DNA from: Rhizobium sp. Q54 | GTDB taxonomy: Bacteria > Pseudomonadota > Alphaproteobacteria > SMXS01 | Direction of reading: 5' to 3' | DNA: 52,918 bases | Assembly: GCA_945907245.1 (NCBI GenBank) | Contig: CAMDTB010000016.1 | Location: 1-52,918 of the forward strand | In this document: positions 1 through 52,918 of the stretch, piece by piece | Layout of the letters: every line of letters begins with the position of its first letter | Numbering within the stretch: position 1 is the first letter of the stretch | Notes under the pieces: model-generated | The model's database searches: none | The model's input: the letters and a program-made list of their open reading frames with translations, nothing else | Told to the model about the DNA's origin: nothing | Translations under genes and position numbers: made by a program

Positions 1-603
1 GCCGGGCGCGCCGGGCAGGTCGGCGCCATAGGAGGTGATGTCGACGCCGGTGACCACCACTTCCTGGTAGCCGCTGTCGACCAGCAGCTTCACCTGCTCG
101 ACCACCGCGCCCATGGGCACGCTGCGCGAATTGCCGCGGCCGAAGGGGATGATGCAGAAGGTGCAGCGGTGATCGCAGCCGTTCTGGACCTGCACGAAGG
201 CGCGGGTGCGTCCGTCGATGCCGTTGACCAGATGGCCGGCGGTCTCGCGCACCGACATGATGTCGTTGACCTGGACGCGCTCGGTATGGCCGATGCCGAA
301 GTCGAAACCCTGCGGCCGAAGCTTTTCCTCGTTGCCCAGCACCCGGTCAACTTCCGGCATGAGGGCAAAGGCGGCGGGATCGGTCTGGGCGGCGCAGCCG
401 GTGACGATGATCTTCGCCTCGGGCCGGTCGCGGCGGGCGCGGCGGATCGCCTGGCGGGCCTGGCGCACGGCCTCGCCCGTAACGGCGCAGGTGTTGACGA
501 TGACCGCGTCATCGAGGCCGGCGGCCACGGCGTTGCGGCGGATGACTTCCGATTCCAGCGTGTTCAGCCGGCAGCCGAAAGTGATGATCTCGGGCGCGCT
601 CAC
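1..603 (-). CDS. mtaB: tRNA t6A37 methylthiotransferase MtaB (partial, runs off the left edge)
   Basis: Radical-SAM methylthiotransferase that converts t6A to ms2t6A at position 37 of ANN-decoding tRNAs. The first 201 residues are present and the frame is open to base 1 (about half of a roughly 420-residue protein). The N-terminal UPF0004 domain shows TFGCRLNTLESE and NTCAVTGEA, then VTGCAAQ; these three cysteines would bind the auxiliary cluster. The radical-SAM CxxxCxxC is visible as GCDHRCTFCIIP near residues 142-153, followed by GRGNSRS. The start is a GTG at 603-601 that overlaps the dapF stop as GTGA, so the two genes are translationally coupled. The GCRLNT and NTCAVT pattern favours MtaB over MiaB or RimO. 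Confidence 0.93.
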   Translation of the reverse strand, partial: MSAPEIITFGCRLNTLESEVIRRNAVAAGLDDAVIVNTCAVTGEAVRQARQAIRRARRDRPEAKIIVTGCAAQTDPAAFALMPEVDRVLGNEEKLRPQGFDFGIGHTERVQVNDIMSVRETAGHLVNGIDGRTRAFVQVQNGCDHRCTFCIIPFGRGNSRSVPMGAVVEQVKLLVDSGYQEVVVTGVDITSYGADLPGAPG

Positions 604-1433
604 AGCATCACCTGGCCGCTGAAGCTGGTGGCGACCGGCCCGCGCATCAGGATGCGGTTGTCGTCGCCCCACGAGATTTCCAGCGGCCCGCCGTCGAGGC
701 GGACCATGATCTCGCGGTCGGTCAGGCCGCGCCGCATGGCGGCGACGGCGGCGGCGCAGGCGGCGGTGCCGCAGGCCTGGGTGATGCCCACGCCGCGCTC
801 CCACACCCGCAGCCGGATCTCGTCGGTCGAAATCACCTGCGCGATGCTGACATTGACCCGCTCGGGGAACATGGGGTCGGTCTCGATGCGCGGGCCCCAG
901 GTTTCCAGGTCGATCTTGCGGGCATCGTCGACGAAGAACACGACGTGCGGATTGCCGACATTGACGCAGGCCGGGTCCTCCAGCGGACCCTTGGCGAACA
1001 CCATGCTGAGCGTGTCGGCCTCGCGCGCCAGCGGGATCTCCCGCCAGCCGAAGCGGGGCTCGCCCATGTCGACGGTCACCAGCTCCTCCTGCACCGCCTC
1101 CAGCTCGCAGCGCAGCAGGTCGGCCCTGGTCTCGATGGTCGCCCGGTCGCTGCCGCTCTCGCCCATCAGCAGGCTGGCGACGCAGCGGGTGGCGTTGCCG
1201 CAGGCCGACACTTCCGAGCCGTCGGCGTTCTGGATGCGCATGAAGGCGTCGGCCTTGTCCGACGGCAGGATGGTGATGATCTGGTCGCAGCCGATGCCCA
1301 GATGGCGGTCGGCAACGAAGCGCGCCTGTTCCGGCGTGAGGGCAAGCGGCTCCGTGCGCGCGTCGAAGACAACGAAATCGTTGCCCAGCCCGTGCATCTT
1401 CACGAAGTTGCGTACCGTGCTCTGTGCGTTCAT
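600..1433 (-). CDS. dapF: Diaminopimelate epimerase
   Basis: Converts LL- to meso-diaminopimelate for lysine and peptidoglycan synthesis in the cytoplasm. It has 277 residues, normal for the family. Both catalytic cysteines are visible: Cys78 in SACGNATRC and Cys221 in ITQACGTAACA. The N-terminus carries the family signature KMHGLGNDFVV. It is first in a two-gene unit with mtaB (4-bp overlap), an arrangement common in alphaproteobacteria. No Shine-Dalgarno sequence precedes the ATG, and a promoter-like pair sits so close that the mRNA may be leaderless. Confidence 0.97.
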   Translation of the reverse strand: MNAQSTVRNFVKMHGLGNDFVVFDARTEPLALTPEQARFVADRHLGIGCDQIITILPSDKADAFMRIQNADGSEVSACGNATRCVASLLMGESGSDRATIETRADLLRCELEAVQEELVTVDMGEPRFGWREIPLAREADTLSMVFAKGPLEDPACVNVGNPHVVFFVDDARKIDLETWGPRIETDPMFPERVNVSIAQVISTDEIRLRVWERGVGITQACGTAACAAAVAAMRRGLTDREIMVRLDGGPLEISWGDDNRILMRGPVATSFSGQVML

Positions 1434-1439
1434 GGCGCG

Positions 1440-1469
1440 GTTATATGGGCCGCGCCCTTAGTGACTCAA
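1440..1469 (-). promoter_or_regulatory. Putative dapF promoter, possibly leaderless
   Basis: Reading the minus strand, TTGAGT (1469-1464) is followed by an 18-bp spacer and TATAAC (1445-1440). The predicted transcription start, 6-7 bases past the -10, falls on or next to the A of the dapF ATG at 1433. No purine-rich ribosome binding site lies between. The call rests on consensus matching only. Confidence 0.5.
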
Positions 1470-1525
1470 GCGAAATGCGGCGTGCGACGCTGGCCTGGCT
1501 AACGGGTCAAACTGCGCGAACAGCA

Positions 1526-1819
1526 TCAGGGAGTGAAGGACTCGATCTCAGCTCTGAGAGAGGTCGGTATGTTTGTCCAGACCGTTTGGGGAGTTAATTG
1601 TAGGTCTGCGCCACATTGATAGGCGGCATCGATAATCTGTCTATACCAATCAAGATAGGTCCACTGCCTCGGCGTTGGTCCAAATAATCGTCCATGCTTA
1701 TTGTCCCAGTGTACCTCCATCGCTTCTCGGTAGACATAGTGAAAGGAGAGCCTGGATGGCTCAAGGCACAGCCTCCCAGTTTCGTCGATGCCAATCTCTT
1801 TAATGGTGTCTTCGTTCAC
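1526..1819 (-). CDS. Small acidic protein of unknown function, lower GC
   Basis: 97 residues, with the run MEVHWDNKHGRLF followed by a Trp/Tyr-rich PRQWTYLDWYRQI segment and a final TVWTNIPTSLRAEIE. The pattern resembles a family of short proteins first described from integron cassettes (Hfx_Cass5-like), but this is recalled similarity and not a search result. Base composition is near 50% G+C, clearly lower than dapF and the CPBP genes beside it, which suggests recent acquisition. There is no signal peptide or membrane segment. It stands alone between dapF and the protease pair. The function is unknown; an immunity-type or cassette-borne protein is one possibility. Confidence 0.6.
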   Translation of the reverse strand: MNEDTIKEIGIDETGRLCLEPSRLSFHYVYREAMEVHWDNKHGRLFGPTPRQWTYLDWYRQIIDAAYQCGADLQLTPQTVWTNIPTSLRAEIESFTP

Positions 1820-1875
1820 GGGTCTTCGCTTGTTCTCGGTAAAATGAAACTATAGGCCGCTGGCGCAACCTGCTC

Positions 1876-2643
1876 CTACAGGCGTTTCAGTAGCATCACG
1901 TCGACCAGCAGCAGCGTGGCGTTCCAGATCGCGTGCAGGGCGATCGAGGTGGTCAACGATCCTGTGCGCACCCGGGCCAGCGCGAAGATCACGCCGGCGC
2001 CGAACAGCACGGCGAGGCCGTAAAGTTCGTCGAACCACGCCACGGTGAAGTGCTGGTGGACGGTGGTCCACATGGCCGTGGTCAGGATGATCGCGCCTGC
2101 CATCCCGACCCGCGACTTGGCGAGTCCGGTGAAGATGAAGCCGCGGAACAGCAGCTCCTCGAACAGCGGCGCGATGGTGACGGCGGTGACGAAGAACAGG
2201 AAGGTTCCGCCGGCATGCAGTCCCCAGCCCGTGCCGCGATCCGCCATGGCCATCTCGGGCAGCACCACGAACAGCGTGAAATAGGCGGCGAGGGCGAGGG
2301 TCCAGGGCAGCAGCGCCAGGTGCCGCACCGGCCGCAGGTCCACATAGACGGCGAGGCTCTCGCCGCAGCGGCCGGCCATGCGGGCCATCAGCACGATGCC
2401 GGTGACGGCGCCCAGCCAGTAGAGCGCCATCAGGATGTCGGTGCCGTCCGCGACGCCCAGCCCGCCCTCGGCGCGGAACAGGTCGGCGACGCTGAAGTCG
2501 GTGAACAGGCTGAACAGTACCGCGCCGGCGAGCTGGGCCACCACCACCCCGCACAGGACCAGCGCCGACAGGCCGACGGTCGGCCATCCGCCAAAGCGGG
2601 GACCGGCGGAAACCGCTTGCGGCTCGGACGGATGCGCGGACAT
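1876..2643 (-). CDS. CPBP family intramembrane glutamic endopeptidase (second of a tandem pair)
   Basis: 255-residue polytopic membrane protein of the CPBP (CAAX protease/bacteriocin-processing, Abi) family. The three diagnostic motifs are present in order: EExxxR as FEELLFRGFIF, the second helix with TTVHQHF, and HxxxN as ALHAIWNATLL near the C-terminus. It has about 6-8 hydrophobic segments. It lies 48 bp downstream of a second CPBP gene on the same strand, and the two probably form one transcript. Family members process prenylated or peptide substrates or confer bacteriocin immunity; the substrate here cannot be told. The start was chosen because the first residues are soluble and precede the first helix; no good ribosome binding site is seen. 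Confidence 0.85.
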   Translation of the reverse strand: MSAHPSEPQAVSAGPRFGGWPTVGLSALVLCGVVVAQLAGAVLFSLFTDFSVADLFRAEGGLGVADGTDILMALYWLGAVTGIVLMARMAGRCGESLAVYVDLRPVRHLALLPWTLALAAYFTLFVVLPEMAMADRGTGWGLHAGGTFLFFVTAVTIAPLFEELLFRGFIFTGLAKSRVGMAGAIILTTAMWTTVHQHFTVAWFDELYGLAVLFGAGVIFALARVRTGSLTTSIALHAIWNATLLLVDVMLLKRL

Positions 2644-2691
2644 GCGGGAAAAGCGTACCGGCGCCGCCGGAACGTGGCAAGGGAGCGGCCG

Positions 2692-3387
2692 TCAGGCGTA
2701 TTCCTGCAGGATCCAGGCGGCGTTCCAGCCCATGTGCAGCAGGATCGACAGGTAGAGCGAGCCCGTCGCCAGCCGCGCCAGCCCGAAGATGACGCCGGTG
2801 GCGAACACCAGCGTCAGGGACAGCGCGTCGTATTCGCTGTGCAGCAGGGTCCAGGCCAGTGTCGACAGCGCCAGGGCGCCGGACTGGCCGAGCCGGGTCG
2901 GCATCAGTCCCTCCATGACGAAGCCGCGGAACATCAGTTCCTCGAAAATCGGGCCGACGAGGATGATCGACAGCAGCATCATCGGTCCCAGCACGGCACC
3001 ATCGAGCCAGTTGGGCGGCGCGGGAAAGTCGAGGGCTTCCCGGACGACCACCTCGACGGTCCAGTCGACGGCATAGAATGCCGCGGCGGTGCCGATCCAG
3101 AACCAGGCCGCACCCGACGCGAACGGCCGCAGCGCCAGGTACGACGCCGTCCGGCCCGGAGCCCGAATGTCGGCGAGCTTGGCGATGGCGGCGATGCCGA
3201 TCAGGTTGGCCAGGATGCTGTAGGCGAAGGTGGCGTTGTCGGGCGTCACGCCGTCCGGCTTGACGTTGACCATCAGCAAGAGGCTCCACGCCAGGATGGT
3301 CGATCCCATGATGACCGCCCCAGCCAACGCGATGGTCGACCAGGGGCCATAGGGGGTGAACGGATTGCTGCGGGGAGCCGGCTCCAT
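2692..3387 (-). CDS. CPBP family intramembrane glutamic endopeptidase (first of a tandem pair)
   Basis: 231 residues from the ATG at 3387 (MEPAPRSNPF). A longer frame exists but would overlap the upstream gene and adds an Arg/Pro-rich, unlikely N-terminus. CPBP motifs: FEELMFRGFVM (Glu-Glu-xxx-Arg), TLAWTLLHSEYD (the His of motif 2) and LLHMGWNAAWI (HxxxN). It has several hydrophobic helices and no signal peptide. It shares the general layout of the adjacent gene at 1876-2643 but has diverged in sequence, so the duplication is old or the pair was assembled from different sources. Substrate unknown. Confidence 0.85.
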   Translation of the reverse strand: MEPAPRSNPFTPYGPWSTIALAGAVIMGSTILAWSLLLMVNVKPDGVTPDNATFAYSILANLIGIAAIAKLADIRAPGRTASYLALRPFASGAAWFWIGTAAAFYAVDWTVEVVVREALDFPAPPNWLDGAVLGPMMLLSIILVGPIFEELMFRGFVMEGLMPTRLGQSGALALSTLAWTLLHSEYDALSLTLVFATGVIFGLARLATGSLYLSILLHMGWNAAWILQEYA

Positions 3388-3433
3388 GGCGCGAGCATAG
3401 GGACAGGCCGGCGCCTGCCGCAACGGGAGACCG

Positions 3434-4003
3434 CTACGCCCCGATGCGGGCCTCGCCGGCGATGTCATAGAGCGAGGCGGCGAAAAGATTGCCGGGATCG
3501 CTGAGCCAGGGCCGCATGCGGCTGAACAGGCTGGTGAACACGGCGCGGTGCTGCTCGCGGAAGCCGGGCTCGCTGGCGGCGATCTGCAGCTCGTTGGCGG
3601 CGGTCAGTTCGCAGAACTCCTTCAGTTCGTCCAGCGGCATGAGGATGGTCTCGCCGGTGAACCGGTCCTCGAACGGCAACGGCACGGCGGCGCCGATCCT
3701 TGGCCACACTGTCGCCCGGTCGCAGGAGCAATAGCGGTAGACGATGGCTTCCGCCTCGGCGCCGATGATGCCGGCGACCAGCGCCCGCTTGTCCAGCGAG
3801 ACCATCACGTCGGTGAAATGGACGGTGCCGTAGGCGGCATGGAACAGGCCGGCGTCGCACAGCACGGGCCGCGCGCCCCAGTCTACCAGCATGTTGTGGA
3901 CGCCCACGAAATGCTCCTCCAGCGAACCGTTGATGTGGGCGAAATCGCCGGCGCCCAGCGCGGCGAGGGCGCGGAATTTTTCGTCGCGTCGCGTCATCGT
4001 CAT
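3434..4003 (-). CDS. DUF6817-type protein (HD-like, unknown function)
   Basis: 189 residues starting at the ATG at 4003, preceded by GGAG at suitable spacing; a nearby ATG at 3997 is also possible. Visible features are HINGSLEEHFVGVHNMLVDWG and DAGLFHAAYGT, a His-rich pattern matching what I recall of the DUF6817 family, in which conserved His/Asp residues suggest a metal-binding HD-like fold. The metal-binding role is inference. Cytoplasmic, no signal. It lies upstream of the CPBP pair on the same strand with a 46-bp gap, so it may lead that transcript. Function unknown. Confidence 0.7.
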   Translation of the reverse strand: MTMTRRDEKFRALAALGAGDFAHINGSLEEHFVGVHNMLVDWGARPVLCDAGLFHAAYGTVHFTDVMVSLDKRALVAGIIGAEAEAIVYRYCSCDRATVWPRIGAAVPLPFEDRFTGETILMPLDELKEFCELTAANELQIAASEPGFREQHRAVFTSLFSRMRPWLSDPGNLFAASLYDIAGEARIGA

Positions 4004-4166
4004 GCTGGATCTCCAGAACGTCCCGCGCGAGCATAGCACGGCGGCGGCGCGTGATCGCACGGCCGATCCGCGATTTTCCTCGTACAAGTTCATCAACGAT
4101 GATTTTATTCATTACGCTGCTGCGCCGCTCCATCGGGGAAGCGCGCCGCGCACTGGGGAGACCGAC

Positions 4167-5183
4167 ATGGCTGCATCGACCAACCGACCCACCAACCGCA
4201 AGATCGTCCTCGCCAGCCACGTCACCGGGCTGGTGGGTCCCGAGCATTTCCGGATCGAGGAGCAACCGGCGGGCGAGCCCGGCGAGGGCCAGGTGCTGAT
4301 CGAGACCGACTACCTGTCGATCGATGCGTTCATCCGCACCAGCCTTAACGACACCGAGGGGTTTCACCAGAAGGTTTCGGTCGGCACCCCGGTGATCGCG
4401 CTCGGCGTGGGCCGCGTCATCGAGACCAACGCGCCAGGTCTGGCGGTCGGCGACGTGGTCACCGGCCCGCTGGGCGCCCAGACCCATCCGCTGCTTCCCG
4501 CCGCCATGCTGCAGAAGGTCGATCCGGCGGTGCCGCCGTCGGCCTGGCTCGGCGTGCTGGGCCTGACCACAGGCGTGACTGCCTATTTCGGCATCCGGGA
4601 AGTGGCCCAGGTCAAGCCGGGCGAGACCGTGCTCGTCTCGGGCGCGGCCGGCGCGGTGGGAAGCATGGCGTGCCAGCTGGCGAAGATCGCCGGCGCACGG
4701 GTCATCGGTATCGCCGGCGGGGCCGCCAAGGTTGCCTACCTGACGGACACCCTGGGGATTGACGCGGGCATCGACTACAAGGGTGAGGATGTCGCGGCGC
4801 GGCTGAAGGAGCTGGCGCCCGACGGGATCGACGTGTTCTTCGACAATGTGGGTGGCGACATCCTGACAATCGCCATCGACAACATCCGCGAACGCGGCCG
4901 GGTCGTCATCTGCGGCGCGATCTCCCAATACAACGACCAGAAGAACGTACAGGGTCCGAGCAGCTACCTGAAGCTGGCCGAACGGTACGCGCGCATGGAA
5001 GGCTTCACGGTGCTGCACTTCACCGCGCAGTTTCCCGAAGCCTACGCCAGCCTGGGCCAGTGGCTGGCCGAGGGGAAACTGAAGATGGCCGAGCAGGTCG
5101 AGCACGGCATCGACTCGTTCCCCGCCGCGCTGCGCAACCTGTTCACCGGCGGCAATGTGGGCAAGATGCTGGTGAAGCCCTGA
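4167..5183 (+). CDS. NADP-dependent oxidoreductase, MDR superfamily (CurA/PTGR-like)
   Basis: 338 residues. This is the medium-chain dehydrogenase/reductase subgroup without structural or catalytic zinc that reduces alkenal, enone or prostaglandin-like double bonds with NADPH. The start is the ATG at 4167 behind GGGGAG. The N-terminal GroES-like domain is followed by GVTAYFGIREVAQVKPGETVLVSGAAGAVGS, whose AAGAVGS is the nucleotide-binding loop, and by VFFDNVGGDILT and RGRVVICGAISQYN, typical of the curcumin reductase/YncB group. It is monocistronic or leads the downstream pair. The physiological substrate is unknown. Confidence 0.9.
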   Translation: MAASTNRPTNRKIVLASHVTGLVGPEHFRIEEQPAGEPGEGQVLIETDYLSIDAFIRTSLNDTEGFHQKVSVGTPVIALGVGRVIETNAPGLAVGDVVTGPLGAQTHPLLPAAMLQKVDPAVPPSAWLGVLGLTTGVTAYFGIREVAQVKPGETVLVSGAAGAVGSMACQLAKIAGARVIGIAGGAAKVAYLTDTLGIDAGIDYKGEDVAARLKELAPDGIDVFFDNVGGDILTIAIDNIRERGRVVICGAISQYNDQKNVQGPSSYLKLAERYARMEGFTVLHFTAQFPEAYASLGQWLAEGKLKMAEQVEHGIDSFPAALRNLFTGGNVGKMLVKP

Positions 5184-5212
5184 ACCGGCGGCTTGTTACG
5201 GGGCCGCCATAC

Positions 5213-5258
5213 AGAGGCCACGATTCCCGCCTAGCGTTCCGAGCACTTGGGGGCCTCT
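5213..5258 (+). terminator. Inverted repeat after the MDR oxidoreductase
   Basis: AGAGGCC (5213-5219) is complementary to GGCCTCT (5252-5258), with a long 32-base spacer, followed by GATATTT. It could form a long-loop stem between the oxidoreductase and the small ORF at 5278. It is a weak terminator candidate because the loop is large and the tail has few T residues. Confidence 0.25.
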
Positions 5259-5277
5259 GATATTTGGAGGATCCGAT

Positions 5278-5556
5278 ATGACGCTTTTTCGGTCCGAGAC
5301 AGGCAGGGGACGGTTGCTGGTTGCCGGCGCGTCGCCCGAGCCGGTCACCTACGCCATCAACATCAGCAAAGACGTCGCCAGTGAGCTCAAGACCGCTCGG
5401 GGCACGCTGGACGGCGACTTCTCAAGTCTGGTGCACGCGGCCGAGTTTGGCGGCGCGCTCGAGCTCGAAAGCGGCTTCGGCCTGGGCATTCATATTTCCC
5501 GGGTCATCGACGACCATGCCGATTTCGTCGTCAGCGACCCGATCCCGGACCGGTAA
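5278..5556 (+). CDS. Hypothetical 92-residue protein
   Basis: Starts at an ATG preceded by a clear ribosome binding site (TTGGAGGATCCGATATG). The protein is soluble, with no signal peptide or membrane helix, and has an alternating polar/hydrophobic pattern in VTYAINISKDVASELKTARGTLDGDFSS and HISRVIDDHADFVV. I do not recognise a family. It sits 66 bp before the Rieske oxygenase on the same strand, so co-transcription is likely unless the hairpins in that gap terminate it. The good ribosome binding site and neighbour-like composition support a real gene. Confidence 0.55.
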   Translation: MTLFRSETGRGRLLVAGASPEPVTYAINISKDVASELKTARGTLDGDFSSLVHAAEFGGALELESGFGLGIHISRVIDDHADFVVSDPIPDR

Positions 5557-5622
5557 AGACCCTTACCTCCAACCGACAGTTAAGGTAGTTTCCTACCGGA
5601 CAGTCAGTAAGGAGGTCTGGGC
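5557..5622 (+). promoter_or_regulatory. Structured leader before the Rieske oxygenase
   Basis: The 66-base gap holds a small hairpin, GGTAG-TTTC-CTACC. It also holds ACCTCC at 5568-5573, complementary to GGAGGT at 5611-5616, which contains the Shine-Dalgarno sequence of the next gene. Pairing of the two would hide the ribosome binding site. There are also imperfect direct repeats around ACCGACAG and ACCGGACAG. Regulation by this structure is inference. Confidence 0.35.
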
Positions 5623-7041
5623 GTGAGCGAGGGTACGATTTCGGAACAGCGACCGCGGCCGACCTTCCAGGAGATCATCGCCGCCGACGGCGATGCGCCG
5701 CCGCCGGCCATGTTCGCCGAAAACGCGCCGTTCATGGGCACCTCGGACATCGACAAGGCCCGCTATTTCTCGCGCGAGTGGCACGAACGGGAAATGGACC
5801 TTCTGTGGCCGCGCATCTGGCAGATGGCCTGCCGCGAGGAACAGATTCCCGACTCGGGCGACAGCCTGGTCTACGAGGTCGGAACCTATTCGATCCTGAT
5901 CGTACGCGGCGACGACGGCGTCATCCGGGCGTTCTTCAACTCGTGCCTGCACCGCGGCACCCAGATCAGGCCTGGCGGCTGCGACGAGGGCACGGTCGTC
6001 TCGACCGCCAGGCTGACCTGTCCGTTCCATGGCTGGTCGTGGAACCTTGACGGCAGCCTCGCGCACATCCCGGCCAAATGGGATTTCCCTCACGTGAACG
6101 AAGCGGAGTCCGGCCTTCGGCCCGTCAAGGTGCAGACCTGGGGCGGCTTCGTGTTCATCAACATGGATCCGGCGGCCGAGCCGCTGGAGGCCTATCTCGG
6201 CGACCTGGTGCCGCACTTCGAGCGCTGGCCGCTGGAGGACCGGTACATCGCCGCCCATGTGCAGAAGGTCATGCCCTGCAACTGGAAGATCGTGCAGGAG
6301 TCGTTCATCGAGGTGCTGCATGTGGAAACGACGCACCCGCAGACCATGCCCTATATCGGCGACGTCAACTCGCAGTACGACGTGTTCGGCGAACATGTGA
6401 ACCGCATGATCACGCCGCAGGCGGTGGCGAGCCCGCTGCTGCCGCCGCTCAGCGAACAGCAGATCGCCGACACCTTCATCAAGGAACTGGCCGGCTCGCC
6501 CGGGCCCGGCGCCGACGAGAATTTCGCGCTGCCCCGGGTCGAGGTGGCGCCCGGCCAGAACGCCCGCGCGGTCATGGCGTCGGTGATGCGCGGCAACCTG
6601 ACGGCGACCACGGGCGTAGACCATTCCGGCCTGTCGGTCAGCGAGGTACTGGACACCACCATGTACCAGCTGTTCCCCAACTTCATGCCCTGCGGCGGTG
6701 GCGGCGTGCCGGTGATGTTCCGGTTCCGGCCCAATGGGGACGACCCGGATACCGCGATCATGGACGTGATGTTGCTCTATGCGTTCCCGCAGGACGGCGA
6801 GCGCCCGCCGCCCGCGCCGCTGACCAAGCTGGGCATCGACGACAGCTGGTTCAAGGCGCCCGAGCTGGGCGGCATCTGCGCCATTTTCGAGCAGGACACC
6901 GCCAACATGCCGCTGGTCCACCGCGGCATGAAGGCCGGCGGAAGACGCCTGCTGGGCAAGCCCGGCGTGACGCTGGCCAACTACCAGGAAATCCGCATCC
7001 GCCACTATCACATGATGCTGGACAAGTATTTGGCGGGGTAG
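5623..7041 (+). CDS. Rieske non-heme iron oxygenase, alpha (catalytic) subunit
   Basis: 472 residues from a GTG at 5623 with a strong AAGGAGG seven bases upstream. The Rieske [2Fe-2S] ligands are Cys108 and His110 (CLHRG) and Cys133 and His136 (CPFHGWSW). The mononuclear iron site of the C-terminal domain is seen as NWKIVQESFIEVLHVETTHPQ, with His233 and His238 as facial-triad histidines. The length and C-terminal SRPBCC domain fit aromatic-ring-hydroxylating or related oxygenases. No beta subunit, ferredoxin or reductase gene is adjacent, so electron supply must come from elsewhere. The substrate cannot be deduced. Confidence 0.9.
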   Translation: MSEGTISEQRPRPTFQEIIAADGDAPPPAMFAENAPFMGTSDIDKARYFSREWHEREMDLLWPRIWQMACREEQIPDSGDSLVYEVGTYSILIVRGDDGVIRAFFNSCLHRGTQIRPGGCDEGTVVSTARLTCPFHGWSWNLDGSLAHIPAKWDFPHVNEAESGLRPVKVQTWGGFVFINMDPAAEPLEAYLGDLVPHFERWPLEDRYIAAHVQKVMPCNWKIVQESFIEVLHVETTHPQTMPYIGDVNSQYDVFGEHVNRMITPQAVASPLLPPLSEQQIADTFIKELAGSPGPGADENFALPRVEVAPGQNARAVMASVMRGNLTATTGVDHSGLSVSEVLDTTMYQLFPNFMPCGGGGVPVMFRFRPNGDDPDTAIMDVMLLYAFPQDGERPPPAPLTKLGIDDSWFKAPELGGICAIFEQDTANMPLVHRGMKAGGRRLLGKPGVTLANYQEIRIRHYHMMLDKYLAG

Positions 7042-7122
7042 ACCAGCCATCCACGCGGTCTGCGGACGGACCTTGCGCTCGGTCAAGGCGCCGGAGCGCG
7101 TTCCCCGCCGTCATCACGTCCC

Positions 7123-7246
7123 ATGATCGAGGAGGCACCTTTTTAGCGAGTCCACCAAGGCGCATGTCATTGAGACCGGCGACAGCCCGTTCTCCGTCCG
7201 GATCGAGGTCTCCGGGCACAGCCTGACCGGCGACGAACCGGCCGCC
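7123..7246 (+). other. Coding-like upstream extension of the OsmC gene with no usable start
   Basis: In frame with the OsmC protein, bases 7127-7246 encode family-like residues (HVIETGDSPFSVRIEVSGHSLTGDEP without a break), but there is no ATG, GTG or TTG in that stretch and an in-frame TGA lies at 7124-7126. Removing one T from the T5 run at 7140-7144 would join the ATG at 7123 to this frame (MIEEAPFSESTK). Alternatively GGAGG at 7131-7135 points to a start codon lost at 7142-7144 (now TTT). This is a sequencing error, a start-codon mutation or a real frameshift. Confidence 0.6.
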
Positions 7247-7564
7247 ATGGGAGGCGCCGATCTCGGCCCCGCGCCCTACGACCTGCTGCTGGCGGCGCTC
7301 GGAGAATGCACGGCGATGACGATTCGCTGGTATGCGCGCCAGCAGGACTGGCCGCTGGAGCGGGTCGAGGTGACGCTCACTCACGCCAAGGGCGGCGTCG
7401 AGGGCAAGTCGCCCAAGGTCGATCACTTCGAGAAGTACATCCGGATCACCGGTCCGGCGCTCACGCCGGAACAGCACGACCGGCTGATCGAGGTCGCGGC
7501 GCGCTGCCCGGTGCAGCGGACGCTGGAGGGAACGCCGGTCATCACCACCCGGACCGCCGACTAG
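7247..7564 (+). CDS. OsmC/Ohr family protein (5' end uncertain)
   Basis: OsmC-family proteins are cytoplasmic thiol-dependent peroxidases acting on organic or hydroperoxide-like oxidants. From the first usable ATG the protein has 105 residues; homologous-looking sequence continues about 35 codons upstream. Both redox cysteines are present, in LGECTAMT and AARCPVQRTL, and PAPYDLLLAALG is typical. Starting at 7247 would remove the first beta strands, so the true product is probably about 140 residues with an obscured start. Its stop overlaps the convergent ArsR gene's stop within the palindrome CTAG. The neighbouring peroxiredoxin and persulfide genes fit an oxidative or sulfur-stress role. Confidence 0.8.
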   Translation: MGGADLGPAPYDLLLAALGECTAMTIRWYARQQDWPLERVEVTLTHAKGGVEGKSPKVDHFEKYIRITGPALTPEQHDRLIEVAARCPVQRTLEGTPVITTRTAD

Positions 7565-7947
7565 AGAAGCCGCGCGAAGCCGGCGACTCCGGCGGGGGGG
7601 TGCCCGGAATCCGGCGCCGCCGCGGGCGCCGCGGTCTCGTCCGGTGCGCCGATGCCGCCGAAGATGGCCTCGATGTTGCGAACGCACCGCGCCACGCCCT
7701 CGTCCGCCAGCGCGTACCAGATCTGCTTGGCTTCCCGGCGCGTCGCGACCAACTCGGCCCGCCGGAGCTCGGCGAGCTGCTGGCTGAGCGCCGGCTGGCC
7801 GATATTCGTGGCCGCCGCGATCTCGCTCACATTCCGCTCGCCCTGCATCAGGCAGGAGAGAATCATCAGGCGCTGGGGCTGGGCGAAGACCTTGAGCTTC
7901 TCCACTGCCGCCGCGGCGGCCTCCCGGCTGGCGTAGAGCGGCGTCAT
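7561..7947 (-). CDS. ArsR-family regulator, candidate persulfide sensor (BigR/SqrR-like)
   Basis: 128-residue winged-helix repressor from the ATG at 7947, which overlaps the peroxiredoxin stop by 4 bp. The recognition helix region reads EIAAATNIGQPALSQQLAELRRAELVATRREAKQIWYAL. The two cysteines are Cys32 (MILSCLMQGE) and Cys88 (EGVARCVRN). BigR and SqrR sense persulfide through a cysteine pair at roughly these places, although the positions here are not identical (one residue off at the first, about ten at the second). No metal-binding CVC of classical ArsR is present. Its position next to persulfide dioxygenase and SQR genes supports a sulfide-responsive repressor; this is inference. An Ala/Pro-rich C-terminal tail is odd. 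Confidence 0.85.
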   Translation of the reverse strand: MTPLYASREAAAAAVEKLKVFAQPQRLMILSCLMQGERNVSEIAAATNIGQPALSQQLAELRRAELVATRREAKQIWYALADEGVARCVRNIEAIFGGIGAPDETAAPAAAPDSGHPPAGVAGFARLL

Positions 7948-8576
7948 CGGTCGTTCCTGTAGCGGCAGAACCAGTCGGGTTCGTCGTCGGCGCCTTCGGC
8001 CGTGGCCGGTGGCGGCGCGAGCGTCGGGTCGCCGGGCTGCCAACCCTCCGGCGCCAACCTATCCGACGCCGACACGTGTTGAAGCGCCTGCAGCAGGCGG
8101 ATCATCTCGTCGACCGACCTGCCCACATTGTGTGGATAGCAGGTGATAGCGCGCACGATGCCCGACGGATCGATGAAGAAGGTGGAGCGCATGGCCATGC
8201 TGTCGGCCGAGCGGTCGTCGATCATGCCGAAGGCGCGGCCGATCGCCATGCTGGGGTCCTCGACGATCGGGAAGGCGATCTCGGTATCGAACGCCTGCCG
8301 GATGGCGCGGACCCAGGCGAGATGCGCATAGAGGCTGTCGACGGACAGGCCGAGCAGGGCGCAGTTGAGGGCCGCGAACCTGTCGGCGGCGCGCGACAAC
8401 GCCAGGAATTCTGTCGTGCAGACCGGCGTAAAGTCGGCCGGGTGCGAGAAGAACAGCAGCCAGCGGCCGCGATAGTCGGACAGCGCGCAGTCCCCGAGGG
8501 TGGTGCGTGCGCGAAAATTCGGGGCGCGGTCGCCGATCCGGACCGGGCGGATCGGGGCTTCTGTCGGTTCAGGCAT
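7944..8576 (-). CDS. Peroxiredoxin (AhpC/Prx6-type)
   Basis: 210-residue thiol peroxidase that reduces hydrogen peroxide and alkyl hydroperoxides. The peroxidatic cysteine is Cys53 in SHPADFTPVCTTEF. A C-terminal DWFCRYR places a possible resolving cysteine at Cys204, as in the long archaeal/Prx6-like group. RSTFFIDPSG and YPHNVGRS are also typical of Prx6. It is first in a two-gene unit with the ArsR regulator and divergent from the persulfide dioxygenase operon across a shared AT-rich promoter region, so both directions may answer to the same repressor. Confidence 0.92.
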   Translation of the reverse strand: MPEPTEAPIRPVRIGDRAPNFRARTTLGDCALSDYRGRWLLFFSHPADFTPVCTTEFLALSRAADRFAALNCALLGLSVDSLYAHLAWVRAIRQAFDTEIAFPIVEDPSMAIGRAFGMIDDRSADSMAMRSTFFIDPSGIVRAITCYPHNVGRSVDEMIRLLQALQHVSASDRLAPEGWQPGDPTLAPPPATAEGADDEPDWFCRYRNDR

Positions 8577-8619
8577 TCGGTATCCATGAAGCAGGAGGCC
8601 GCATCATGCAGCGGGGCAC

Positions 8620-8661
8620 TTGACAGGACAAATATATTACAATTACATAATGAATGTAAAT
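8620..8661 (+). promoter_or_regulatory. Divergent promoter with palindromic operator of the sulfur module
   Basis: A very AT-rich island in high-GC surroundings. TTGACA (8620-8625) is a consensus -35; 17 bases on lies TTACAT (8643-8648) as a weak -10. A near-perfect palindrome, ATTACAT-AATGA-ATGTAAAT (8642-8661), covers the -10 and is a good candidate operator for the ArsR protein encoded at 7561-7947. A second AT palindrome, AATATATT, lies at 8631-8638. The peroxiredoxin promoter facing the other way was not resolved. Confidence 0.6.
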
Positions 8662-8681
8662 ATGATGTTGTGAGGAAACCA

Positions 8682-9599
8682 ATGACCGACGACGCACTGA
8701 TTGCCGCCCGCACGCAGGTGATGAACGCGCAGAAGGGCGTGCCCGTCATCCAGGCGTTCTTCGACCAGCCCACATTCACCGTGACCTATGTGGTCCATGA
8801 CGCCGCGACGCGCCGGGCCGCGGTCATCGACAGCGTGCTCGACTACGATCCGGCGTCTGGCCGCACCTCGACGGCCTCGGCCGACGCAGTGATCGCCTAT
8901 GTTGGCGACCAGGGGCTGAGCGTCGACTGGCACCTGGAAACGCACGCCCATGCGGATCACCTGTCGGCGGCGCCCTACCTCCAACGGAAGCTGGGCGGCA
9001 GGATCGCGATCGGCGAGCACATCGCCAAGGTACAGCAGACCTTCGGCAAGCTGTTCAACGCCGAACCCGAATTCAGGCGGGACGGCTCGGACTTCGACCA
9101 GCTGTGGAAGGACGGCGACCGCTTCGCCATCGGCGATCTCGGCGTCACCGTGCTGCATGTTCCCGGACACACGCCGGCCTGCGTCGGCTACGTGATCGGC
9201 GACGCGGTGTTCGTCGGCGACACCATGTTCATGCCCGATTACGGCACCGCGCGCGCCGACTTCCCCGGCGGCGACGCGCGCGCCCTGTTCCGGTCACTGC
9301 GCCGCATCCTCGACCTGCCACCCGATACGCGGCTGTTCATGTGCCACGACTACCTGCCGGCCGGGCGGACCGAGTTTCGCTGGGAAACCACGGTGGCGGC
9401 CGAACGCGCGGGAAACATCCATGCCCATGACGGCGTTACCGAGGACGACTTCGTCCAGATGCGCGAGGCGCGCGACAAGACCCTCGACATGCCGCGCCTG
9501 ATCCTGCCGTCGGTCCAGGTCAACATGCGGGCCGGCCACCTGCCGCCACCCGAGGATAACGGCATCGCCTATCTCAAGATCCCGCTGAACGTTCTCTGA
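8682..9599 (+). CDS. MBL-fold persulfide dioxygenase-like hydrolase (ETHE1/Blh type)
   Basis: 305 residues from the ATG at 8682 behind GAGGAAA. Metallo-beta-lactamase fold with the metal motif THAHADHLSAA (His88, His90, Asp92, His93), then HVPGHTPACVGY, the Asp of GDTMFMPDYGTARADFPGG and the His of MCHDYLPAGR. The GTARADFPGG segment is typical of ETHE1-like persulfide dioxygenases, which oxidise glutathione persulfide to sulfite, rather than of glyoxalase II. It is followed 26 bp later by the DUF442-SQR fusion, its natural upstream partner in sulfide detoxification. Regulation by the adjacent palindrome is likely. Confidence 0.9.
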   Translation: MTDDALIAARTQVMNAQKGVPVIQAFFDQPTFTVTYVVHDAATRRAAVIDSVLDYDPASGRTSTASADAVIAYVGDQGLSVDWHLETHAHADHLSAAPYLQRKLGGRIAIGEHIAKVQQTFGKLFNAEPEFRRDGSDFDQLWKDGDRFAIGDLGVTVLHVPGHTPACVGYVIGDAVFVGDTMFMPDYGTARADFPGGDARALFRSLRRILDLPPDTRLFMCHDYLPAGRTEFRWETTVAAERAGNIHAHDGVTEDDFVQMREARDKTLDMPRLILPSVQVNMRAGHLPPPEDNGIAYLKIPLNVL

Positions 9600-9625
9600 T
9601 CCCGCAGCGGCTGAAAGGACGGTCC

Positions 9626-11206
9626 ATGGACATCACCCCGCTTGGCGACTCCCTGTCGGTTTCGCCCCAGATCCGGCCCGCGGATGTGGCGGAGATCGCC
9701 GCCCTCGGCTTCAGGGCGATAATCTGCAACCGGCCCGACGGCGAGGAGCAGGGGCAGCCGGCGGCCAGCGAGATCGAGGCCGAAGCCAGGCGACTCGGCC
9801 TGGACTTCGCCCATGTCCCCGCGACAGCCGGCGCGCTTGACGACAATGCCTGCGCCGCGATGGCGAAGGCGCTGGCCGAGCTGCCGGCGCCCGTGCTCGC
9901 CTACTGCCGCTCGGGCGCCAGATCGCGGAAGCTGTGGGAGATGGCGCGCGCGCTTCCGAAGGCCGCCACCGGGGCGACGTCGTTCGACATCGTCATCGTC
10001 GGCGGCGGCAGCGCCGGCATCGCGACCGCCGCCAGCATCCTCAAGCGCGACCGGCGGATTTCCGTCGCCATCGTCGAGCCGTCGGACGTCCACTATTACC
10101 AGCCGGGCTGGACCATGGTCGGCGGCGGCATTTTCACCAAGGAGTTCACAAGGCGCCAGGAAGCGAGCGTGATCCCCGACGGCGCCACCTGGATCAAGGC
10201 GTCGGCGGCCGGTTTCGCGCCCGATCGCGACAGGGTGGTGCTGTGTGACGGCCGGGAGCTGGCCTACCGTGTGCTGATCGCCTGCCCGGGCATCAAGCTC
10301 GACTGGGACGCGATACCGGGGCTGCGGGAAACCCTGGGCCGGAACGGCGTCACCTCGAACTATGGCTACGACCTCGCGCCCTACACCAACAGCCTCGTGC
10401 GGGAATTCCGCGGCGGCCGCGCGCTGTTCACCCAGCCGGTGATGCCGATCAAGTGTGCCGGCGCGCCGCAGAAGGCGATGTACATGTCGTGCCACCGCTG
10501 GGAGCGCGCGGGTATGCTGAAGGATGTCGACGTCCAGTTCCACACCGCGGGAGCGGTGCTGTTCGGCGTTGCCGCCTATGTCCCGGCGCTGATGGAATAT
10601 GTCGACCGCTACGGCGGCCACCTGAATTTCCAGTCCAGTCTCGTGGCGATCGACGGCGCGGCGAAGGTGGCGACGTTCGAGCAGCGGCACGGCGACACGG
10701 TGAGCCGGGTGGAGGAGCGCTTCGACCTCATCCATGTCGTGCCGCCGCAGACGGCGCCCGATTTCGTCCGGTCCAGCCCGCTGGCGGCGGCGAACGGCTT
10801 CATCGAGGTCGACGAGGCGACGCTGCGTCATCCGCGCTATCCGAACGTGTTCGCGCTCGGCGACGCCTGCTCGGCCTCCAACGCCAAGACCGCCGCGGCG
10901 GCGCGCAAGCAGGCGCCCGTCGTGGCGGTGAACGCGCTCGCAGCCCTGGCCGGCCGCGAGCCTGTCGCGGACTATGACGGCTACGGCAGCTGCCCGCTGA
11001 CCGTCGAGGCCGGCAAGATCGTGCTCGCCGAATTCGGCTATGGCGGCAAGCTGACGCCGAGCTTTCCAAGCTGGCTGATCGACGGCACGCGGCCGTCGCG
11101 CCTGTCCTGGCTGTTGAAGGACACGATCCTGCCGCCGGTCTACTGGCACGGCATGCTCAAGGGGCGCGAGTGGCTGGTGAAGCCGCATCCGATCGGCGCG
11201 GATTGA
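9626..11206 (+). CDS. DUF442 sulfurtransferase/phosphatase-like domain fused to sulfide:quinone oxidoreductase
   Basis: 526 residues. Residues 1-110 form a DUF442 (TIGR01244) domain with the P-loop cysteine Cys94 in YCRSGARSR, related to protein tyrosine phosphatases and used as a sulfurtransferase in sulfide operons. Residues 119-526 are a type II (mitochondrial-like) sulfide:quinone oxidoreductase: the FAD loop VIVGGGSAG (124-132), the redox cysteines Cys277 (IKCAGAPQK) and Cys415 (GDACSASNAKTAAA), and a hydrophobic C-terminal part for membrane docking. The reaction is sulfide oxidation to persulfide with electrons passed to quinone; the fused domain may accept the sulfane sulfur. It starts at an ATG after AAAGGA. 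Confidence 0.92.
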   Translation: MDITPLGDSLSVSPQIRPADVAEIAALGFRAIICNRPDGEEQGQPAASEIEAEARRLGLDFAHVPATAGALDDNACAAMAKALAELPAPVLAYCRSGARSRKLWEMARALPKAATGATSFDIVIVGGGSAGIATAASILKRDRRISVAIVEPSDVHYYQPGWTMVGGGIFTKEFTRRQEASVIPDGATWIKASAAGFAPDRDRVVLCDGRELAYRVLIACPGIKLDWDAIPGLRETLGRNGVTSNYGYDLAPYTNSLVREFRGGRALFTQPVMPIKCAGAPQKAMYMSCHRWERAGMLKDVDVQFHTAGAVLFGVAAYVPALMEYVDRYGGHLNFQSSLVAIDGAAKVATFEQRHGDTVSRVEERFDLIHVVPPQTAPDFVRSSPLAAANGFIEVDEATLRHPRYPNVFALGDACSASNAKTAAAARKQAPVVAVNALAALAGREPVADYDGYGSCPLTVEAGKIVLAEFGYGGKLTPSFPSWLIDGTRPSRLSWLLKDTILPPVYWHGMLKGREWLVKPHPIGAD

Positions 11207-11276
11207 GGGCTGTTTCTCCGTCTCGCGGGCGAAACGGTCGCTCGCTATAGTGATCGGCGGACCAGGGGAGACCGTG

Positions 11277-11975
11277 ATGGAACGCAAGGATCTGGGCGAC
11301 AGCGACGACATGGCCGCGGTCGATGCGCTGATGCGGGTCGAGGGCAGGAACTTCGTCGACGTGGGTTGCGGCGCCGGGCGGCTGTCGCGGGAGCTGGCGG
11401 CGCGCGGCGCGCAGGTGCTGGGCGTCGAACCCGACCCGGTGCAGGCCGAGAAGAACCGCCAGGCGGAACCCGTTCCCGGCCTCACCTTCGTCGAAGGCAG
11501 GGCCGAGGCGCTGCCCGTCGACGATGCCAGCATGGACGGGGTGTTCTTCTTCCGCTCGCTCCACCACGTGCCGGCCGGCGCCATGGACGCGGCGCTGCGC
11601 GAGGCGGCGCGGGTGCTGAAGCCGGACGGCTTCCTCTGCGTCGTCGAGCCCGCCATGGAGGGCAGCTTCTTTCCCGTGATGCGGCCGTTCCACGACGAGA
11701 CCCAGGTCCGCACCCAGGCGCAGGCGGCGCTGGCGCGCACCGCCGCCTCGCTGTTCGCAACCGTCGAGTTCTATCGCTGGCGGAGCTATCCCAGCTTCCG
11801 CGGCTTCGAGGAAATGGTCGGCTTCGTCACCGGCATGACCTTCAACGACATCCGCCGCGAGCGGGTCGAGACCGACGAGGTGCGGGCGCTGTTCGAGACC
11901 GGCAAATGCGATGACGGTTACCGGTTCATGCAGCCCATGCTGCTGAACCTCTACCGTGGCCAAAGGGCCGCCTGA
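11277..11975 (+). CDS. Class I SAM-dependent methyltransferase
   Basis: 232 residues starting at an ATG behind GGGGAG. Motif I is FVDVGCGAGRLS (near residues 26-37), the acidic end of strand 2 is LGVEPDP, and VFFFRSLHHVP and ARVLKPDGFLCVVEP follow as in the methyltransferase type-11 (UbiE-like) group. The substrate is not evident. Cytoplasmic. It is probably independent of the SQR operon because 70 bp separate them. A small protein gene follows after 95 bp. Confidence 0.88.
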   Translation: MERKDLGDSDDMAAVDALMRVEGRNFVDVGCGAGRLSRELAARGAQVLGVEPDPVQAEKNRQAEPVPGLTFVEGRAEALPVDDASMDGVFFFRSLHHVPAGAMDAALREAARVLKPDGFLCVVEPAMEGSFFPVMRPFHDETQVRTQAQAALARTAASLFATVEFYRWRSYPSFRGFEEMVGFVTGMTFNDIRRERVETDEVRALFETGKCDDGYRFMQPMLLNLYRGQRAA

Positions 11976-12070
11976 ACGCTTGACCTGCCGCAAGGCGCCG
12001 CGGCCGGCCCGGACCGATAATGGATTATCCGGGCGCGGCAAACCGCCTGTCCGAGCAAGGAGCGACACCC

Positions 12071-12250
12071 ATGAGCAACCAGCCGATCATCGCCGTTTAC
12101 GAGCCCCCGGAAGCCGGCTTCCCCTGGCTGGCCGTAACGATTGCTCCTGACGGCACGGTTGCCGCCACCGCCCACGCGACATTCGACGACGCCGAGGCGG
12201 CGACGCTGAAGAACCTGTCCGCCGCCAGCAAGGGCCTCGGCAGCGACTGA
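12071..12250 (+). CDS. Small hypothetical protein (59 residues)
   Basis: Starts at an ATG with AAGGAGCG upstream. The sequence has a beta-strand-like first half (PIIAVYEPPEAGFPWLAVTIAPDGTV) and a helical, Ala-rich second half. No signal peptide, membrane segment or cysteine. The composition matches the genome and the ribosome binding site is good, so it is probably real. Function unknown. Confidence 0.5.
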   Translation: MSNQPIIAVYEPPEAGFPWLAVTIAPDGTVAATAHATFDDAEAATLKNLSAASKGLGSD

Positions 12251-12329
12251 ACCTGCGCCAACCTGACAGGAACCTCACACGGCTGTATGACGTCGGCGCA
12301 GCGAGGCGCGCTGGGCAACTTCCGCCGGT

Positions 12330-12344
12330 GACAGCGGGGCTGTC
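12330..12344. terminator. Small hairpin between convergent genes
   Basis: GACAGC (12330-12335), loop GGG, GCTGTC (12339-12344). It sits just downstream of the minus-strand lipoprotein stop and 80 bp after the plus-strand small gene. The T tract is poor, so it is only a candidate bidirectional terminator. Confidence 0.3.
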
Positions 12345-12349
12345 CCTCG

Positions 12350-13372
12350 TCAGTTCAGGGGGGCGCCCTGAAGATCAAACTGTTCGTAGTAGGCCTTCCA
12401 GTGGCGTTCCCGGGCGATCCCCTCGTCCACCGCATCGGGAAATCTGGCCCGCCATGCCACGCGGGCCGCGTCGATCGCGCCGCCTATCTCGTTCTTGGTG
12501 CGGATGAAGTCGTCGAGCGACATCGTCCGGGAGTTATAGTTCAAGCTGAAGGAGATGGTGGCGTACTTCACTCGCCCGGCCGGATTCCACAGCTGGAACG
12601 TACCGGTGTAGGAGCCGTCATAGCCGCGCTGAAGGCTTCCGATGAGCCCGTACCAGTACGTCGCTTCCCGTGTCCAGGGGCCGCTCGGATCAGGCGCCGT
12701 GTGGAAGATCACGGCGCTGTCGGTGATCTCGGTCTTACGCCAGCCCTGGCCAACTTCGTTGACGAAGGTCTTGACGACCGTGGTCGGCGTCCATAACGCC
12801 GCCATCTTGGCCAGTTCCGCCGCGCGTTGTGCGGCGCGGGCCTTGATGTCGGCTTCCTGTTCGGCCAGTTCACCGGTGCTCAGGGCCAACGGCGCGTCGC
12901 TGTGGAACGTCACCAGCGATTCGACACGCCATCCATCATCGTACAGACGCAGCACGGCATCCCCGCTCCCGCCCTCATTCGCTATGCGGCGGACGAGCCG
13001 CGGCAGCCCGTCATGGGTCCATGTGAACTGGACGTCCTTCATGTTCTGGCCGCGGGGACTTTCCGACATCCCGGTGACGGTCACTTTGACCCCGACCGGC
13101 GATCGCAGATAGAGCACATCGCCTTCGACCTGACGGAGCTCCTTGCCGAGCGGTTCGCTCAGCGAGCGCGTGTTGTTCTCCACGGCCCACAAGCCCTGTT
13201 GGGCGACCACATCCTGATAGCCCGCGGCGGCGCGAACGTACGATTTGAGTTGAGATAAAGCGGGTGCGTCCTCAATCAGGCGGGCCGCATCATCACGGGA
13301 GAGGTCCTTAGCGCCGCATCCTGCCAGGAAGCCGGTCAAGGCGAGGATGAAAACGGCAATCGGCTTGCGCAT
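12350..13372 (-). CDS. Putative lipoprotein of unknown function
   Basis: 340 residues from the ATG at 13372. The N-terminus is a lipoprotein signal: MRKP, a hydrophobic core, then LAGC with the lipidated cysteine at Cys19; Gly at +2 gives no inner-membrane retention signal, so it may go to the outer membrane. The mature part has an Ala/Gln-rich helical stretch near residues 185-210 and beta-rich segments with many Trp/Tyr (EATYWYGLIGSLQRGYDGSYTGTFQLWNPAGRVKYATI). No known family is recognised. A second secreted protein gene lies directly upstream on the same strand, 59 bp away, suggesting a small envelope operon. Confidence 0.7.
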   Translation of the reverse strand: MRKPIAVFILALTGFLAGCGAKDLSRDDAARLIEDAPALSQLKSYVRAAAGYQDVVAQQGLWAVENNTRSLSEPLGKELRQVEGDVLYLRSPVGVKVTVTGMSESPRGQNMKDVQFTWTHDGLPRLVRRIANEGGSGDAVLRLYDDGWRVESLVTFHSDAPLALSTGELAEQEADIKARAAQRAAELAKMAALWTPTTVVKTFVNEVGQGWRKTEITDSAVIFHTAPDPSGPWTREATYWYGLIGSLQRGYDGSYTGTFQLWNPAGRVKYATISFSLNYNSRTMSLDDFIRTKNEIGGAIDAARVAWRARFPDAVDEGIARERHWKAYYEQFDLQGAPLN

Positions 13373-13431
13373 GTAGCTCTTGGACTGAGGAAGGGAGGAC
13401 GTGGCGCGTGGTTTCCGAGCGAGCAATCCGA

Positions 13432-14082
13432 TCATTGCCAACCCTTGTTGGTCAGACGGAACAGGAACTGCGACTCGCCGCTCATCTGGGCCGGACGAAC
13501 GTAATGACCGTCGAAGGAAGGGCTTGCGTTGAGGGCTAGAAAGTCTGCAGGCATGTCTTCGATACGCCACCGGATCGCGCCGCGGACGACCTTCATGCCC
13601 GACGCGTCCGCAGGCTCGGTGTAGACCAGCTCGTCGATGACCATACGGCCTGGGCAGAAGCCGATATTGTAGTGGGTCGGCTTGGCCAGGGGATTGTTGG
13701 CGGAAAGGCGGTGCGTGATCGGGTCCTTCTCCCTGGGCACCACCAGCAGCGTTTCCCGGTTCCCGTGAGGATGTGTGCGCCGCTCCAGATAACCATGCTC
13801 GACGAGGGTGACGTAGCCCGGAATCATGCCTGTCGGATGGACACTGATATGGGGCTCCGCCACCTCCGGAACCGTACCGCCCAGATAGGCAACCCTGAGG
13901 CAGGAGGAAAGCGGACGATCACCGGATAGCAGGCGTCGGAAATTTTCCTCGCTGACCTCTCTCGGGTCGGGCGCGCCGGCAGAAGTGGAGCGACCCGGCA
14001 CGGGCTCGCCGAATGCCGCTGAAGCCGAAAGCCCGGATATCCCGATCAGCGCCAAGGCAAAGCATGCGGCCAACCGTTCCAT
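13432..14082 (-). CDS. Secreted protein of unknown function
   Basis: 216 residues with a Sec signal peptide (MERLAACFALALIGISGLSASA, likely cleavage before FGEPV). The start is supported by GGGGGAGG upstream. Two cysteines remain in the mature part, in SSCLRVAYLG and YNIGFCPGRM, which may form a disulfide in the periplasm. Motifs such as NNPLAKPTHYNIGFCPGRMVIDELVYTEPAD do not match a family I know. It probably forms an operon with the lipoprotein gene downstream. Confidence 0.65.
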   Translation of the reverse strand: MERLAACFALALIGISGLSASAAFGEPVPGRSTSAGAPDPREVSEENFRRLLSGDRPLSSCLRVAYLGGTVPEVAEPHISVHPTGMIPGYVTLVEHGYLERRTHPHGNRETLLVVPREKDPITHRLSANNPLAKPTHYNIGFCPGRMVIDELVYTEPADASGMKVVRGAIRWRIEDMPADFLALNASPSFDGHYVRPAQMSGESQFLFRLTNKGWQ

Positions 14083-14409
14083 GGTGTTCCTCCCCCATTC
14101 ATTTTTGGGTCAGCCCCGGTCGCGCATCTAGGCCATGCGCATGTCGACGATGGCGACGACCTGCGTCAATTGGTGCTGTGTGATCCTTGGGGAGACCAGA
14201 CTCGTTTCGGGCGCGATATTAGTCCAGCCCGTTGCATAGGCAAGCGTCTATGTGCTTGAACAATAACGATTGTACGCGGCGCATGGATGCCGAGCCTCAG
14301 AGGCCGAAACCTCTTAAGCGGTCGCGCCGGCTGCCAACTCCAATTCATGTGAGATACCTCTGGCCACGGCGAGCCGCGACCAGGCTCCGCTCCCACGCCC
14401 GCTCCACCC
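14083..14409. other. Intergenic region with no gene seen
   Basis: This stretch between the secreted-protein gene and the ffh promoter has no convincing ORF on either strand and no tRNA-like fold that I could recognise. It contains one small hairpin, AGAGG-CCGAAA-CCTCT (14299-14314). G+C is lower than in the flanking genes in places. The minus-strand promoter for the secreted protein should lie here but was not identified. Confidence 0.4.
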
Positions 14410-14438
14410 TTGACTCTCCTCCCCGTCGCGCCTAGGTT
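14410..14438 (+). promoter_or_regulatory. Putative ffh operon promoter
   Basis: TTGACT (14410-14415), a 17-bp spacer and TAGGTT (14433-14438). The spacing is optimal and the -35 is strong. It would drive ffh and perhaps the whole rpsP-rimM-trmD-rplS run. Predicted transcription start is about 14445, giving a leader of about 87 bases that contains the hairpin listed next. Confidence 0.5.
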
Positions 14439-14483
14439 CCGCGCGCTTCAACGAAAGCGCTGTGTTTTCGTGTCCGAGGATAC

Positions 14484-14515
14484 CCACCCGTCAGCGAAGG
14501 TTCGCCCGCGGGTGG
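14484..14515 (+). promoter_or_regulatory. Leader hairpin in front of ffh
   Basis: The outer arms CCACCCG (14484-14490) and CGGGTGG (14509-14515) are perfectly complementary; the inner arms GCGA and TCGC stack after a small internal loop. The hairpin ends 16 bases before the ffh ATG and is followed by CTTTGGTGTTT. It could act as an attenuator or mRNA stabiliser. Confidence 0.45.
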
Positions 14516-14531
14516 CTTTGGTGTTTGGAAA

Positions 14532-15884
14532 ATGTTCGAGACGCTGTCAGGCCGGTTAGGCGACATCTTCGACAAGCTGCGGGGCCGCGGGGTTCTCAAT
14601 GAATCCGACGTGGGCGTGGCCATGCGCGAGGTGCGCGTGGCGCTGCTCGAGGCCGACGTGGCGCTGCCGGTGGTCAAGGACTTCATCGAGAAGGTGCGCG
14701 TGCGCGCCATCGGCCAGGAAGTGCTGCGCTCGGTGACGCCCGGCCAGATGGTCGTCAAGATCGTCAACGACGAACTGGTCGCCATGCTCGGCGGCGAGTC
14801 CGAGGACATCAACCTCAACGCCGTGCCGCCGGTGGCCATCATGATGGTCGGCCTGCAGGGCTCGGGCAAGACCACCTCCACCGCCAAGATCGCCAAGCGG
14901 CTGGCGACGCGCGACCGCAAGCGGGTCCTGATGGCCTCGCTCGACACGCGCCGTCCGGCCGCCCAGGAGCAGCTGAAGATCCTCGGCACCCAGATCAACG
15001 TGCCGACCCTGCCGATCATCCCGGGCCAGATGCCGCTCGACATCGCCAAGCGCGCCATGGAAGCGGCGCGCCTCGGCGGTTACGACGTGGTCATGCTCGA
15101 CACCGCCGGCCGCCTGCACGTGGACGAAGGCCTGATGACCGAGCTGGACTCGGTGAAGTTCTCCACCATGCCGGCCGAGATCCTGCTGGTCGCCGACGCG
15201 CTGACCGGCCAGGACGCGGTCAATGTGGCCCGCCAGTTCAACGACCGGCTCAACGTCACCGGCATCGTGCTGACCCGCATGGACGGCGACGGCCGCGGCG
15301 GCGCCGCGCTGTCGATGCGTGCCGTCACCGGCCGGCCGATCAAGCTGGTCGGCACCGGCGAGAAGCTGGACGAGATCGACAATTTCCATCCCTCGCGCGT
15401 CGCCTCGCGCATCCTGGGCATGGGCGACGTTGTCTCCCTGGTCGAAAAAGCCCAGGAGATGGTCAGCGAGCAGGACGCGGAGGCGATGGTCAAGCGCCTG
15501 CGCAAGGGCCACTTCACCCTCGTCGACTACCAGAAGCAGCTGCAGCAGATGCGCAAGATGGGCGGCATGTCGGGCATCCTCGGCCTGCTGCCGGGTGTCG
15601 GCAAGCTGAAGAAGGCGCTGGCCGGCGCGAATATCGACGAGAGCATGCTGGTGCGCCAGGACGCGATCATCAACTCGATGACGCCCAAGGAGCGCGAGCA
15701 CACCAAAATCATCGCCGCCTCGCGCAAGAAGCGCATCGCGGCGGGGTCCGGCACCTCGGTGCAGGAGGTCAACAAGCTGCTGAAACAGCATCAGCAGATG
15801 GCCGAGATGATGAAGAAGATGGGCAAGGGCGGCAAGGGCATGCCCCAGCTGCCGCCGGGTTTCGACGGCCTGCTGCCCCGTTAA
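14532..15884 (+). CDS. ffh: Signal recognition particle protein Ffh
   Basis: 450 residues. GTPase that with 4.5S RNA delivers nascent inner-membrane proteins to FtsY. The N domain is at residues 1-90; the G domain has the P-loop GLQGSGKTTS, then DTRRPAAQEQL, DTAGRLHVDE and TRMDGDGRGG; the Met-rich M domain (from about 300) includes MRKMGGMSGILGLLPGVGK and ends in a Met/Lys-rich tail. Length is normal. It is first in the run ffh-rpsP-rimM-trmD-rplS, with a weak GGAAA as ribosome binding site. Confidence 0.98.
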   Translation: MFETLSGRLGDIFDKLRGRGVLNESDVGVAMREVRVALLEADVALPVVKDFIEKVRVRAIGQEVLRSVTPGQMVVKIVNDELVAMLGGESEDINLNAVPPVAIMMVGLQGSGKTTSTAKIAKRLATRDRKRVLMASLDTRRPAAQEQLKILGTQINVPTLPIIPGQMPLDIAKRAMEAARLGGYDVVMLDTAGRLHVDEGLMTELDSVKFSTMPAEILLVADALTGQDAVNVARQFNDRLNVTGIVLTRMDGDGRGGAALSMRAVTGRPIKLVGTGEKLDEIDNFHPSRVASRILGMGDVVSLVEKAQEMVSEQDAEAMVKRLRKGHFTLVDYQKQLQQMRKMGGMSGILGLLPGVGKLKKALAGANIDESMLVRQDAIINSMTPKEREHTKIIAASRKKRIAAGSGTSVQEVNKLLKQHQQMAEMMKKMGKGGKGMPQLPPGFDGLLPR

Positions 15885-15918
15885 CCACGAACCATAAGAC
15901 CAAGAACAAGGAGCGAAA

Positions 15919-16326
15919 ATGGCACTGAAGATCAGACTGGCGCGCGGCGGCGCGAAGAAGCGTCCCTATTACCGCATCGTGGTGGCCGACAGCCGCGCGG
16001 CGCGTGACGGCGGCTTCATCGAGCGCCTCGGCAGCTTCAACCCGCTGCTGCCCAAGGACAACGAGCAGCGCCTGAAGTTCGACAGCGAGCGCATGCAGTA
16101 CTGGCTGAAGCAGGGCGCGCAGCCCACCGACCGGGTCGCCAAGTTCCTGGCCTCGGCCGAGCTGATCGCCGCGCCGGCGCAGCGCAACAACCCGATCCAG
16201 GGCAAGCCGAAGGCGAAGGCGCAGGAGCGTATCCGCGCCGCCGAAGCCGCCGCCGAAGCCGCTGCTGCCGCCGCCGCCAAGGCCGCGGAAGCCCCGGCCG
16301 AAGCCGCCGCCGAAGCGTCGGAGTAA
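15919..16326 (+). CDS. rpsP: 30S ribosomal protein S16 with alanine-rich tail
   Basis: 135 residues. The S16 domain (1-85) starts [31 protein letters not shown], the family signature. From about residue 100 the protein ends in an Ala/Glu-rich low-complexity extension, a common feature in alphaproteobacteria that makes it longer than the 82 residues of E. coli. A good ribosome binding site (AAGGAGCG) precedes the ATG. It is followed after 3 bases by rimM. Confidence 0.97.
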
Positions 16327-16329
16327 GCC

Positions 16330-16869
16330 TTGGCCGGCCAGGCCGAGGGTCTGGTCGTCCTGGGAGCCATCGCCGGCGCACACGGGGTGCGCGGCGAGGT
16401 GAAGGTGAAGACCTTCACCGAGACGCCCGAGGCCATCGCCGCCTATGGACCGCTGACCGGCGATCCGGGCGGCAGGGTCTTCCGGCTGAAGGGCCTCAGG
16501 ACGGTGAAGGACGGCGTGGTGGCCCGGCTCGACGGCGTCGAGGACCGGGATGCCGCCGAGGCGCTGAAGGGCACCAGGCTGTGCGTGAGCCGCGCGGCCA
16601 TGGGCGACCCGGGCGAGGAGGACAGCTTCTTCCACGTCGATCTGATCGGCCTGACGGCCGAGGACGAGGCGGGAGGCAAGCTGGGGACGGTGACCGCCGT
16701 CCACGCGTTCGGGGCGGGCGACATGCTCGATGTTCGCCTCGACGATGGCGGAAAGTCGGTGCTGGTCCCGTTCCGGCGGGAGACGGTGCCGGTGGTCGAC
16801 GTGAAGGGCGGACGGGTCGTCGTGCGCCTGGATGAGGAAGACGACGAAGCGGAAGGAGAGACGGCATAG
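16330..16869 (+). CDS. rimM: 16S rRNA processing protein RimM
   Basis: 179 residues from a TTG codon 3 bases after the rpsP stop, with GGAG in the rpsP end as ribosome binding site. RimM helps maturation of the 30S head and binds S19. The N-terminal domain has [23 protein letters not shown], and the C-terminal PRC-barrel has [31 protein letters not shown]. The stop overlaps the trmD start by one base (TAGTG). An acidic tail ends the protein. Confidence 0.95.
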
Positions 16870-17591
16870 TGCCAGCGTTCGCGGCGACCGTGCTGACCCT
16901 GTTTCCGGAGATGTTTCCCGGCCCGCTGGGCGTTTCGCTGGCGGGCAAGGCCCTTGAACGGGGCACGTGGTCGCTCGATGTACTGGACATCCGGGCGCAT
17001 GGACTGGGGAAGCATCGCACCGTGGACGACACGCCGGCCGGCGGTGGTCCAGGGATGGTGATGCGGCCGGACGTGCTGGCCGCCGCGATCGACGCGGCGC
17101 TGGCGGATCCGGCCAAGGCGGGCAGGCCGCTGGCCTATCTGTCGCCGCGCGGCCGGGTGTTCGACCAGGCCATGGCGCGGCGGTGGGCCGAGGCGGGCGG
17201 CGTGACGCTGGTGTGCGGCAGGTTCGAAGGCGTCGACGAGCGGGTGCTCGAGGCGCGGCAGGTTGAAGAGGTGAGCCTCGGCGATTTCGTGCTGTCCGGG
17301 GGCGAGCCGGCGGCCATCGTCATGCTCGACGCGGTGGTGCGCTTGCTCCCCGGCGTCGTCGGCGACGAGGCGGTGTTGAACGAGGAGAGTTTTTCGGACG
17401 GGTTGCTGGAATACCCCCAGTACACCAGGCCGCAGAACTGGGAAGGACGAGAGATCCCCGCGGTCCTGCAGTCCGGCCATCACGCAGAAATTGCGGCTTG
17501 GCGGAAAAGCAGGGCTGAGGATATAACGCGGTCACGCCGGCCCGACCTATGGGACCGGCACATGGCCGAGAAGAACAACAAGAGCGGCTAA
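16869..17591 (+). CDS. trmD: tRNA (guanine-N1-)-methyltransferase TrmD
   Basis: 240 residues from a GTG overlapping the rimM stop. Makes m1G37 using SAM; SPOUT-class enzyme with a trefoil knot. Visible motifs: [12 protein letters not shown], the [13 protein letters not shown] loop, [21 protein letters not shown] and [21 protein letters not shown], which includes the knot, then the [14 protein letters not shown] tail. Length and order are normal. Part of the ribosome-related cluster with rplS 12 bp downstream. Confidence 0.97.
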
Positions 17592-17603
17592 GGAACAGGT
17601 GCA

Positions 17604-18002
17604 ATGAACATTATTGAACAGATCGACCAGGAACAGGTTGCCAAGCTGACGGCCGGCAAGACCATTCCCGATTTCGCCCCGGGCGATACGGTCCGCGTCA
17701 ACGTGCGCGTGGTCGAAGGCAACCGCGAGCGCGTGCAGGCCTTCGAGGGCGTGTGCATCGGCCGCAAGAACGACGGCCTGCATTCGTCGTTCACCGTGCG
17801 CAAGATCAGCTACGGCGAAGGCGTGGAGCGCGTGTTCCCGCTGTATTCGCCGCGCCTCGACAGTATCGAGCTCGTGCGCCGCGGCCAGGTTCGCCGCGCG
17901 AAGCTGTACTATCTGCGCGGGCGTACCGGCAAGTCGGCGCGCATCGTCGAGAAGAAGGACTTCACGCGGACCAAGAAGACGGCCGCGACGTCCGGCGAAT
18001 AG
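17604..18002 (+). CDS. rplS: 50S ribosomal protein L19
   Basis: 132 residues. Large-subunit protein at the 30S/50S interface. Begins [19 protein letters not shown]; the SH3-like core [33 protein letters not shown] is followed by [39 protein letters not shown]. The basic C-terminal extension past residue 115 is usual in this class. A ribosome binding site (AGGAACAGG) precedes the ATG. leuC follows after 19 bp. Confidence 0.98.
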
Positions 18003-18021
18003 CCTACAGGAGACCTGCGTG

Positions 18022-19431
18022 ATGAGCGGACCTAAGACGCTCTACGACAAGATCTGGGACAGCCATCTGGTGCATCAGGCGGAGGACGGCACCTGTGTCC
18101 TCTATATCGATCGCCACCTGGTTCACGAGGTGACCAGCCCGCAGGCCTTCGAAGGCCTGCGCATGGCGGGCCGCAAGGTGCACCGTCCGGATGGCACGCT
18201 CGCCGTGCCGGACCACAACGTGCCCACGCTCGGCCGCGCCAACGGCATCGCCGATCCCGAATCGCGCATTCAGGTCGAACAGCTCGCGAAAAACGCCAAG
18301 GAGTTCGGCGTGCCGTATTTCGGCATGGACGACATCCGCCAGGGCGTCGTGCACGTCATCGGTCCGGAGCAGGGCTTCACCCTGCCGGGCACGACCATCG
18401 TCTGCGGTGATTCGCACACCGCGACGCACGGCGCGTTCGGCGCGCTGGCGTTCGGCATCGGCACCTCCGAGGTCGAGCATGTGCTGGCCACCCAGACGCT
18501 GATCCAGAAGCGCTCGAAGAACATGCGCGTCACCGTCACCGGCGCGCTGCCGGTCGGCGTCACCGCCAAGGACGTTGTGCTGGCCATCATCGGCAGGCTG
18601 GGCACCGCCGGCGGCACCGGCTACGTGGTCGAGTTCGCCGGCCCGGTGATCGAAGCGCTGTCCATGGAAGGCCGCATGACGGTCTGCAACATGACCATCG
18701 AGGCGGGCGCCCGCGCCGGCCTGATTGCCGCCGACGAGAAGACCTTCGACTACTTCAAGGGCCGCCCGCTGTCGCCGAAGGGCGCGGCGTGGGAGATGGC
18801 CGTCGCCGCCTGGCAGGACCTGAAGACGGATCCGGGCGCCAAATTCGATGTTGAGATCACCCTCGACGGCAACGAGATCGCACCGCAGGTGACCTGGGGC
18901 ACCAGCCCGCAGGACGTGCTGCCGATCACCGGCAGCGTGCCCGCGCCGGAGGATTTCGCCGAGGACAGCCGCCGCCACGCCACCGAGCGCTCGCTCGATT
19001 ACATGGGCCTGACGCCGCGCACGCCGCTGAACCAGGTGCAGATCGACCGTGTGTTCATCGGCTCGTGCACCAATGGCCGGATCGAGGACATGCGCGCCGC
19101 CGCCGTCATCGCCAAGGGCCGCAAGGTCGCGGCGAACGTGACCAGCGCCATGGTCGTGCCGGGCTCGGGCCTGGTCAAGGAACAGGCCGAGGCCGAAGGG
19201 CTCGACAAGATCTTCGTCGAGGCCGGCTTCGAATGGCGCGAGCCGGGCTGCTCAATGTGCCTGGCCATGAATGCCGACCGGCTGGAGCCGGGCGAGCGCT
19301 GCGCGTCGACCTCGAACCGCAATTTCGAAGGCCGCCAGGGCCGCGGCGGGCGCACCCATCTGATGAGCCCCGCCATGGCCGCCGCTGCCGCCATCGCCGG
19401 ACATCTGGTGGACGTGCGCGACTTCCAGTAG
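18022..19431 (+). CDS. leuC: 3-isopropylmalate dehydratase large subunit
   Basis: 469 residues (a GTG one codon upstream at 18019 is an alternative start). With LeuD it isomerises 2- to 3-isopropylmalate in leucine synthesis. Aconitase family; the [4Fe-4S] ligands are seen in [13 protein letters not shown] and [11 protein letters not shown], and [23 protein letters not shown] is an active-site signature. AGGAGA lies upstream. An unusual 58-residue ORF and several hairpins separate it from leuD. Confidence 0.97.
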
Positions 19432-19440
19432 GTTTTGCCT

Positions 19441-19459
19441 CCCGGTGGACTAGGCCGGG
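19441..19459 (+). promoter_or_regulatory. Hairpin between leuC and the small ORF
   Basis: CCCGG (19441-19445) and CCGGG (19455-19459) form a 5-bp stem with a 9-base loop just upstream of the GGGGAGAAGG ribosome binding site of the next ORF. No T tract follows, so it is more likely an RNA processing or stability element than a terminator. Confidence 0.25.
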
Positions 19460-19481
19460 TGATCAAGGGGAGAAGGACACC

Positions 19482-19658
19482 ATGGCGCTGATCAGTGACG
19501 AACTCTGGGCTGCAACCCTCCGCCGCGCGATCGAGCTGGCGAAGGAGCATGCGTCGGCCGAAGAAAAGCCGCGCATGGAAAAGCTGCATGTCCTCGGCAT
19601 CGCCGACGATTTCGACGGCACCAAGGGCGAGTTCGGCATCATCAAGGTGAAGAGCTAG
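19482..19658 (+). CDS. Conserved-looking small protein inside the leu operon (58 residues)
   Basis: Starts at an ATG after GGGGAGAAGG, one of the best ribosome binding sites in the operon. The first 36 residues are helical and amphipathic (LISDELWAATLRRAIELAKEHASAEEKPRMEKL), followed by HVLGIADDFDGTKGEFGIIKVKS. No signal peptide or membrane segment. It has the composition of its neighbours. Its place between leuC and leuD suggests co-expression with isopropylmalate dehydratase, perhaps as an accessory or regulatory peptide, but this is inference. I do not recognise a family. Confidence 0.65.
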   Translation: MALISDELWAATLRRAIELAKEHASAEEKPRMEKLHVLGIADDFDGTKGEFGIIKVKS

Positions 19659-19668
19659 CGCTCGCTCA

Positions 19669-19722
19669 CCGGCTGCGGCCGGAAGCGAACACGACCACCA
19701 CAGGGGGCCGGTTTCCCGGCCC
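19669..19722 (+). terminator. Two hairpins between the small ORF and leuD
   Basis: The first is CCGGC-TGCG-GCCGG (19669-19682). The second is GGGCCGG-TTTC-CCGGCCC (19705-19722), a 7-bp GC stem followed by TCTTCGGTATT. The second resembles an intrinsic terminator with a poor U tract and lies 23 bases before leuD, so it could reduce read-through into leuD or stabilise the upstream mRNA. Confidence 0.4.
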
Positions 19723-19745
19723 TCTTCGGTATTGAGGAGAGACCG

Positions 19746-20366
19746 ATGGAAAAGTTCACCAAGCTCACGGGCGTGGCGGCGCCGCTGCCGATGATCAATG
19801 TCGACACCGACATGATCATCCCGAAGCAGTTCCTGAAGGTCATTTCCCGCGACGGCCTGGGCCGCGGCCTGTTCGACGAGATGCGCTTCAACCAGGACGG
19901 GTCGGAGAAGCCGGAATTCGTGCTGAACCAGCCGGCCTACCGCGAGGCCAAGATCCTGGTCACCGGCGAGAATTTCGGCTGCGGCTCGTCTCGCGAGCAT
20001 GCGCCCTGGGCGATCCTGGATTTCGGCATCACCTGTGTCATCGCGCCCAGCTTCGCCGACATCTTCTACAACAACTGCTTCAAGAACGGCATCCTGCCGA
20101 TCGTGCTGCCCCAGTCGGACGTGGACAAGCTGATGGACGACGCCGAGCGCGGCGCCAACGCCATCGTGTCGGTCGACCTGGAAGCCCAGGAGATCACCGG
20201 CCCGGACGGCGGCAAGATCCGCTTCGACATCGATCCGTTCCGCAAGCATTGCCTGCTCAACGGCCTGGATGACATCGGCCTGACGCTGGAGAAGAAGGCC
20301 AGCATCGACAGCTTCGAAGCGAAGCAGCACGCCTCGCAGCCCTGGCTTTACAGCCAGGCCGTCTAA
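19746..20366 (+). CDS. leuD: 3-isopropylmalate dehydratase small subunit
   Basis: 206 residues; aconitase swivel domain. Motifs: [13 protein letters not shown] near the N-terminus, [23 protein letters not shown] in the middle, and [18 protein letters not shown]. Partner of LeuC in the isomerisation of 2-isopropylmalate. Ribosome binding site TGAGGAGAG. Followed by leuB after 14 bp. Confidence 0.97.
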
Positions 20367-20380
20367 GGAGAATCCGTACT

Positions 20381-21496
20381 ATGGCCAGCAATCGCAGCCT
20401 GCTGATCCTGCCGGGCGACGGCATCGGCGCCGAAGCCATGGCGCAGGTCCGCCGCATCATCGCCTGGTTGGAACAGAACCGGTCGCTGTCCTTCGACCTG
20501 GACGAGGACCTGGTCGGCGGCTGCAGCATCGACGCGCACGGCGTGCCGGTCACCGACGCGGTCATGGACAAGGCGTTCAAGGCCGACGCGGTGCTGCTCG
20601 GCGCGGTCGGCGGTCCGAAGTGGGACAACATCGACTTCTCGATCAAGCCGGAGCGCGGCCTGCTGCGCCTGCGCAAGGACTTGGAGCTGTTCGCCAATTT
20701 GCGTCCCGCCGTCTGCTTCGACGCGCTCGCCGACGCCTCGTCGCTGAAGCGCGAGGTGGTCGCCGGCCTCGACATCCTGATCGTCCGCGAGCTCACCGGC
20801 GGCGTCTATTTCGGCGAACCGCGCGGCATCACCAACCTGCCCAACGGCCAGCGCCGCGGCGTCAATACCCAGGTCTACGACACCGAGGAAATCCGCCGCG
20901 TGGTCCGTGTCGCCTTCGACATCGCCAAGGCGCGCCCGAACGGCAAGGTGACCAGCTCGGAGAAGGCCAACGTCATGGAATCCGGCATCCTATGGCGCGA
21001 GGAAGCGCAGTGGGTGCACGACAACGAGTATGCCGACATCCCGATCTCGCACATGTATGCCGACAATTGCGCCATGCAGCTGGTGCGCAACCCCAAGCAG
21101 TTCGATGTCATCGTCACCGACAATCTGTTCGGCGACGTGCTGTCGGACATCGCCGCCATGCTGACCGGCTCGCTCGGCATGCTGCCCTCGGCGTCGCTGG
21201 GCGCCGCCGACGCCAACGGCAAGCGCCGGGCGATGTACGAGCCGGTCCATGGCAGCGCGCCGGACATCGCCGGCCAGAACCTGGCCAACCCGATCGCCAC
21301 GATCCTCAGTTTCGCCATGGCGCTGCGCTACTCCTACGATCTCGGCGCCGACGCCGACCTGGTGGAGAACGCGGTACAGGACGTGCTGGCCGCCGGCTAC
21401 CGGACCGGCGACATCATGCAGCCGGGCATGACCAGGACGTCGACCACGGGCATGGGCGACGCCATCCTGGCGGCGCTCGACAAGCTCGCGGCTTAG
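20381..21496 (+). CDS. leuB: 3-isopropylmalate dehydrogenase
   Basis: 371 residues. Oxidatively decarboxylates 3-isopropylmalate with NAD. Begins [14 protein letters not shown]; contains [27 protein letters not shown] with substrate-binding arginines, [14 protein letters not shown], the metal-binding [30 protein letters not shown] and [12 protein letters not shown]. Length is normal. Ribosome binding site AAGGAGAA. asd follows after 12 bp. Confidence 0.98.
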
Positions 21497-21508
21497 GAGA
21501 GACTGAAG

Positions 21509-22534
21509 ATGGCCTACAAGGTAGCCGTTGTCGGCGCGACCGGCGTGGTCGGCCGCGAGATGCTGCAGATCCTGGCCGAGCGCCAGTTCCCCGTGTCCGA
21601 AGTGGTCGCGATCGCGTCGCGCCGGTCGCAGGGCAAGGAAGTCTCGTTCGGCGACACCAAGATCCTCAAGTGCCAGTCGCTGGAGAACTATGATTTCCGC
21701 GGCACCGACATCGCTCTGTTCTCGGCGGGCTCTGCAGTGTCGAAGGAATGGGGCCCGAGGGTCGCCGCGGCCGGCTGCACCGTCATCGACAACAGCTCGT
21801 ATTTCCGCATGGACCCGGACGTGCCGCTGATCGTGCCCGAGGTGAACGCCGACGCCATCGACGGCTATACCCGGAAGAACATCATCGCCAACCCGAACTG
21901 TTCCACCGCCCAGCTGGTCGTGGCGCTCAAGCCGCTGCATGACGTGGCGAAGATCAAGCGCGTGGTGGTTTCCACCTACCAGTCGGTGTCGGGCGCCGGC
22001 AACGAGGCCATGGACGAGCTGTTCACCCAGACCCGCGCGATCTTCGTCAACGATCCGATCAAGAAGGAACGGTTCACCAAGCAGATCGCGTTCAACGTGA
22101 TCCCGCACATCGACGTGTTCATGGACGACGGCTACACCAAGGAAGAGTGGAAGATGTCGGCCGAGACCAACAAGATCCTCGACCCGGACATCAAGCTGAC
22201 CGCCACCTGCGTGCGCGTGCCGGTGTTCGTCGGCCATTCCGAGGCGATCAACGTGGAGTTCCACAACCCGATCGACGAGAAGCGCGCCCGCGACATCCTG
22301 CGCGAATCGCCCGGCATCATGGTCGTCGACCAGCGTGAGGACGAAGGCTACATCACCCCGGTCGAATGCGTCGGCGACTACGCCACCTTCATCAGCCGCA
22401 TCCGCAAGGACCCGACGGTCGAGCATGGCCTCGCGCTGTGGTGCGTGTCCGACAACCTCCGCAAGGGCGCGGCCCTGAATGCCGTCCAGATCGCCGAACT
22501 GCTCGGCCGCCGACACCTGAAAAAGGCGTCGTAA
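21509..22534 (+). CDS. asd: Aspartate-semialdehyde dehydrogenase
   Basis: 341 residues. Reduces aspartyl phosphate to aspartate semialdehyde, feeding lysine/diaminopimelate, threonine and methionine. Begins YKVAVVGATGVVGREMLQIL (NADP loop). The active-site Cys131 is in NPNCSTAQLVVALKPL; STYQSVSGAGNEAMDEL follows. Last gene of the leu run; a REP-type palindrome follows within 15 bp and may protect or end the mRNA. Confidence 0.98.
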   Translation: MAYKVAVVGATGVVGREMLQILAERQFPVSEVVAIASRRSQGKEVSFGDTKILKCQSLENYDFRGTDIALFSAGSAVSKEWGPRVAAAGCTVIDNSSYFRMDPDVPLIVPEVNADAIDGYTRKNIIANPNCSTAQLVVALKPLHDVAKIKRVVVSTYQSVSGAGNEAMDELFTQTRAIFVNDPIKKERFTKQIAFNVIPHIDVFMDDGYTKEEWKMSAETNKILDPDIKLTATCVRVPVFVGHSEAINVEFHNPIDEKRARDILRESPGIMVVDQREDEGYITPVECVGDYATFISRIRKDPTVEHGLALWCVSDNLRKGAALNAVQIAELLGRRHLKKAS

Positions 22535-22546
22535 TCCCGCCTCACC

Positions 22547-22619
22547 GTCATTGCGAGCGCAGCGAAGTAACCCAGGGGCCGCTTCTGGGTTGCTTCGTCG
22601 CTTCGCTTATCGCAATGAG
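22547..22619. repeat. REP-type palindromic repeat (CATTGCGA class)
   Basis: Long imperfect palindrome. CATTGCGA (22549-22556) pairs with TCGCAATG (22610-22617), and inside it AGCGAAGTAACCCAG faces CTGGGTTGCTTCG-type sequence. This GTCATTGCGAGC...CGCAATGAG design is a well-known extragenic repeat class of proteobacteria. It lies just after asd, where it can act as a terminator or 3' stabiliser. Confidence 0.8.
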
Positions 22620-22725
22620 GGGAGTTGTTGTTTGAGAGTGGGATCACCCGCGCGGAAATTGAACTTTACCGCCGCCACGAACCTTCACTAGGTTGGCGCG
22701 AAACACACCAGCAAGGGGATCGTCC

Positions 22726-23604
22726 ATGGCCGCCACCTTCCGCCCTCGCCGCAGCGTGCTCTACATGCCGGGCTCCAACGCCCGGGCGCAGGAGAAGGCC
22801 AAGTCGATCCCGGCCGACGCCATCATCCTCGACCTGGAGGACGCCGTGGCGCCCGACGCCAAGTCGGCGGCGCGCGAGACCGTCTGCAATTCGGTGCAGC
22901 AGGGCGGCTATGGCGGCCGCGAGATGATCATCCGCATCAACAGCCTCGACACGCCGTGGGGCCTCGAAGACCTGCAGGCCGCCGTTTCGGTGCAGCCCGA
23001 CGCGATCCTGGTGCCCAAGGTCGAATCGGCCGAGATGGTCCACAAGGTCGAGAGCCTGATGGACGCCTCGGGCGCGCTCGCCACCACCGCCATCTGGTGC
23101 ATGATCGAGACGCCGCGCGGCATTCTGAAGGTCGCCGACATCGCCGCCGCCTCGACGCGCCTCGGCGCGCTGGTAATGGGCACGTCCGACCTGGTGAAGG
23201 ACGTTCATGCCCGTCACACGCCCATGCGCCTGCCCATGCTGACCAGCCTGTCGCTGTCGATCCTGGCGGCCCGCGCCGAGGGCCTCGCCATCCTCGACGG
23301 TGTCTATCTGGACCTGCAGGACACCGACGGCTTCCGCAACGCCTGTGTCCAGGGCCTCGAGTTCGGCTTCGACGGCAAGACGCTGATCCATCCCAGCCAG
23401 GTGGAACCCTGCAACGAGGTCTATGCGCCCGACGCCGCCGAGGTGGACCTGTCGCGCCGCATCATCGAGGCGTTCGCCGCCGCCGAGAAGGAAGGCAAGG
23501 GCGTGGTCGTGGTCGACGGCAAGCTGGTCGAGAACCTGCACGTGGACAACGCCAAGCGCCTCGTGGCGCTGGCCGAGGCCATCGAAAACCTGCAGGCGGC
23601 CTGA
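22726..23604 (+). CDS. mcl2: CitE/HpcH-family CoA ester lyase, probably (3S)-malyl-CoA thioesterase (Mcl2)
   Basis: 292 residues from the ATG at 22726 (CAAGGGGA upstream). TIM-barrel fold with RRSVLYMPGSNARAQEKA, IILDLEDAVAPDAK (Mg-site Asp/Glu), RINSLDTPWG, IPKV-like VPKVESA, MGTSDLVKD and FDGKTLIHPSQVEPCNEVY. The pattern and length fit the Rhodobacter Mcl2 group better than the longer Mcl1 lyase. Mcl2 hydrolyses (3S)-malyl-CoA to malate in the ethylmalonyl-CoA pathway. A mesaconyl-CoA hydratase gene follows one base after the stop, which supports that pathway. A related CoA lyase role cannot be excluded. Confidence 0.82.
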   Translation: MAATFRPRRSVLYMPGSNARAQEKAKSIPADAIILDLEDAVAPDAKSAARETVCNSVQQGGYGGREMIIRINSLDTPWGLEDLQAAVSVQPDAILVPKVESAEMVHKVESLMDASGALATTAIWCMIETPRGILKVADIAAASTRLGALVMGTSDLVKDVHARHTPMRLPMLTSLSLSILAARAEGLAILDGVYLDLQDTDGFRNACVQGLEFGFDGKTLIHPSQVEPCNEVYAPDAAEVDLSRRIIEAFAAAEKEGKGVVVVDGKLVENLHVDNAKRLVALAEAIENLQAA

Positions 23605-23605
23605 C

Positions 23606-24658
23606 ATGAGCAAGACCGCGCGCGGCAATTTCTTCGAGGATTTCAAACTGGGCCAGGAACTGGTCCACGCCACACCGCGGACGGTGACCGAGGGCGACGT
23701 GGCGCTGTACACCGCGCTCTACGGCTCGCGCTTCGCGGTCAATTGCTCGGACCTGTTCGCCATGGACCTGGGGCTCGCCGCCGCGCCGCTCGACGACTTC
23801 CTCACCTTCCACTTCGTGTTCGGCAAGACCGTGCCGGACATCTCCCTCAACGCCGTCGCCAACCTGGGCTATGCGGATGGCCGGTTCCTCAAGCCGGTCT
23901 ATCCGGGCGACACGCTCACCGCCGTATCCCAGGTCATCGGCCTGCGCGAGCTGTCGAACGGCAAGGCCGGCGTGGTCTATGTGCGCTCGACGGGCACCAA
24001 CCAGGCCGATGAGGTCGTGCTCGACTATGTCCGCTGGGTGATGGTCAACAAGGGCGATCCTGCCGCCAAGGCGCCCAAGGAAGTAATCCCCGATCTGCCC
24101 GCAGCCGTCGCCGCCCGCGACCTGATGGTGCCGGACGAGCTGGACTTCTCCGCCTACGACACGGTGCTGGCCGGTTCGTCGCATCTGTGGGACGACTACC
24201 AGGTGGGCGAGAAGATCGACCATGTGGACGGGATCACCATGGAGGAGGCCGAGCATATGCTCGCCACCCGCCTGTACCAGAACACGGCGCGGGTGCACTT
24301 CAACCAGGTGATGCAAGCCGAAAGCCGGTTCGGCAAGCGGCTGATCTATGGCGGCCACATCATCTCGCTGGCCCGCGCCATCAGCTTCAACGGCCTGGGC
24401 AACGCCTGCTTCATCGCCGCGCTCAACGGCGGCCGCCACGTGGCGCCCAGCTTCGCGGGCGACACGATCTTCGCGTGGTCGGAAGTGGTGGATAAGGCGG
24501 AAATTCCCGGCCGCACCGACGTGGGCGCGCTGCGCCTGCGCACGGTCGGCGTCAAGAACCAGCCGGCCACCGATTTCCCCGACAAGGGCGAGGACGGCAA
24601 GGATCATCCCGCCGTCGTGCTCGACCTGGACTACTGGGCGCTGATGCCACGCGGGTAA
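23606..24658 (+). CDS. mch: Mesaconyl-CoA hydratase (MaoC family, double hotdog)
   Basis: 350 residues; two MaoC-type hotdog domains. Motifs: FFEDFKLGQELVHATPRTVTEGDVALYTALYG, then FHFVFGKTVPDISLNAVANLGYADGRFLKPVYPGDTL and VYVRSTGTNQADEVVLDYVRWVMV, all characteristic of mesaconyl-CoA hydratase. The C-terminal half has RVHFNQ and YGGHIISLARAISFNGL. It hydrates mesaconyl-CoA to beta-methylmalyl-CoA in acetyl-CoA assimilation. It follows mcl2 by one base (TGAC-ATG), so the pair is coupled. Confidence 0.9.
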   Translation: MSKTARGNFFEDFKLGQELVHATPRTVTEGDVALYTALYGSRFAVNCSDLFAMDLGLAAAPLDDFLTFHFVFGKTVPDISLNAVANLGYADGRFLKPVYPGDTLTAVSQVIGLRELSNGKAGVVYVRSTGTNQADEVVLDYVRWVMVNKGDPAAKAPKEVIPDLPAAVAARDLMVPDELDFSAYDTVLAGSSHLWDDYQVGEKIDHVDGITMEEAEHMLATRLYQNTARVHFNQVMQAESRFGKRLIYGGHIISLARAISFNGLGNACFIAALNGGRHVAPSFAGDTIFAWSEVVDKAEIPGRTDVGALRLRTVGVKNQPATDFPDKGEDGKDHPAVVLDLDYWALMPRG

Positions 24659-24709
24659 TCGATGAAGCCGTTATGTTAGCTTTCTCCGGACCAACTCAAA
24701 CAAAAAATC

Positions 24710-24741
24710 ATTGTCATCCCGGCGAAAGCCGGGACCCAGTC
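24710..24741. repeat. REP repeat, left arm
   Basis: 32-bp arm beginning ATTGTCATCC with the internal perfect hairpin CCCGGC-GAAA-GCCGGG and ending GGGACCCAGTC. It is the exact inverse of 25036-25067. Another repeat of the same general plan, with a different stem, lies at 39894-39921. Confidence 0.9.
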
Positions 24742-24751
24742 GGCGGTGGAC

Positions 24752-25063
24752 ATGGACACAGTCTATGCCGTCTACATCATGGCGAGCAGGCGTAATGGCA
24801 CGCTTTACACTGGCGTGACCAGCGACCTGCTGAAGCGCGTTTGGATGCACAAGCATGACGTGCTTCCAGGCTTCACCAGTAAGTACAAGGTTCACCGTCT
24901 CGTCTGGTATGAGATTCATGTCGATGTTCGCGAAGCCATTCTGCGCGAGAAGCGCATCAAGGAATGGAAGCGCGCTTGGAAACTCAAGCTGATCGAGGAC
25001 ATGAACCCGGATTGGGAAGACCTTTACGACGGCTTGACTGGGTCCCGGCTTTCGCCGGGATGA
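24752..25063 (+). CDS. GIY-YIG nuclease-domain protein
   Basis: 103 residues from the ATG at 24752 (a GTG two codons upstream at 24746 is an alternative). A single URI/GIY-YIG domain: VYAVYIMAS and LYTGVTSDL form the two-strand motif, LLKRVWMHK carries the conserved arginine, and REAILREKRIKEWKRAWKLKLIE has the catalytic-glutamate helix. The last residues, TGSRLSPG, and the TGA are encoded by the right-hand REP repeat, so the repeat is part of the gene. Such orphan proteins are frequent in alphaproteobacteria and their role is unsettled. The close association with REP palindromes recalls RAYT transposases and their REPs, though the enzyme is unrelated. Confidence 0.88.
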   Translation: MDTVYAVYIMASRRNGTLYTGVTSDLLKRVWMHKHDVLPGFTSKYKVHRLVWYEIHVDVREAILREKRIKEWKRAWKLKLIEDMNPDWEDLYDGLTGSRLSPG

Positions 25064-25067
25064 CAAT
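25036..25067. repeat. REP repeat, right arm (also bidirectional terminator candidate)
   Basis: Exact inverse of 24710-24741. It lies at the convergent junction of the GIY-YIG ORF and the minus-strand acetyltransferase, with ATATATTTTATATTT after it on the plus strand, so the GC hairpin plus AT-rich tail can also terminate transcription. Confidence 0.85.
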
Positions 25068-25091
25068 ATATTTTATATTTCAGCTGGTTAA

Positions 25092-25607
25092 CTAAATCCA
25101 CCACCCGTATGCCCGCTGCCGGAGCACGGCCATGCCGAACCGTTCGTCCCGTTCGGCGACGGGGATGCCGCCGAGCCATTCGTAGAAGCCGACCGACGGG
25201 TTGTCGGCCAGCACCCAGGTGACGACGTTCTTGTAGCCGTCGGCGGACAGCCGGCGGGTGGACTCCCGGAACAGTTCCTGGCCGATGCCCTCGCCCTGCC
25301 ATTCAGGCAGCACATACAGGGTGTACATCTCGGCGGTGAACGGGATGGCGGCGTTGCGGTTGCGGCCGCTGGTGGCGAAGCCGACGATCTGCTTGCCCGC
25401 CACGGCGACCAGCACCAGCCGCTCGGTGTCGCGCGACAGCGTCTGGCGCCACAGCGCGAGGCGCCTGGCATAGGTCTGGGCCGACAGGACGCGGGGCGGC
25501 AGGATGCCGTCATAGGTCTCGCGCCAGCTGTCCACATGGACCCGCGCGATGCCTTCGGCGTCGCCGCTGGTGCCTTGCCGGATCGAGATGCCTGACTGGG
25601 TGATCAC
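25092..25607 (-). CDS. GNAT-family N-acetyltransferase
   Basis: 171 residues from the GTG at 25607, chosen because GGAGG lies eight bases upstream; a longer frame to 25655 adds a basic non-domain N-terminus. Acetyl-CoA-binding motif A is LYVLPEWQGEGIGQELFRE (the Q/RxxGxG/A part is QGEGIG), and VLADNPSVGFYEWLGG is motif B. HVDSWRETYDGILPPRVLS at the start is typical of small-molecule or amino-acid acetyltransferases. Substrate unknown. Confidence 0.88.
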   Translation of the reverse strand: MITQSGISIRQGTSGDAEGIARVHVDSWRETYDGILPPRVLSAQTYARRLALWRQTLSRDTERLVLVAVAGKQIVGFATSGRNRNAAIPFTAEMYTLYVLPEWQGEGIGQELFRESTRRLSADGYKNVVTWVLADNPSVGFYEWLGGIPVAERDERFGMAVLRQRAYGWWI

Positions 25608-25757
25608 GGGACGCGCCTCCAGTCGCAAGGATAGACCCAATCGACAAAAACGCAAATGACTCGCAACAGGATAGCCGGATTCCGGTGGTGCATAGCCGTT
25701 ATGCGCTGTCCAGCATGGATGAAGGGAGTATAAGCGGCAGTTAACAGGAGTCTGGCG

Positions 25758-25785
25758 TTGACCTGACTAGTCGCACGACTAAGAT
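25758..25785 (+). promoter_or_regulatory. Putative sdhC promoter with palindromic operator
   Basis: TTGACC (25758-25763), a 16-bp spacer and TAAGAT (25780-25785). A perfect palindrome, TAGTCG-CA-CGACTA (25768-25781), fills the spacer and touches the -10, an ideal repressor position. The leader to the sdhC ATG is about 50 bases. Confidence 0.5.
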
Positions 25786-25843
25786 GGCGCGCCATTCCAT
25801 CCGGGGCTCGGGCCAACCGGGGATCGTCTACGGGGAGCTGCTC

Positions 25844-26239
25844 ATGGCGCAAGTAAAACGCCCTCTCTCACCACATCTTCAGGTCTATCGCTGGACCGTC
25901 ACCATGGCGACCTCGATCCTGCACCGCGCTTCGGGCGTGGCGCTGGGCGCCGGCGCGCTGTGGCTCGCCTGGTGGCTGATCGCCGCCGCGACCGGCTATG
26001 AGGCCTTCGAGTGCGTGCAGGGCTTCAGCACGTCGCCCATCGGCATGATCCTGCTGTTCGGCGTCACCCTGGCGCTGATGTTCCACCTGCTCAACGGCAT
26101 CCGTCACCTGGTGTGGGATCTGGGCCACGGCTTCGAGGTGAAGACGGCGACGACCTCCGGCTGGACCGTGATCATCCTCGCGCTGGTGCTGACGGTGGTC
26201 GCCTGGGGCTTCGGCCTCTCGATGATGGGAGCGTACTGA
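25844..26239 (+). CDS. sdhC: Succinate dehydrogenase cytochrome b556 subunit
   Basis: 131 residues from the ATG at 25844 (GGGGAG upstream). Three transmembrane helices. RPLSPHLQVYRWTVTMATSILHRASGVAL has the conserved Ser/Arg quinone-site residues, and HLLNGIRHLVWDLGHGF contains the heme-ligand histidine region. It anchors SdhAB and carries electrons to ubiquinone. Its stop overlaps the sdhD start by one base. Confidence 0.96.
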   Translation: MAQVKRPLSPHLQVYRWTVTMATSILHRASGVALGAGALWLAWWLIAAATGYEAFECVQGFSTSPIGMILLFGVTLALMFHLLNGIRHLVWDLGHGFEVKTATTSGWTVIILALVLTVVAWGFGLSMMGAY

Positions 26240-26619
26240 TGAGCCTTCGCACGCCCCTCGGCAAGGTCCGCGGCCTGGGTTCGGCCAAGGAAGGCACGCA
26301 TCATTTCTGGGTCCAGCGGGTTTCCGCCGTGGCGCTGGTCCCGCTGACCATCTGGCTCGTGGCATCCCTGGTTTGCCTGACCGGCGCCGGCCGCGACGAG
26401 GTGCTGGACTGGCTTGGCAGCCCGGTCCAGGCCATCCTGATGCTGCTGCTTGTGATCGCCGGCTTCTACCATCTGAAGCTGGGCATCCAGGTCGTTCTCG
26501 AAGACTACGTGCACGGCGAGGGCGCCAAGCTGGCGACCAGCCTGCTGAACACGTTCGTCTGCTTCGCCGGCGGCGCCGTCTCGGTGTTCGCCGTCCTCAA
26601 GATCGCGTTTGGAGGCTGA
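26239..26619 (+). CDS. sdhD: Succinate dehydrogenase hydrophobic membrane anchor subunit
   Basis: 126 residues with three transmembrane helices. MSLRTPLGKVRGLGSAKEGTHHFWVQRVSAVALVPL is the alphaproteobacterial SdhD start; FYHLKLGIQVVLEDYVHGEG has the heme-ligand His and the quinone-site Tyr/Asp region. The start codon overlaps the sdhC stop (TGATG). sdhA follows after 6 bases. Confidence 0.96.
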   Translation: MSLRTPLGKVRGLGSAKEGTHHFWVQRVSAVALVPLTIWLVASLVCLTGAGRDEVLDWLGSPVQAILMLLLVIAGFYHLKLGIQVVLEDYVHGEGAKLATSLLNTFVCFAGGAVSVFAVLKIAFGG

Positions 26620-26625
26620 TCCCTC

Positions 26626-28416
26626 ATGAGCCAGGCTTATCCGCTCATCGACCATGCATATGATGTCGTCGTCGTCGGCGCCGGCGGCTCCGGCCTGCGC
26701 GCCACCATGGGCATGGCCGAACAGGGTCTGCGCACCGCGTGCCTGACCAAGGTGTTCCCGACCCGCTCGCATACCGTCGCGGCGCAGGGCGGCATTGCCG
26801 CCTCGCTCGGCAACATGGGCGAGGACAACTGGCGCTGGCACATGTACGACACCGTCAAGGGCTCGGACTGGCTGGGCGACCAGGACGCCATCGAGTACAT
26901 GGTCCGCGAGGCGCCCGCCGCGGTGATCGAGCTTGAGCATTTCGGCGTGCCGTTCTCGCGCACCGAGGAAGGCAAGATCTACCAGCGCGCCTTCGGCGGC
27001 ATGACCACCAATTTCGGCCAGGGCCCGGCGGCGCAGCGCACCTGCGCGGCGGCCGACCGCACCGGCCATGCCATGCTGCACACCCTGTACCAGCAGTCGC
27101 TGAAGCATGACGCCGAGTTCTTCATCGAGTATTTCGCGCTCGATCTGATCATGGACGACGGCGTCTGCCGCGGCGTCATCGCCCTCGACATGGCGACCGG
27201 CGAACTGCACCGCTTCCGCGCCCACATGGTGGTGCTCGCGACGGGCGGCTATGGCCGCGCCTATTTCTCGGCGACCTCGGCGCACACCTGCACCGGCGAC
27301 GGCGGCGGCATGGCGCTGCGCGCCGGCCTGCCGCTGCAGGACATGGAGTTCGTCCAGTTCCACCCGACCGGCATCTACGGCTCGGGCTGCCTGATCACCG
27401 AAGGCGCCCGCGGCGAGGGGGGCTACCTGGTCAATTCCCAGGGCGAGCGCTTCATGGAGCGCTACGCGCCGTCGGCCAAGGACCTGGCGTCGCGCGACGT
27501 CGTCAGCCGGTCGATGACCGTCGAGATCCGCGAAGGCCGCGGTGTCGGCCCCAACAAGGACCATATCTACCTGCACCTGGATCATCTCGATCCGGCGATC
27601 CTGCACGAGCGCCTGCCGGGCATCTCGGAATCCGCCCGCATCTTCTCGGGCGTCGACGTGACCAAGGAGCCGATCCCGGTGCTGCCGACCGTGCACTACA
27701 ACATGGGCGGCCTGCAGACCAACTATCACGGCGAGGTCGTGACCCTGAAGAACGGCGAGCCGGACACGGTCGTGCTGGGCCTGATGGCCGTGGGCGAGGC
27801 CGCCTGCGTGTCGGTGCACGGCGCCAACCGGCTGGGCTCCAACTCGCTGATCGATCTGGTGGTGTTCGGCCGCGCCGCCGCGCACCGCGCCGGCGAGATC
27901 ATCAAGCCGGGCAGCAAGCACAAGGACCTGGGCAAGGACGCGGGCGACAACTCGATCGCGCTGCTCGACCACTACCGCAACGCCAAGGGCGGCACGCCGA
28001 CGGCGCAGATTCGCGCCAACATGCAGCGCACGATGCAGAACAACTGCGCGGTGTTCCGCACCGGCGAGGTGCTGGTCGAGGGCAAGGAACTGATCAAGCA
28101 GGTTTGGGACCAGATGGCCGACATCCGCGTCACCGACCGTTCGCTGGTCTGGAACAGCGACCTGATCGAGACCATCGAGCTCGACAACCTGATCCGCCAG
28201 GCCATGGTGACCATGTATTCGGCCGAGAACCGCAAGGAAAGCCGCGGCGCCCATGCCCGCGAGGACTTCCCCGACCGCGACGACGCCAACTGGATGAAGC
28301 ACACCCTGTCGTGGCTCGATGACACCGGCAACGTCACCATCGACTACCGCCCGGTGCACACCTACACGCTCACCGACGACGTGAGCTATATCGAGCCCAA
28401 GGCTCGCGTCTACTAA
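26626..28416 (+). CDS. sdhA: Succinate dehydrogenase flavoprotein subunit
   Basis: 596 residues. Oxidises succinate to fumarate. The FAD loop is [16 protein letters not shown]; the covalent FAD histidine is in [17 protein letters not shown]; the active site shows [21 protein letters not shown] with the catalytic Arg region, and [13 protein letters not shown]-type residues follow. The C-terminal part ([16 protein letters not shown]) is standard. Ribosome binding site GGAGG upstream of the ATG. Confidence 0.98.
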
Positions 28417-28440
28417 GGCTCAGGATAAGGATAGACGGGG

Positions 28441-29220
28441 ATGGTCGAATTCACCCTGCCGAAGAACTCCAAGGTCGGCAAAGGCAAGTCCTACAAGGCG
28501 CCGGAAGGCGCCAAGCGGGTCCGCAAGTTCCAGGTCTACCGCTGGAATCCGGACGACGGCCAGAACCCGCGCATGGACACCTACGACGTCGATCTCGACA
28601 AGTGCGGTCCCATGGTCCTGGACGCCCTGATCAAGATCAAGAACGAGATGGACTCGACCCTGACCTTCCGGCGTTCGTGCCGCGAGGGCATCTGCGGGTC
28701 GTGCGCCATGAACATCAACGGCAAGAACGGCCTCGCCTGCACCACCGGCATGGACGAGGTGAAGGGCGACGTGAAGATCACGCCGCTGCCGCACATGGAA
28801 GTGGTCAAGGACCTGGTGCCCGACCTGACCAACTTCTATGCCCAGTACGCCTCGATCGAGCCGTGGCTGAAGACCGAGAGCCCGGCGCCGGACCGCGAGC
28901 GGCTGCAGACCGAGGACGACCGCCGCAAGATGGACGGTCTCTACGAGTGCATCCTGTGCGCTTGCTGCTCGACGTCGTGTCCGTCCTACTGGTGGAACCA
29001 GGACCGCTATCTGGGCCCGGCCATCCTGCTGCAGGCCTATCGCTGGATCGCCGACAGCCGCGACGAGCACACCGGCGAGCGCCTCGACAACCTCGAGGAT
29101 CCCTTCCGGCTCTACCGCTGCCACACCATCATGAACTGCGCCCACGCCTGCCCGAAGGGCCTGAACCCGGCCAAGGCGATCGCCGAGATCAAGAAGCTGA
29201 TGGTCGAGCGGCGCGCCTAA
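28441..29220 (+). CDS. sdhB: Succinate dehydrogenase iron-sulfur subunit
   Basis: 259 residues. Three clusters: [2Fe-2S] in [22 protein letters not shown], and the [4Fe-4S] and [3Fe-4S] ligands in [17 protein letters not shown] and [21 protein letters not shown]. Passes electrons from SdhA to the quinone site of SdhCD. Last gene of sdhCDAB. Its stop is 14 bp from the convergent gene at 29235, and no terminator is seen in that short gap. Confidence 0.98.
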
Positions 29221-29234
29221 GCGTTGTCTTCCTT

Positions 29235-29609
29235 CTAATGGCGACGGTTGGCGAAAGCTTTTGCCAGTTGAAGCAGCAGCATGCGTTCCTCCTCGGTCGC
29301 TGCCGCTGGGACGGGCAGGTCGAGTATTTCGATCCCGCCGCTCTTTACCGGGTCGAATGCCACGCGCAGCTGGCTCATGGCATCGTCCAGCGCGAAACCG
29401 GTAACACCGCCGTAGAAGGTGTTTTCATTGATCTCGGCGCACATCCCCTGCAAAGCGGGATGAGGGTCAGGATTCTGCACCTCCTTCTGAAAGATGAAAG
29501 TCATGGCGGCACCCGGTGAACGAACCTCGTAACCGGCGACGATGACGTCCTGTTCGCGATAGGCGCCGAACTGAATGATGTCCGCTTCGGTGATCAAAAG
29601 CTTGGGCAT
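29235..29609 (-). CDS. Hypothetical protein, possibly Imm10-like immunity protein
   Basis: 124 residues from the ATG at 29609; longer frames continue antisense to zapE and are rejected. The pattern of a beta-rich start, MTFIFQKEV, ALQGMCAEINENTFYGGVTGFALDDAMSQLRVAFDP and a hydrophobic ILDLPV resembles the Imm10 family of polymorphic-toxin immunity proteins as I recall it; this needs a profile search. No toxin gene is adjacent. G+C is lower than in sdhB or zapE. It lies antisense within the sdhB-zapE interval. Confidence 0.6.
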   Translation of the reverse strand: MPKLLITEADIIQFGAYREQDVIVAGYEVRSPGAAMTFIFQKEVQNPDPHPALQGMCAEINENTFYGGVTGFALDDAMSQLRVAFDPVKSGGIEILDLPVPAAATEEERMLLLQLAKAFANRRH

Positions 29610-29642
29610 GCAACATTCCAACCGTGACGCATTCGGGTCACT

Positions 29643-29740
29643 ATGAGCGCAAGGCTGGAGAGACCGCCAGAGGCATTGCGTGTGTTGGATCGCCCATGTA
29701 GATAGCGAACGGCGGCTCCTCGGGCCGCCGTTTCGTTTAG
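29643..29740 (+). terminator. Terminator-like hairpin with short leader ORF directly before zapE
   Basis: AACGGCGGC (29708-29716) and GCCGCCGTT (29724-29732) form a perfect 9-bp stem with a 7-base loop, followed by TCGTTT. The combined TTTCGTTT tail is the same as that of the terminator after lpd. It ends about 6 bases before the zapE ATG. A 20-codon ORF (29643-29705) stops two bases before the stem, as in attenuators, but it has no clear ribosome binding site. Confidence 0.6.
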
Positions 29741-29746
29741 GGTCCG

Positions 29747-30914
29747 ATGAAGCCACAAGTCCCCGTATCGCTGAAGTTTTCCAGCCCACTCGACGGCTAC
29801 CGGACGCTCGTACGCGACGGCGTGCTGACCCACGACCCGGCGCAGGAACTGGCGGCCGAGAAGCTCGAGATCCTGCATGCTCGGCTGAAGACCTACGAGC
29901 CCGGCAAGAGCGGCGGCTGGCGCAGCCTGTTCCGGCGCGAGAAGCAGGACGCGCCACAGGGCCTCTACATCTACGGCGGCGTGGGCCGCGGCAAGTCCAT
30001 GCTGATGGACCTGTTCTTCGCCTCGACCAGCTTCGCGCCCAAGCGCCGGGTCCACTTCCACGCGTTCATGCTGGAGGTCCACGAAACCGTGCACCAATGG
30101 CGCAAGCTGTCGCCGGCCGACCGGCGCGCCGAAGGCTTCGAGGCCGACGACCCGATCCCGCCTGTCGCCGCCAAGGTTGCGCGCGAAGCAATGCTGCTAT
30201 GCTTCGACGAGTTCCAGGTCACCGACGTCGCCGACGCCATGATCCTGGGCCGGTTGTTCCGCGCGCTGTTCGAGCTGGGCGTGGTGATCGTCATCACGTC
30301 GAACCGGGCGCCGGGAGAGCTCTACAAGAATGGTCTGAACCGACAGCTCTTTCTGCCGTCCATCGAGATGCTGAAGACCGAGCTGGACGTGCTGCATCTG
30401 GCTTCGCCCACCGACTACCGGATGAAGCGCATTCACGACATGCCGGTCTATCACGTGCCGCTCGGCGCCCAGTCGGACCGGGAACTGGACGAGAGTTTCG
30501 AGGCGCTGACCGACGAGAAGCACGGCGAGGCAATGACCCTCGACGTCATGCAGGGGCGCACGCTGACCGTGCCGCAGGCCGCCAAGGGCGTAGCCCGCTT
30601 CAGCTTTCCGGAATTGTGCGCCCGGCCGCTCGGCGCGGCCGACTATCTGGCGATCGCCGGCAACTTCCACACGCTGGTGCTGTCCGGCATCCCGCGCATG
30701 GGGCCTGACAAGCGCAACGAGGCCAAGCGCTTCGTCACGTTGATCGACACGCTCTACGACAAACGCATCAAGCTGGTGTGCTCCGCCGCCGCCCGGCCCG
30801 AGGAGCTCTACGTTTCCGGCGATGGCAGCTTCGAGTTCGAGCGCACGGTTTCGAGGCTTCTGGAGATGCAGAGCCATGAATATTTCGAGGCAACCCCTGC
30901 TGCCGACACAAACT

Positions 30915-30916
<2 letters not shown>
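29747..30916 (+). CDS. zapE: Cell division protein ZapE / AFG1-like ATPase
   Basis: 389 residues. AFG1-family AAA-like ATPase associated with Z-ring stability and, in mitochondria, with respiratory-chain protein turnover. Walker A is LYIYGGVGRGKSMLMDLFF and Walker B is LLCFDEFQVTDVADAMIL; VVIVITSNRAPGELYKNGLNRQLFLP, HLASPTDYR and RPLGAADYLAIAGNFHTLVL are family signatures. Length is typical. It sits between sdhB and mdh, a common alphaproteobacterial position. Its start codon lies just behind a terminator-like hairpin. Confidence 0.95.
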
Positions 30917-31993
<1,077 letters not shown>

Positions 31994-32031
31994 TCGTGCC
32001 GAGATCCGATCGCGCCTTGGCCTGATCGCGG

Positions 32032-32059
32032 TTGTCACTCATTCGCACGGTGTTATAAG
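32032..32059 (+). promoter_or_regulatory. Putative sucC promoter
   Basis: TTGTCA (32032-32037), a 16-bp spacer and TATAAG (32054-32059), 51 bases before the sucC ATG. Upstream the 11-base sequence TGGCCTGATCG is present twice (31986-31996 and 32018-32028), a short tandem-type duplication covering the end of mdh. Confidence 0.5.
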
Positions 32060-32109
32060 CACCGCCGGCCCATGAACCGGGGCCGAGAGGAAACGCAGAG
32101 AGCAGCAGC

Positions 32110-33279
<1,170 letters not shown>

Positions 33280-33281
33280 TC

Positions 33282-34157
33282 ATGGCCATTCTGGTCGACA
33301 GCAACACCAAGGTCATCTGCCAGGGCTTCACCGGCTCGCAGGGCACCTTTCACTCGGAACAGGCGATCGCCTACGGCACCAAGATGGTCGGCGGCGTCAC
33401 CCCCGGCAAGGGCGGCACGCTCCACCTCGACCTGCCCGTGTTCGACACGGTGGCCGACGCGGTCGAGAAGACCGGCGCCGACGCCTCGGTGATCTACGTG
33501 CCGCCGCCGTTCGCGGCCGACGCCATCCTGGAAGCCATCGATGCCGGCATCCGCCTCGCGGTCTGCATCACCGAGGGCATCCCGGTGCAGGACATGATCA
33601 AGGTCAAGCGCGCGCTGCAGAACAGCGGCACCCGCCTGGTCGGCCCGAACTGCCCGGGCGTCATCACCCCGAACCAGTGCAAGATCGGCATCATGCCGGG
33701 CCACATCCACAAGCCGGGTTCGGTGGGCGTCGTGTCCCGCTCGGGCACGCTGACCTATGAGGCGGTTGCGCAGACCACGGCGGTTGGCCTCGGCCAGAGC
33801 TCGTGCGTCGGCATCGGCGGCGACCCGGTCAACGGCACCAACTTCATCGACGTGCTCGAGCTGTTCCTGCAGGACCCGCAGACCGAGTCGATCATCATGA
33901 TCGGCGAGATCGGCGGCTCGGCCGAGGAAGAAGCAGCCGACTTCCTGAAGTCATCAAAGATCAAGAAGCCCGTGGTAGGCTTCATCGCCGGCCGTACGGC
34001 GCCTCCGGGCCGCCGCATGGGCCATGCGGGCGCCATCATTTCTGGCGGCCGCGGCGGTGCGGAAGACAAGATCGACGCCATGCGCTCGGCGGGCATCCGC
34101 GTTTCGGAATCCCCGGCGGCGCTGGGCACGACGCTGATGGAACTTCTGAAGGGCTGA
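33282..34157 (+). CDS. sucD: Succinate-CoA ligase subunit alpha
   Basis: 291 residues. CoA-binding domain: [31 protein letters not shown]; then [12 protein letters not shown] and [22 protein letters not shown]. The phosphorylated histidine is in [16 protein letters not shown]. Length normal. Coupled to sucC. Confidence 0.98.
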
Positions 34158-34226
34158 ACCGGAAGGTATCCGGCGGCCTGAGTTTATGAGAGGGGCACTG
34201 GTGAAAAGCCGGCGCTGACCAAGACC

Positions 34227-37127
34227 ATGGACCTGGATCCCGGACTGTCCGCCATCCTGAACGGCGCCAACGCCTCGTTCCTGGAGAACCTGTACCAGCG
34301 CTATGAGCGCGATCCGAACGCGGTCGAGCCCGAGTGGCGCGGCTGGTTCGACGCGCTCACCAGCGGCGCCGCCGGCGCTATGGGCGCCAATGGCGGACCG
34401 TCATGGCAGCGCAAGGACTGGCCGCCGCTGAGCAATGGCGACATGACCGCCGCGCTCGATCCGGGCACGCCGGCACCTGTCAAGGCGAAGGGCAAGGGCG
34501 AAACGGTCAGCCAGGAGCAGGTCCATGCCGCGGCCATCGACTCCATCCGCGCCCTGACGCTGATCCGCTCCTACCGCGTGCGCGGCCACCTGCATGCCAA
34601 GCTGGATCCGCTGGGTCTCGCGGTGTCGCCCGACCATCCGGAGCTTGACCCGGAAAGCTATGGCTTCACCGACCGAGACCTTGACCGCCCGATTTATATC
34701 GACGCGCTGGGGCTGAAGACCGCCACGGTGCGGCAGATCGTCGAGATCCTGGAGCGCGTCTATTGCGGTTCCATCGGCGTCGAGTACATGCACATCGCCG
34801 AACTGGAGGAACGCGCCTGGATCCAGGAGCGCATCGAAGGCCATGACAAATACGTGTCGTTCACCGACATGGGCAAGCATGCGATCCTGCAGAAGGTGAT
34901 CGAGGCCGAGAGTTTCGAGCAGTTCCTCAACGTCAAGTACACCGGCACCAAGCGCTTCGGCCTGGACGGTGGCGAGGCGACCATCCCGGCGCTCGAGGCG
35001 ATCATCAAGCGCGCCGGCGCGCTCGGCGTGCAGGAGATCGCCATCGGCATGCCGCACCGCGGCCGCCTCAACGTGCTCGCCAACGTGATGTCGAAGCCGT
35101 TCCGGGCGATCTTCAACGAATTCCGCGGCGGCTCGTCCACACCCGACGAGGTCGAGGGCTCGGGCGACGTGAAGTACCATCTGGGCAGCTCCTCGGACCG
35201 CGAGTTCGACGGCAACTCGGTGCATCTGTCGCTGTCGGCCAACCCGTCCCACCTGGAAGCGGTCGATCCCGTCGTGATGGGCAAGGTGCGCGCCAAGCAG
35301 GACCAGCGCGGCGACAAGGACCGCAGCCAGGTCATGGGCCTGCTGCTGCATGGCGACGCCGCGTTCGCCGGCCAGGGTCTGGTGCCCGAGTGTCTCGGCC
35401 TCAGCCAGCTCAAGGGCTACCGCATCGGCGGCGTGATCCACTTCATCGTCAACAACCAGATCGGCTTCACCACGTCGCCGATGTATTCGCGCTCGTCGCC
35501 CTATCCGTCCGACATCGCCAAGGGCATCCAGGCGCCGATCTTCCACGTCAACGGCGACGATCCCGAAGCCGTGGTGCATGTGGCCAAGCTCGCCACCGAG
35601 TTCCGCCAGCGGTTCAAGAAGGACGTGGTCATCGACATGTTCTGCTACCGCCGGTTCGGCCACAACGAGACCGACGAGCCCATGTTCACCCAGCCGCTGA
35701 TGTACCAGCGGATCAAGGACCAGCCGACGGTCACCAGTATCTATGCGCGCCGGCTGGCCCAGCAGGGACTGGTCGACGAGACCGAGTTCAAGCGCATGCA
35801 GGCCGAGTTCCGAGGCATGCTGGAGATGGAGTTCGAGGTCGCCGAATCCTTCAAGCCCAACAAGGCCGACTGGCTGGAAGGCCGCTGGGCCGGACTTAAG
35901 CGGGCACGCGGCACGGTGCGACGCGGCCGCACCGCCGAGGACGAGGACACGCTGCGCCGGCTGATCGAGGTGCTGACCACGGCGCCCAAGGGCTTCAATG
36001 TCCACAAGACTCTGCAACGTCAGCTCGACCGCAAGCGCGAGACGCTGGAAAGCGGTACCGGCATCGATTGGGCAACGGCCGAGGCGCTGGCGTTCGGCTC
36101 GCTGCTGGACGAAGGCTTCCACGTGCGCCTCTCCGGGCAGGATTCCGGCCGCGGCACATTCTCGCAGCGGCACGCCGTGTTCACCGACCAGGTCACCGGC
36201 GATCGCTATACGCCGCTCGACCATGTGAGCGACGAGGCCAAGTTCGAGGTCATCGACTCCATGCTGTCGGAAGCGGCCGTGATGGGCTTCGAATATGGGT
36301 TCTCGCTGGCCGAGCCGAATGCACTGGTGCTGTGGGAGGCCCAGTTCGGTGACTTCGCCAACGGCGCCCAGGTGATCATCGACCAGTTTCTTGCCGCAGG
36401 CGAGTTGAAGTGGCTGCGCATGAGCGGCCTCGTCCTGTTGCTGCCGCACGGCTTCGAGGGCCAGGGTCCCGAGCATTCCTCGGCCCGTCTCGAGCGCTAT
36501 CTGCAGATGTCGGCCGAGGACAACTGGCAGGTCGCGAACTGCACCACGCCCGCCAACTATTTCCATATCCTGCGCCGGCAGATGCACCGCGAGTTTCGCA
36601 AGCCGCTGGTGCTGATGACGCCCAAGAGCCTGCTGCGCCACAAGCTGTGCGTCTCGCACCTGTCGGACATGGCGCGCGGCACCTCGTTCCACCGCATCAT
36701 GCCGGATCACGCCCAGACCGAGAGCGAAGGCTATGGCAAGCTGAAGCCCGACGACGAGATCACCCGCGTCGTGATCTGCTCGGGCAAGGTCTATTACGAC
36801 CTGCTGGAGGAGCGCGAGGCCAGGAAGCTGCACGACGTCTACCTGACGCGCGTCGAGCAGCTCTATCCGTTCCCTGGCGATTCCCTGCTGGAGGAGCTGG
36901 AGCGGTTCCCGCGGGCCAAGGTCATCTGGTGCCAGGAGGAGCCGCAGAACATGGGCGCCTGGACCTTCGTCGAGCCGTTCATCGAAAAGACGCTCGAGGA
37001 TCTCGACCATTTCGTGAAGCGGCCCGTCTATGTGGGCAGGAAGGCCGCCGCGTCCCCGGCGACCGGCCTGCTGTCGCGTCACAAGGAACAGCAGGCGCGG
37101 ATCGTTCACGACGCGTTGATGGGTTAG
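34227..37127 (+). CDS. sucA: 2-oxoglutarate dehydrogenase E1 component
   Basis: 966 residues. ThDP-dependent decarboxylation of 2-oxoglutarate. The N-terminal segment ANASFLENLYQRYERDPNAVEPEWRGWFDAL binds E2/E3; GMPHRGRLNVLANVMSKP and HGDAAFAGQGLVPECLGLSQLKGYRIGGVIHFIVNNQIGFTTSP form the ThDP/Mg site; the transketolase-like centre has FSQRHAVF and EYGFSLAEPNALVLWEAQFGDFANGAQ; the C-terminus has PEHSSARLERYLQ. The ribosome binding site is weak. Confidence 0.98.
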   Translation: MDLDPGLSAILNGANASFLENLYQRYERDPNAVEPEWRGWFDALTSGAAGAMGANGGPSWQRKDWPPLSNGDMTAALDPGTPAPVKAKGKGETVSQEQVHAAAIDSIRALTLIRSYRVRGHLHAKLDPLGLAVSPDHPELDPESYGFTDRDLDRPIYIDALGLKTATVRQIVEILERVYCGSIGVEYMHIAELEERAWIQERIEGHDKYVSFTDMGKHAILQKVIEAESFEQFLNVKYTGTKRFGLDGGEATIPALEAIIKRAGALGVQEIAIGMPHRGRLNVLANVMSKPFRAIFNEFRGGSSTPDEVEGSGDVKYHLGSSSDREFDGNSVHLSLSANPSHLEAVDPVVMGKVRAKQDQRGDKDRSQVMGLLLHGDAAFAGQGLVPECLGLSQLKGYRIGGVIHFIVNNQIGFTTSPMYSRSSPYPSDIAKGIQAPIFHVNGDDPEAVVHVAKLATEFRQRFKKDVVIDMFCYRRFGHNETDEPMFTQPLMYQRIKDQPTVTSIYARRLAQQGLVDETEFKRMQAEFRGMLEMEFEVAESFKPNKADWLEGRWAGLKRARGTVRRGRTAEDEDTLRRLIEVLTTAPKGFNVHKTLQRQLDRKRETLESGTGIDWATAEALAFGSLLDEGFHVRLSGQDSGRGTFSQRHAVFTDQVTGDRYTPLDHVSDEAKFEVIDSMLSEAAVMGFEYGFSLAEPNALVLWEAQFGDFANGAQVIIDQFLAAGELKWLRMSGLVLLLPHGFEGQGPEHSSARLERYLQMSAEDNWQVANCTTPANYFHILRRQMHREFRKPLVLMTPKSLLRHKLCVSHLSDMARGTSFHRIMPDHAQTESEGYGKLKPDDEITRVVICSGKVYYDLLEEREARKLHDVYLTRVEQLYPFPGDSLLEELERFPRAKVIWCQEEPQNMGAWTFVEPFIEKTLEDLDHFVKRPVYVGRKAAASPATGLLSRHKEQQARIVHDALMG

Positions 37128-37142
37128 GAAAGGACAGGCCGC

Positions 37143-38447
37143 ATGACCGACATCGTCGTCCCCACGCTGGGTGAGTCGATCACCGAGGCGACCGTCGCCA
37201 AGTGGTACAAGAAGCCCGGCGACGCGGTGGAGCAGGACGAGCCGCTCGTCGAGCTCGAAACCGACAAGGTCGCCGTCGAGGTGAACGCGCCCGCTTCAGG
37301 CGTACTGGGCGACCTGCAGGTCAACGAGGGCGAAACCGTTCAGGTCGGCGCCGTGATTGGCTCCATCGGCAAGGGTGATGGCGCAAAGCCCGCCGCCAGG
37401 GCCGAACCGAAGCCCGAGCCCAAACCGGAACCCAAGGCCGACGCCAAGGCTGCGCCGAAGACCGCGGCCGCCAGGCCGGCGCCGCAGCCATCAGCCCTGC
37501 CCGAGCCGCCCGCCGAGGAGCACGATCCCGGGGAAATGGGGCGCGAAGCCGCGTCCATGGCGCCATCCGCCGCCCGCCTGATCGAGGAGGCCAAGCTCGA
37601 TCCCAGCACCATCGACGGTACCGGCCGCGGCGGCCGCATCACCAAGGGCGACGTTCTGAAGGCCATGGAAGCGCCGAAGGCGGACGCGGCGCCCGCCGCC
37701 GCCCCGCCCGCCGCGCGCCCCGCGACATCCCAGCCCCGCCAGACCGGCGAGCGCGAGGAGCGGGTGCAGATGACCCGCCTGCGCAAGACCATCGCGAAAA
37801 GGCTGAAGGAGGCGCAGGACACCGCCGCCATGCTGACCACGTTCAACGAGGTCGACATGACGGCGCTGATCGCCATGCGCAACGAATATCGCGACCTGTT
37901 CGAGAAGAAGCACGGCGTGCGCCTGGGCTTCATGTCGTTCTTCGCCAAGGCCTGCGTGATGGCGCTGCACGAAATCCCGTCGGTCAACGCCGAGGTGGAC
38001 GGCGACACCATCATCTACAAGAACCACTACGATATCGGCATCGCCGTGTCGTCGCCCGGTGGCCTGGTCGTGCCGGTGATCCGCGATGTGGACGCGCTCG
38101 GCCTCGCGGGCATCGAAAAGGCCATCGGCGACATGGCCGCCAAGGCGCGGGACGGCAAACTCGCCCTGGCAGACCTGCAGGGTGGCACCTTTACGATCTC
38201 CAATGGCGGCGTATTTGGATCATTGATGTCGACACCGATCCTCAACCCGCCACAGTCCGGCATCCTCGGCATGCACAAGGTCCAGGACCGGCCGGTGGTG
38301 GTGGACGGCCAGATCGTGGTGCGGCCCATGATGTACCTTGCCCTGTCGTATGATCACCGTATTGTCGATGGGCGCGAGGCGGTTACCTTCCTGGTCCGCG
38401 TCAAGGAATGTCTCGAAGACCCGCACCGGATGCTGCTCGATCTGTAG
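37143..38447 (+). CDS. sucB: Dihydrolipoyllysine-residue succinyltransferase (E2)
   Basis: 434 residues. Lipoyl domain 1-77 with the lipoylated Lys42 in ETDKVAVEV; an Ala/Pro/Lys linker (about 80-125); E3-binding domain about 135-170 ([31 protein letters not shown]); catalytic domain from about 200 with [17 protein letters not shown] and the catalytic His405 in [17 protein letters not shown]. Forms the core of the 2-oxoglutarate dehydrogenase complex. Ribosome binding site AGGAAAGG. Confidence 0.98.
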
Positions 38448-38482
38448 CACCCGGCAGCAGGCACTAATAAACGAGGGAAATG

Positions 38483-39886
<1,404 letters not shown>

Positions 39887-39893
39887 AAAAGCT

Positions 39894-39921
39894 CGTCATT
39901 CCCGCGCACGCGGGAACCCAG
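39894..39921. repeat. REP-type palindrome after lpd
   Basis: CGTCATTCCCGCG-CA-CGCGGGAACCCAG. It has the same GTCAT...CCCAG frame as the repeats around the GIY-YIG gene, but the stem is TTCCCGCG/CGCGGGAA. It sits 8 bases after the lpd stop. Confidence 0.8.
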
Positions 39922-39930
39922 TTCTTCGAA

Positions 39931-39960
39931 GGGCACCGTCATCGCGGTGCCCTTTCGTTT
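39931..39960 (+). terminator. Intrinsic terminator of sucAB-lpd
   Basis: GGGCACCG (39931-39938), loop TCATCG, CGGTGCCC (39945-39952), then TTTCGTTT. A perfect 8-bp GC stem with a T-rich tail, well placed for the lpd operon. Confidence 0.85.
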
Positions 39961-40090
39961 GGGCGCCGCGCGATTGCTGGAAAAAGCTACATTCGTTACT
40001 CTCTCATCAATGGTAATCTCGTTGGCTCGATGTGGGAGTATTCGGTCAGCTCATCTTAAAGGTTGAGACGATAGTTTAGGGCGGTATCCA

Positions 40091-40522
40091 ATGAATGATG
40101 ACCAAGATGCCAGTTCTCTTCAGGCTTCAGTAGCGGGCCTGTCCAGCCAACCCGAGACGAAATCAGACCAGTTGTCCAAGCGCGATGACTCCTACGTCGC
40201 GCGACACTGGCGAGGTGAATTGGCCCTCGGCATATCTTATTGGGTAAACGGCGTCATTGTGTCGATCGCGTGCTATGCGCTCGTGCTCGGGATGCTGAAC
40301 AAGTCTGCCGACGTCCCGGAATCAGGCGGCGACATTGGAGTGAGGTACGCTGTTTTCGGCCTCCTAGAGGTTGTGGCCGTTTGGCAACTCGTTGGAATAT
40401 GGCGGTCTGCCGATCGCCACCCGGACCGGGGTGGAAGGCGCTTCTGGGCGGGCGTCGCGAAGGTGATGGTGTTCATCGCCGTCCTTCGCAAGATCACTGA
40501 ATTGCTTAAGGCGCTTGTATGA
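40091..40522 (+). CDS. Small membrane protein of unknown function
   Basis: 143 residues. The N-terminal 40 residues are polar and Ser/Gln-rich; RHWRGELALGISYWVNGVIVSIACYALVLGML is the first membrane helix, VRYAVFGLLEVVAVWQLVGIWRSADRH the second, and FWAGVAKVMVFIAVLRKITELLKALV a third amphipathic or membrane segment. The SYWVNG and WQLVGIWRSA motifs recur in uncharacterised proteobacterial membrane proteins. No signal peptide. It follows the lpd terminator and is monocistronic. Confidence 0.7.
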   Translation: MNDDQDASSLQASVAGLSSQPETKSDQLSKRDDSYVARHWRGELALGISYWVNGVIVSIACYALVLGMLNKSADVPESGGDIGVRYAVFGLLEVVAVWQLVGIWRSADRHPDRGGRRFWAGVAKVMVFIAVLRKITELLKALV

Positions 40523-40560
40523 GAGTTCGAGATTCGGCAGCGCGGTTCGGCTGAGGGTCC

Positions 40561-40956
40561 TTATCCCTCGACCACGTCGAACGGAAATTCCTCATAGGCA
40601 TAGTCGATGGTCAGCTCCTCGCCTTCCTTGAGGTCGCGGGCGGCGTAGAGGCTGACGCACAGCCGTTCCCGGTCCAGCTCGAAACGGCAATTGGGTTGGG
40701 CGGCGTGGTTGCAGAACGAGATCTCTCCGAACGCCACGGCGTATTGCGTGGTCTTGGCGTCGGGCGTCCAGTCGAACACGTAGTGGCGCAACAGGCCCTC
40801 ATCGACGTGGGCGGTCTGCTCCGGCGGCAGCACCAGCACGCTGGCCGAGGTGACCAGCTCGCCCGCCGCGATGCCGCTCCCGGCGAACAGGCCGCGCCCG
40901 CCAAGGCGCGAGGGACCCACATGAAGCCCGTTCGATCTTGAAACCTCATGCTTCAT
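40561..40956 (-). CDS. SET-domain protein
   Basis: 131 residues, a nearly bare SET domain. LGGRGLFAGSGIAAGELV is the start of the fold, ISFCNHAAQPNCRF contains the NHxxxPN SAM-site motif, and DLKEGEELTIDYAYEEF has the C-terminal Asp-Tyr. SET proteins are lysine methyltransferases in eukaryotes; bacterial ones mostly lack known targets. It starts 11 bases after the xerC stop on the same strand, so it is the last gene of fsa-DUF484-xerC-SET. The target is unknown. Confidence 0.85.
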   Translation of the reverse strand: MKHEVSRSNGLHVGPSRLGGRGLFAGSGIAAGELVTSASVLVLPPEQTAHVDEGLLRHYVFDWTPDAKTTQYAVAFGEISFCNHAAQPNCRFELDRERLCVSLYAARDLKEGEELTIDYAYEEFPFDVVEG

Positions 40957-40967
40957 GGATGCCGCCC

Positions 40968-41930
40968 TCAGCCTGCCCGCGGATGCGCCGAATCATAGAT
41001 GGACAGCAGCCGCGCCGTGTCCACCTCGGTGTAGTGCTGGGTGGTCGACAGCGAGGCATGGCCCAGCAGCTCCTGGATGGTGCGCAAATCGCCGCCCGAG
41101 GCGAGCAGGTGGGTGGCGAAGGAATGGCGCAGGGCGTGGGGCGTGGCCGAATCGGGCAGGCCCAGCGCGCCGCGCAGCATGCGGATGCGCTGCTGGATGA
41201 TGCCGGGGTTGAGCTGCTTGCCGCGCACGCCGATGAACAGCGGGCCTTCGGGCTCCAGCGTGAACGGGCAGGCGGCGACATAGGTGGCGATGGCGTCCCG
41301 CACAACCGGTAGCACCGGCACCAGCCGCTGCTTGCCGCCCTTGCCCCTGACGACCATCGATTGCCCGGTGGGCGCCTCGCGGCGCTTCAGACCCAGCGCC
41401 TCCGAGATGCGCAGGCCGCAGCCATAGAGCAGGGTGATGATGGCGGTGTCCCGGTCGGCGACCCAGGGCTCGTCGCTCAGCGAGCCGACCTCGTCGACCA
41501 CGGCGAGCGCGCTGACCACCGATAGCGGCCTCGGCACGGAATGCGGAATTTTCGGGGTTGATACCGCCTGTACGGCTCCGTTGGTCAGGATGTTGGCGCG
41601 CCCCAGGAATCGGTAGAAGCTGCGCACCGCCGACAGCGCCCGCGCTGACGAGCGCGACGACTGGCCCCCTTTGCGGCGGGTCGCCAGCCAGGCGCGGAAG
41701 TCGGGCACGCCGAGGCCTTCCAGCATGGGCTTGCTGACCGCGCCGCCGTGGTGGCGCTGCAGGAAGGCGAAGAAGTCCTGCAGGTCGCGCAAATAGGAAG
41801 TCAGGGTGTTGTCGGCGAGGCGCCGTTCGCTGGCCATGTGCCGGACCCAGTCGCGGGCCAGCGGCGCCGCCGTGTCGTCGGCGGCCAGGGAGGCAAGAAG
41901 TCGCTGTATCAGCTCTCCGGCCGCGACCAC
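40968..41930 (-). CDS. xerC: Tyrosine recombinase XerC
   Basis: 320 residues. Resolves chromosome dimers at dif with XerD. The catalytic residues are Arg174 (GCGLRISEAL), the Lys of GKGGKQR, His265 and Arg268 (HALRHSFATHLL), His291 (LLGHASLSTTQ) and Tyr300 (HYTEV). The GTG start has GGAGG seven bases upstream and lies inside the end of the DUF484 gene (22-bp overlap). The DUF484 neighbour marks it as the housekeeping recombinase and not a phage integrase. Confidence 0.96.
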   Translation of the reverse strand: MVAAGELIQRLLASLAADDTAAPLARDWVRHMASERRLADNTLTSYLRDLQDFFAFLQRHHGGAVSKPMLEGLGVPDFRAWLATRRKGGQSSRSSARALSAVRSFYRFLGRANILTNGAVQAVSTPKIPHSVPRPLSVVSALAVVDEVGSLSDEPWVADRDTAIITLLYGCGLRISEALGLKRREAPTGQSMVVRGKGGKQRLVPVLPVVRDAIATYVAACPFTLEPEGPLFIGVRGKQLNPGIIQQRIRMLRGALGLPDSATPHALRHSFATHLLASGGDLRTIQELLGHASLSTTQHYTEVDTARLLSIYDSAHPRAG

Positions 41931-42607
41931 CGCGTCGCCTCCGGCGCCTGGCTCTGGGGCAGTAGCTGCTGCAGCCGGAGCGCCATCACGTCGCCCATGA
42001 AGCGCACCAGCTGGGTGGCGTGGCCGGCCTCGAATGTCGCGGGATCCCGGTCGCCGAGCGCCAGCAGGCCCGACAGGTTGGCGCCCAGGTCGAGCTTCAC
42101 CATGGCCTGCGAGCGGATCAGGCTGGTGGCGGGGCCGAAGAACTCCTCGGATTCATCGCGCAGCGGCCCCAGGTTCACGGTCTGGCCGGGCGCGAAGGGG
42201 CTTTCCAGCAGCATGGCCGGCAGCAGCAGCACCGAGTCCATCTTGCGCTCGGGCCAGACGCTCCGGTGGTCGAGGCACAGCACCGCCACGTCCACATGCA
42301 GATAGTCGTGCAGTTCGCGGCTGACGAACCAGGCCAGCTCGTCGAAGGTGCTTGCCCGAACCAGGCCCAGGGTCGCCTCGTGCACCTGGTGCTGGCTTGC
42401 CAGGTTGCCGCGCGAGGTCTCGACCAGCGCGTCCCGGTCGGCGGTGCGCTGCGACAGGGTGCCGCGCAGCCGGTCGATCAGGTGGCGTTGGAAATCGACG
42501 ACGCCGGGATCCTTCTCGGCCGTGCCCGGGAGCAGCTCGGCCAGCACGTCCGGGTGCTTGTCGAGCCAGGCGAGAACCGATTCCCTCGTGTGTTTGGCGC
42601 CGGCCAT
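41909..42607 (-). CDS. DUF484 family protein
   Basis: 232 residues. N-terminal helical part with VLAWLDKHPDVLAELLP, GVVDFQRHLIDRLRGTL and a coiled stretch, then a GAF-like domain (TFDELAWFVSRELHDYLHVDVAVLCLD ... SQAMVKLDLGANLSGLLALGDRDPATFEAGHATQLVRFMGDVMALRL). DUF484 genes are almost always next to xerC; their function is unproved. It starts 3 bases after the fsa stop. Confidence 0.92.
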   Translation of the reverse strand: MAGAKHTRESVLAWLDKHPDVLAELLPGTAEKDPGVVDFQRHLIDRLRGTLSQRTADRDALVETSRGNLASQHQVHEATLGLVRASTFDELAWFVSRELHDYLHVDVAVLCLDHRSVWPERKMDSVLLLPAMLLESPFAPGQTVNLGPLRDESEEFFGPATSLIRSQAMVKLDLGANLSGLLALGDRDPATFEAGHATQLVRFMGDVMALRLQQLLPQSQAPEATRWSRPES

Positions 42608-42610
42608 GGC

Positions 42611-43267
42611 TCAGCCGATCTTCTGGCCGGTCTTCGCCCAGTCGGCGAGGAACGCCTGAAGGCCCGCGTCGGTCAGCGGGTGCTTGACGAGTTGGCGCAA
42701 GGTCGCCGGCGGGATGGTGCAGACGTCGGCGCCGATCAGCGCGGCGCGCAGCACATGGGTCGGGTTGCGCACGCTTGCCACCAGGATCTCGGTGCTGAAC
42801 GAATCGTAGTTGTCGTAGATTTGGCGGATGTCGTTGATCAGCGCCATGCCGTCCTGCGAGATGTCGTCCAGCCGGCCGACGAAGGGCGAGATGAAGGTCG
42901 CGCCCGCCTTGGCGGCCATCAGCGCCTGGACCGCCGAGAAGCACAGGGTGACGTTGACCATGGTGCCGTTCGAGGTCAGGTGCCGGCAGGCCTTCAGGCC
43001 GTCGATGGTCAGCGGCACCTTCACCGTGATGTTGTCGGCGATGGTGGCCAGCTTCTCGCCCTCGGCGATCATGCCCTTGGCGTCGGTGGCGGTGACCTCG
43101 GCGCTCACCGGGCCATCGACCACGGCGCAGATGTCGCGCAGGATGTCGTTGAAGTCGCGTCCGGCCTTGGCGACCAGCGTCGGGTTCGTCGTCACGCCGT
43201 CCAGCAAACCGCTTTCGGCGAGATCGCGAATTTCCGCGATGTCGGCGGTGTCGACGAAAAACTTCAT
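42611..43267 (-). CDS. fsa: Fructose-6-phosphate aldolase / transaldolase-like protein
   Basis: 218 residues. Short transaldolase family (TalC/FSA/MipB). Begins [32 protein letters not shown] follows; the Schiff-base Lys83 is in [42 protein letters not shown] and [26 protein letters not shown] complete the barrel. It may act as fructose-6-phosphate aldolase or as a transaldolase; sequence alone does not separate them. It leads the minus-strand operon and is divergent from priA. Confidence 0.93.
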
Positions 43268-43361
43268 GAAGGGTATTCCTCGGTTCGGTTGTTGGGCCCC
43301 TTGGGGGCGATTCTAAGAGAGGCGCAGGACCCTGCCAAGGCTGCATCCCATCAAAAGCGAG

Positions 43362-45563
43362 TTGCCGGAGGCCGGGAGGTCGGCGGATGCCGCGACCGTG
43401 CGTGTGCTGCTGCCGCTCGGGCTGGACCTAGCATATGACTACCGGCCTCCGCCAGAGACGAACCTGCAAGCGGGCGATTTCGTCGAGGTGCCGCTGGGCA
43501 CCAAACGCCGCATCGGCGTGGTCTGGGACGACGATGCCGACGCGCCGCCGGCCGATCCGGAAAAGCTGCGCACCGTGCACGGCCGCGTCGATCTGCCGCC
43601 GCTGCCCGCGTCGACGCGGCGGTTCATCGAATGGGTGTCGCGCTACACCATGGCGCCGCTGGGCTCGGTGCTGCGCATGGCGATCGCCACGCCGTCGCTG
43701 TTCCAGCCGTCCAGGCCGGTCATCACCTACGCGCTGAGCGGCCTGGAGCCGGAGCGCATGACCGGCGCGCGCCAGCGGGTGATTGACCTGCTGCGGGACG
43801 GGCCGCCGCGCACGGTTGCCGATATCGCCGAAGCCGCCTCCGTCAGCGACGGCGTTGTTCGCGCCCTTGCCGGGCAGGGCGTGCTGGAGGCCATCGAGAA
43901 CGATCCGGACGCCGGCTTCATGGAGCCGCCGCCCGATCCGGAAACACCGGGACCCGTGCTGTCCGCCGAGCAGCACGCGGCGGCCTCGGCGCTTGCCGCC
44001 AGAATCGGCGGCGGATTCGCGGCGCTGGCGCTCGAAGGCGTCACCGGGTCGGGCAAGACCGAGGTCTATTTCGAGGCGATCGCCGAGGCGCTGCGGCACG
44101 ACCGCGACGGTCAGGTGCTGGTGCTGGTGCCCGAGATCGCGCTGACCAACCAGCTGCTCGACCGGTTCGAGACCCGGTTCGGCGCCAAGCCCATGTCGTG
44201 GCATTCGGACCTGACCGGCCGGGCCCGCCGCGCCGCGTGGATGGGTGCGGCGTCTGGCGCGGCGCGGGTCGTCGTCGGCGCCCGCTCGGCGCTGTTCCTG
44301 CCGTTCCGGAGCCTGTCGCTGATCGTCGTCGACGAGGAGCACGACCCTGCCTACAAGCAGGAGGAGCAGGTGATCTACCATGCCCGCGACATGGCGGTGG
44401 TGCGCGCCTCGCTGATGAAGTGCCCGATCGTGCTGGTGTCGGCGACTCCCTCGCTGGAGACCATGGTCAATTGCTGGACCGGCAAGTACGAGCGGGTCCA
44501 CCTGCCGACCCGCCACGGCGGCGCGACCATGCCGCTGATCGAGGCGGTCGACATGCGGCGCGAGGACACCGCGCGCGGCCGCTGGATCTCGCCCCGGCTG
44601 GAAGCGGACCTGCGCGCCAACCTGGAAGCCGGCGAGCAGTCTCTGCTGTTCCTCAACCGTCGCGGCTATGCGCCGGCGGCCATCTGCAGGGCCTGCGGCA
44701 ACCGGGTGATGCGCGACAACTGCTCGGCGCCGCTGGTGGTCCACCGCTTCGGCAACCGGCTGCAGTGCCACCACTGCGATTTCTCCATGCCGATGCCGAA
44801 GCAGTGCCCGAAATGCGGCGCCGAAGGCACCATCATCGCCTATGGCCCCGGCGTGGAGCGCCTCGCCGAGGAAGTGGAGGCCCAGTTCCCCGGCGCGCGC
44901 GTCGCCATCATGGCCAGCGACACCGTCCGCACCGCCCGGGAGGCGCAGGCGTTCATCGAGCGCATCGAGAAGCACCAGCTCGACATCGTCATCGGCACCC
45001 AGCTGGTCACCAAGGGCCACCATTTCCCCATGCTGACCCTGGTCGGCATCGTCGATGCCGACCTGGGCCTGTCGGGCGGCGACCTGCGGGCCGGCGAGCG
45101 CACCTACCAGCAGCTGTGGCAGGTGGCCGGCCGCGCGGGCCGCGCCGAGCGGCCGGGCCGGGTGCTGGTGCAGACCTACATGCCCGAGCATCCGGTGATG
45201 CAGGCGCTGATCGGCGGCGACGGCCCGGCGTTCTACCGCAACGAGGCGGCCGAGCGGGAAGCGGCGGGCTGGCCGCCCTATGGCAGGCTGGCGGCGCTGA
45301 TCCTGTCGGGCGTGAACGAGGCCGACGTGGCGGCCCACGCCCGGGCACTGTCGTCGCGCGCCCCGCGCGGCGCCGATTTCACCGTGATGGGGCCGGCGCC
45401 GGCGCCCTATGCGAGGCTGCGCGGGCGCTTCCGCCACCGCTTCCTGATCAGGGCCAGGCGGAGTGTCGACATGCAGGCCCTGATACGCGGCTGGCTGGCG
45501 CAAGTGCCTGAAAAGAGTAGTGTTCGGGTCGCTGTCGACATCGACCCCTACAGCTTTCTGTGA
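43362..45563 (+). CDS. priA: Primosomal protein N' (replication restart helicase PriA), one Cys ligand missing
   Basis: 733 residues from a TTG; a GTG at 43398 is an alternative. DNA-binding N-terminus VRVLLPLGLDLAYDYRPP; Walker A LEGVTGSGKTEVYFEAI; LVPEIALTNQLLDRF; DEEH in LIVVDEEHDPAYKQEE; VLVSATPSLE; helicase motif QVAGRAGRAERPG. The zinc region reads CRACGNRVMRDNCSAPLVV, then CHHC and CPKC. The usual pattern has a fourth pair, CPxC, where this protein has RDNC, so 7 of 8 zinc cysteines are present. It restarts stalled replication forks. Confidence 0.95.
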   Translation: MPEAGRSADAATVRVLLPLGLDLAYDYRPPPETNLQAGDFVEVPLGTKRRIGVVWDDDADAPPADPEKLRTVHGRVDLPPLPASTRRFIEWVSRYTMAPLGSVLRMAIATPSLFQPSRPVITYALSGLEPERMTGARQRVIDLLRDGPPRTVADIAEAASVSDGVVRALAGQGVLEAIENDPDAGFMEPPPDPETPGPVLSAEQHAAASALAARIGGGFAALALEGVTGSGKTEVYFEAIAEALRHDRDGQVLVLVPEIALTNQLLDRFETRFGAKPMSWHSDLTGRARRAAWMGAASGAARVVVGARSALFLPFRSLSLIVVDEEHDPAYKQEEQVIYHARDMAVVRASLMKCPIVLVSATPSLETMVNCWTGKYERVHLPTRHGGATMPLIEAVDMRREDTARGRWISPRLEADLRANLEAGEQSLLFLNRRGYAPAAICRACGNRVMRDNCSAPLVVHRFGNRLQCHHCDFSMPMPKQCPKCGAEGTIIAYGPGVERLAEEVEAQFPGARVAIMASDTVRTAREAQAFIERIEKHQLDIVIGTQLVTKGHHFPMLTLVGIVDADLGLSGGDLRAGERTYQQLWQVAGRAGRAERPGRVLVQTYMPEHPVMQALIGGDGPAFYRNEAAEREAAGWPPYGRLAALILSGVNEADVAAHARALSSRAPRGADFTVMGPAPAPYARLRGRFRHRFLIRARRSVDMQALIRGWLAQVPEKSSVRVAVDIDPYSFL

Positions 45564-45601
45564 ACGCTGGTCAGCCCTTCAAAAATGCCGCCCTGACTCG
45601 G

Positions 45602-45666
45602 TTGCATGGAGCATACCGCTGTGTTAACACTCCGGCCGTCTCGCGGGTGCGAATACCCGGCGAGTG
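45602..45666 (+). promoter_or_regulatory. Putative atp promoter and structured leader
   Basis: TTGCAT (45602-45607), a 16-bp spacer and TTAACA (45624-45629). The -10 lies within the perfect palindrome GTGTTAACAC (45621-45630). Downstream, CACTC (45628-45632) pairs with GAGTG (45662-45666), and inside it CGGGT-GCGAAT-ACCCG (45644-45659) forms a stem-loop. The remaining bases to 45743 include CCGCC-GGTTT-GGCGG. A 65-codon ORF across this region is not convincing. Confidence 0.4.
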
Positions 45667-45743
45667 CCTAAGAAATATGAGGAAATCCGCCGGTTTGGCG
45701 GGTCATTCCACCCCGAAGAACGTCTCAACGAAGAGTCGCCAAC

Positions 45744-46303
45744 TTGGCAGCCAATAGTTCCATGACATCGGGTGTGGCGGGGCGTTACGCCGCCGCGCTG
45801 TTCGACCTGGCGAAGGATGCCGGGTCGCTGGACACTGTCCACCAGGACCTGACCGACCTGAAGCGCCTGCTCGGCGAGAGCGCCGATCTGACCGAACTGG
45901 TCCGCAGCCCGCTGTTCTCGCGCGACGAGCAGACCCGCGCCATCGGCGCGGTGCTCGACAAGGCGGGCGCCAGCGACCTCACCAAGCGCTTCCTGTCCGT
46001 GGTCGCGAAGAACCGCCGCCTGTTCGCCCTGCGCGGCATGATCGACGCGTTCACCGCTTTGCTGGCCGACTTCCGCGGCGAGATGACCGCCCAGGTCAGT
46101 TCGGCCTATCCGCTGACCGTCAGTCAGACCGAAGAGCTGCGCGACACCCTGTCCACGCAACTCCGCCGCAAGATCCAGCTCGAGACCACCGTCGATCCCA
46201 GCCTGCTGGGCGGCCTCGTGGTCCGCGTCGGGTCGCGCATGATCGACAATTCGCTTCGCACGAAGCTTTCCAATATGCAGCTTGCCATGAAAGGGATTGG
46301 CTG

Positions 46304-46304
<1 letters not shown>
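45744..46304 (+). CDS. atpH: ATP synthase F1 subunit delta
   Basis: 186 residues from a TTG, giving [27 protein letters not shown], the expected family start; the ATG at 45762 lacks a ribosome binding site. Stator subunit linking F1 to the b subunits. The C-terminal [28 protein letters not shown] is the delta signature. First of atpHAGDC; F0 genes are not in the window, as is usual in alphaproteobacteria. Its stop overlaps the atpA ATG (TGATG). Confidence 0.95.
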
Positions 46305-47833
<1,529 letters not shown>

Positions 47834-47864
47834 GCCCTGAACGAAATACGGCGGGACCCATTGA

Positions 47865-48755
47865 ATGGCTAGCCTCAAGGACCTGAGGAACCGGATCAAA
47901 AGCGTCAAGTCGACGCAGAAGATCACTCGCGCCATGCAGATGGTGGCGGCCTCCAAGCTGCGCCGCGCGCAGGAAGCGGTGGAAGCGGGACGTCCCTACG
48001 CCCAGCGCATGGAAAAGGTGCTGGCGTCGCTGGCCGGCTCGCTGCTGGGCCAGCCGGGCGCGCCCGGCCTGCTCGTCGGCAACGGCAAGGACGACGTCCA
48101 CCTGCTGGTCGTTGCCACCGCCGAGCGCGGCCTGTGCGGCGCGTTCAACTCGTCCATCGTGCGGGCCGCGATCCAGAAGATCGAGCGCCTGAAGCGCGAG
48201 GGCAAGACGGTCAAGATCCTCGCCGTCGGCCGCAAGGGCGCCATCCAGCTGCGCCGCAACTACGGCAACCTGATCGTCGACGTCATCGAATATCCCGGTC
48301 TGCGCCAGATCGGCTTCGCCCAGGCGCAGCCGGTGGCCGAGCGGATCATCGCCATGTTCGAAGCCGGCGAGTTCGACGTCTGCAGCCTGTTCTACAACCG
48401 GTTCCAGTCCGTGATCAGCCAGATCGTCACCGAGATCCAGCTGATTCCGGCGCAGATCCCGGAAGTCCCCGCCGGCTCGATCAACGAAGGCCTTGGCCTT
48501 GCCGTCTACGAGTTCGAGCCCGACGAGGAAACCATCCTGCGTGAGCTGCTGCCGCGGAACCTTGCCGTACAGGTGCTGCGGGCGCTGCAGGAGAACGCGG
48601 CGTCCGAGCAGGGCGCGCGCATGTCCGCCATGGACAACGCGACGCGCAACGCCGGCGAGCTGATCAACGGCCTCACGCTGACCTACAACCGTACCCGGCA
48701 GGCCGTCATCACGACGGAACTGATCGAAATCATCGCCGGCGCCGAAGCGCTGTAG
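47865..48755 (+). CDS. atpG: ATP synthase F1 subunit gamma
   Basis: 296 residues. Rotor shaft. N-terminal coiled-coil [38 protein letters not shown]; central [20 protein letters not shown]-terminal coiled-coil ending [49 protein letters not shown]. Length and place in the operon are normal. Confidence 0.98.
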
Positions 48756-48773
48756 ACCCCGAACGGGAGCTAG

Positions 48774-50201
<1,428 letters not shown>

Positions 50202-50225
50202 TAGCAGCCGCCGGAGAGCACCATC

Positions 50226-50633
50226 ATGGCAGACACACTTTCGTTCGAACTCGTCTCCCCCGACCGCCTGCTGATGTCGGCGCAGGTCGAGGCGGTGATG
50301 GTGCCCGGCACCGAAGGCGACATGACGGTGATGCCCGGCCACATGCCGCTCATCTCCACCCTGCGCGCGGCCGTCGTCGACGTCTACGCGACGTGGGGCG
50401 GCGCGCCCAGCACCCGGATCTTCGTGCGCGGCGGCTTCGTCGACGTGACCGGCGACCGGATCACCCTGCTCGCCGAGCACGCCACCAACCTGGCCGAGCT
50501 GGACCGCGCCGCGCTGGCCCAGGAAGTGCGCAATGCCGCCGAGGATGTCTCGCTGGCCAAGACCGATGCCGACCGTGCCCGCGCCCAGGCGCTGCATGAC
50601 AGCTTGAACGAATTGCTCAGCGCCGTAGAATAG
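50226..50633 (+). CDS. atpC: ATP synthase F1 subunit epsilon
   Basis: 135 residues. N-terminal beta sandwich: LSFELVSPDRLLMSAQVEAVMVPGTEGDMTVMPGHMPLISTLR, the family signature; RGGFVDVTGDRITLLAEHATNLAELD; then the helical hairpin involved in inhibition. Last gene of the atp operon. The next gene begins 31 bases on. Confidence 0.97.
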   Translation: MADTLSFELVSPDRLLMSAQVEAVMVPGTEGDMTVMPGHMPLISTLRAAVVDVYATWGGAPSTRIFVRGGFVDVTGDRITLLAEHATNLAELDRAALAQEVRNAAEDVSLAKTDADRARAQALHDSLNELLSAVE

Positions 50634-50664
50634 CGCGCAGTTCCGCCAGCAGCAGCGAAACGGG

Positions 50665-51507
50665 GTGGCATTGAGCCGGTATTGGACTCTCGACGATATC
50701 GACTGGAGCGCGTTCCGTCCCGAGCTGGTGGACCGGCAGCTGCTCGCGACCATCAAGGCCGCGTCGCTGGTCGAGGCCAACGCACCCGATTACGTCACCT
50801 ATCTGTGCAACGTGTTCCGCGGCGACGACCCGCTGTGCGACGCGGTCCGGCTGTGGGGCGACGAGGAAGTGCAGCACGGCCGCGCGCTCGCCCGCTGGGC
50901 GTCCATGGCCGATCCGTCCTATGACCTCGATAAGGCCCTCGAGACGTTCCGCGCCTGCTACCAGCAGGTGCCGCTGGAATCAGATCAGTCGACCCGCGGC
51001 TCCAAGCCGGGCGAGCTGTTCGCCCGCTGCATCGTCGAAAGCGGCACGACCTCGTTCTATTCCGCCATGCACGACACGGTGGACGAGCCGGTGCTCAGGC
51101 AGATCGCCCGCAACATCGCCGCCGACGAGGTGCGCCACTACAAGCTGTTCCGCAGCCATCTGGACGCCTACGAGGCGCGCGGCGACAGCATCACCCGCAT
51201 GGCGCGGCTGAAGATCCTGGTCGAGCGCATCGCCGAGGTTGGCGACGACGAGTTCGGTTATGCCTACTACGCCGCCAACATCGCGCCGGTCAGCCAGGAG
51301 CCCTACGAGCGCGAGCGCTGCGCGGCGGCCTATGAGAGCGGCGCCTACGGCCTCTACCGGCGCGCCCACGTCGAAAAGGGCGTCCGCATGATGCTGCGCG
51401 CCGTGGGTTTCAACACCGCCAGCCCGGTGGTGAAGTTCAGCCTCCCGGTCGCCTGGCACCTGATGCGCCGCAAGCAGAAGAAGCTCGGCCGGCTGGCAGT
51501 GGCTTAA
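50665..51507 (+). CDS. Ferritin-like domain protein
   Basis: 280 residues from a GTG (a TTG at 50671 is an alternative). Four-helix ferritin-like fold with di-iron motifs: SLVEANAPDYVTYL, GDEEVQHGRALARW (E-E-x-x-H), CIVESGTTSFYSAM and IAADEVRHYKLF (E-x-x-H). Rubrerythrin/ferritin-like proteins of this kind may act in iron or peroxide handling or as diiron oxidases; the reaction is unknown. The extra C-terminal 90 residues end in a basic segment RRKQKKLGR. It may be read through from atpC or be independent. Confidence 0.82.
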   Translation: MALSRYWTLDDIDWSAFRPELVDRQLLATIKAASLVEANAPDYVTYLCNVFRGDDPLCDAVRLWGDEEVQHGRALARWASMADPSYDLDKALETFRACYQQVPLESDQSTRGSKPGELFARCIVESGTTSFYSAMHDTVDEPVLRQIARNIAADEVRHYKLFRSHLDAYEARGDSITRMARLKILVERIAEVGDDEFGYAYYAANIAPVSQEPYERERCAAAYESGAYGLYRRAHVEKGVRMMLRAVGFNTASPVVKFSLPVAWHLMRRKQKKLGRLAVA

Positions 51508-51850
51508 GCCATCTCCGCAAAGCTCGGAATATCTGTCTTCGGCTCTAGCCGGAAAGCGGTCGGTTGGCGTTGACCGTTTCCTGGCGCAGAGTCCGCTATG
51601 GGTGGAGGCTGTGTGAAAACCCGATTAGCTGTCTCCGGTTTGGAATTTCTGTTCACCACACGGCCCCCGAAAGCACGAATGATTCAAGACAAAGCCCTCG
51701 GGGGCAACAAAATTGCCAGATATCCTAGGGCTACGTCGTTTTCACACAGCCTCGGTGGAAAGCGGCCATTGCATTGATCCGGCCATTGTCTAGGCTGAAG
51801 CTGTGTATTGCCATCGTTGACTGGGCAATGGCAGTTGGCTGGGCCTCACT
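51508..51850. other. Intergenic region with a MITE and no gene
   Basis: No ORF of interest. It holds a weak hairpin CGGTC...GACCG with TTT after it (51557-51579), a possible terminator of the ferritin-like gene, and the MITE-like element 51606-51753. The last 100 bases before the gene at 51851 have lower G+C and should hold its promoter, which I could not pinpoint. Confidence 0.4.
51606..51753. mobile_element. MITE-like element with terminal inverted repeats
   Basis: AGGCTGTGTGAAAAC (51606-51620) and GTTTTCACACAGCCT (51738-51752) are perfect inverted repeats; one more G/C pair extends them to 16 bp. The pentamer GGTGG lies at 51601-51605 and again at 51754-51758, possible target-site duplications. 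Inside, GCCCCCGA (51663-51670) and TCGGGGGC (51698-51705) form a second stem. There is no transposase ORF. Ends of the GGCTGTGTGAAAAC type occur in bacterial insertion sequences, so this may be a non-autonomous derivative. Confidence 0.7.
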
Positions 51851-52303
51851 ATGGATCAAGCAAAGCGATATTTGGATGAAAAATGCCCCGGCGGGCGTCT
51901 GGCGGGATTGAAGGTCGTTCCCGCGCAGCGAGTAGCCGAAATTGCGCGCCTATATCCATGGATATCGAAGCAGTACCTGCAATTCATAGCCGATATCGGC
52001 GTTGGCAACTCTCCTCTTCTGAACATCTACGAACCGGAACCGTTGGAAGCCGTTGCAAGGGACCCAAGCTACCAGCTTTACCGTACTCCCAGCCATGTAA
52101 GAGCTTTCGGTCTTCTGAGAGGAGGATTTCGGCTGTCCAGAGACGTCGTCATGATTGCCGATGTGGGTGCGGCCTGGCGGTATTGTCTTAGCAAGAAGGA
52201 CCCATCGGCGGTGTTCTGCTTCGATATGGCAAGCGGAGATCTGATGCGGGAAGCGGACGGCTTCTTTCATTGGATCGACAACGACCTTCTGCAGCAGCCC
52301 TGA
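51851..52303 (+). CDS. SMI1/KNR4 (SUKH)-like protein
   Basis: 150 residues with noticeably lower G+C than the atp region. PWISKQYLQFIADIGVGNSPLLNIYEPEPLEAVARDPSY has the SUKH look (a long helix, then a G-x-G turn and a short strand), and DVVMIADVGAAWRYCLSKKDPSAVFCFDMASGDLMREADGFFHWIDNDLL resembles the rest of the fold. SUKH proteins are often immunity proteins of polymorphic toxins. The family call is from memory and needs a profile search. A MITE lies just upstream. Confidence 0.6.
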   Translation: MDQAKRYLDEKCPGGRLAGLKVVPAQRVAEIARLYPWISKQYLQFIADIGVGNSPLLNIYEPEPLEAVARDPSYQLYRTPSHVRAFGLLRGGFRLSRDVVMIADVGAAWRYCLSKKDPSAVFCFDMASGDLMREADGFFHWIDNDLLQQP

Positions 52304-52435
52304 AGGCTAGGCCTCTGGCTATGCAGACGGCCGCAATGGGCCGGAGGCAATTCAGGTACTAACAGCCCGTAACCGTCCGGACTGGGTCGATTCCAGCCTG
52401 GCTGCTGAGGCGGGAAAGCGGACATACCGCTTGCA

Positions 52436-52918
52436 TTAAGAGGGACGATAGTCCTCGTCCTTAGGCACGGGCTCGGTGTTGTGCTCTGCAGTTTCCTCTG
52501 CCGCTAGTAGTAGCGCCTCAATCTGCGCTGCATCGCCGTGCGTGATCCTGTCCGCGATCAGGCGCGCGATGTCTCGCAGTCCGAACATCCAGGCAAACGC
52601 GACTGAATCCATCTGCTTCATGGTGTCCGAGTCATATCGCACTGTCGGATCCAAACCTGCGTCCAGCAGCCGTCGTGCTATCTTGAGACGATCACTGGGT
52701 GAATTGCCGCTTTGGTGTACCGGGTGACCATCCATGGCGGATCCGGCGATGCAGCCGAACAAGGCGTTCGTAAGCGGGGTGTCGACATTAAGATTGGCGC
52801 CAAGGCTCAGCAATCGGTCGACGACCCTTAGTTGATTTCGGGCCGCTGCTTCCTCGAGTGGGGTGGCCCCGTCTCGGTTCTTGGCGTTCACGTCCGTCCC
52901 AGTTGCGACCAAGTATTC
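52436..52918 (-). CDS. Ankyrin-repeat protein (partial, runs off the right edge)
   Basis: The frame is open to the last base, so the 5' end is missing; about 160 residues are seen. The first part is a clear ankyrin repeat: GTDVNAKNRDGATPLEEAAARNQLRVVDRLLSLGANLNVDTPLTNALF, then a degenerate repeat DRLKIARRLLDAGLDPTVRYDSD. The C-terminus (EALLLAAEETAEHNTEPVPKDEDYRPS) is acidic. No signal is visible in the part present. G+C is lower than average. Its closeness to a SUKH-like gene and a MITE suggests an accessory island continuing to the right. Confidence 0.75.
   Translation of the reverse strand, partial: EYLVATGTDVNAKNRDGATPLEEAAARNQLRVVDRLLSLGANLNVDTPLTNALFGCIAGSAMDGHPVHQSGNSPSDRLKIARRLLDAGLDPTVRYDSDTMKQMDSVAFAWMFGLRDIARLIADRITHGDAAQIEALLLAAEETAEHNTEPVPKDEDYRPS

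Follow-up and report, generated by a model that had tools for sequence, protein, structure and literature searches.

Does a small nuclease gene enclosed by two inverted palindromes form a mobile unit together with them, or is it a fixed gene that happens to lie beside common REPs? This question is raised by a 358-bp locus, positions 24,710 to 25,067, in a 52,918-nucleotide stretch of DNA from Rhizobium sp. Q54, which as a whole is called the window here. The original prediction was a REP-plus-nuclease mobile unit running parallel to the REP/RAYT systems. In the latter, the RAYT is an HUH (Y1) transposase that partners REPs with a GTAG tag and is unrelated to the GIY-YIG nucleases.

The left arm of the locus, ATTGTCATCCCGGCGAAAGCCGGGACCCAGTC, lies at 24,710-24,741 on the forward strand, and the right arm at 25,036-25,067 on the reverse strand is its perfect 32-bp reverse complement. 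Both were found by sequence and with a repeat finder, which stretches the inverted repeat to 39 nt at 92% (24,703-24,741 and 25,036-25,074). Each arm consists of a TGTC tag, a stem (TCCCGGC-GAAA-GCCGGGA) and a CCCAG tail, with the tag outermost and the tail innermost. Folding of the arm as single-stranded DNA gave a 7-bp GC-rich stem closed by a GAAA loop, with an energy of -9.3 kcal/mol and a z score of -4.14; none of 200 shuffles equalled it. The stem pairs over only 7 bp because the outermost A faces a C. The gene between the arms (24,746-25,063, forward strand) encodes 105 amino acids that match the GIY-YIG domain PF01541 (E = 4.2e-13). It starts with GTG, followed two codons later by an in-frame ATG, and its C-terminal residues and stop codon are encoded inside the right arm. 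The layout is thus as it had originally been described: exact inverted arms, a GC hairpin with a GAAA loop in each, one GIY-YIG gene between them and a right arm that supplies the end of this gene. No target-site duplication was evident by eye at the 358-bp element. The intergenic site that holds the element (24,660-25,091) varies in content among relatives. In the ORF list, the left neighbour ends at 24,658 and the right neighbour occupies 25,092-25,655 on the reverse strand; for these we adopt the earlier labels 'mch' and 'GNAT', which are assumptions made from the sequence alone. A known structured RNA at the element was rejected, as the sole Rfam match in the window was the ffh RNA at 14,470-14,523 (RF01793, 41 bits).

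By its domain and its conserved residues, the protein belongs to the GIY-YIG superfamily. Y10, Y21, R31, H35, E68 and N87 are among the invariant columns of a 36-row alignment, and presumably they make up the GIY-YIG active site. An AlphaFold2 model built from 36 sequences had a mean pLDDT of 91 and a pTM of 0.83. Foldseek returned the UPF0213 protein BH0048 as the sole match below E 0.001 (E 4e-4); the runner-up, at E 0.055, was Slx1, a structure-selective nuclease, and this likeness is suggestive at most. A sequence search led to two UPF0213 entries, the nearest solved structures being 1zg2 and 1ywl, and we take COG2827 to be the COG of the window's nuclease. The 105 residues carry a single Pfam domain, and no accessory DNA-binding domain of the NUMOD type was found. 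The NCBIfam search assigned no family. A listed defence family was rejected, since PADLOC gave no match, and so was a listed phage family, as neither PHROG nor 50,697 phage records gave one. The gene is under purifying selection: by a simple count, dN/dS was 0.02-0.19 in 25 of the 28 pairs compared, and the remaining three were saturated and gave no value. The nuclease frame of Sphingobium TomTYG73 (L252, about 25,043-25,420) is apparently broken, with one base unlike its sisters.

The arm is not confined to this locus. A genome search for it had been proposed, and across the 3.34-Mb genome this returned 83 sites with the arm core (41 forward, 42 reverse, with up to two mismatches), mostly in short inverted pairs. 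The reversed control pattern of the core occurs 0 times in the same 3.34 Mb, and a chance inverted repeat is thereby excluded. Of these 83 type-A REPs, 58 form 29 inverted pairs less than 1 kb apart, with a median spacing of 60 bp. The interiors of such pairs (REPINs) are varied. The 29 pairs comprise 28 short ones and the window's element, which is the only one at least 250 bp apart. The search for a further 358-bp copy in the window's genome found none. By eye, no target duplication was evident at the 17 inverted pairs listed. Two more REP-like sites were seen in the window, one at 22,547 whose start is of the GTCATTGCGAGC type and one at 39,895 that resembles type B with three mismatches. 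At L009 (about 1501-1669), a pair of the CTGAGCTTGTCGAAGG class is nested within a type-A REPIN, which points to insertion of pairs of this kind as whole units.

The genome holds four GIY-YIG genes, three of which are enclosed by inverted REPs, and the REP is different for each. Besides the window's own gene, these are L032, flanked by GTCATCCCCGCGCACGCGGGGACCCAG, and L033, flanked by GTCACCCCGGACTTGTTCCGGGGTC. The fourth, L034 (34% identity), is unenclosed; the palindrome pair downstream of it belongs to another class. Within any one genome of the window's family, no two copies exceed 79% identity, which suggests that the gene-bearing unit moves rarely. A search for Y1_Tnp (PF01797) had no match in the window's genome, with matches in 15 of the 60 genomes searched, and a RAYT is therefore unlikely to be the enzyme at work in this genome.

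How general the pairing is can be judged from the spacing of REPs. Using neighbouring inverted REPs of one type less than 1 kb apart as the unit, a pair test covered 233 REPs, with type A taken in G000 and types B and C in G000-G009. A nuclease is enclosed by all nine inverted pairs with a spacing of at least 250 bp (to 1 kb) and by none of the 68 closer pairs. The flanks of the homologues were scored separately, the arm score being the best ungapped inverted match between the 250-bp flanks on either side; the line was set at 14 after the controls had topped out at 13, and was kept thereafter. The nuclease query matches 28 of 60 genomes, counting the window's own, and after double rows at G007:C31 and G013:C11 were merged, 72 match rows gave 70 loci. 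Inverted arms were found at 39 of the 51 loci with E <= 1e-11 against none of 100 control windows taken 800 bp away, and nine of the 19 weaker loci reach the line against none of 37 shifted controls. The other 12 of the 51 homologues fall below it, some of them with a palindrome on one side only. By eye, three loci below the line (L038, L048 and L050) have dissimilar palindromes on both sides, and L085 has no convincing arm.

A second survey selected loci from genome contigs by protein pattern alone. Among the best 80 of at least 587 relatives, 74 loci were testable, each having 150 bp or more on either side, and 52 of these 74 carry matching inverted arms, compared with three of 414 shifted controls. 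For the same best 80 of at least 587, a GTC-tagged hairpin is present on both sides in 34 of the 74 testable loci (1/414 controls), and 64 loci have it on one side or both (23/414). Flanked genes extend beyond the proteobacteria to Elusimicrobia (L162), Uhrbacteria (L185 and L204) and Scalindua (L178); a Planctomycetaceae locus (L190) is unflanked. A plasmid collection yielded 33 records that match the nuclease. Six of the ten loci examined reach the arm line, as do four of 60 controls, all of them from REP-dense Neisseria and Photobacterium records. The viral collection gave 35 loci (L216-L250), 24 of the 30 testable ones reaching the line against none of 107 controls; a GTC hairpin is found in 16, and some of these contigs resemble near-copies of each other. 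The contigs of this collection that carry the nuclease may be host DNA or prophage edges; 50,697 phage records had no match. In the outward flanks of the arms, GTC is preceded by the known C or T, and a strong target motif is lacking. On a Planktothrix plasmid (L107, 2175-3091), a nuclease lies within a gene cluster, between MmeI and DISARM drmA, with palindromes near it and an arm score below the line.

Divergent nucleases have REP variants of their own. Arm similarity was 0.85 within an element versus 0.37 between elements of one genome, as measured in the eight genomes with at least two two-armed elements (21 elements). Arm likeness also tracks protein identity. A Mantel test on the 113 of 140 elements with at least one hairpin (51 + 80 + 9 of ten plasmid loci, L106 being left out) gave r = 0.50 (p = 0.0005), whereby the 2000 permutations reached 0.22 at most, and r was 0.49 for the 93 elements outside the window's own family, host phylogeny being otherwise uncontrolled. 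The elements fall into two loop classes that are clustered on the protein tree, with 12 changes against 26 after shuffling and none of 500 shuffles as low, on a tree of 93 elements that has few columns and weak support and leaves out 20 elements with mixed or other loops. REPs and gene also co-occur. When at least two REPs of one degenerate pattern count as presence and are compared by hand with gene presence at E <= 1e-11, 16 of 60 genomes have both, seven the gene only, six the REP only and 31 neither (p = 4e-5), although the degenerate pattern misses some REP types and so inflates the 'gene only' class. When the window's family is left out, the numbers are seven, seven, five and 31 (p = 0.012).

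A strict screen revealed a further division. CGTC hairpins were found at 24 of the 51 close homologues and at none of the 19 weak ones, whereas a CTGAGC-TTGTCGAAGG palindrome was found at none of the 51 close homologues, at eight of the 19 weak ones (at four of them on both sides) and at none of 137 controls; the split between close and weak was made by E-value and not by a tree. The weak genes with CTGAGC-TTGTCGAAGG palindromes are perhaps a second nuclease group with a REP class of its own. Loci of this group include L094 (1501-1734), L058, L060 and L104, together with L034 in the window's own genome. One exception is L099, which belongs to the weak set as a partial match and by eye has CGTC-like arms.

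The comparison of filled and empty sites that had been suggested for the mch-GNAT junction could be carried out in six relatives; G006, G008 and G009 gave no orthologous site. The element is absent from G005 and G002, where short spacers of about 35 bp and about 70 bp, respectively, take its place. A different cassette of about 560 bp occupies the site in G001, G003 and G004 (L127, L126 and L125), and by eye it resembles a toxin-antitoxin pair. In G007, which belongs to another genus, a 70%-identical element is present in the opposite orientation. The original prediction had named one outcome against itself, namely the same gene with the same flanks at the same locus in all relatives and no other copies. 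Instead, the site varies and two more REP-flanked nucleases are present in the genome.

Similar variation was observed elsewhere. In Sphingobium, an element is present on plasmids of TomMM15, TomTYG46 and TomMM7A at a site where pTomTYG72 and S. herbicidovorans have neither gene nor arm; pTomTYG65 lacks the gene and has an unlike short palindrome, and in pTomTYG64 and pTomTYG74 a single symmetrical palindrome stands in place of the element. At L115, L116 and L266, a single symmetrical palindrome, tagged at either end, lies where relatives hold the whole element. We do not claim the single palindromes of pTomTYG64, pTomTYG74 and G003 site B2 as footprints of the enzyme, since slippage suffices: the inner half-stem of one arm directly repeats the outer half-stem of the other. 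In A. lipoferum 4B, an arm-matched element lies between sufB and sufC (L109, 2375-2993), and three other Azospirillum examined do not have it. The orientation of the gene relative to its flanks is reversed in some species in four orthologous groups. Both the inversions and the single-palindrome scars could arise from ordinary recombination or slippage.

The type-B gene occupies one shared site in G001, G002, G004 and G006 and other places in G000 and G005; G004 also retains the end of a type-B gene at the G000 site. The synonymous distance is 1.4 between L032 and L068, copies at two sites, compared with 0.49 between the orthologous L068 and L039, which indicates that the type-B duplication is old. 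At site B1, G001, G002, G004 and G006 carry a type-B nuclease element, G005 a type-B REPIN, and both G003 and G000 a type-A REPIN (loci L255, L257, L256/L259 and L068). In G000 this site is also interrupted by inserted DNA and by the end of a contig. At site S1, the REPIN interior in G001 is unlike that in G000 and G003. Two REPIN sites are polymorphic within the genus, and there are also sites at which a relative has no REP at all. Polymorphic REPINs were also found in four 50-kb Sphingobium plasmid stretches, where the junctions have diverged. A clean recent insertion that would fix the exact ends was found neither there nor at the other sites compared.

Taken together, these observations are best explained if the small GIY-YIG nuclease is a dedicated, RAYT-like partner of REPs with a CGTC or TGTC tag, and the window's element a gene-bearing member of its REPIN population. 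We give this reading, which rests on sequence comparisons, a probability of about 0.6. The enzyme would recognise its own REP hairpin, either in extruded form or in single-stranded DNA such as the lagging strand, and would nick at or near the base of the hairpin. Host repair or replication would then place a copy of the REP-bounded segment at a new location or within a different REP site, and the REPINs would be non-autonomous passengers of the nuclease. Recognition is suggested by the co-variation of arm and protein, and spreading by the REPIN populations and the polymorphic sites; the cutting step we infer from the protein fold. The predicted parallel to REP/RAYT is thus supported by the association of gene and arms and by the variation of sites. 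Mobility of the gene itself stands less firmly, as the copies are diverged and in place and no second 358-bp copy was found, and movement of the gene as a unit is what we infer. The nuclease gene is probably domesticated, because it has been kept long-term under constraint. It behaves like a domesticated RAYT, with diverged copies often at orthologous sites, more than like a multiplying insertion sequence.

Several counts speak against this reading. Type-A REPs number 44 in G001, 64 in G003 and 45 in G004, and no type-A-armed gene was found in these genomes, whereas G007 holds the closest homologue and yet has just five type-A REPs. G003 also has 23 type-B and 18 type-C REPs with no matching gene found; at its type-C site merely a piece of the right arm remains, so that loss of the gene is likely. 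REPs in genomes where the nuclease had no match number 80 in G050, 27 in G053, 12 in G028 and nine in G059.

Such REPs without a nuclease would also fit a scheme in which an unrelated enzyme (e.g., a RAYT) or the host alone mobilises the CGTC REPs and the nuclease is a passenger with cognate ends, and Y1_Tnp genes are indeed present in 15 of the 60 genomes. However, the window's genome has no Y1_Tnp match, a passenger is not expected to be the one gene inside gene-sized REP pairs, and the accessible text of Di Nocera et al. (PMC3733652) states that no tyrosine transposase flanked by CGTC repeats was found; we regard this scheme as very improbable. Less probable still, with odds close to nil, is coincidence, whereby REPs gather beside genes and enclose a nuclease by accident. 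REPs are frequent in the window's genome, and there are homologues with a REP on just one of their two sides, but nine of nine gene-sized pairs enclose the nuclease, the controls are near zero and the arms track the protein, which refutes coincidence at the level of association. The simpler notion that REPs are merely dense around genes was rejected on the same controls and the same nine pairs.

An alternative is a host-domesticated repair or resolution enzyme that acts on REP cruciforms or branched DNA, with the flanking REPs as immobile regulators or terminators. Besides strong purifying selection on the nuclease, orthologous positions in several species, the weak structural likeness to Slx1 and the SOS box reported at the Caulobacter gene of COG2827 in the accessible part of PMC1839093 would agree with such a role. 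Patchy presence, element-free sites and opposite orientations do not; moreover, regulation needs no pair of inverted, element-specific arms, and the pairing occurs in distant phyla. We consider a host enzyme of this kind unlikely. A homing-like exchange, in which the nuclease cuts REP sites and repair swaps their interiors with a REP-bounded donor without creating new sites, appears rather improbable. The differing contents of site B1 and the differing interiors at site S1 are what it would produce, but spontaneous REP conversion or repeated insertion in one intergenic gap could do likewise, and REP-free sites in relatives imply that new sites arise too.

The preferred reading, a dedicated nuclease partner, may apply far beyond the window. 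A wider proposal, to which we give slightly less than even odds, is that standalone GIY-YIG nucleases drive widespread mobile palindromes of prokaryotes in at least two groups, each with a REP class of its own (CGTC hairpins and CTGAGC-TTGTCGAAGG palindromes), with cassettes copied or exchanged via hydrolytic hairpin cleavage and host repair, without an HUH or DDE enzyme or a recombinase. Among the matches listed for the open-access literature (PubMed Central), none was an earlier report linking GIY-YIG nucleases to REPs. The accessible text of a 2025 REP survey (PMC12306157) has no word beginning with 'nuclease', 'RAYT' or 'transposase', and that of the Bradyrhizobium and Coxiella repeat papers (PMC5082802, PMC5896051) has none beginning with 'nuclease', a word search that does not extend to 'endonuclease'. 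The spread of the CGTC REPs has hitherto been without an enzyme, and a small, apparently cognate one makes the question testable at the bench. Such an enzyme would be a second, chemically different partner for REPs, and would bear on a remark of 2006, in the part of the paper accessible, that it would be of interest to know if further GIY-YIG proteins behave as molecular parasites (PMC1564403). Genes annotated just as 'GIY-YIG nuclease family protein' may find an explanation here as well.

Among known proteins, the window's nuclease is most readily compared with the UPF0213 or UvrC-like single-domain GIY-YIG proteins (COG2827), which have the same domain and the same size; no REP association of these proteins was found in the literature examined, parts of which were accessible. 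It shares a catalytic domain and a mobile-element setting with the free-standing GIY-YIG homing endonucleases, but it is REP-bounded, and no extra DNA-binding domain was found in it. Unlike an insertion sequence, the element has diverged copies, and no target-site duplication was evident by eye at the 17 listed pairs.

The arms resemble the CGTC REPs. According to the accessible text of Di Nocera et al. 2013 (PMC3733652), these have a CGTC, TGTC or CCTC tag, a loop of 4-5 nt, a CCA tail and a stem of 8-9 bp that almost always opens with complementary A and T. They occur mostly as head-to-head dimers in five phyla and all orders of the alpha subdivision, they include dRS3 of Neisseria and RPE-4/RPE-6 of Rickettsia conorii, and no dedicated transposase is reported for them there. 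The window's arm agrees in its TGTC tag, GAAA loop and CCCAG tail, and head-to-head dimers are formed by 58 of the 83 type-A REPs. In this copy the stem has 7 bp and an outer A that faces C; the A-T pair is present in relatives such as L035 and L062. In contrast to the CGTC REPs as published, the window's REPs enclose a GIY-YIG gene.

The closest parallel in behaviour is REP/RAYT, for which the accessible text of PMC8049555 describes REPINs with single-copy, vertically inherited RAYTs. As in that system, a small nuclease gene is enclosed by inverted REPs, a separate REPIN population exists elsewhere in the genome (83 REPs, with 28 short type-A pairs apart from the element), the enzyme variant is tied to the REP variant, and the nuclease copies are diverged and often inherited in place, some having moved or been lost. 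The differences are that the enzyme is a GIY-YIG protein (PF01541) and not a Y1 HUH transposase, and that the tag is CGTC or TGTC and not GTAG. Judged by its predicted parts, the window's system works like REP/RAYT but is not a member of it, since both the enzyme and the tag differ.
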